Source: a virus. Taken from it: a stretch of DNA of 28,835 nucleotides. Both the position numbers and the translations under genes were made by a program. The notes below the pieces were generated by a model. The model had not been told where the DNA came from. It ran no database searches and saw only the letters and a program-made list of their open reading frames with translations. Every line of letters starts with the position of its first letter. The first letter of the stretch is position 1. The stretch lies in IMG/VR virus record IMGVR_UViG_3300033552_000047, positions 1-28,835 of that record. One strand, 5' to 3'. Of the stretch, positions 1 through 28,835 are shown piece after piece.

Positions 1-1466
1 TCAGATTCAGCAGAAGCATCAGATACGTGGAAGTATTCTAAGTCATTGAAAATTGCAGAAACCTCAGTAGAAACGATTAAGAAACTAGCACCACCTCTAA
101 GAGTAGCTTTTTGGATTTGAGCAGAAACTTGGTTTACAGCAGTAAGTAATGTTTGGTTCCAGTCTTTTTGAGTATAAGCATTAGCAGCTAATGAAGTTTT
201 TCTCCATCCCATGTAATCCCATCTCAAAGTCCATGCACCACCAACTCTTAAGTCTTTCAAGATCTCTCTATCTATCTCAGCAGCGATTTGTTCTGATAAC
301 ATTGCTGTTAATTCAGCTTCAGCATCGATATTATGGAAAACATTAACGTCTTGCGCTAATTCAGGAGACCAAGAAGCTCTTAATTTTCTACCTTCAACGT
401 CAACAGTAACTTCATCCAATTTGAATGAAACTTCACCCATATCAGTAGCCATCTCTAAACTCTCGTAAGAAGCCCAAGATATAGTAACATCAACAGCAGA
501 AGCAGTTAATCCACTTGCACCAACATAACCATCAAAAGTATCAGTTCCAGAAGCAGCAACTGGGTGAGAAAGGTCTAAGTCAATGTAAACAACACCAGCA
601 GCATCACATGGAGTACTTGCAGTATTTGTAACAATTCCTTTACCATATTTTTGAGTAACTAATCTGAATGGTACAGAAGCACCAGCAGCGATAATTACAT
701 TACCATCAGGGTCAACGATAGAAGTATTAGAGATAACTTTCAAAGATGATAAGAAAGATTCAGTATCCATTTGAACACCATCATTTCTGTATTTACCATC
801 TTGACCTTTAAAGTCTAATTTACCTTGGTATCCGTCAAAACCACCAACAGCTAATATTACGTTTCTAACAGAACCATCAGTAGAAGCAGCTAAAGGTGTA
901 GCTCCAGCAATTGCTTGGTAAGAACCATTAACATCTAAAGATTTAACGTTAATTGTAGCCCCAGTTGCAACGTGAAGAGAGATTTTACCTTTAGAGTGGT
1001 TGAATAAACCATCGTTGTAAAAAATGTCGTAAACGTTTTTAACTTGCCATTCAGTTAAACCACAAGTGTTTTGTACACAACTTGGAGTTTGATCACCCAT
1101 TGTAGAAGTATGGTTACCTTCAGCATCTCTACCAGAGATTTGTGGAATGAAGAAGAACAATTTACCAATTGGCATGTTCATAGCTTGAACCGATACGATA
1201 TCGTTAGCTAATAATTTTGAGAAGATTCTTCTAACGATTGGGAATACAACAGTTTCAAAAGAACCTGATGCATCACTCACTGTAGATTCAGTCATCAAGT
1301 GGTTAGCTTCATTTTCGAATAATTGAGCCATGTTTTCTTTAACGTGACCTTTCAATCCATCAAGAAATCCTAATGAATCCCATTTCTTTTGTACGTTTTC
1401 ACGGATTACTTTAAAGTGGTCTCTACTAGTGTTACCTACAGCACCGTTTGTTAATAAATGCGACAT
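1..1466 (-). CDS. gp23: Major capsid protein, gp23-like (3' end beyond window)
   Basis: Forms the hexamers of the phage head. My translation from ATG at 1466 stays open to base 1 (488 residues), so the C-terminus lies outside the window. T4 gp23 signatures are visible: IVRRIFSKLLANDIVSVQAM around residues 77-96 (T4 has a VRRAIPNLIAFDICGVQPM-like stretch), RKLRASWSPELAQD at 360-373 and FHNIDAEAEL at 377-386, then EIDRE at 397-401. The region between about 150 and 340 is Gly/Ser/Thr-rich and probably holds the surface insertion domain. T4 gp23 loses its N-terminus to the prohead protease after an (L/I)-x-E site; LFE at residues 49-51 is the best candidate here. It directly follows the scaffold gene with a 33-base gap and no promoter motif or terminator, so co-transcription is likely. 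The identity is recognised from motifs; the cleavage site is inference. Confidence 0.93.
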   Translation of the reverse strand, partial: MSHLLTNGAVGNTSRDHFKVIRENVQKKWDSLGFLDGLKGHVKENMAQLFENEANHLMTESTVSDASGSFETVVFPIVRRIFSKLLANDIVSVQAMNMPIGKLFFFIPQISGRDAEGNHTSTMGDQTPSCVQNTCGLTEWQVKNVYDIFYNDGLFNHSKGKISLHVATGATINVKSLDVNGSYQAIAGATPLAASTDGSVRNVILAVGGFDGYQGKLDFKGQDGKYRNDGVQMDTESFLSSLKVISNTSIVDPDGNVIIAAGASVPFRLVTQKYGKGIVTNTASTPCDAAGVVYIDLDLSHPVAASGTDTFDGYVGASGLTASAVDVTISWASYESLEMATDMGEVSFKLDEVTVDVEGRKLRASWSPELAQDVNVFHNIDAEAELTAMLSEQIAAEIDREILKDLRVGGAWTLRWDYMGWRKTSLAANAYTQKDWNQTLLTAVNQVSAQIQKATLRGGASFLIVSTEVSAIFNDLEYFHVSDASAES

Positions 1467-1499
1467 AAAATTTGTGTTTATTTGTTTATTTTATTTTAA

Positions 1500-2945
1500 T
1501 TATTGTTGTTTCTTGAAAAGTTCAAGAATCCTTGCAACTGATGGGTCAACATATGTAGTATTCTCTTTTAAGATACTTGAACTACTAGTTGATGCTCCGT
1601 TGTTTATTTTACCTTCAAAAGACTCTTTGATTGGTTTTTTAGCATTAAGCTCACTTGAAACTGTTCTAAACAATTCTTTAGATTCTTTAATGGTTTTTGC
1701 CGTTCTATCAAATCTTTCCATAATCTGTTGTTTTTCAGAAGTAGTTGTAGAATGCTCCATAAATAATTTAGTTACATTACTTAGGTTAGCTGTAAATAAA
1801 GCTGTTTCACCTAAATGTTTTCTAAATTGAATTAATGTACTTCTAAACTCGTCGTTTTCAACTTTCAACTTTCTAGCCTCAGCTAAAAGTCTTTGGTATT
1901 TAGCTTTGCTTTCTTTTAAAGCTTCAGCACCAGCACCTTTAATGTCGATATCCGCACCTTTACCTTGAGCTCTCACTTCTTGGGTCATCCCAACAGCGAT
2001 TTGTTCCTCAATGTCTTCTTCATTCATAACCATTGGTCCTTCAGCATTAGCGTATTTAGTTGCGCCATCTTTAAAACCACCTTCTAGGTTATCTCCTAAT
2101 TCGCTATCTACTGGAGCAGTAGTTGACTCAATGTTTCCACTAGCCATACTAGCATTTGTAACGTGTTTGTCATGACCTTTACCTCTAACGATATCTTCCT
2201 CTAAAGGATCTAAATCGTCACCCATGGCAAGTTCAAAAACAACACCTTCTCCAAGTTCATCTTCCTCATCAAATTCTGAACCCATATCTGAACCCATTTC
2301 TGGTCCCATATCTGCATCCATTTCAGAACCCATTTCAGTTCCCATGTCAGCTCCAATTTCAGCAGTTGCATCCATATCAGCTCCCATATCACCGTCTAGG
2401 TCTGAACCCATTGATTCAAGGTCCAATCCACCTGTAGCTCCGCCTTTATTTAATTCAATTTTGTATTGACCACCGTTTGGATCGTTAATAACAATTTCTT
2501 CATCAGAAACGATTTCAACACCATCATCACTACCTAATTTTTTAAATACGGAAATTAATTCGTCATCAGAGGCCCCAGTCATATCTAGTGTGTAGTCATC
2601 TTCGCTACCTTCTTCTGCATCATAGTTAAAACTATCTTCTGCTTCAGCACTTGGTCCTTCTAAATCAGTTTCACCACCTTCAACATCACTAACAACATCA
2701 GTCGAAACTTCGTCATCAGTAGCCATGTCATCAGTAGCAATTTCATCATCAGCTCCTTCTTCAGATTCAGAATCAATATCTTCCTCGTCAAATTCAGCTT
2801 CATTAATATTTTCTCTTAGCGCGTTACTAAATTCTTCTCTCGCAACTGAACGAAGAATATCTTTAGTATTTGCATTTAAACTCTCTTTCATCATTTGGAT
2901 GTCAAGTAGAGATTGTTCGATTATAGACTTTTTATTTTCGGCCAT
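1500..2945 (-). CDS. gp22: Prohead core scaffold protein, gp22-like
   Basis: Likely the internal scaffold that shapes the prohead and is later degraded by gp21. The assignment rests on position (between protease and major capsid, as in T4) and composition: a helical N-terminus (1-50), a long acidic low-complexity centre (50-340), and a charged helical C-terminal part (340-440). Residues 186-229 are an imperfect four-residue repeat of the (D/E)-M-G-(S/A/P/T) type. A small possibly folded stretch lies at 128-166. Several (L/I)-x-E sites that a gp21 protease could cut are visible, for example LAE followed by A at 354-357. At 481 residues it is far longer than T4 gp22 (269). Sequence similarity to T4 gp22 is weak by eye, so the call leans on synteny. 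A promoter motif lies about 50 bases upstream. Confidence 0.8.
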   Translation of the reverse strand: MAENKKSIIEQSLLDIQMMKESLNANTKDILRSVAREEFSNALRENINEAEFDEEDIDSESEEGADDEIATDDMATDDEVSTDVVSDVEGGETDLEGPSAEAEDSFNYDAEEGSEDDYTLDMTGASDDELISVFKKLGSDDGVEIVSDEEIVINDPNGGQYKIELNKGGATGGLDLESMGSDLDGDMGADMDATAEIGADMGTEMGSEMDADMGPEMGSDMGSEFDEEDELGEGVVFELAMGDDLDPLEEDIVRGKGHDKHVTNASMASGNIESTTAPVDSELGDNLEGGFKDGATKYANAEGPMVMNEEDIEEQIAVGMTQEVRAQGKGADIDIKGAGAEALKESKAKYQRLLAEARKLKVENDEFRSTLIQFRKHLGETALFTANLSNVTKLFMEHSTTTSEKQQIMERFDRTAKTIKESKELFRTVSSELNAKKPIKESFEGKINNGASTSSSSILKENTTYVDPSVARILELFKKQQ

Positions 2946-2970
2946 TCTAATTAAATTTGTTTTTTATTTT

Positions 2971-2987
2971 AAGTGGTTATCCACCTT
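2971..2987 (-). other. Small hairpin in the gp22 leader
   Basis: The leader between the promoter motif and the gp22 start can fold into a six-pair stem with one bulged base and a four-base ATAA loop. It has no T-tract, so it is not a terminator. It might stabilise the scaffold mRNA, but chance cannot be excluded. Confidence 0.25.
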
Positions 2988-2992
2988 ATTTC

Positions 2993-3003
2993 TTAATAAA
3001 TAT
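2993..3003 (-). promoter_or_regulatory. Putative phage promoter motif upstream of gp22
   Basis: Minus-strand ATATTTATTAA, one of the recurring TATTTAT motifs of this window, lies about 48-58 bases upstream of the scaffold start. This is farther than at most other sites and leaves a leader of about 40 bases. Confidence 0.45.
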
Positions 3004-3043
3004 ATGCTGTAAAACGAAAAACCATTTTTTTATGATTTTTTTT

Positions 3044-3742
3044 TTAATTTAAAAGGAATTTTTTTAGATTTTCCCCTAAAACTGACTTATTTTTTATTTC
3101 ACTCTCCATAAATGGAACAGATTCTTTTTTATTTGTGAACATATAAGAACCAGGTGTACTTGGATTAGTAACGATATCCCAACAGATTAATTCAAAATCA
3201 TCCTCAACTATTAGGGTACCATTTTGTTCTTTTAACGAACCAACACCCCTTGAAGAAACACCAACTCTAATACCTCTTCTTAAAAGATTTGCAATATTAT
3301 CACCCTCACAAGAAATAATTCCTTGATTAACAAAACCAGGTGACATAATAATTTCCATCTCACCAACTAAAGTTTGACCTTCAAACCATATTTTTTTTAT
3401 TTCGTGTGAAACTCTACTTGAATTAATAATTGAAGAGTCAGGATGTTCGGCTTCACCAATAGCTAATCTTTGTTGGATTAACTCATTGTATTTATCAGCT
3501 TCACGCATTAAAATTGATTTAGGGTAGATACGGCCATTTTTATTTAAAACATCGTATTTCTGAAGTATCACAAATAAAACTAAGGGTTCAACCATAACTG
3601 ATTTACCTAACCCTTCAGAAATTTTATTCATTTCTGTCATAAACAGTTTATTTCTCTCGTCTTTTGGTTCGATATAACCACAACCATTTTCAATAATAAG
3701 ACCAGTACCGCTATGACCAGGTTTAACAATCTGTAATTTCAT
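3044..3742 (-). CDS. gp21: Prohead maturation serine protease, gp21-like
   Basis: Cleaves scaffold and capsid proteins during head maturation. In the 232-residue product the expected catalytic elements of the T4 gp21 family are visible: His100 in GEAEHP, Ser163/Ser164 in GVSSRG, and Asp189 in the ICWDIVTNPSTPGS segment that follows the active-site strand. A conserved N-terminal NKNGRIYP motif at 67-74 is also typical of phage prohead proteases. The gene sits directly upstream of the scaffold gene, with its own promoter motif (3756-3765) and a terminator before that. The length is close to T4 gp21 (about 212). Which of the two adjacent serines is the nucleophile cannot be decided from sequence alone. 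Confidence 0.88.
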   Translation of the reverse strand: MKLQIVKPGHSGTGLIIENGCGYIEPKDERNKLFMTEMNKISEGLGKSVMVEPLVLFVILQKYDVLNKNGRIYPKSILMREADKYNELIQQRLAIGEAEHPDSSIINSSRVSHEIKKIWFEGQTLVGEMEIIMSPGFVNQGIISCEGDNIANLLRRGIRVGVSSRGVGSLKEQNGTLIVEDDFELICWDIVTNPSTPGSYMFTNKKESVPFMESEIKNKSVLGENLKKFLLN

Positions 3743-3755
3743 TTGTTTTCTTTTT

Positions 3756-3765
3756 ATATAAATAT
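3756..3765 (-). promoter_or_regulatory. Putative phage promoter motif upstream of gp21
   Basis: Minus-strand ATATTTATAT lies 14-24 bases before the gp21 ATG and 15 bases after the preceding terminator. It is an instance of the recurring TATTTAT motif. Confidence 0.5.
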
Positions 3766-3780
3766 GTTATAAAAAGAAAA

Positions 3781-3809
3781 AAGCCCTAGAATCTTTGGTT
3801 CTAAGGCTT
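3781..3809 (-). terminator. Rho-independent terminator after the 146-residue gene
   Basis: On the minus strand an 11-pair stem (one G-T pair) closes a seven-base loop and is followed by a T-rich tract (TTTTCTTTTT). It ends the operon read from 5908 and stands just before the gp21 promoter motif. Plus-strand T's also flank it, so it may work in both directions. Confidence 0.8.
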
Positions 3810-3812
3810 TTA

Positions 3813-4253
3813 TTATTTTTTAATTGAGTATTGAAATAATTCGTTATCATTCAAACAACTCGATAATAATTTATTTACTAAATTATTAACTTCATTTTTT
3901 ATTTCATCAGTATTAAATTTTATTTTATTATCTTTAAATAATGTTATCTCACAATTTAAAAAACTTTTATTTTTATGAGATAAACCATTTTTACGAATGG
4001 TGACATCAACGATGAATAATTTATTATTGAAATATTTTTTATTTAATTCAGAAAATAAAACAATTTTAATTTTTTTATTAATTAATTTAAATTCATGATT
4101 ATAATTAATTTCATGATCTGATTCATGTATTTTAACCCATGAAGATATATTTAAATAAATTGAATCTTCCGAGTTTTTATCTAAAATACCGTATTTTATT
4201 TTATGCTTTTCATTATTTATTTTAATTTCTTTACACCTTTTAACCTTTAACAT
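3813..4253 (-). CDS. Hypothetical protein in the head gene block
   Basis: A 146-residue lysine- and asparagine-rich protein with no motif I recognise. It alternates short hydrophobic strands with charged segments, which suggests a small mixed alpha/beta or beta fold, and has no signal peptide or membrane segment. It is the last gene of the operon that starts at 5908 and is followed at once by a strong terminator. Its place between portal and protease is where T4 carries the small core proteins gp67 and gp68, but I see no similarity to them. Very AT-rich codon use. A TATAAATA sequence lies upstream (about 4275-4284) on the minus strand, opposite in orientation to the motif found elsewhere. Confidence 0.7.
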   Translation of the reverse strand: MLKVKRCKEIKINNEKHKIKYGILDKNSEDSIYLNISSWVKIHESDHEINYNHEFKLINKKIKIVLFSELNKKYFNNKLFIVDVTIRKNGLSHKNKSFLNCEITLFKDNKIKFNTDEIKNEVNNLVNKLLSSCLNDNELFQYSIKK

Positions 4254-4303
4254 TAGTAATTTTTTTAAGAACTTTATTTATATACAATGTATCGAAAATA
4301 AAA

Positions 4304-4834
4304 TTAATAATGGATACTTTTTAGAAGTTTTTTATTATATTTTATTGGTTCTAAGTTAATATTATGAGGTATTATTAAATCATCTTTATTAGTTGAAAAA
4401 ACTGTTATTAAAAATGATTCTCCTTTAGAAAATAAAGTGTGTTTTGTATTTCTATCGATAATAAATTCATCACCAACCGTATATGTTTTGTTATTAATCT
4501 CATCAACAATTGATCCAGAGATAACTCGGTTTAATTCATAATTATTGGTGTGTTCGTGTTCAGTCAAGTAACCGCCACTAGAAAAATGAGTAATCAATAA
4601 TTTATAATTATCACTAATTTTTAATCCCAATATAGAAACTCCTTCACCAAATTTAATTGGTAGAGCTTTCCACCTATTTTTTATAAAAACCATTTCACTT
4701 ATTGTCGCATCAGGAAATAAGACAATAAATGAATTAATCTTTTCTTTAGCATCTTGAATTAATTCTTTAGCCTTCAAATAGGTTTCATTCTCTTTGGTTT
4801 GAAAAAAATTTGTAATGTTTGTTAATATTCCCAT
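4304..4834 (-). CDS. Cupin-domain protein in the head gene block
   Basis: A 176-residue protein with a helical N-terminus (1-35) and a single cupin beta-barrel (about 45-150). Cupin motif 1 is complete: G87, five residues, H93-x-H95, four residues, E100, six residues, G107. In motif 2 the usual P-x-G is replaced by D-R-N, but the metal-binding histidine is kept (H132 in TKHTLF). The three His and one Glu suggest a bound metal ion. Cupins range from enzymes to plain binding or structural folds, so the function cannot be named. It lies two bases from its upstream neighbour, in an operon between portal and prohead protease, which suggests a virion or assembly role. I know of no T4 equivalent at this place. 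Confidence 0.8.
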   Translation of the reverse strand: MGILTNITNFFQTKENETYLKAKELIQDAKEKINSFIVLFPDATISEMVFIKNRWKALPIKFGEGVSILGLKISDNYKLLITHFSSGGYLTEHEHTNNYELNRVISGSIVDEINNKTYTVGDEFIIDRNTKHTLFSKGESFLITVFSTNKDDLIIPHNINLEPIKYNKKLLKSIHY

Positions 4835-4836
4835 TG

Positions 4837-5112
4837 TTATTTTTTTGTTAAAGCGGTTTTGATCTCTTCTAACGATTTAAGAATTTGATGTTTTAAAATA
4901 TCGTCATCTTCTTCAGATTTCTCTGTTTTTCTTTCCCATAAGGTCGCTAATTTAATAACCTCCCTAGAAACCTCATCTTTCTCTTTTTCTGATTTAGTTA
5001 ACCTTTGAGATAGCCACCAAATTACTACTCCCATAACAACAGTTAGTGGAGCTTGGTCTAATAGCCAAGGGGCTAATTCAGCATTCAATTGAATTGCATT
5101 GAAATGAATCAT
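4837..5112 (-). CDS. Small membrane protein, holin-like architecture
   Basis: A 91-residue protein with one clear membrane segment at about residues 21-37 (APLTVVMGVVIWWLSQRL region), a short outside N-terminus and a highly charged, probably coiled-coil C-terminal half (38-91) rich in Lys and Glu. This layout resembles the BhlA/UviB-type holin-like proteins, so a role in lysis or membrane attachment is possible. It could instead anchor the prohead to the inner membrane, since head assembly in T4-like phages begins there and the gene sits next to the portal. No sequence motif decides between these. It lies 22 bases from its upstream and two bases from its downstream neighbour. Confidence 0.65.
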   Translation of the reverse strand: MIHFNAIQLNAELAPWLLDQAPLTVVMGVVIWWLSQRLTKSEKEKDEVSREVIKLATLWERKTEKSEEDDDILKHQILKSLEEIKTALTKK

Positions 5113-5134
5113 TATTATTGTTATTATTATTATT

Positions 5135-5908
5135 TTAACTCAAGTCGTTTTTCAACTCGATTAATTTTGATGTTAGTTGGATATAATTTTCATTCGAAAA
5201 CTTATATTCTAGTAATTTTTCCTTGACGTTTAGTAATGATTCTTTAATATCACTAGTGCTATTTGGTATTTGAGAATTAGTTAATTCCAAACACTCCCTG
5301 ATTAAATCATTAAAAACTATTTCTCGATCAACGATATTAGTTGAAATTAATGATTTAATAACCTTACTATCTGATTCACTTAGTTCTGAATATTTCTCAT
5401 TAAATTTATTCACCATAGTATTCATTAATAATGAATCAGGAACCCCAGCACCTTCAACTACAAGTGGGGCGATATTATCTTTAATATGCTCACTAATTAA
5501 AGAAATGTTTTCAACGATACTATTAATAGTTTTTCCACTTTTCTTAGTAAAAATTAATTTAGCAATTGTTTCATCTAAAGCCTTATGATTATAATCTAAA
5601 TTAGGTAATTCATAACCATGTTGGTATAACGGCGTAACTAATTTTAAATTCTCTTTAAAGATATCTTCTCGTTTGATATCGTTTAATAGCGATAGAGTTT
5701 CTTTTATAAACTCACTTCTTTTTCCGTCATTTGTTTCAAATTTATTTTCTAAAAGATCATAAACTTGAAATTGCTTGTTAAGTATTTTGTTTGTTTTGAT
5801 TGCGTTTACGAAATTAGAATATATCTGCTTTTTCTTTTTATCTTTTGAAATCAGGGCTTCAATTAACATTTCATTGAAAACTGATTTAATGTATCCGAAA
5901 TTTTGCAT
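5135..5908 (-). CDS. Hypothetical helical protein downstream of portal
   Basis: A 257-residue, mostly helical and strongly charged protein with no membrane segment and no catalytic motif that I recognise. It is the first gene of a four-gene operon that begins with a promoter motif (5917-5927) just after the portal terminator. Its place next to the portal, where T4 has the small prohead core proteins, and its helical nature make a scaffold or core role conceivable. A conserved-looking stretch lies around residues 110-190 (LIFTKKSGKTINSIVE and the following NKFNEKYSELSESDSKVIK). The function call is inference from position only. Confidence 0.7.
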   Translation of the reverse strand: MQNFGYIKSVFNEMLIEALISKDKKKKQIYSNFVNAIKTNKILNKQFQVYDLLENKFETNDGKRSEFIKETLSLLNDIKREDIFKENLKLVTPLYQHGYELPNLDYNHKALDETIAKLIFTKKSGKTINSIVENISLISEHIKDNIAPLVVEGAGVPDSLLMNTMVNKFNEKYSELSESDSKVIKSLISTNIVDREIVFNDLIRECLELTNSQIPNSTSDIKESLLNVKEKLLEYKFSNENYIQLTSKLIELKNDLS

Positions 5909-5916
5909 AGTTTTTA

Positions 5917-5927
5917 TTAATAAATAT
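5917..5927 (-). promoter_or_regulatory. Putative phage promoter motif upstream of the 257-residue gene
   Basis: Minus-strand ATATTTATTAA lies 9-19 bases before the ATG at 5908 and 22 bases after the portal terminator. The same string occurs upstream of gp22. Confidence 0.5.
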
Positions 5928-5949
5928 ATGGAAAAAAAGTAAAATAAAA

Positions 5950-5972
5950 AACCCAGAACAAAATTCTGGGTT
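5950..5972 (-). terminator. Rho-independent terminator after gp20
   Basis: A perfect nine-pair stem (AACCCAGAA with its complement) and a five-base loop lie just past the portal stop codon. On the minus strand it is followed by TTTTTATTTT, ending the gp17-gp20 operon. Confidence 0.85.
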
Positions 5973-5977
5973 ACTTT

Positions 5978-8035
5978 TTACATTTTTAATTTTGAATCAA
6001 TTTCATTTATCAGCATTTCGATTGTTTTACCGTTCTTATTTGACTTTAGATCTAAATTTTCAGTCACTATATTCTTTTTTGATGGATTTAAACTATCAAT
6101 TAATTTAGACATATAAATATCTTTATATTTTTTATTTCGTTGCTTTAAAGCTTGTTCAGCTATAAATTCTTTGGTTTCAAGTCTTTTTGAGTAGTTTTCT
6201 AATATTAATGGATTATTAAATAATAAAGATTCTTCCGTTTTCTCAGCTTCCGATGAATCGGCATCATCACCACCTTCATCATCTAACGCTGAGAAATCAA
6301 CATCATCCATACCTTCAGTTTCGGCATCAATATCATCAGCTTCCATATCTGGATCACCTTCTTCAGCTCCTTCTTCAAAATCTAAATTATCTCCACTAAA
6401 TCCACCACCGAATCCACCGCCACCACCAGAACCGCCATCTTCATCACCACCTTCAGCGTCATCACCACCACCTTTTTTAGCAGCTTCCATATCACCGTAA
6501 AGTTTATCCACCTTATCAAACATACCAGTATGTTTAATAACCTTAGAGGTATTTTCCATTTCAGCCGAAGCAGCTTTTTCCATACGTTGTTCTAGAAGAT
6601 CTTGTCTAATATCTTCATCAGACCAATTGAATATTTCTTTTGAAGCTCTAGTTCTAGACATTGTTTTAAATCCATCCCCAGCATCAGAAACAATATCTTT
6701 AAATAAAGTAACTTTACTTTGAGTTTGCTCTATTTCCAACATTTTAGCTTGAGATGATGGATTATTTAAAGATAAGGTAAAGTTATCTAAATCATCTGTA
6801 AATCCTAACATATGTAAATGGATAATAGCAATCCTATTTAATTCTTGGATCATTGATTGTTGAACTCTATTAATCGTTCTTGAAAATCTAATATCCATTA
6901 AAGCTAAATTCTTACCATCACCAGTCGCTTCGTCAAAACCTAAAAAAGATTTTGGTACTCTTAAACCAGTACATAATTTTTTCTGTAAGTATTCTAAATC
7001 ACCAATTTGATCTAAATTAGAAGCACCAGGTAAAGTATCAATTGGGTTTGGAGCATTCTCATCCCTAACTGGGATAAAATAATCTTCAGTATTACTCATC
7101 TGATTATATCTAACATCTATTTGACCAGTTTGCGGATCAATTAATTGGGTTCTTTTAAATTTATTCGCAATGTTATTCACATACGCCTCAACATCTTCAT
7201 CATCAATATTACCAACATAAATTTTATAAACTCTTCTCTCTGGCGCTCTAGTAACTCTATAAACTAACATAGCATCTTCAGCCATTAAAAGTTGTTTCCA
7301 AATTCGTCTACATTTTTCTAGTAATGAAGTTCCGTACGGTAATTTTCTATCATCACCTAAAATTCTAAAATGAGCAATTTGCCAAGATTGAAAAACAATA
7401 TCTTTTCCTCTCCAGTTAAATTTAGTTACGTTAGCTTTATCAGTAATCCGTAATGAATCTATAAAATCCATTTCTTTACGTTCTATTTCGTAGTTTGGGA
7501 GTTGTTTCCCAGCTATAACCCCCTCATTTTCATCAATATTTAAAAATAGAAAGTTATCACCGTATTTACAAACATTTCTAACCCACATTGGTAAGTTAGT
7601 ATGGACTTTTAAGTTATTATAGAATAATTCTTCTAAAACGCCTTTAATCCTACTACTGTTTGAATGTATATTTAGAATTTCACCTTTAGGGTTTGGTGTA
7701 GTACTTTCTTCCATAAAAATATCTAATGCCGCGGCAATCTCAGGGAAGAATTCCATATTTTCAAAATCAGAGTAAGACCCGATTCGAGTCATCTCATAAT
7801 GCATAGTTTGTTGATAGGTTTCACCTTCAACTCTATTCCACATATTTTTTAAATGTTTCCCTTGTAGAGCTTCTAATTTTTTAGTATTAAATTCTTCTTT
7901 AGAGGTAGTTTTTAATAATTCTTTCTTACCAACATTAAATTTTTGATTTGTTGGTGGTGGGATTACTGAGTTACGAGTTAAGACTTGACCTAACTTTTGA
8001 AAAATTGTAATATTTTTATTATCTTTATTATCCAT
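5978..8035 (-). CDS. gp20: Portal vertex protein, gp20-like
   Basis: Dodecameric portal at the head vertex through which DNA is packaged and to which the tail is joined. T4-family portal signatures are plain: RAPERRVYKIYVGNI at 263-277, NTEDYFIPVR at 315-324, IDTLPGASNLDQIGD at 332-346, and the LRVPKSFLGF segment at 358-367. The core ends near residue 520. An extension of about 165 residues follows: a Gly/Asp/Glu-rich low-complexity stretch (521-600, including a run of glycines around 535-545) and a helical, basic tail (605-685). T4 gp20 is 524 residues, so this extension is unusual. The gene follows the terminase and one small gene, and a strong terminator follows it. Confidence 0.95.
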   Translation of the reverse strand: MDNKDNKNITIFQKLGQVLTRNSVIPPPTNQKFNVGKKELLKTTSKEEFNTKKLEALQGKHLKNMWNRVEGETYQQTMHYEMTRIGSYSDFENMEFFPEIAAALDIFMEESTTPNPKGEILNIHSNSSRIKGVLEELFYNNLKVHTNLPMWVRNVCKYGDNFLFLNIDENEGVIAGKQLPNYEIERKEMDFIDSLRITDKANVTKFNWRGKDIVFQSWQIAHFRILGDDRKLPYGTSLLEKCRRIWKQLLMAEDAMLVYRVTRAPERRVYKIYVGNIDDEDVEAYVNNIANKFKRTQLIDPQTGQIDVRYNQMSNTEDYFIPVRDENAPNPIDTLPGASNLDQIGDLEYLQKKLCTGLRVPKSFLGFDEATGDGKNLALMDIRFSRTINRVQQSMIQELNRIAIIHLHMLGFTDDLDNFTLSLNNPSSQAKMLEIEQTQSKVTLFKDIVSDAGDGFKTMSRTRASKEIFNWSDEDIRQDLLEQRMEKAASAEMENTSKVIKHTGMFDKVDKLYGDMEAAKKGGGDDAEGGDEDGGSGGGGGFGGGFSGDNLDFEEGAEEGDPDMEADDIDAETEGMDDVDFSALDDEGGDDADSSEAEKTEESLLFNNPLILENYSKRLETKEFIAEQALKQRNKKYKDIYMSKLIDSLNPSKKNIVTENLDLKSNKNGKTIEMLINEIDSKLKM

Positions 8036-8085
8036 AATATAATTTATCTTATTTAATTTACCAAATTTTTTTAAAATTTGTATAG

Positions 8086-8322
8086 TTAATTAACGTAACC
8101 ACAGGTTACATACGCTAACTTTTTTATTTTACCATCTGCCTCAATTGTGCGATAACAATATTTTGTTTTATAATCTTCGCCCATTGAATATGGTGTTGCC
8201 GTACAATATTCGACTTCAGTTTCCTTAGCAGTGTCATTAACTATTTTAGTAATTGATGCATCTGGTGACCATCGGTACAAATTCTGTCCGTATGGTTTTC
8301 TACAAAATATTTGTTTTGCCAT
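8086..8322 (-). CDS. Small cysteine-containing hypothetical protein
   Basis: A 78-residue protein between terminase and portal, 13 bases after the terminase stop. It has four cysteines (residues 7, 40, 56 and 74 by my count) and many aromatic residues, and seems to be a small beta-rich domain. The cysteines are not arranged as an obvious zinc finger. No similarity is recognised. Its position in the packaging operon suggests late expression together with gp17 and gp20. Confidence 0.65.
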   Translation of the reverse strand: MAKQIFCRKPYGQNLYRWSPDASITKIVNDTAKETEVEYCTATPYSMGEDYKTKYCYRTIEADGKIKKLAYVTCGYVN

Positions 8323-8335
8323 TTTTTTAATTTAT

Positions 8336-10111
8336 TTATCGCATTCCACTAAATAACCATGAATATTGGCCAGTAGGATCTTGCATATTTTTACTTACTA
8401 TTGCTGAAAAAACTGGTTTCTTTTTAACCACTCCATTCTTATCTTTAAAATCGCCACCAGTTAAATCGTGTGCGGTTGGAGCCACCCAAGAATTTAAGAT
8501 AGCTTTAGTTGTATTCGTTAATTTTTTAAGTTTTTTGAAGGATGATTCCAATATCCATAAACCAATACCTAACGACATTAAACAGTCATCATGTTTCCCA
8601 TCTTGATGGTCAGGTCTACCATTATTTTTATAAATAAAAGTTCTCATTTCTTTAACAACTCTACGAGATCTAATTTTAATTCCGTTTGTTCTAACCATCA
8701 TTTCTAAATGACTAATTAAATTCAATCTAACACCATTAACATTAAATCCAGGTATTCTATTTTCACTGAAAACATTATTATTTTTCATTGATTTTAATGT
8801 TCTAGGATTTATCTCATCGTAATGAAGGTTAGGATACTTCAATTCAACCAATTTAAGCACCGTAGAGGCACCAACGTTAATATTATCTACTACGACATAG
8901 GCATTATATTTTAAGCCGTATTTATTGATTAAATTACCAAATATATCTGGTGGGATTTTACCTTGATATTCGGCCACTTGTTCCATCGTTGTAAAATCAA
9001 TTATTTGGAATGTAGAAAAATCGGCACCACTACCACTTGATACGTCAGCCGATAATATGTATTCATGGTCAACTTCTGGTTCGGCCCAAATATAAATTAA
9101 ACCAGAGTTCCCGTCCCAATAATCTCGATCAACAAAAATAGGGTCAATAACATTCTCAGTCTCTTGTTGGATAATATATTCATCAGCAATAACGTTACCC
9201 CCAGAACCTAGAAATGAAACGTCTAGTTCTTGGGCAATTTTCTTTTTATCACCATTCATACCTTTACACATATCCCGATACCAAGTAGAAGTTGGTTTTA
9301 ATCCTTCACGAATTTTCTTATCAAATGATTCATAAGTAAATTCAATTTCAGAAATCATATTACCATGCTTATCACCCCATTCTAAATCTTTATTATACCT
9401 TGGATCTTGATACCATTTCATCTCAATGATGTTGTAATCATTTTCACCCGCTTGTGATTTCTCATAAGTTTCATAATATAATGGGTCTTGACCGTTTGGC
9501 GTTGAAATTAAAATACATCCACCACCAGTACCTAATGAGGTAACGGCCGCAGAATATAAATCAGCTCCATTATCAATAAAGGCAGCCTCATCAAAAACTA
9601 AATAAGTTGGTGTATAACCACGTAGGGCATCTGTAGAAGTAGCAACGGCAATAATAGTACAACCATTAACTAAAACAATTTCGATTTGGGACTCTCTTAA
9701 GAAAATACTTTTTTTCTCTTTTTCTTTTGTTCCGTAGTATTCATCACCCCAAACCCATCTTGGTAATTGTGACACAAAATCTTTAATTCCCTTTGTGAAT
9801 TTTTTAGCTAGGGTTAATTTATTGGCAATAACGACAATCGTTTCTGGGTTCTCTGGATCAGCGAATGCGCATTTCATCGCCATAAAAGCTTGTGTAGTAG
9901 TCGAAATACCAGCTTGTCTAGGTTTCGTAACAAGATTAAATCTATTTTTTAAGTAACAATCAATAATCTCACTTTGTTTATCAAATAACTTAAATGGTAC
10001 GAACCCCTCTTGAGTTTTATCAAAAGTTCGCAAATAGTTTTTAATAGCGTATTTTGGATCTAATAAACACTTTCCATATTCACTGTATATTTCAGCACTA
10101 GTCAACACCAT
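8336..10111 (-). CDS. gp17: Large terminase subunit (packaging ATPase/nuclease), gp17-like
   Basis: Motor that pumps DNA into the prohead and cuts the concatemer. In the 591-residue product the N-terminal ATPase has a Walker A-like KPRQAGISTT at 63-72, Walker B LVFDEA at 171-176 (Asp174, Glu175) and motif III STPNG at 203-207. The C-terminal RNase H-like nuclease shows Asp356 in LSADVSSGSG, Asp409 in VVVDN and Asp508/509 in GKHDDCLMSLG, matching the acidic triad of T4 gp17 (610 residues). The gene starts an operon with its own promoter motif (10121-10130) right after a terminator. No small terminase is recognised in this window; it may be one of the unassigned genes or lie elsewhere. Confidence 0.96.
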   Translation of the reverse strand: MVLTSAEIYSEYGKCLLDPKYAIKNYLRTFDKTQEGFVPFKLFDKQSEIIDCYLKNRFNLVTKPRQAGISTTTQAFMAMKCAFADPENPETIVVIANKLTLAKKFTKGIKDFVSQLPRWVWGDEYYGTKEKEKKSIFLRESQIEIVLVNGCTIIAVATSTDALRGYTPTYLVFDEAAFIDNGADLYSAAVTSLGTGGGCILISTPNGQDPLYYETYEKSQAGENDYNIIEMKWYQDPRYNKDLEWGDKHGNMISEIEFTYESFDKKIREGLKPTSTWYRDMCKGMNGDKKKIAQELDVSFLGSGGNVIADEYIIQQETENVIDPIFVDRDYWDGNSGLIYIWAEPEVDHEYILSADVSSGSGADFSTFQIIDFTTMEQVAEYQGKIPPDIFGNLINKYGLKYNAYVVVDNINVGASTVLKLVELKYPNLHYDEINPRTLKSMKNNNVFSENRIPGFNVNGVRLNLISHLEMMVRTNGIKIRSRRVVKEMRTFIYKNNGRPDHQDGKHDDCLMSLGIGLWILESSFKKLKKLTNTTKAILNSWVAPTAHDLTGGDFKDKNGVVKKKPVFSAIVSKNMQDPTGQYSWLFSGMR

Positions 10112-10120
10112 AATTTTTAT

Positions 10121-10130
10121 TTATAAATAG
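10121..10130 (-). promoter_or_regulatory. Putative phage promoter motif upstream of gp17
   Basis: Minus-strand CTATTTATAA ends 10 bases before the terminase ATG and starts 14 bases after the preceding terminator. If it acts like a -10 element the mRNA would have almost no leader. Confidence 0.5.
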
Positions 10131-10144
10131 TGTTATAAATGAAA

Positions 10145-10167
10145 AAACCACCCTAAGTGGGTGGTTT
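10145..10167 (-). terminator. Rho-independent terminator before the gp17 operon
   Basis: A perfect nine-pair GC-rich stem (AAACCACCC with its complement) and five-base loop, followed on the minus strand by T's, lie just after the stop codon at 10173. Confidence 0.85.
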
Positions 10168-10172
10168 GATGT

Positions 10173-10499
10173 TTATCCTCTATAATTAGTTCGGATATAT
10201 TCTTCTAATTTTTGTTGGTTTTGTTCATCCAGCTCAACGTAGAACTTAAAGAAAGCACCACCAGCCCCAACTCTTTCGTAAAAATCTTTAAATTTACCCA
10301 TTAAATGTTTAGCTAAACTTTGATCATCTACCCAAACAGTTTGAATAAAGTCATGAGGGAAGTTAAATCCAAAATAAATTATTTTTCTCATATCTGAACT
10401 ACCACCACCTTCTGTAATTTGTTGAAAATTATTTTCAGCCAATACCGAGTTTATCGCTTTTACTAACCCGCTTTTATCTAATTTAATTACTTTTGCCAT
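10173..10499 (-). CDS. Hypothetical 108-residue protein before terminase
   Basis: A small protein with an N-terminal helix (1-25), a short Gly/Ser linker (30-35) and an alpha/beta C-terminal part (37-108) rich in aromatic residues. No motif is recognised. It has its own promoter motif (10511-10520) and is followed by a strong terminator, so it may be a one-gene transcript that also receives read-through from upstream. Position just before gp17 is where T4 has the small terminase gp16, but length, fold impression and residues give no support for that, so I do not assign it. Confidence 0.7.
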   Translation of the reverse strand: MAKVIKLDKSGLVKAINSVLAENNFQQITEGGGSSDMRKIIYFGFNFPHDFIQTVWVDDQSLAKHLMGKFKDFYERVGAGGAFFKFYVELDEQNQQKLEEYIRTNYRG

Positions 10500-10510
10500 A
10501 ATTTGTTTAT

Positions 10511-10520
10511 TTATAAATAT
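10511..10520 (-). promoter_or_regulatory. Putative phage promoter motif upstream of the 108-residue gene
   Basis: Minus-strand ATATTTATAA lies 12-21 bases before the ATG at 10499, in the short gap after the stop codon at 10529. No terminator precedes this copy. Confidence 0.45.
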
Positions 10521-10528
10521 ATTAATTA

Positions 10529-11662
10529 TTACTTAAATTTAGAAAAATCAAAATCAGTTAAATCGATATCATCATCACCTTCTAAATTATAAAGAGCATC
10601 TTCTAAATCATCACGTTTAATATCTTCTTTAATATTTGAGACAATATCATTTATAACTTTTTTACCTTTTAAAGTACCACCCATTATCTCTCTCATTTTG
10701 TCATTGAATTCTTCAACAGGTAATTCTATTAAATCACAATAGATATGGTGTTTTAGATGAAAATCAATTGGTTCAATCATAGCTGTAAAACGTTCCCATA
10801 AACAAGAACCTAAACGCATATCCCAATGTTCAGCATACATATAATCAGCTTTACCCATTACAAATTCAGCAACTTTAGGGTTTTTTGGTAATCCATGAAC
10901 AGAGATAACTTCCATAACACCTTTAATCAATTCATGAATAAGTACGGGTAAAGTCATAGCTTTCGCGTGAATACTAATCTTCTCCCCATCAACTCTAGGT
11001 AGTTTAATTTCAACAATACCTCCTGGTTGATTCATTAACGCATCATCAAAAATATAATAACTAAAATCGGCCATAGCCATAATTTTTGAATAATTATCTA
11101 ATAACCTATAGTCAATCTTATTTAATTCTTCATCAACAAGGTGAAACATGTGATTACATTTTTTAGCTGATCCTTGAATCATAGCGTTAATAAATCTTCT
11201 TTTTTCAACTTCTTTAGAAACCGCTTTTATTTCATTATGATCTTTAAATTCTAATTTGGTTTCTGAATTAGGTAGAGGAGATTTTCGAATTGAATCAACA
11301 TTAACTATATTAGTTGTTAGTTCACCAATAATTTCCATATCATCATCAGCAATATCAAATTCTTTTTTAACCATTTCTATAGCCAAATCTTCTAAAACTT
11401 TTTTGTGTTTTACTTCAATTTGAATAGTCTCAGGTAGTAAAGTTTGCATAGTTTTAACTACGTTCTGTAAATCAGTATCACCAGTTCTGAATGCGCTTTT
11501 ATATTTATTAAAAACATCTTCAAATCTTTTTTTAATTAATTTTTCTTCAAAATTAACCTCATCACCATCTGGGAAAATAGGGTGAGCCCCTAAAGAATGT
11601 TTACGTTCTCTAAGTTCAATCTCTAGTTTTGGGTTCATCCCAAGTTGTCTTTTTAAAGCCAT
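10529..11662 (-). CDS. Conserved phage protein of unknown function (HELIKG motif)
   Basis: A 377-residue protein, largely helical, with an acidic C-terminal tail (362-377 rich in Asp). The middle holds a well-ordered stretch: GSAKKCNHMFHLVDEEL at 164-180, then LPVLIHELIKGVMEVISVHGLP at 238-259 and a Trp/Met-rich segment at 274-294. HELIKG resembles the first half of a zinc-protease helix (HExxH), but the second histidine is Lys247, so a protease call is not supported. The start overlaps the end of the upstream gene by 10 bases, so translation is probably coupled. It lies in a cluster with a likely virion gene and before terminase; a structural role is possible. Confidence 0.75.
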   Translation of the reverse strand: MALKRQLGMNPKLEIELRERKHSLGAHPIFPDGDEVNFEEKLIKKRFEDVFNKYKSAFRTGDTDLQNVVKTMQTLLPETIQIEVKHKKVLEDLAIEMVKKEFDIADDDMEIIGELTTNIVNVDSIRKSPLPNSETKLEFKDHNEIKAVSKEVEKRRFINAMIQGSAKKCNHMFHLVDEELNKIDYRLLDNYSKIMAMADFSYYIFDDALMNQPGGIVEIKLPRVDGEKISIHAKAMTLPVLIHELIKGVMEVISVHGLPKNPKVAEFVMGKADYMYAEHWDMRLGSCLWERFTAMIEPIDFHLKHHIYCDLIELPVEEFNDKMREIMGGTLKGKKVINDIVSNIKEDIKRDDLEDALYNLEGDDDIDLTDFDFSKFK

Positions 11663-11964
11663 TTTTTATTTTCGTTTAATTTATTAAAATCTTTTTTACT
11701 AATTAGAATTTTTTTACGTCCATCTTTATCGATCGATTCGCTAAAGCTAATTCTACTTTCTTGAACTGTTTTCTTTAAATCTTCATAATCAGCTCCATTT
11801 AATTCTGGATCACAATCTTCATCATTCTCAGTTAATTCAGTTGTCTCATCAACTATTTTAACCATGTCAGAATCTTCTAACTTACCTTTTAAGCTTCCCA
11901 AATCATCTACCGAGGCAAGATATTTCGCCTCTAATACTGATTTTTTAAAAATTTTTTTATTCAT
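11653..11964 (-). CDS. Hypothetical small acidic protein
   Basis: A 103-residue protein with a basic N-terminus, an acidic centre (about 35-70) and a lysine-rich end. No motif is recognised. It overlaps both neighbours (8 bases with the gene upstream, 10 with the gene downstream), a sign of coupled translation within the operon that starts at 14144. Confidence 0.65.
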   Translation of the reverse strand: MNKKIFKKSVLEAKYLASVDDLGSLKGKLEDSDMVKIVDETTELTENDEDCDPELNGADYEDLKKTVQESRISFSESIDKDGRKKILISKKDFNKLNENKKWL

Positions 11965-12355
11965 TTTTTTTATTTATTAATATTAAATCATTTTGATATA
12001 GAATTGAATCAACTTCAGATTTTAAAATTCCGAAACGGAAGAACATTCTTTTATTTGGGTATTCCTCGTATTCTGAAATATTCTCCATTGCTAAAGGTAA
12101 AGCTCCGTCAGTTCCATCCCACATCGCATGAGAATCACTATTCTGTAATACATCAAAAGAATATTGGCTTTTCAACGTACCAGTTAACAATATAAAGTTT
12201 TTCGGTGGTGGGGTTGGTCTACCAGAGGCTGGATACAAATCCCAATAATCACCATCAATACCTTCAGTTTTATCTGAAAATAAAAATTGGTAAATATATT
12301 CACCATCCCAATCTTCACCAACTTCATGTATATAAATTAAATGTAAGTTATCCAT
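11957..12355 (-). CDS. Hypothetical 132-residue protein
   Basis: A protein rich in Asp, Tyr and Trp (for example EDWDGEYIYQFLFSD and GDYWDLYPASGRPTPP near the N-terminus), probably a small beta-rich domain. No family is recognised. Its ATG shares one base with the stop codon of the upstream gene (TAATG), so it should be translated by re-initiation after the frameshifted gene. Its strict spacing suggests it belongs functionally with that gene. Confidence 0.7.
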   Translation of the reverse strand: MDNLHLIYIHEVGEDWDGEYIYQFLFSDKTEGIDGDYWDLYPASGRPTPPPKNFILLTGTLKSQYSFDVLQNSDSHAMWDGTDGALPLAMENISEYEEYPNKRMFFRFGILKSEVDSILYQNDLILINKKNE

Positions 12356-13479
12356 TAAAATAAATATGTATTTAGTTCATATCTAGCACCCATACCATAA
12401 ATTTGAATATGAGCAGCTTTTCTTTGACTAACTAAATTACCCTCTGAATCTTTTTTAAATAAAGTTAAAGTAAATTTATTAGTAACCCCTTCTTTTGGTT
12501 TAGCTGGACCAGTAGAAATCTTATCCCAAACTTCTTCTTTACTATAATTAAAACCTTGGTTTTCTATATTCTCTAAAGCCGCCGTAACAGCGCTTGAATA
12601 AGACCCATGATAAACTTCAGCTTCTGGTTTTTTACCTTTTGGTTTAAAATCCATAGGTATTGAATCATCTTCTTCTAAAGCTTTCGGTGTTGGGTTAGGT
12701 GTTTCAGTTGGTGCGGTTCTCCAAGGTTTTTCTCTTCTAGTAATTCTGCTTGGTTCATCAATACTTGGAGCGATTCTAGTTGGAGCTGGTTCTGTTTCAG
12801 TCATAAAATTTTCTTTACCAACAAAACTATCATTTTTTTTTGCATTACCAAAATCCTCTTTCAAAATATTTTGCATAATATTTGAAAAAGTTTCTTTAAT
12901 TTCATTACCTGGTTGAAATAACATATTTCTTTTAGGGTCAATAAATAACGAATCCATTTCAGATTCATTCATATCTTCACTAAAATCTGGAATGTCTAAA
13001 TCTTCAGATCCTGAATTGTTATCTTCTGGTGGAGTGTTTTCATCTGAAGAAGAATCGTCAGTAGAATCAATGTTACCCGAAGTATTAATTTTATTAATGA
13101 TATCATTTTTATCCTCTTCATCCATTTTTGAAGTATGGGTAGCAGAAATAACAGAATTAATTGCAAATTTTTCTAGTTCTAAGTCTGGGTTACCAGACTC
13201 ATCACTATACTTTCTAAGGCTTTGCCCTAATTTACCACTTAATTGTTGTATGTATTTTTTAGGATCTTCTTCTTCACTGGCTTCAACTCCAGCATCGAAT
13301 GGAGTATCATCGAACGGTTTATCGTCAGTTGTAGGTTCAGCATTAAAGTCGTCACCAAATGAATCTTCATCGTTAGTAGTAGCCTCTGGTGCTACTTCAG
13401 GGGTAACTGGCTGAGCAGCTTCTGGAGCTGGATTACCAACTTTAAGTTTAAATTTAGTCTCTTCTAGACTTTTTTTTTT
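12355..13479 (-). CDS. Downstream part of a frame-split virion-type gene (-1 frame)
   Basis: Open in one frame from the A10 run (13470-13479) to the stop at 12355; the only conventional start inside is ATG at 13125, which would leave about 340 bases of protein-like sequence untranslated. The upstream part reads SLEETKFKLKVGNPAPEAA and later KKYIQQLSGKLGQSLRKY and LELEKFAINSVISATHTSKM, in the same frame as the residues after 13125. The C-terminus (about 85 residues, from YHGSYSSAVTAAL to YELNTYLF) looks like a compact folded domain after a long acidic and proline-rich linker. Joined to the gene at 13464-14144 by a -1 shift, it gives a 596-residue protein. A virion role is inferred from context and from my recollection of similar continuous proteins in marine T4-like phages; that recollection is not verified here. 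Confidence 0.7.
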   Translation of the reverse strand, partial: KKKSLEETKFKLKVGNPAPEAAQPVTPEVAPEATTNDEDSFGDDFNAEPTTDDKPFDDTPFDAGVEASEEEDPKKYIQQLSGKLGQSLRKYSDESGNPDLELEKFAINSVISATHTSKMDEEDKNDIINKINTSGNIDSTDDSSSDENTPPEDNNSGSEDLDIPDFSEDMNESEMDSLFIDPKRNMLFQPGNEIKETFSNIMQNILKEDFGNAKKNDSFVGKENFMTETEPAPTRIAPSIDEPSRITRREKPWRTAPTETPNPTPKALEEDDSIPMDFKPKGKKPEAEVYHGSYSSAVTAALENIENQGFNYSKEEVWDKISTGPAKPKEGVTNKFTLTLFKKDSEGNLVSQRKAAHIQIYGMGARYELNTYLF

Positions 13480-14144
13480 AAATCTTGTTGTAAAATTTTA
13501 TCTAATTTATTAAAAGATTCTAAAACTTTATCAGCATAACCTTCCATAGTATAATCTGGAGTTTCGTCTAAATCCATTTCTAGTTCATCACTTGAATTGT
13601 CTTGAAATTCACCAGTAATCATTCTATCTACGGCTAAATCACTTTCACTCATTTCATCATTGTGTAAATAATCAATATCATCTCCACCTAACTCTGGATT
13701 ATATCCGTATTCAACACCTCTACCAGCTTGATCGTAATCTTCAGCATTAGCGGAATACATATCATCTTCATATAAATCAACATCATTTTGAAATATATTT
13801 TCAACTTCACCACCGTAAGTTTCATTCATCTCAATCAAACGTAAGTTTAATTGTTTAGTTGCTTTCGAAAAACTTTCGTATACAACATCCATCTTATTAG
13901 CCAATCCACCAATATAATTAAAATCAGAATATTTTAACCCTTCTTTAATTACGGCTTTCTTGATAAAATAATTACTATTTTCTTTTACAATAGCGTACGC
14001 GTTTCCATCAGAACCTTTTTTAACCAATTCAAAATTGTGTTGAACTTTTGGTTTAACAGTTTCTGTTATCCCCATCAGAGCTTTTTGTCTGTTGGTTACA
14101 TCTACACCTTTCAATGTATTTGGGTTTATAATATTGTTTTTCAT
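13464..14144 (-). CDS. Upstream part of the frame-split virion-type gene
   Basis: A 226-residue product if translation stops at TAG (13464-13466). Residues about 30-95 form a mixed alpha/beta stretch (FELVKKGSDGNAYAIVKE, then IGGLANKMDVVYESFSKA); residues 110-195 are an acidic, low-complexity region. The frame ends right after a run of ten A's coding for Lys-Lys-Lys-Val. A -1 slip on that run continues into the long open frame below it. The gene starts an operon: promoter motif at 14165-14174 and a terminator before it. Function is unknown; acidic linkers like those of the portal and scaffold suggest a head- or virion-associated protein. Confidence 0.75.
   Translation of the reverse strand: MKNNIINPNTLKGVDVTNRQKALMGITETVKPKVQHNFELVKKGSDGNAYAIVKENSNYFIKKAVIKEGLKYSDFNYIGGLANKMDVVYESFSKATKQLNLRLIEMNETYGGEVENIFQNDVDLYEDDMYSANAEDYDQAGRGVEYGYNPELGGDDIDYLHNDEMSESDLAVDRMITGEFQDNSSDELEMDLDETPDYTMEGYADKVLESFNKLDKILQQDLKKKV
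13470..13479 (-). other. A10 slippery run, probable -1 frameshift or slippage site
   Basis: On the minus strand ten consecutive A's stand four bases before the TAG of the upstream frame. Reading one base twice moves the ribosome into a frame that is open for 374 codons. A weak five-pair hairpin (AGTCT with AGACT) directly follows the run. Transcriptional slippage, ribosomal slippage or a lost A in sequencing would all give this picture. Confidence 0.65.
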
Positions 14145-14164
14145 ATTGATAAGTTAATCTTTGT

Positions 14165-14174
14165 ATATAAATAT
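14165..14174 (-). promoter_or_regulatory. Putative phage promoter motif upstream of the 226-residue frame
   Basis: Minus-strand ATATTTATAT lies 21-30 bases before the ATG at 14144 and 16 bases after the preceding terminator. Confidence 0.5.
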
Positions 14175-14190
14175 AAAGTAAAAACAAAAA

Positions 14191-14209
14191 AAACCCCTGA
14201 GTGGGGTTT
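14191..14209 (-). terminator. Rho-independent terminator of the thyA operon
   Basis: A perfect seven-pair stem (AAACCCC with GGGGTTT) and five-base loop, followed on the minus strand by a run of eight T's. It lies just past the stop codon at 14218. Confidence 0.85.
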
Positions 14210-14217
14210 AATTTTTG

Positions 14218-14514
14218 TTATAAAATAGTCTTACTAGATAATATTAGTATTTTACATTCAAGTTTACTTAAAACCTTTCTAGGAATTAAAAAAGAATCTC
14301 CATTAGCCTCTATTCTCCAATGTCCAAAATTATTATTAAATTCAATTGGGAAATCAGTTTCATACACAATATGTTCATTAATATAATTACTAAAACATAG
14401 TTGTAAGTCATCCTTAACATTTACTAAAATTAAATCAATCTCATTATTATTATTATTATTATCATATTTATCAAAAACATTTTTTATCTTATTAATAAAC
14501 GATTCTTTATTCAT
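14218..14514 (-). CDS. Hypothetical small protein with an Asn run
   Basis: A 98-residue protein with no recognised motif. Six asparagines in a row at about residues 19-24 are coded by an AAT/AAC triplet repeat (plus strand around 14443-14463), a likely site of repeat-length change. The rest looks like a small mixed alpha/beta domain. It is the last gene of the long operon that starts near 18043 and ends at the terminator right after it; the gap to its upstream neighbour is three bases. Confidence 0.6.
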   Translation of the reverse strand: MNKESFINKIKNVFDKYDNNNNNNEIDLILVNVKDDLQLCFSNYINEHIVYETDFPIEFNNNFGHWRIEANGDSFLIPRKVLSKLECKILILSSKTIL

Positions 14515-14517
14515 AGT

Positions 14518-14721
14518 TTAGTCTTTTATAGTAAATATTACTTTACCATCTAAAGTTTCGGCTTCAATACAATTTTCATCTAAAATTTTTAATTTTAAAT
14601 TAAATAATAATAGTAGTTCAGCTATCTTGTCTTTAGCCACCAACTTTTTTTCATTATTTTTTATCATGACCCAAAGAGTATGTTGAACTCTTAATACTTC
14701 ATATTCTGTTGCTACTCTCAT
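14518..14721 (-). CDS. Hypothetical 67-residue protein
   Basis: A short protein with an amphipathic N-terminal half and a hydrophobic LLLLFNLKLKIL stretch in the middle that is too short and charged at the edges for a sure membrane segment. No family is recognised. Its ATG overlaps the stop of the upstream gene by four bases (ATGA), which points to coupled translation. Confidence 0.6.
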   Translation of the reverse strand: MRVATEYEVLRVQHTLWVMIKNNEKKLVAKDKIAELLLLFNLKLKILDENCIEAETLDGKVIFTIKD

Positions 14722-15170
14722 ACTGTTACGTATTTAAACCACCCAAAATTAAACATCTGATCTAAGGTAAATCCTCCAAATGGTACTGCGTATCCCTTAC
14801 TTTTTAAGTAATCAGCAGCCCAGAAACTTTTTATTGGGTTAATTGAATTTTCTGCAACTTCGTAATCTAAATCTAAAAATGGTTTGACTATATCACCCAT
14901 AGTAAATAAACCGTCATTAATTGAATCAACTATGTAGTTGATATCATCATCAGAGTCACATAATATTTTAAATAATCCAAAAATATCGTCAGTAGTAATA
15001 TCGTTTAAAGATTTTAACTCTAAATACCCGTTTATAATTAAATGACCGATACGAAAAACATTGTAATTAACAACTTCTAGAGAAGTTTGTTCTGGTAAAT
15101 AACTTCGTTTTACTTTCTGGCCCCAGTATTGTGCGAAAAATAATTCTTTTTGATTGTGTGTATAATCCAT
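14718..15170 (-). CDS. Hypothetical 150-residue protein next to thyA
   Basis: A soluble, largely helical protein with many aromatic residues. The C-terminal part (about 115-150: KSFWAADYLKSKGYAVPFGG and LDQMFNFGWFKYV) is the most protein-family-like stretch and is the kind seen in phage hypothetical proteins. No enzymatic motif is visible. It follows thyA after four bases and is probably co-transcribed. Confidence 0.7.
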   Translation of the reverse strand: MDYTHNQKELFFAQYWGQKVKRSYLPEQTSLEVVNYNVFRIGHLIINGYLELKSLNDITTDDIFGLFKILCDSDDDINYIVDSINDGLFTMGDIVKPFLDLDYEVAENSINPIKSFWAADYLKSKGYAVPFGGFTLDQMFNFGWFKYVTV

Positions 15171-15174
15171 ACTT

Positions 15175-16488
15175 TTAATTGCTTAACCCAGCTTTAATTG
15201 TTGGGTGTGAAACGTAATTTTCAATTTGGAAGTCGCTAATTTCCATTCCTTTTATAATAGCACCAAAATTATCCCTTAACACATTTTCTGGATTCCAAAA
15301 TTCTGAATTAATTCGTAATGTTGGAAGCTTATAAGGTTCTCTACTTCTTTTGGGTGTTTTTTCATAATAATTATCATCAAAATTAGGTTCGATCTCATAA
15401 TTTTTTTCCATACCAGTTTCATAATTATTAGAAAGCCACATATCGTACCTTTCTTTATAAGTATAGTCTCTTCCAATTTGTTCTCTAGCAGCATCTAAAT
15501 GATTTAAATATAAATGGGTATCACCAAAATTACCAATCAATTCATCTGGTACCATATTAACCTCATTGGCTATTATAGATAATAATAAACCATATGAAGC
15601 GATATTGAACGGGACGCCTAAGAAAGTATCAGCACTTCGTTGATTCCACAATAAAGATATTGCTCTTTTAGGGATATTATGACAATCTAACCAATAATGA
15701 ATTATCTTATCAGTAAATGGTGAAATATTACCAAAATCACCTTGGAATAACCCATTTTTATCTGCAACAGTCCCAGAATATTGCTCTTTAGTAAGTAAGT
15801 CTCTACGTTCTTTCCAAGATAATTCTCTAGTATAACATTGAAAATCCGTATGACATGGTGGCAACACTGCCTCATCAACCTCAGCTGGGTTCCAAGCGGT
15901 AACTTTAAGTCGTCTTGAGTCTGGGTTAGTTTTCAAATCATTAATAAGATTTTGTATTTGATCAATAACTTTAACGTCATTAATTTTGAACGAGTCCTTG
16001 AATTCTCTATCATAGTCATCATAAATGAATTTATCCCAACGTCTCCACTGTTTTCCATAGATAGGCCCTAAATCTCCCCATTTTTCAGCAAATTCACCAT
16101 CAGTTTGTGTTTTATCAATAAACTCACCCATGGTTAACATGCTTAATGAATTATCTTCATTTACGCGCATCCATTCATTCCACTCTGAACTATTTGTCGA
16201 ACATTTAGAAGTATAATTTTTATAAGCGTCACCATCCCAAATGTGACAGTTGTTATCTACAAGAAATTTAATATTTGTCTCACCTCTTAGAAACCATAAT
16301 AATTCAACGGCGATTAACCTAAATGGAATTTTTTTTGTTGTTAACAATGGAAACCCATCTGACATTTTATGTCTAATTGTTCTACCAAATACAGATAGTG
16401 TCCCAGTACCAGTTCTATCACCTTTTTTCGCTCCGTTATCAAGAATATCTTGAAGTAAGTCTTTGTAATCTTTATCTAATTTATTCAT
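15175..16488 (-). CDS. thyA: Thymidylate synthase ThyA with large insertions
   Basis: Converts dUMP to dTMP using methylene-tetrahydrofolate, supplying thymidine nucleotides for phage replication. Core ThyA motifs are intact: GDRTGTGT at 23-30, FPLLTTKK at 46-53, RRLKVTAWNP at 192-201, catalytic Cys212 in LPPCHTDFQCY, NQRSADTFLGVPFNIASY at 282-299, GDTHLYLNH at 322-330 and the C-terminal HPTIKAGLSN. At 437 residues it is far longer than the 264-residue E. coli enzyme; the extra sequence lies mainly at about 80-135, 221-270 (between the catalytic strand and NQRS) and 335-390. These look like surface insertions, as the motifs on each side align without loss. Its start shares a base with the stop of the small ORF before it (TAATG). 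Confidence 0.97.
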   Translation of the reverse strand: MNKLDKDYKDLLQDILDNGAKKGDRTGTGTLSVFGRTIRHKMSDGFPLLTTKKIPFRLIAVELLWFLRGETNIKFLVDNNCHIWDGDAYKNYTSKCSTNSSEWNEWMRVNEDNSLSMLTMGEFIDKTQTDGEFAEKWGDLGPIYGKQWRRWDKFIYDDYDREFKDSFKINDVKVIDQIQNLINDLKTNPDSRRLKVTAWNPAEVDEAVLPPCHTDFQCYTRELSWKERRDLLTKEQYSGTVADKNGLFQGDFGNISPFTDKIIHYWLDCHNIPKRAISLLWNQRSADTFLGVPFNIASYGLLLSIIANEVNMVPDELIGNFGDTHLYLNHLDAAREQIGRDYTYKERYDMWLSNNYETGMEKNYEIEPNFDDNYYEKTPKRSREPYKLPTLRINSEFWNPENVLRDNFGAIIKGMEISDFQIENYVSHPTIKAGLSN

Positions 16489-16619
16489 TAATTTCTTTCT
16501 TTAATCATAATTTTAATTTGTTTAATTGCTAATTCTAAATCCTCAGTTCCAACTATGTAGAATTTTGTTTCATACTCAGTTCTTACTGGTTGATATGGTT
16601 CACCATTCTCGATTGTCAT
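16488..16619 (-). CDS. 43-residue ORF overlapping thyA start
   Basis: ATG at 16619 to TAA at 16488 codes for 43 residues (MTIENGEPYQPVRTEYETKF..., ending IMIKERN), a beta strand followed by a charged helix. It overlaps the stop of the ORF before it (ATGA) and the thyA start (TAATG). Its frame also stays open upstream of the ATG for about 15 codons with plausible protein sequence (NWYITWISFIYWGTGK), so it may be the tail of a gene once continuous with the ORF at 16616-16768. No family is recognised. Confidence 0.5.
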   Translation of the reverse strand: MTIENGEPYQPVRTEYETKFYIVGTEDLELAIKQIKIMIKERN

Positions 16620-16768
16620 TTTTCCAGTTCCCCAGTAGATAAAACTAATCCAGGTAATGTACCAGTTTTATCTACTGGACCTCTACATCTTTTTACCTCG
16701 TCTTTAGAATTCTTATCATAATATATTGTGACCCCATCAAAAACGCCTACATTAACTAGTTCAATCAT
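16616..16768 (-). CDS. 50-residue ORF in the thyA operon
   Basis: ATG at 16768, overlapping the stop of the upstream gene as ATGA, to TGA at 16616; 50 residues starting MIELVNVGVFDGVTIYYD. The second half overlaps a 15-bp perfect inverted repeat (16632-16646 with 16664-16678), so its C-terminal sequence may be the result of a local rearrangement. Overlaps on both sides favour real, coupled translation. No function can be given. Confidence 0.5.
   Translation of the reverse strand: MIELVNVGVFDGVTIYYDKNSKDEVKRCRGPVDKTGTLPGLVLSTGELEK
16632..16678. repeat. 15-bp perfect inverted repeat upstream of thyA
   Basis: CCAGTAGATAAAACT at 16632-16646 is the exact reverse complement of 16664-16678, with 17 bases between. 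The RNA would form a stable hairpin within the coding region of the 50-residue ORF, shortly before the 43-residue ORF and thyA. It has no T-tract, so it is not an ordinary terminator. Confidence 0.85.
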
Positions 16769-17247
16769 AAGTGGCCATCATTATGGGAATCAGCCCAATT
16801 ACAGTAAGCTTCGACTGGGTAAGGTAATTCTTGTTTATAATTCTTTATTTTTACTCCTAAAAATTCAGATTCCATAATAACCTCTACATTGTATAACACC
16901 CCTTTTGCTTTTGATTTATTTGGTTTAAAACTAACCACTTGGTGGATCACTTGTTTCGGCCGATCTTTTCTAACCATTTCCAACATTTGTTCGTTAGTTA
17001 ATTTAGGGTTAATTTCAATTACCTTATTCTCACCAATTGAAAATCCTAATGATTCCCACTTATCTAAAACACCTTTTTTTGTGTTTTCAGTTGGTGGGAA
17101 TAAATTAGAATACTCGTCCCATTGGTCATCCCATTTTTTACAACTTACTATTCTTCTCATCCTAGCCATATAATCAGTATTAGGGTTTTCACCATGTACT
17201 TCGATTAGTCGATTGTACATCCATTCTAAATGCTCATTATCGCTCAT
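16765..17247 (-). CDS. Hypothetical 160-residue protein
   Basis: An N-terminal helical segment (EHLEWMYNRLIEVHGENPNTDYM, about residues 5-27, here given in part) resembles the start of many small phage proteins, but I cannot assign a family. The C-terminal half (about 100-150) is a beta-rich stretch. One-base overlap with the gene upstream (TAATG) and four-base overlap with the ORF downstream show it is part of the thyA operon. Confidence 0.7.
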   Translation of the reverse strand: MSDNEHLEWMYNRLIEVHGENPNTDYMARMRRIVSCKKWDDQWDEYSNLFPPTENTKKGVLDKWESLGFSIGENKVIEINPKLTNEQMLEMVRKDRPKQVIHQVVSFKPNKSKAKGVLYNVEVIMESEFLGVKIKNYKQELPYPVEAYCNWADSHNDGHL

Positions 17248-17618
17248 TATCTATTCTTTTTACTGCTGTGTTGGTAATTATGCCATTCATCTCTTAAGTT
17301 GGCTGCTAAATCATAGGCTTCTCTTTGAATTAATAATCTTATCATCCCTTGTATAGTTTCTTCAGGGTTCTTAGACGCGTTAAGTAAAGTAATTAAAAAT
17401 TTAAATCCTTTATCAACATAAACGGTTAATGATAATTCAGCTGTATCTAATTTAAAATCATCTTCATTTCTAATTTTAACCATTTCCGATCCATCCGATA
17501 ACTTATAATCAGTTATAATGTACATCAGATCACTATTTATTGGATTCCCATGAAAATCTTTCATATCATTAATCCCTTGCGCTAGTATATCTTTACCAGC
17601 AATTTTTTTATTAGCCAT
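17247..17618 (-). CDS. Hypothetical 123-residue protein
   Basis: A mixed alpha/beta protein; residues about 90-115 (IQGMIRLLIQREAYDLAANL region) form a helix pair that faintly recalls the UVR motif (x-A-x-x-L-R-D), with LRDEW at 107-111. That likeness is too short to name a function. It starts three bases after the stop of the KTSC protein and ends in a TAATG overlap. Confidence 0.7.
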   Translation of the reverse strand: MANKKIAGKDILAQGINDMKDFHGNPINSDLMYIITDYKLSDGSEMVKIRNEDDFKLDTAELSLTVYVDKGFKFLITLLNASKNPEETIQGMIRLLIQREAYDLAANLRDEWHNYQHSSKKNR

Positions 17619-17620
17619 AT

Positions 17621-18043
17621 TTAAATTATTTTATATTTTTCATACATTTTTAGTATTATTTCAAAAGCTAATACGTCAAAAGTATTAGTTGTCTCCATTT
17701 GTAAAACCATTTCACTCATTTTTGAAACCATTCCTAATTCTAAATTTTTAAGTTCAACCAAACGGACATCCTCGATCTCTTTTAAAATTTTACCAGTGTC
17801 GATAACACCTTCTTTAACTACTGAATATTGTTTAATATTCGAATTCAAAACTTTACCCTGACTATCGGATAATTCAAAAATGGTATAATCTATTTTTGGG
17901 ACACCACTATATTTATAGTTCCCACCATTTTTAAAAATAATATTTAGTTCTTTTGTACTGATATTGTACGTTGACGCTAAAATATTTGATGATTCGTAAA
18001 TACATTTTACAATACCATCCTTCTCTACTTTCTTTAAAATCAT
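17621..18043 (-). CDS. KTSC-domain protein
   Basis: A 140-residue product from ATG at 18043; a TTG seven codons upstream is less likely. Residues about 18-73 match the KTSC domain: SSNI at the start, a beta strand, F-K-N-G-G-N-Y-K-Y, GVP, and SQGKVLNSNI at the end. KTSC domains are small, named after the Lys-tRNA synthetase context in which they were noted, and common in phages; their biochemical role is not settled. The C-terminal half (85-140) is helical. It is the first gene of the long minus-strand operon and is divergent from the ClpC-like gene, with only about 85 bases between them. Confidence 0.8.
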   Translation of the reverse strand: MILKKVEKDGIVKCIYESSNILASTYNISTKELNIIFKNGGNYKYSGVPKIDYTIFELSDSQGKVLNSNIKQYSVVKEGVIDTGKILKEIEDVRLVELKNLELGMVSKMSEMVLQMETTNTFDVLAFEIILKMYEKYKII

Positions 18044-18093
18044 ATGTTTATTAATTTTTAACAAAAATACTATAAAAATATAATTTAAACAAC

Positions 18094-18124
18094 TTGTTTT
18101 TACGGGGTATTAATAATATTTTTG
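18094..18124 (+). promoter_or_regulatory. Candidate Bacteroidetes-type promoter for the ClpC-like gene
   Basis: TTG at 18094-18096 and TATTTTTG at 18117-18124, 20 bases apart, fit the TTG / TAnnTTTG pattern of host housekeeping promoters in this phylum. TATTTTTG ends four bases before the ATG, so the mRNA would be almost leaderless, which weakens the case. Confidence 0.35.
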
Positions 18125-18128
18125 TTTT

Positions 18129-20675
18129 ATGAGTTTAGAAACTAGTAAAGAAATTAAAGACATTATGTACCTAGCCACCGTTGAGGCTGAAATACATAAT
18201 CATAAGAGATTAAAGGTCGAACATATAGCTATGGCGATCATTAGTCAAGATATTAATATAGCGACAATGACAATGTTTATTCATGGGGTTGATTTGGACT
18301 ATCTTTATGATGAACTAACTGGATTAATTGTTGGTGATTTACAGCCTAATTACCCGATCGGAGGTAAGAAAGAGTTATTACCAACTAAAGAAACTAAAAA
18401 TGTTCTACTAAAATCTGAAATGGAAGCAATGTTTTTTAATTCTAAGAGAATAACAACCAGGCATTTACTATTAGGATTGCTTTCAGTTAATAGTGAAGTC
18501 AAAAATATTTTTAATAAGTGTGGTATAGATGTTGTATTTATAAAAGAATACTTTACATTAAATAATGACGCTGAGATTCTAAATGATTACAATAAAATAA
18601 ATTTAAAATACATAAATATGAGTTTAAATAAAGAAGAGGATTCTAGCGAAAATGCGAGACCGATAATTGAGCCTAGAGTTAGGAATAGAAATGTTAGTAA
18701 AACACCAATACTTGATGAATTCTGTAGAGATGTAACACAAATGGGTACTGATGGGTTATTACAACCAGCGTACGGCCGAGAGAAAGAGGTTCAAAGAATG
18801 GTTCAAATCCTTTGTAGAAAAAATAAACGTAACCCAATATTAGTTGGTCACGCGGGTGTTGGAAAAAGTGTTATTGTTGATGGATTAGCAATAATGATTG
18901 CAAATGGTGTAGCTCCAAAACCACTACTTGATAAGAAAATATACTCCTTAGAAATAGCTAGTCTTATTGCTGGGACTAAATATAGAGGTCAGTTTGAAGA
19001 ACGTATGAAAGGGATTCTAGGTGAATTAAAACAGAACCCTAATATAATAATTTTTATAGATGAAATCCACACTATGGTTGGTGCTGGTAGTACTTCAGGC
19101 TCTTTAGATGTTTCAAATATTTTAAAACCAGCTTTAGCTAGAGGGGAAATGCAATTAATTGGCGCGACTACTTTTGATGAATATAGAGAAAATATTGAAA
19201 AAGATGGTGCTTTAGCTAGAAGATTACAAAAAGTAACAATTGTTGAACCAAATTTAGCTGAAACAAAAGTTATTTTAATGAATATCAAAGAAATTTACGA
19301 AGAATATCACAATGTTAATTACACTGAAGAAGTTATTGATGCTTGTGTTAATTTATCTGATCGCTATATTCAAGATCGAGCTATGCCAGATAAAGCGATT
19401 GACATTTTAGATGAATGTGGTTCTCTAGCGAAATTAAGCGCAGCAAGTAAGTCACCTAAAGATATTCTTAAATTAGAAACCGCAATCGAAGCTTTAAGAA
19501 CAAACGAATTAAATGAAATTGAAACTGAAAAACTAACTGCGATTAGCATGCAAGATTTTGAAAAAGCATCTAAAGTTAGGGACCTTGAAAAAAAGATTTT
19601 AATCAAAATTGAAAAACTACAAAAAGAGGTTGATAATAAAATCAAGAATTTTAAAGTAGTTATCGATATGGATATTGTTAATTCAGTAGTATCTACCATG
19701 ACTATGGTACCAGTTGAAAAATTATCAACTAATGATAATAAAAATTTGTTTAATATGAACGAACAAATTAAAGACAAAGTAATCGGGCAAGACGAAGCTG
19801 TTGATAAAATATGTAAAGCGATTATTAGAAGTAAAGTCGGTATTAAAAACCCGAACAAACCTCTTAGTTTCATGTTGCTGGGTCAATCTGGTGTTGGTAA
19901 AACACAATTAACTAAAGAAATTGCTATGCAGATATTCGGTAATAAAGAGTCTTTAATTAGAGTTGATATGAGTGAATATATGGAAAAATTTAATATGTCA
20001 ACTTTAGTTGGTGCACCTCCAGGGTATATTGGGTATGGTGAAGGTGGGAAATTAACTGAAGCTGTTAGACAGAAGCCATATTCAGTAGTATTATTTGACG
20101 AGATTGAAAAAGCTCACCCAGACGTATTTAACTTAATGTTACAAATTTTAGATGAGGGTCATATCACTGATGGTAACGGTAGGAAAATTAATTTTAAAAA
20201 TACTTTAATTGTTATGACCTCAAATATTGGGGTTAAAGAATTATCAGTTTCTGGTAGTGGTTTAGGTTTCCAAACAACACCTAGTCACAATAATGATAGA
20301 GATCAAGAGATAATTAAAAAAGCTTTAAAAGCTAAATTTGCCCCAGAATTTCTTAATAGAATTGGTAGTACGATTGTATTTAATAAATTAACTTTAGACA
20401 ACATTAAGAAAATTGTAGCTAATGAATTAGTTTTCCTTGAAAAAAGAGTTAAAGAATTAGGATTTACTTTACAAGTCAAACCAAATTTAATTGAATATTT
20501 AGCTGAAATAGGTTTTGATCCAGAATACGGAGCTAGACCATTAGGAAGAGCTATTGAGACCACTATAGAGGACGCTGTAGCTGAAGAAATCATTAAAGGG
20601 TCACTTAGTGAAGGTGGTACAATTATAATGGATTATTCGAAGGATAAAAAAGAAGTGGTCGTAAATCTAGTTTAA
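18129..20675 (+). CDS. clpC: ClpC-type AAA+ unfoldase
   Basis: ATP-driven protein unfoldase, 848 residues. N-terminal Clp-N repeat region (1-145); first AAA+ module with Walker A GHAGVGKS (240-247), pore-loop KYRG (284-287) and Walker B FIDE (309-312); a short middle region with a UVR-like DFEKASKVRDLEKKI (476-490), as in ClpC rather than the long coiled coil of ClpB; second AAA+ module with VIGQDEAV (551-558), Walker A GQSGVGKT (585-592), pore loop GYIGY (632-636), Walker B LFDE (655-658) and C-terminal ARPLGRAIE (802-810). GLGFQT at 711-716 holds the LGF tripeptide at the place where ClpA/ClpC dock on ClpP, which ClpB lacks. All catalytic motifs are intact. It is alone on the plus strand, so it may be regulated apart from the structural genes. 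A complete ClpC is unusual in a T4-like phage. Confidence 0.95.
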   Translation: MSLETSKEIKDIMYLATVEAEIHNHKRLKVEHIAMAIISQDINIATMTMFIHGVDLDYLYDELTGLIVGDLQPNYPIGGKKELLPTKETKNVLLKSEMEAMFFNSKRITTRHLLLGLLSVNSEVKNIFNKCGIDVVFIKEYFTLNNDAEILNDYNKINLKYINMSLNKEEDSSENARPIIEPRVRNRNVSKTPILDEFCRDVTQMGTDGLLQPAYGREKEVQRMVQILCRKNKRNPILVGHAGVGKSVIVDGLAIMIANGVAPKPLLDKKIYSLEIASLIAGTKYRGQFEERMKGILGELKQNPNIIIFIDEIHTMVGAGSTSGSLDVSNILKPALARGEMQLIGATTFDEYRENIEKDGALARRLQKVTIVEPNLAETKVILMNIKEIYEEYHNVNYTEEVIDACVNLSDRYIQDRAMPDKAIDILDECGSLAKLSAASKSPKDILKLETAIEALRTNELNEIETEKLTAISMQDFEKASKVRDLEKKILIKIEKLQKEVDNKIKNFKVVIDMDIVNSVVSTMTMVPVEKLSTNDNKNLFNMNEQIKDKVIGQDEAVDKICKAIIRSKVGIKNPNKPLSFMLLGQSGVGKTQLTKEIAMQIFGNKESLIRVDMSEYMEKFNMSTLVGAPPGYIGYGEGGKLTEAVRQKPYSVVLFDEIEKAHPDVFNLMLQILDEGHITDGNGRKINFKNTLIVMTSNIGVKELSVSGSGLGFQTTPSHNNDRDQEIIKKALKAKFAPEFLNRIGSTIVFNKLTLDNIKKIVANELVFLEKRVKELGFTLQVKPNLIEYLAEIGFDPEYGARPLGRAIETTIEDAVAEEIIKGSLSEGGTIIMDYSKDKKEVVVNLV

Positions 20676-20694
20676 TAACGACACTACATTAAAT

Positions 20695-20734
20695 AAAAAA
20701 TTAGGGTAACTTTTTAAAGAGACCCTAATTTTTT
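20695..20734. terminator. Bidirectional terminator between ClpC-like gene and 56-residue gene
   Basis: A 13-pair stem (AAAAAATTAGGGT with its complement) closes a 14-base loop. T-runs follow on both strands, so it ends the plus-strand ClpC-like transcript and the minus-strand transcript of the 56-residue gene. Confidence 0.85.
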
Positions 20735-20750
20735 TTGGTTAAATAATTAT

Positions 20751-20921
20751 TTATTGTTTGATTAGTTGTTTTTCCAACATGGTAATTCTTTCAACTAATT
20801 TTTTATTAACTAATAAAGTTGTTTCAGTAATCCATTTTTTCTTTTCAGCTGCAACAGCTTCAGTAACTATTTTATCAATTAAATCAACTAATTCATTTTC
20901 TTTTACTAGAACTTTTTTCAT
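20751..20921 (-). CDS. 56-residue coiled-coil protein
   Basis: ATG at 20921 to TAA at 20751. The product (starting MKKVLVKENELVDLID, ending LEKQLIKQ) is one long amphipathic helix with Leu/Val/Ile at roughly heptad spacing and many Lys and Glu, so a dimeric coiled coil is likely. It has its own promoter motif and a terminator, which supports a real gene in spite of the small size. Function unknown; small helical phage proteins of this kind often bind and modify host proteins, but nothing here shows that. Confidence 0.7.
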   Translation of the reverse strand: MKKVLVKENELVDLIDKIVTEAVAAEKKKWITETTLLVNKKLVERITMLEKQLIKQ

Positions 20922-20949
20922 AATTTTGTTTGTTGAGTGTGTAATTCTA

Positions 20950-20959
20950 TAATAAATAG
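20950..20959 (-). promoter_or_regulatory. Putative phage promoter motif upstream of the 56-residue gene
   Basis: Minus-strand CTATTTATTA lies about 29-38 bases before the ATG at 20921, between it and the stop of the leucine-rich-repeat gene. Confidence 0.45.
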
Positions 20960-20986
20960 AATGAAAAAAATAAAAAAATAAAAAAT

Positions 20987-22357
20987 TTACTCTAAATCAA
21001 CGTTAGGAATTAACTCCTTTAATTTTTCAATATATAATGGGGTAAATAAATTTTTAGAAAGAGATAACCTAAGTAATGATCCACCATTGGATGGGTCCAA
21101 GTATTTAATAGATTCTGGTAGAACAGTTAATCGATTACCAACAAGATTTATTAAACGCAATTTTTTTAATTTACTAATATCCTCTGGAATAAAACTAATA
21201 TTGTTTTTAGGTAGAGATAAAACCTCTAAATTAGATACATTTAAAACATCATTAGGAAATTCGTTTAATTGAGTTTCAATCAACACAACCATTTTTAATT
21301 GATCGAAACGTTTTAAAGAAAGATCTGGAGTTAATTTCATGTTTCGAATAGTAATTGTTTTAGCATCAATATCATGCATATCAATAAGAATTTTTCCATA
21401 ACCTAATGAAATAGCTCTCTTAGCATATTTATTTCCTTTAATAAATCGACTTAAACTTAATAGTTCATTATAGAAAAAATTATTAAGTCCAATACTGATA
21501 TTAAGAAAATTTTTAATGAAATTTTGTTCATCAAACCGATTGCTATTATTATTAATTTGATCAGTCTCAAAATGTAATTGAAACATGTTATAATTATTTT
21601 TATTGATAACTACATACAGTTTTGAGTGGGCCCCATCAGGTCTTTTATAATCCTTAGTATAACGGGTAAATTGAGTATTACCACTTTGGGTCGTGCACCA
21701 ACTAGCAAATTCATTTAAAACTTCATTCGCTCTCCTTGAAAATGGGATATAAACCATAAAAGTTTTATCTTCAAAAACAATTTCAGCTTCTTTACCTACC
21801 GAATAGGTTTGTAATTTTAAAAAAAACTCTCCGTAATTTTTTGGTATGTATGGAAAAATAGCGTCGTATACTGTATGAATTGAATGGTATTGATTAATAT
21901 CTGTAGCATCTTTCAAATCAATAATAGACATATTAGATTTGGACTGTTCTCTAAAGATTTTAGTTTTTTTTAATTGATCAAAAATGGTTAAATATTTAAA
22001 AACTTGGGGTAAATCCTCATTCAAAAAAGTTAAAGCACCTTTTGTATTAAATAAATTTCTTTCTAAATTATAAACAGTTAAATCATTAGTAAAATGAACT
22101 CTAAGGATTTTATTTAAACAGTTCATAATCCATTGTGAATAAACTTTTTTAATCGTGGGATCGGCCGAAACTAATAAATCAAGAACGGGTCTTGAAATAA
22201 TAATATCATTGGTTAGTTTATTAATGATAAAATATACCTCATCTGAATCACCACCCGTAATATTGGTAAAAATGTCCAAATCGGAATAGTCTAAAGTTGA
22301 ATCAACAATTTTAAATTTATTTATTAGGTAATCGATCCTTTTATTATTTATTTGCAT
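20987..22357 (-). CDS. Leucine-rich-repeat protein with WCT-type N-terminal domain
   Basis: 456 residues. The C-terminal third (about 352-436) holds three or four leucine-rich repeats of about 23 residues, for example LEVLSLPKNNISFIPEDISK and LRLINLVGNRLTVLPESIKY, a protein-binding fold. The centre has FASWCTTQSG (217-226), YVVINK (248-253) and FQLHFETDQ (259-267), a pattern I have met in phage proteins of unknown function. The N-terminal 140 residues are helical. No transmembrane segment or signal peptide. A role in binding a host or phage protein is plausible. A TATATTTG motif stands just upstream. Next to the ClpC-like gene but on the other strand, so a link between the two is speculative. 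Confidence 0.8.
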   Translation of the reverse strand: MQINNKRIDYLINKFKIVDSTLDYSDLDIFTNITGGDSDEVYFIINKLTNDIIISRPVLDLLVSADPTIKKVYSQWIMNCLNKILRVHFTNDLTVYNLERNLFNTKGALTFLNEDLPQVFKYLTIFDQLKKTKIFREQSKSNMSIIDLKDATDINQYHSIHTVYDAIFPYIPKNYGEFFLKLQTYSVGKEAEIVFEDKTFMVYIPFSRRANEVLNEFASWCTTQSGNTQFTRYTKDYKRPDGAHSKLYVVINKNNYNMFQLHFETDQINNNSNRFDEQNFIKNFLNISIGLNNFFYNELLSLSRFIKGNKYAKRAISLGYGKILIDMHDIDAKTITIRNMKLTPDLSLKRFDQLKMVVLIETQLNEFPNDVLNVSNLEVLSLPKNNISFIPEDISKLKKLRLINLVGNRLTVLPESIKYLDPSNGGSLLRLSLSKNLFTPLYIEKLKELIPNVDLE

Positions 22358-22370
22358 AGTATTTTTGTAT

Positions 22371-22383
22371 TTTACAAATATAT
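22371..22383 (-). promoter_or_regulatory. Putative promoter motif upstream of the leucine-rich-repeat gene
   Basis: Minus-strand ATATATTTGTAAA lies 14-26 bases before the ATG at 22357. It fits both the phage TATTTAT pattern (with one change) and the host TAnnTTTG element. Confidence 0.4.
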
Positions 22384-22397
22384 AATTAAAAAATGGA

Positions 22398-22724
22398 TTA
22401 TTCGAATTTTTTCGGTAGGAATCTAGCTAACAAATCCAAATCATCATAATATTCAATAACTTCTATAAAAGTATTTAGATCCTCATCTTCATTAACTATT
22501 GAGATAAAAATTTCATTAATTAATAGATCAGTTTTAATTAGATATTTAATTTTTTGAATAGTGACTAATTTATCCGATTGAATTAAAAAATCAATAATTA
22601 AATTATAGGTAAAAAACCTATCATTTTTTGAAGTAGCCAAATCTCTAGGCTTTAAATTTATTTTATTATAGAAGGATAAAACGTAATCAAATTCAATATC
22701 GTTTTTAAATTTAATATTGCCCAT
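22398..22724 (-). CDS. Small helical hypothetical protein
   Basis: A 108-residue all-helical, hydrophobic and acidic protein. The stretch YNLIIDFLIQSDKLVTIQKI followed by KYLIK (about 44-68) can be lined up with the NQVVFELNSIGEIKKAQELQ stretch and the following YYL of the next gene upstream, so the two may be distant relatives. No function is recognised. It has a promoter motif (22747-22756). Confidence 0.65.
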   Translation of the reverse strand: MGNIKFKNDIEFDYVLSFYNKINLKPRDLATSKNDRFFTYNLIIDFLIQSDKLVTIQKIKYLIKTDLLINEIFISIVNEDEDLNTFIEVIEYYDDLDLLARFLPKKFE

Positions 22725-22746
22725 AATATATACTATTAGTTGTTAA

Positions 22747-22756
22747 TAATAAATAT
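22747..22756 (-). promoter_or_regulatory. Putative phage promoter motif upstream of the 108-residue gene
   Basis: Minus-strand ATATTTATTA lies 23-32 bases before the ATG at 22724 in the 68-base gap between genes. Confidence 0.45.
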
Positions 22757-22792
22757 AATGATTAAATGATAAACATGGTATTTTAGAATAAA

Positions 22793-23122
22793 TTATTCGT
22801 AAAAATTAACATTAAATGTAGTTATTTTTTCATACAATCTGGCCAATTCATTGTTTTTATTACCCATTCTTTCTATTATGGTTAAACAGGCGATAATCGG
22901 GTCATTGTTATCAGTTAAATAGTATTGAAGTTCTTGAGCTTTCTTAATCTCACCAATAGAATTTAACTCAAAAACAACTTGATTAAAAGTGGCCCACTTT
23001 TCTTTTTCAAACCACTCTGAAATTAAAAGGCCCTCAGTAATTACTTCGATAAAAACTCTATCTAAGTTTGTTTTCTCATTTCCGTATAACTCTCGTAAAG
23101 CTATTTTAATTTTATCTCTCAA
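22793..23122 (-). CDS. Small helical hypothetical protein, TTG start
   Basis: A 109-residue helical protein. No ATG or GTG is available in this frame; TTG at 23122, 16 bases after the stop of the gene upstream, is the only conventional start. The frame stays open only about 15 codons farther up. Residues about 43-75 (WATFNQVVFELNSIGEIKKA onward, with YYLTDNNDP) show the N-x-V-x3-L-x3-G pattern of small phage proteins with no assigned role. Likely co-transcribed with the gene at 23139-23489. Confidence 0.65.
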   Translation of the reverse strand: MRDKIKIALRELYGNEKTNLDRVFIEVITEGLLISEWFEKEKWATFNQVVFELNSIGEIKKAQELQYYLTDNNDPIIACLTIIERMGNKNNELARLYEKITTFNVNFYE

Positions 23123-23138
23123 TGGGTGATGAATAACT

Positions 23139-23489
23139 TTATTTATCCAGTGATACGTTTTTACTTAATTTAAGATCATCAGTGACTCTATTGAAATACC
23201 AATCACTAATAACTAGAGTTAAAAATTCAGATCCTAACCCATTATATTTATGCTTAAAATATGTTAATAAATTAGCTGGACTAATTATTTCATTATTTAT
23301 TTTTTTATTAATACGCAATTCTTCGAAAAATTCGTTGTTATATTCTTTCTTCTCAACAGCTGGTTCATAATTAGTCATTAAATCCTTAAGAATAACTTTT
23401 ACGTTTCTATCGTAAATATTAGATTCTTGGATAAACTTTTTAATTACTGGTAATTGAGTTTCTTTAATTAAAATTCGATTTGTTCTCAT
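23139..23489 (-). CDS. Small hypothetical protein
   Basis: 116 residues from ATG at 23489; a TTG 15 codons upstream lies inside the thioredoxin terminator and is rejected. Charged and largely helical, with an FxxxLVISDWYFNR-like end segment near residues 90-105. No family is recognised. It stands directly downstream of the terminator-promoter pair (23504-23538). Confidence 0.65.
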   Translation of the reverse strand: MRTNRILIKETQLPVIKKFIQESNIYDRNVKVILKDLMTNYEPAVEKKEYNNEFFEELRINKKINNEIISPANLLTYFKHKYNGLGSEFLTLVISDWYFNRVTDDLKLSKNVSLDK

Positions 23490-23503
23490 ATCAATAAATA
23501 GTT

Positions 23504-23513
23504 TATATAAATA
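23504..23513 (-). promoter_or_regulatory. Putative phage promoter motif fused to the trx terminator
   Basis: Minus-strand TATTTATATA begins within the T-tract of the thioredoxin terminator and lies 15-24 bases before the ATG at 23489. A second copy, CTATTTATTG, lies at 23492-23501. Confidence 0.5.
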
Positions 23514-23516
23514 AAA

Positions 23517-23538
23517 AAGCCTGGATTTCTCCAAGCTT
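23517..23538 (-). terminator. Rho-independent terminator after thioredoxin
   Basis: On the minus strand a nine-pair stem (one G-T pair) closed by a GAAA tetraloop is followed by six T's. It lies four bases past the thioredoxin stop codon. Confidence 0.88.
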
Positions 23539-23542
23539 TTAA

Positions 23543-23848
23543 TTATAAATTTTTATTTATCAGTTCCGTAAACTCTGGTTTCCCAACCCCACCGCTAAAA
23601 CGATCAATAACTTTACCATCCTTTAAAAAAAGAACTGTTGGTAAGTTTCTAATTCCAAACTCTTTAGCTAATTCAACGTTTTCATCTACGTTAATTTTAC
23701 CAATTACCACTTCAGGTCGTTCAACTATTAATTCATTAACGATTGGTAGCAACATTTTACAAGGTCCACACCATGAAGCCCAAAAATCTAATACCACTAA
23801 TTTATCGGTACTTAAAACCGATTCCACATTCTCTTTACTTACGTCCAT
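23543..23848 (-). CDS. trxA: Thioredoxin
   Basis: Small thiol-disulfide reductant, 101 residues. The active site is WCGPC at 26-30, with the usual DFWASWCGPCK context; cis-Pro70 in NLPT, the buried Asp21 and GGV near 86-88 are present. No signal peptide, so it acts in the cytoplasm. Likely partners are ribonucleotide reductase or other phage enzymes that need reduction; none of these is in the window. T4 itself carries the related NrdC. It follows the 96-residue gene after eight bases and is ended by a strong terminator. Confidence 0.97.
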   Translation of the reverse strand: MDVSKENVESVLSTDKLVVLDFWASWCGPCKMLLPIVNELIVERPEVVIGKINVDENVELAKEFGIRNLPTVLFLKDGKVIDRFSGGVGKPEFTELINKNL

Positions 23849-23856
23849 ATTAATAT

Positions 23857-24147
23857 TTAATTTAATTCTAATTTTTTAAAAAAGTTAACAACTTCAAGAT
23901 CAGCTCTTTTTTGGGAATAACCATACATTTCTACTAACTCATCACTTATTTTTCTAATCTCGCTAAAGATTGATCCAATATCCCCAGTAATAATTATTGA
24001 TCTCATTCTTTTATGATATATTCGGTATGCCCCAAAAGAACTCTGTTTAAAAGCGTCAAACGCTAGTTCCAATATTAATTCCTCTAGGAGATCACTTGAT
24101 TTATTCATAATTATGTCAAAAATATTATTTTTAAACCCATTATCCAA
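23857..24147 (-). CDS. Small helical protein, paralogue of the divergent gene
   Basis: A 96-residue helical protein. Its second half (RMRSIII..., ELVEMYGYSQKRADLEVVNFF) lines up with that of the divergent plus-strand gene at 24165: ELV, then S-x-(K/R)-x-A and a final V-x-x-FF. The two thus look like distant paralogues that face away from each other. No enzymatic motif; function unknown. It is followed by thioredoxin in the same operon. Confidence 0.65.
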   Translation of the reverse strand: MDNGFKNNIFDIIMNKSSDLLEELILELAFDAFKQSSFGAYRIYHKRMRSIIITGDIGSIFSEIRKISDELVEMYGYSQKRADLEVVNFFKKLELN

Positions 24148-24157
24148 ATATTTATTA
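24148..24157 (+). promoter_or_regulatory. Putative promoter motif in the divergent gap
   Basis: Plus-strand ATATTTATTA, the same motif as upstream of gp22, lies 8 bases before the ATG at 24165. It overlaps a 12-bp perfect palindrome (TTTATTAATAAA, 24151-24162), so it could serve both directions. Confidence 0.4.
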
Positions 24158-24164
24158 ATAAAAA

Positions 24165-24401
24165 ATGTGTCTAGACGCCCTAATTTTAGATTATTTACTC
24201 CATAGTATTAGAAGTAAGCGTATTAAAGTTGATGGTAAATTTAAAAGATTTACCAGTATTGCTAATGTAAATTATTTTGGTTGTGATTTAAATTTAATAA
24301 TTAAGAAAACTAAAGAATTAGTGATAGAAGCTTTCGAGGTCTCAGATCGTCAGGCAAATGATTTGGTTACTGTTTTTTTTGAGGATCAGAAATCATTATG
24401 A
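24165..24401 (+). CDS. Small helical protein on the plus strand
   Basis: A 78-residue protein starting MCLDALILDYLL, with a basic loop (16-30) and a C-terminal helix pair ending LVTVFFEDQ. It resembles the divergent 96-residue gene in the C-terminal half. The stop overlaps the end of the convergent membrane-protein gene by 16 bases. A plus-strand gene in the middle of minus-strand genes could be a shadow, but the paralogy, the open frame and the promoter motif upstream support it. Confidence 0.6.
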   Translation: MCLDALILDYLLHSIRSKRIKVDGKFKRFTSIANVNYFGCDLNLIIKKTKELVIEAFEVSDRQANDLVTVFFEDQKSL

Positions 24402-24649
24402 TTAGCTTCAAATTTTTTAACATAATCGAAAATACTCATATTTATTTTTTTCGCTAATATATCTAGTTTATTAAAAACATGTAACCTGAAATAAAAGTAA
24501 CCACCAACAACAATTGATAGTAGATACCAGCTGGAATTATGAAAAAATAACTCTACAAAAAACAACACTACTTGTAATATAATCATTACACATAGAAAAA
24601 TCTTGTAAGTCAATGCTACGTTGTTTTTTAATTTGATTTTACCTTCCAT
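24386..24649 (-). CDS. Two-span membrane protein
   Basis: 87 residues from ATG at 24649 (a TTG two codons upstream is also possible). Two hydrophobic segments, about 13-36 and 40-56, are joined by a short loop; the C-terminal 30 residues (KLDILAKKINMSIFDYV...) are charged and probably cytoplasmic. Size and layout suit an inner-membrane phage protein such as a holin or superinfection-immunity protein, but no sequence family is recognised. A promoter motif lies 12-21 bases upstream. Confidence 0.65.
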   Translation of the reverse strand: MEGKIKLKNNVALTYKIFLCVMIILQVVLFFVELFFHNSSWYLLSIVVGGYFYFRLHVFNKLDILAKKINMSIFDYVKKFEANHNDF

Positions 24650-24660
24650 TAACAATTTAC

Positions 24661-24670
24661 TTATAAATAG
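24661..24670 (-). promoter_or_regulatory. Putative phage promoter motif upstream of the membrane protein
   Basis: Minus-strand CTATTTATAA, identical to the copy in front of gp17, lies 12-21 bases before the ATG at 24649, in the gap shared with the divergent HNH gene. Confidence 0.45.
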
Positions 24671-24729
24671 TAAAATTTATAATGAAACTGTACTAAAATA
24701 AAATATTAACATAAAACTAAAATATATTA

Positions 24730-25281
24730 ATGAAAAATATAAAATTAACAATAGAAATGATCCCAACAAGTAATTTCTATAATAATATCAGATCAACACT
24801 AAGTAATTCGCAATGGACAAAAATTAGGAAAGATTGTTATAATAAAGCTGATAACAAATGTGAAATTTGTGGGGAAACAGGTAAAAAACAGGGTTATAGA
24901 CATAATGTTGAGTGTCACGAAGTCTGGTCTTATGATAAGAAAAGTAAAACACAAAAATTAGTTCGTTTAATTTCATTATGTGTTCGATGTCATTTATGTA
25001 AACATATCGGTCGAGCAATTTCAATGGGTAAGCAAGCTGAAGTTTTTAAACACATGTACGACGTAAATAAATGGTCCCACAAGGAACTTTTAGATTATTT
25101 GGTGATAATCTTCAAAGAATATAAAGAAACGTCTAAAATCACCTGGAAATTAGATTTGACTAAACTTACTGAAGACTATGGAATAAATAAAAAGTTGGTG
25201 TCGGAAGGTAAAATTACTAAAACAAAAATACCATTCTGGAAGAAGAAAAAAAATATAAAAAAACCACCTAAAAAACGATAG
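24730..25281 (+). CDS. HNH endonuclease
   Basis: 183-residue protein with a zinc-bound HNH-type nuclease core: CEIC at 44-47, the catalytic-strand ECHEVWSYD at 61-69 (His63), and CVRCH at 84-88 with His92. The last 60 residues are very lysine-rich (ending in KKKKNIKKPPKKR), fitting DNA binding. Free-standing HNH enzymes in phages often act as homing endonucleases, or assist packaging; the position next to tail genes and away from the terminase favours a homing or mobile type, but this is inference. I see no intron in thyA or other genes here that it would belong to. Confidence 0.85.
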   Translation: MKNIKLTIEMIPTSNFYNNIRSTLSNSQWTKIRKDCYNKADNKCEICGETGKKQGYRHNVECHEVWSYDKKSKTQKLVRLISLCVRCHLCKHIGRAISMGKQAEVFKHMYDVNKWSHKELLDYLVIIFKEYKETSKITWKLDLTKLTEDYGINKKLVSEGKITKTKIPFWKKKKNIKKPPKKR

Positions 25282-25342
25282 TTAAGGTACCAATAATACA
25301 ATATTTTTATCGTTAAGTAGTTGTTTTTTATTTTTATTCCTT

Positions 25343-25352
25343 ATATTTATTA
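25343..25352 (+). promoter_or_regulatory. Putative phage promoter motif upstream of the tail gene
   Basis: Plus-strand ATATTTATTA lies about 52-61 bases before the ATG at 25404. The orientation follows the gene, as for the minus-strand copies. The rest of the 122-base gap is AT-rich with no other clear signal. Confidence 0.5.
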
Positions 25353-25403
25353 GAGTTAGGTTATTATTATCTAATTAAAAAAAATATATACATTAAATAA
25401 CAA

Positions 25404-28028
25404 ATGGCTACATTTACTATAACCACACCAGTTAATATAGATTCCCTAACAGCAAAAACTGGTGGGGATATTTATAATATAAATGGTGGTGCGTTAACAA
25501 TTGATCAACATTCTAGATTCGGGTTAAATAACGGAAATGCGGCCGCAACAACGGCTACTTCAATGGGGTCAATAACTTTATCGGCTACATTAGGTGGTTC
25601 TTGTAATATTGATGGTCGATATATTAGATTAATCAATTTTAATACGGGTACTGGTACGATACCAGCATTAAACTCTTTAGTAACACAAGGTTCGGCTAGT
25701 GGTAAATTAATGTGTGTCTATAGCTCATTAACAGCCGCACCATTAGTTAATGGCGCTGCCATGCCAGTAACTGGTTGGATAATGATAAAAGCATGGAATA
25801 GTGTAGAATTTGCGACAGGTGCATTGACACTATCAGGAACAACTGCTACATCATTAGGTGTTAGTACCGTTGGATTTTTAGAAATTTTTGGAGATGATTT
25901 ATCAACAGTAAATGCAAATAGATTAGGTACATTTAATATTACAGGTGAGTGGTATTCATTAGGGACGACAAATGCATTAGCAACTCAAACTTTTCAAATA
26001 CCTAATAATGGTACACTAAAACATATTGCGGGAGTTTATATTGAAAAGACAGTCGGTAGTAATAATTACGAGTTTTATCCTAATGCTGGTACAACAATAA
26101 CTACAACCACCGTTGTAGCAACAGGTACAGAAGCTACAAGAGGTAAAGTGTGTTGGATAAATAATGCTGGTTTAGTATCAGTCGGAAATTCTGGTGGTAC
26201 TGGGTTAAATGGTTTTGTGCCAGTAACTGGTTTAAAAGTTGTAATAGGAAATGTATTTTTATGTTGTTGTACAGCTGCTGCAAGAAATGTTGAGGTAATA
26301 CCATCAGCAACTATTGCCACTAGATATGATTTTACTACTACGGGTGGTGGGGTTGTGAATATTGATAAATGTAATTCAGCCTGGTACTTATCATTTGCTC
26401 AAGCATATTCAGTACAACTTACAAATGTCGGAACTATTGATGGATTATTATTATCAGAATGTGCTACACCAATAAATTGGACTAGAGTCGGTGTTGGGAA
26501 TAAACCAACAACTGCTTTATTAATGTCAGCATTAACCATGTCATTATGTTTTGCTGGAGGTACATTGACTGACTGTGTATGGGCTCGTGTATCCCAGGCA
26601 ACAGCCTCTCAACATACAAATACCCTAACCGATATTTCTGGGTTCACTTTCATCCGTGATACAATAAGATGTAATACTATTAGAGCAAATGCTACAACAT
26701 ATTCAATATTTGGGACTAGAGTTTCAAATTGTACCTGGACAAATCCAACCATTATACAAGGATCAGCGTTTTTCGTACAAAGTGACTTAATAAATATTAC
26801 CAATACAATATATTGTGATGCTGTTGTTGGAACAACTGTTACAACTTATGCGATGTACGTTTGGTCATTAACTTCATCTTGTTCAAACTTTACTATATCT
26901 GGATTAACAATGCCAGTTATTAATACTCAACCTTATACTGCGTTACTAGGTCTTGCGGTTGCTGGAACTACTGTTGCTGGAATATCGAATATTAAATTAA
27001 GAAATATTGGAACACGAGCGGTTCCATTATCATTAGGAAGTGCTAATGGAACTGGATTGATTTACGAATTAGGAGTTGCTGGTGGTGTCGCTGATGTTAA
27101 AGTACAAAGAGTTTATTGTTCTAACACTAGAACTGGTATAATGACTTGTGATAACTCGTCTACTCGAATTACCGAAGAAAATGTGTGGGGTGATTATGCT
27201 GATGCTGTTGATGTAATGTCAGCATTGAATTTAGTACGTAAAGGAAATGGTGGTACTGGTGCATTGACTGCTCAGGTGTCGGTGTACGGTACACATTGGC
27301 GTGATGGGTTTACATCTACGACTGCTGGTAGAATATCTATTTTAATGAATGAACCTAGTAGTTTGACTGCTAATCAAGTTACTCTTTCAAATGGCTCAGC
27401 ATTTACAAGTGCTGGTGGATTATATATGCCAGTTATTGGACACTCAGTAGTGTTTGAGACTCCAAATTTCATTATAGGGCATACTGCATTTACCAACACT
27501 GCTTTGGTTATGGGTGGTGGTACGGCAACCAATTATAATTATTTTTATCAGATTGACAAAAATGATGGTGCTGGATGGAGTGTAGAAACCGCTACTTTAA
27601 CAGCTACAACATTAGGAACGTCTTTAAGCGGTGTTACTGGGATAGATGCTTCTAAAGGATTTAAATTAAGAATTAGAATAACGACAGCTACTACTAATAC
27701 GACTGCTATTACAAGTGTTTATTTAACAACAGTAAGTACAACAGCTGCACAAGATTTCCAATATCCATTAGATGTAATAACATTAACATTAACAGGTTTA
27801 GTTTCTGGTTCGGACGTCGTAATACTTTCTGCTGGAACATCAATTAATAGAACAAATATTGATAATTCAATAGGTTTTACTGTAAATTATATTTACGAAA
27901 CAGTCGAAAATGTAGATATTGTAGTTTACAAATCAGGTTATATACCTTTTACGATTAGAAATTATACATTGTCATCAACAAACTCATCATTACCAATTGC
28001 TCAAGTAATAGATAGAAATTACGCATAA
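25404..28028 (+). CDS. Tail or surface appendage protein, beta-rich
   Basis: 874 residues, extremely rich in Thr, Ser, Gly, Ala and Val with few charged residues, in a beta-strand and turn rhythm that suggests a beta-helix or fibre-like protein of the virion surface (tail fibre, spike or baseplate appendage). No signal peptide and no clear enzyme motif. Near the C-terminus (about 770-870) two compact beta domains are suggested by the segments LTLTGLVSGSDVVILSAGT and IVVYKSGYIPFTIRNYTL, reminiscent of small carboxypeptidase-like or Ig-like domains. G and C use is higher than in neighbouring genes because of Gly/Ala/Thr codons. It is followed after 47 bases by another virion gene on the same strand. 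Receptor binding is plausible, not shown. Confidence 0.75.
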   Translation: MATFTITTPVNIDSLTAKTGGDIYNINGGALTIDQHSRFGLNNGNAAATTATSMGSITLSATLGGSCNIDGRYIRLINFNTGTGTIPALNSLVTQGSASGKLMCVYSSLTAAPLVNGAAMPVTGWIMIKAWNSVEFATGALTLSGTTATSLGVSTVGFLEIFGDDLSTVNANRLGTFNITGEWYSLGTTNALATQTFQIPNNGTLKHIAGVYIEKTVGSNNYEFYPNAGTTITTTTVVATGTEATRGKVCWINNAGLVSVGNSGGTGLNGFVPVTGLKVVIGNVFLCCCTAAARNVEVIPSATIATRYDFTTTGGGVVNIDKCNSAWYLSFAQAYSVQLTNVGTIDGLLLSECATPINWTRVGVGNKPTTALLMSALTMSLCFAGGTLTDCVWARVSQATASQHTNTLTDISGFTFIRDTIRCNTIRANATTYSIFGTRVSNCTWTNPTIIQGSAFFVQSDLINITNTIYCDAVVGTTVTTYAMYVWSLTSSCSNFTISGLTMPVINTQPYTALLGLAVAGTTVAGISNIKLRNIGTRAVPLSLGSANGTGLIYELGVAGGVADVKVQRVYCSNTRTGIMTCDNSSTRITEENVWGDYADAVDVMSALNLVRKGNGGTGALTAQVSVYGTHWRDGFTSTTAGRISILMNEPSSLTANQVTLSNGSAFTSAGGLYMPVIGHSVVFETPNFIIGHTAFTNTALVMGGGTATNYNYFYQIDKNDGAGWSVETATLTATTLGTSLSGVTGIDASKGFKLRIRITTATTNTTAITSVYLTTVSTTAAQDFQYPLDVITLTLTGLVSGSDVVILSAGTSINRTNIDNSIGFTVNYIYETVENVDIVVYKSGYIPFTIRNYTLSSTNSSLPIAQVIDRNYA

Positions 28029-28048
28029 ATAAGATTACGCATAAATAA
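28018..28048 (+). repeat. 15-bp tandem direct repeat at the end of the tail gene
   Basis: ATTACGCATAAATAA occurs at 28018-28032 and again at 28034-28048, one base apart. The first copy holds the last codons and stop of the tail gene, the second is in the gap, so this is a small local duplication. Confidence 0.85.
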
Positions 28049-28075
28049 AATTAAAATTAAAAACAAAAAAACAAC

Positions 28076-28835
28076 ATGCCTAAATTAACTAGCAAAGCAT
28101 CCTTGATTGTTGGTACAGAAATAACTGTAAACACAGCAACAAAAAAAATTACACTTAATCCAGTTGGAAACCTTATCGCTAAAGATGGGGTTACACTACA
28201 AGCAGTTTACTCTAAATTAATTGATTTATGGACTACTGCGGCGTATAATGATTTCCCTTTTCCGATGTATGCGCTGGATGTACTTTCTGGACAGTTCCAA
28301 ATTGGAACAGATGGTGCAACATTTAATGGTTGGACATTTTTCGATGAACCATCTCGTGGTTATTTAAGAGATGGTGGTTTATCAGAATATAATGCTAGTG
28401 GTGTATTAGCAAGACAATACGCGGGTATTGTATCACTTGGTTCTGTTTCTACTGGTTCTCAGTTATACTATCAAACAACTGCTTCAGGAACACCAGTTAA
28501 CTTTATTTATCAAGATGCTGTGAATCAAATGGTTCAAGTATATGGTGATGTCGCAGCTGATTCAAGTACAACAACATTTGATACTAGAACATTTTTCAAA
28601 GGATTTGTACGTGAATATGGTAAAAAATATAAAGATTCAGTTTTAGCTGATACGGGTAAGACATCTACAGGTGCGAATATCGTAAATGTACTTTTATCTA
28701 ATGAGAGTGATTTAGATATCCTTACTGCTGATGGTTCAATTACAACATCACCTTACAGTGAAATAAATGTAAAATATTTTGCTTCGGCATTTCAAAAAGA
28801 TATTGATATTTCAGGAACACCTAGATCATTTGGTA
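28076..28835 (+). CDS. Virion structural protein, tail type (3' end beyond window)
   Basis: Open from ATG at 28076 to the right edge (253 codons). The product starts MPKLTSKASLIVGTEITVNT and has segments LIAKDGVTLQAVYSKLIDLW (about 34-53), FPMYALDVLSGQFQIGTDG and KGFVREYGKKYKDSVLADTG that I recall from large tail or appendage proteins of marine T4-like phages; this recollection cannot be verified here. It follows the 874-residue protein on the same strand with no terminator between, so both are probably made together as late virion proteins. Confidence 0.8.
   Translation, partial: MPKLTSKASLIVGTEITVNTATKKITLNPVGNLIAKDGVTLQAVYSKLIDLWTTAAYNDFPFPMYALDVLSGQFQIGTDGATFNGWTFFDEPSRGYLRDGGLSEYNASGVLARQYAGIVSLGSVSTGSQLYYQTTASGTPVNFIYQDAVNQMVQVYGDVAADSSTTTFDTRTFFKGFVREYGKKYKDSVLADTGKTSTGANIVNVLLSNESDLDILTADGSITTSPYSEINVKYFASAFQKDIDISGTPRSFG

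Follow-up and report, generated by a model that had tools for sequence, protein, structure and literature searches.

Within a virus record of 28.8 kb (IMGVR_UViG_3300033552_000047; all 28,835 nt were analysed and are called the window here), a minus-strand gene meets a stop codon just past ten consecutive A's, and a -1 change of frame at these A's would carry it far beyond that stop. Is this a gene broken by error or mutation, a pair of genes, or a single gene recoded into two proteins, and which machine would then slip, the RNA polymerase or the ribosome? The features at issue are these:

13464-14144, minus strand: 0-frame open reading frame (ORF) of the short form, 226 aa, C-terminal ...DLKKKV* (from the ORF listing and translation)
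13470-13479, minus strand: A10 run, the putative slippage site, 0-frame TTA AAA AAA AAA GTC
13464-13466, minus strand: TAG stop of the short form, with one sense codon (GTC) between run and stop
12355-13479, minus strand: -1-frame extension, 374 codons from the run, ending in TAA; joined to the N part it gives a 596-aa long form
13080-13325 (approximate), minus strand: conserved extension domain, from DDKPFDDTPFDAGV... to ...NDIINKINTSG, predicted to form three helices and lying mostly upstream of the ATG at 13125
12358-12621, minus strand: C-terminal module of the long form, EVYHGSYSSAV... to ...ARYELNTYLF, with a weak match to a hypothetical protein of phage Melnitz (E 1e-5, 35%)
13363-13452, minus strand: weak window counterpart of the hairpin region found in relatives (z about -1.5; matched in stability by 7% of synonymous shuffles)

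The poly-A junction and its relatives

The minus strand around the junction reads GAT TTA AAA AAA AAA GTC TAG (window sequence, down to 13464), with the slippery heptamer A_AAA_AAA in phase inside the run. An earlier note, made from the window alone, had described an A10 run with a -1 frame change; this was borne out with every coordinate correct, and recomputing the 374-codon open frame and the 596-aa fused product gave the same values. The first ATG of the -1 frame, at 13125, lies 118 codons into the open stretch 12358-13479. These 118 codons, to which the note had ascribed protein character, include the stretch where the second half is best conserved and carry KPFDDxPFDAGV, DPKKYIQQLSGKLGQSLRKY and DLELEKFAINSVISATHTSxM.

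Searches of DNA and of bacterial genomes with each half gave no match, and protein searches with each half gave almost none. Relatives were first reached through synteny, as relatives of the terminase TerL showed both halves adjoining, upstream of TerL. Profile scans of IMG/VR with each half yielded 340 loci having both halves, which group into 119 clusters when the similarity limit is 90% and into 77 when it is 70%; some of these loci repeat one contig, so that distinct sequences number 138. Since relatives were reached via the N half and via the C half, the pattern described below is not the product of one search. The window forms a long branch in the tree. In loci of Immutovirus, Microcystis phage Mel-JY01 and Melnitz, neither a detectable homolog of the shared domains nor an A-run of at least 9 was found.

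The second half lies in the -1 frame across a run of A9-A12 in 108 of the 119 clusters (A9 in 8, A10 in 92, A11 in 7 and A12 in 1), and in all 108 of these shifted clusters the run falls where the two frames briefly overlap; other sense-strand runs of at least 9 A number only 53 in 814 kb of related loci. Ten of the remaining 11 clusters hold one continuous ORF, and one is shifted in the +1 direction with an A9 run (L041:2975-2983). The latter is the only shifted locus of its direction and was seen in a single contig, so its run length may be wrong or the locus may be a genuine variant. Both outcomes of reading the run are constrained. In 108/108 clusters the short frame stops no more than 8 codons past the run, compared with 34% at random positions of the same domain, and within 2 codons in 74% compared with 13%; the third frame lacks early-stop enrichment of this kind (12% vs a background of 48% within 2 codons; 97% vs 85% within 8). 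The -1 frame after the run is conserved, with the motifs (E)TKYKLKL, KPFDDEPFDAGV, DPKKYIQQLSGKLGQSLRKY and LEKFAINSVISATHTSEM, nearly all of which precede the first ATG in the window. We conclude from this comparison of sequences that the gene is recoded and that both reading outcomes are conserved.

These observations bear on three simpler accounts. A missed A, which the earlier note had kept open beside two forms of programmed recoding, belongs with the wider proposal that the reads or their assembly are wrong, or that a decaying gene has recently acquired a frameshift mutation. Homopolymers are prone to errors and single loci could be wrong, the +1 locus with its A9 run among them; an identical -1 arrangement in 108 clusters, a constant run length in 13 clusters with non-identical members and an intact conserved domain past the run nevertheless leave this account with a negligible probability, and it was programmed recoding that stood. 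DNA-level phase variation, in which mutations of run length would switch the long form on and off, draws on the classical part that homopolymer runs play in phase variation (PMC3711429). It is made very improbable by the run length itself, which did not vary within any 90% cluster, including the 13 run-bearing clusters (run of at least 9) that have at least two non-identical sequences; no on/off neighbours were seen, and A10 is kept over great divergence. The shared arrangement and the constant run length thus argue against error, pseudogene and phase variation alike. That the two halves are separate genes, the second with a start of its own, would fit the 256-aa ORF that begins with the ATG at 13125 and the record of a 200-aa second half as a protein of another phage (A0A8S5S061). 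We consider this highly unlikely as well: the invariant domain precedes the ATG at 13125, the first ATG lies at least 90 codons past the run in 35/84 clusters, K(Y/F)KLK is conserved after the run without a conserved start, and 10 clusters are naturally one continuous ORF. Relatives made of two ORFs, each with its own start, which the note had named as evidence against a fusion, were not found; in many relatives the conserved domain starts directly past the run and ahead of any ATG. Standard gene calling splits the gene, one half being the 200-aa record, and the long product is therefore missed.

Slippage of the RNA polymerase or of the ribosome

The reading that we favour, and regard as probable, is that one gene yields two proteins, one short and one long, through programmed transcriptional slippage at the A-run. 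On the T10 template, the RNA polymerase would occasionally insert one extra A. Ribosomes on an mRNA with the extra A would continue into the -1 frame and make the 596-aa protein, and an mRNA lacking it would give the 226-aa protein, ending one codon past the run. The ratio of the two would be set by the run; they would share the N-terminal domain, to which the long form would add the conserved three-helix domain, acidic linkers and variable C-terminal modules. We infer the transcriptional step, the gain of one A as its usual event, and the product ratio.

A slippery heptamer for ribosomes requires only 7-8 nt. The run is used in all three codon phases with its length held at 9 or more (phase 3: A10 82, A11 3, A12 1; phase 1: A9 8, A10 6, A11 3; phase 2: A10 4, A11 1; shifted clusters), so that length, not phase, is conserved. 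Codon usage around the run was analysed in the first 84 shifted clusters, of which 67 are in phase 3. AAG makes up 21.5% of lysine codons and never occurs at the run's first lysine codon in these 67 clusters (log10 P -7), and the codon preceding the run ends in A in 67/67 (log10 P -22); both P values are too small as the clusters are related, yet the direction is clear. The frame change is nearly always that of one inserted A, and a single-nucleotide insertion in an A/T run leads to the -1 frame. In A/T runs, bacterial RNA polymerase slips mainly by adding single nucleotides (PMC5574713). Such slippage is efficient from 9 A/T (PMC5009743), and ribosome sliding in E. coli is robust at A11 with little at A9 or A10 (PMC4363877), thresholds that were measured in E. 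coli and Thermus, the phage host being probably Bacteroidota-like. Bacteroidota are described in PMC6847099 as lacking Shine-Dalgarno (SD) sequences; similarly, in the first 84 shifted clusters, SD-like motifs precede 3.4% of starts compared with 10% of random positions, and such a motif lies upstream of the run in only 16/84.

Four continuous clusters retain the run (A10 in L049, L353 and L188; A11 in L009). In the three of these that were examined, a slip either way runs into a stop after at most 6 codons, so slippage in such relatives would yield the short form. One of the four (L009) is nested among shifted relatives in the tree, on which the fused-with-run state needs about three changes, although long branches make the details of the tree unsure. 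Together, the length and phase of the run, the absence of AAG, the direction of the shift and the fused-with-run relatives favour transcriptional slippage among the forms of recoding that the earlier note had offered.

A second element lies further downstream. RNA structure is localised at the codons that follow K(Y/F)KLK (mean z -2.6, compared with about -0.3 elsewhere, from synonymous-codon shuffles). In a larger set, the mean z of this region was -2.79 in 107 shifted clusters, compared with -0.47 in 4 fused clusters with the run and +0.42 in 5 fused clusters without it, in which the hairpin is absent. Among 23 aligned hairpins, two-sided changes occur in 10/15 pairs, with a covariation score of 0.227 vs 0.119 (reached in 0/500 shuffles). 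RNAalifold derived no consensus from the hairpin alignment, which is gappy; pair counts on the named structure did support one. The hairpin starts 22-50 nt past the run (median 36), or 90-190 nt past it in 17 clusters with an insertion, and is always beyond the short-form stop. The insertion in these 17 clusters (e.g., L122, L145 and L158), of the form (S)TGLFxDEE, lies between the run and KYKLK and moves the hairpin to a distance of at least 90 nt from the run; these clusters have a second, weaker structured region at +10 to +65. With its weak counterpart, the window is a poor representative of the element. We rejected a role of the hairpin as a DNA element: a conserved U-G pair counters this and argues for RNA.

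The hairpin belongs to the case for the main rival, programmed -1 ribosomal frameshifting on A_AAA_AAA within the run, aided by the hairpin. The heptamer is present inside every run, a strong hairpin follows it in most shifted relatives (z -2.79, compared with +0.42 where the gene is fused and lacks the run), and tailed phages commonly use -1 frameshifting in their tail and capsid genes (PMC5009743). However, the hairpin starts 22-50 or 90-190 nt from the run, compared with the usual 5-9 nt, and the windows adjoining the run have little structure (z -0.2 to -0.5). Among the relatives, a stimulatory structure at a spacing of about 5-9 nt was not found in general; a hairpin directly at the run occurs in some loci, including the window (GTCT-AGAAG-AGAC), and is not general. 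The most frequent phase does not offer the preferred A_AAA_AAG, and ribosomal slippage would tolerate AAG synonyms and shorter runs, none of which occurs. We therefore hold ribosomal frameshifting to be unlikely, though a serious contender on account of the heptamer in every run.

If the polymerase slips, as we favour, the hairpin has no clear role in that step, being transcribed after the run. Its association with shifted genes could point to translation, and it may act through collided ribosomes or shield the untranslated stretch after short-form termination. Our tentative suggestion, put forward with some doubt, is that the A9-A12 slip site and the distant, sequence-variable, covarying hairpin form a two-part recoding cassette of an undescribed kind. 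In open-licence papers, we found no account of this recoding system.

Two probable products and their genomic setting

The short form consists of an N-terminal domain of ~130 aa (conserved in 20-43 relatives), an acidic linker and a C-terminal helix ending in KKKV. In the extension, helices are predicted at residues 73-95, 100-114 and 121-134 of the translation of window:12910-13479. Beyond them, second halves differ widely in C-terminal modules and in length (~250-930 aa; L007, L008, L047 and others), as though a constant core received exchangeable modules, and a module of the type EVYHGSYSSAV...ARYELNTYLF also terminates several relatives. Searches of PHROGs, Pfam, PDB sequences and Rfam gave no usable family for either half, and matches to DUF7078 and EF-hand were dismissed as below the cut-off. 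Structure models of both parts were of low confidence: AlphaFold2 gave a small three-stranded sheet with helices for the N part (pLDDT 69), and the C part was modelled as three helices with disordered acidic linkers (pLDDT 64). Fold searches with these low-confidence models matched two uncharacterised viral proteins with the N part (E 1.7e-5 and 4.6e-4) and one with the C part (E 2.8e-4); a PDB fold search with the N part gave no match.

The gene stands upstream of a T4-like head cluster, with these neighbours:

14191-14209, minus strand: intrinsic-terminator-like hairpin just upstream of the recoded gene
11957-12355, minus strand: next gene, 132 aa, a neighbour conserved in relatives; its ATG overlaps the long-form TAA (TAATG)
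8336-10111: TerL, downstream of the recoded gene
5978-8035: portal protein gp20, head cluster
3044-3742: prohead protease gp21, head cluster
3-1466: capsid protein gp23 (gp23-like), head cluster

With the terminator-like hairpin directly upstream, the recoded gene probably starts a new transcript, and the TAATG overlap suggests that translation of the 132-aa gene may be coupled to the long frame. The position of the gene argues for a probable role of the protein in the head or in packaging, and both proteins probably function. The earlier note's 'virion-like' is weakly supported: the gene opens a T4-like head and packaging cluster, and neither a family nor a PDB or informative fold match speaks for it.

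Other genes deserve mention. Thymidylate synthase (15175-16488, 437 aa) is matched by Pfam in two stretches and, being much longer than the model of 266 positions, seems to contain inserted sequence. An 848-aa ClpA/ClpB-like AAA+ protein (18129-20675) lies on the strand opposite to the head genes, and a 456-aa protein (20987-22357) has leucine-rich repeats near its C terminus. Among relatives, TerL of L054:10001-12430 is split by an intein (Pfam Intein_splicing, E 6e-11), and TerL matches are similarly stretched in L057-L059.

Comparison with known recoding systems

To our knowledge, only few genes, most of them cellular, use programmed transcriptional slippage; a large group of uncultured T4-like phages now appears to have conserved it deeply. 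Their natural variants (three phases, A9-A12, in-frame with run, with and without hairpin) form a ready series with which to tell slippage in transcription from slippage of the ribosome, and are also suited to learning the effect of the distal hairpin.

The dnaX gene of Thermus thermophilus and Chlorobi likewise has a conserved run of 9-10 A/T and a short and a long product, and in Chlorobi 10 A's join two ORFs (PMC3711429, PMC5009743); dnaX is an unrelated cellular gene, whereas ours is a phage gene, most members of which have a hairpin past the run. In tssM1 of Citrobacter rodentium and tssM3 of Yersinia, slippage takes place on an A11 run; an A-run lies near the end of the short frame, as it does here, and both products are needed (PMC4256274). 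Yersinia TssM3 has the long form in frame, with slippage giving the short one (PMC4256274), and we propose the same for two of the fused relatives that retain the run (L049 and L009). Slippage in tssM was reported in few bacteria, compared with 108 phage clusters here.

The tail assembly chaperones G/GT, to which the earlier note had likened the gene, are useful as an analogy and not beyond it. They too are encoded by a phage gene and made in a fixed ratio of short to long form, as proposed here, but the pair precedes the tape measure, whereas the recoded gene is found ahead of those for TerL, portal, protease and major capsid and differs in size and slip site. T4 is a noted exception among phages with G/GT frameshifting (PMC5009743). 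The capsid extensions of T7/T3 (10B), A2 and PSA resemble the window gene as minor extended forms of a phage structural protein; they are ribosomal and affect the major capsid gene, which the window gene is not. Another case in a T4-like phage is the methyltransferase of Campylobacter phage CPt10, which has a poly-A frameshift for which slippage was suggested, as here (PMC2853527); that is a single accessory gene, absent from CP220 and with conservation not shown, whereas the gene described here is conserved.
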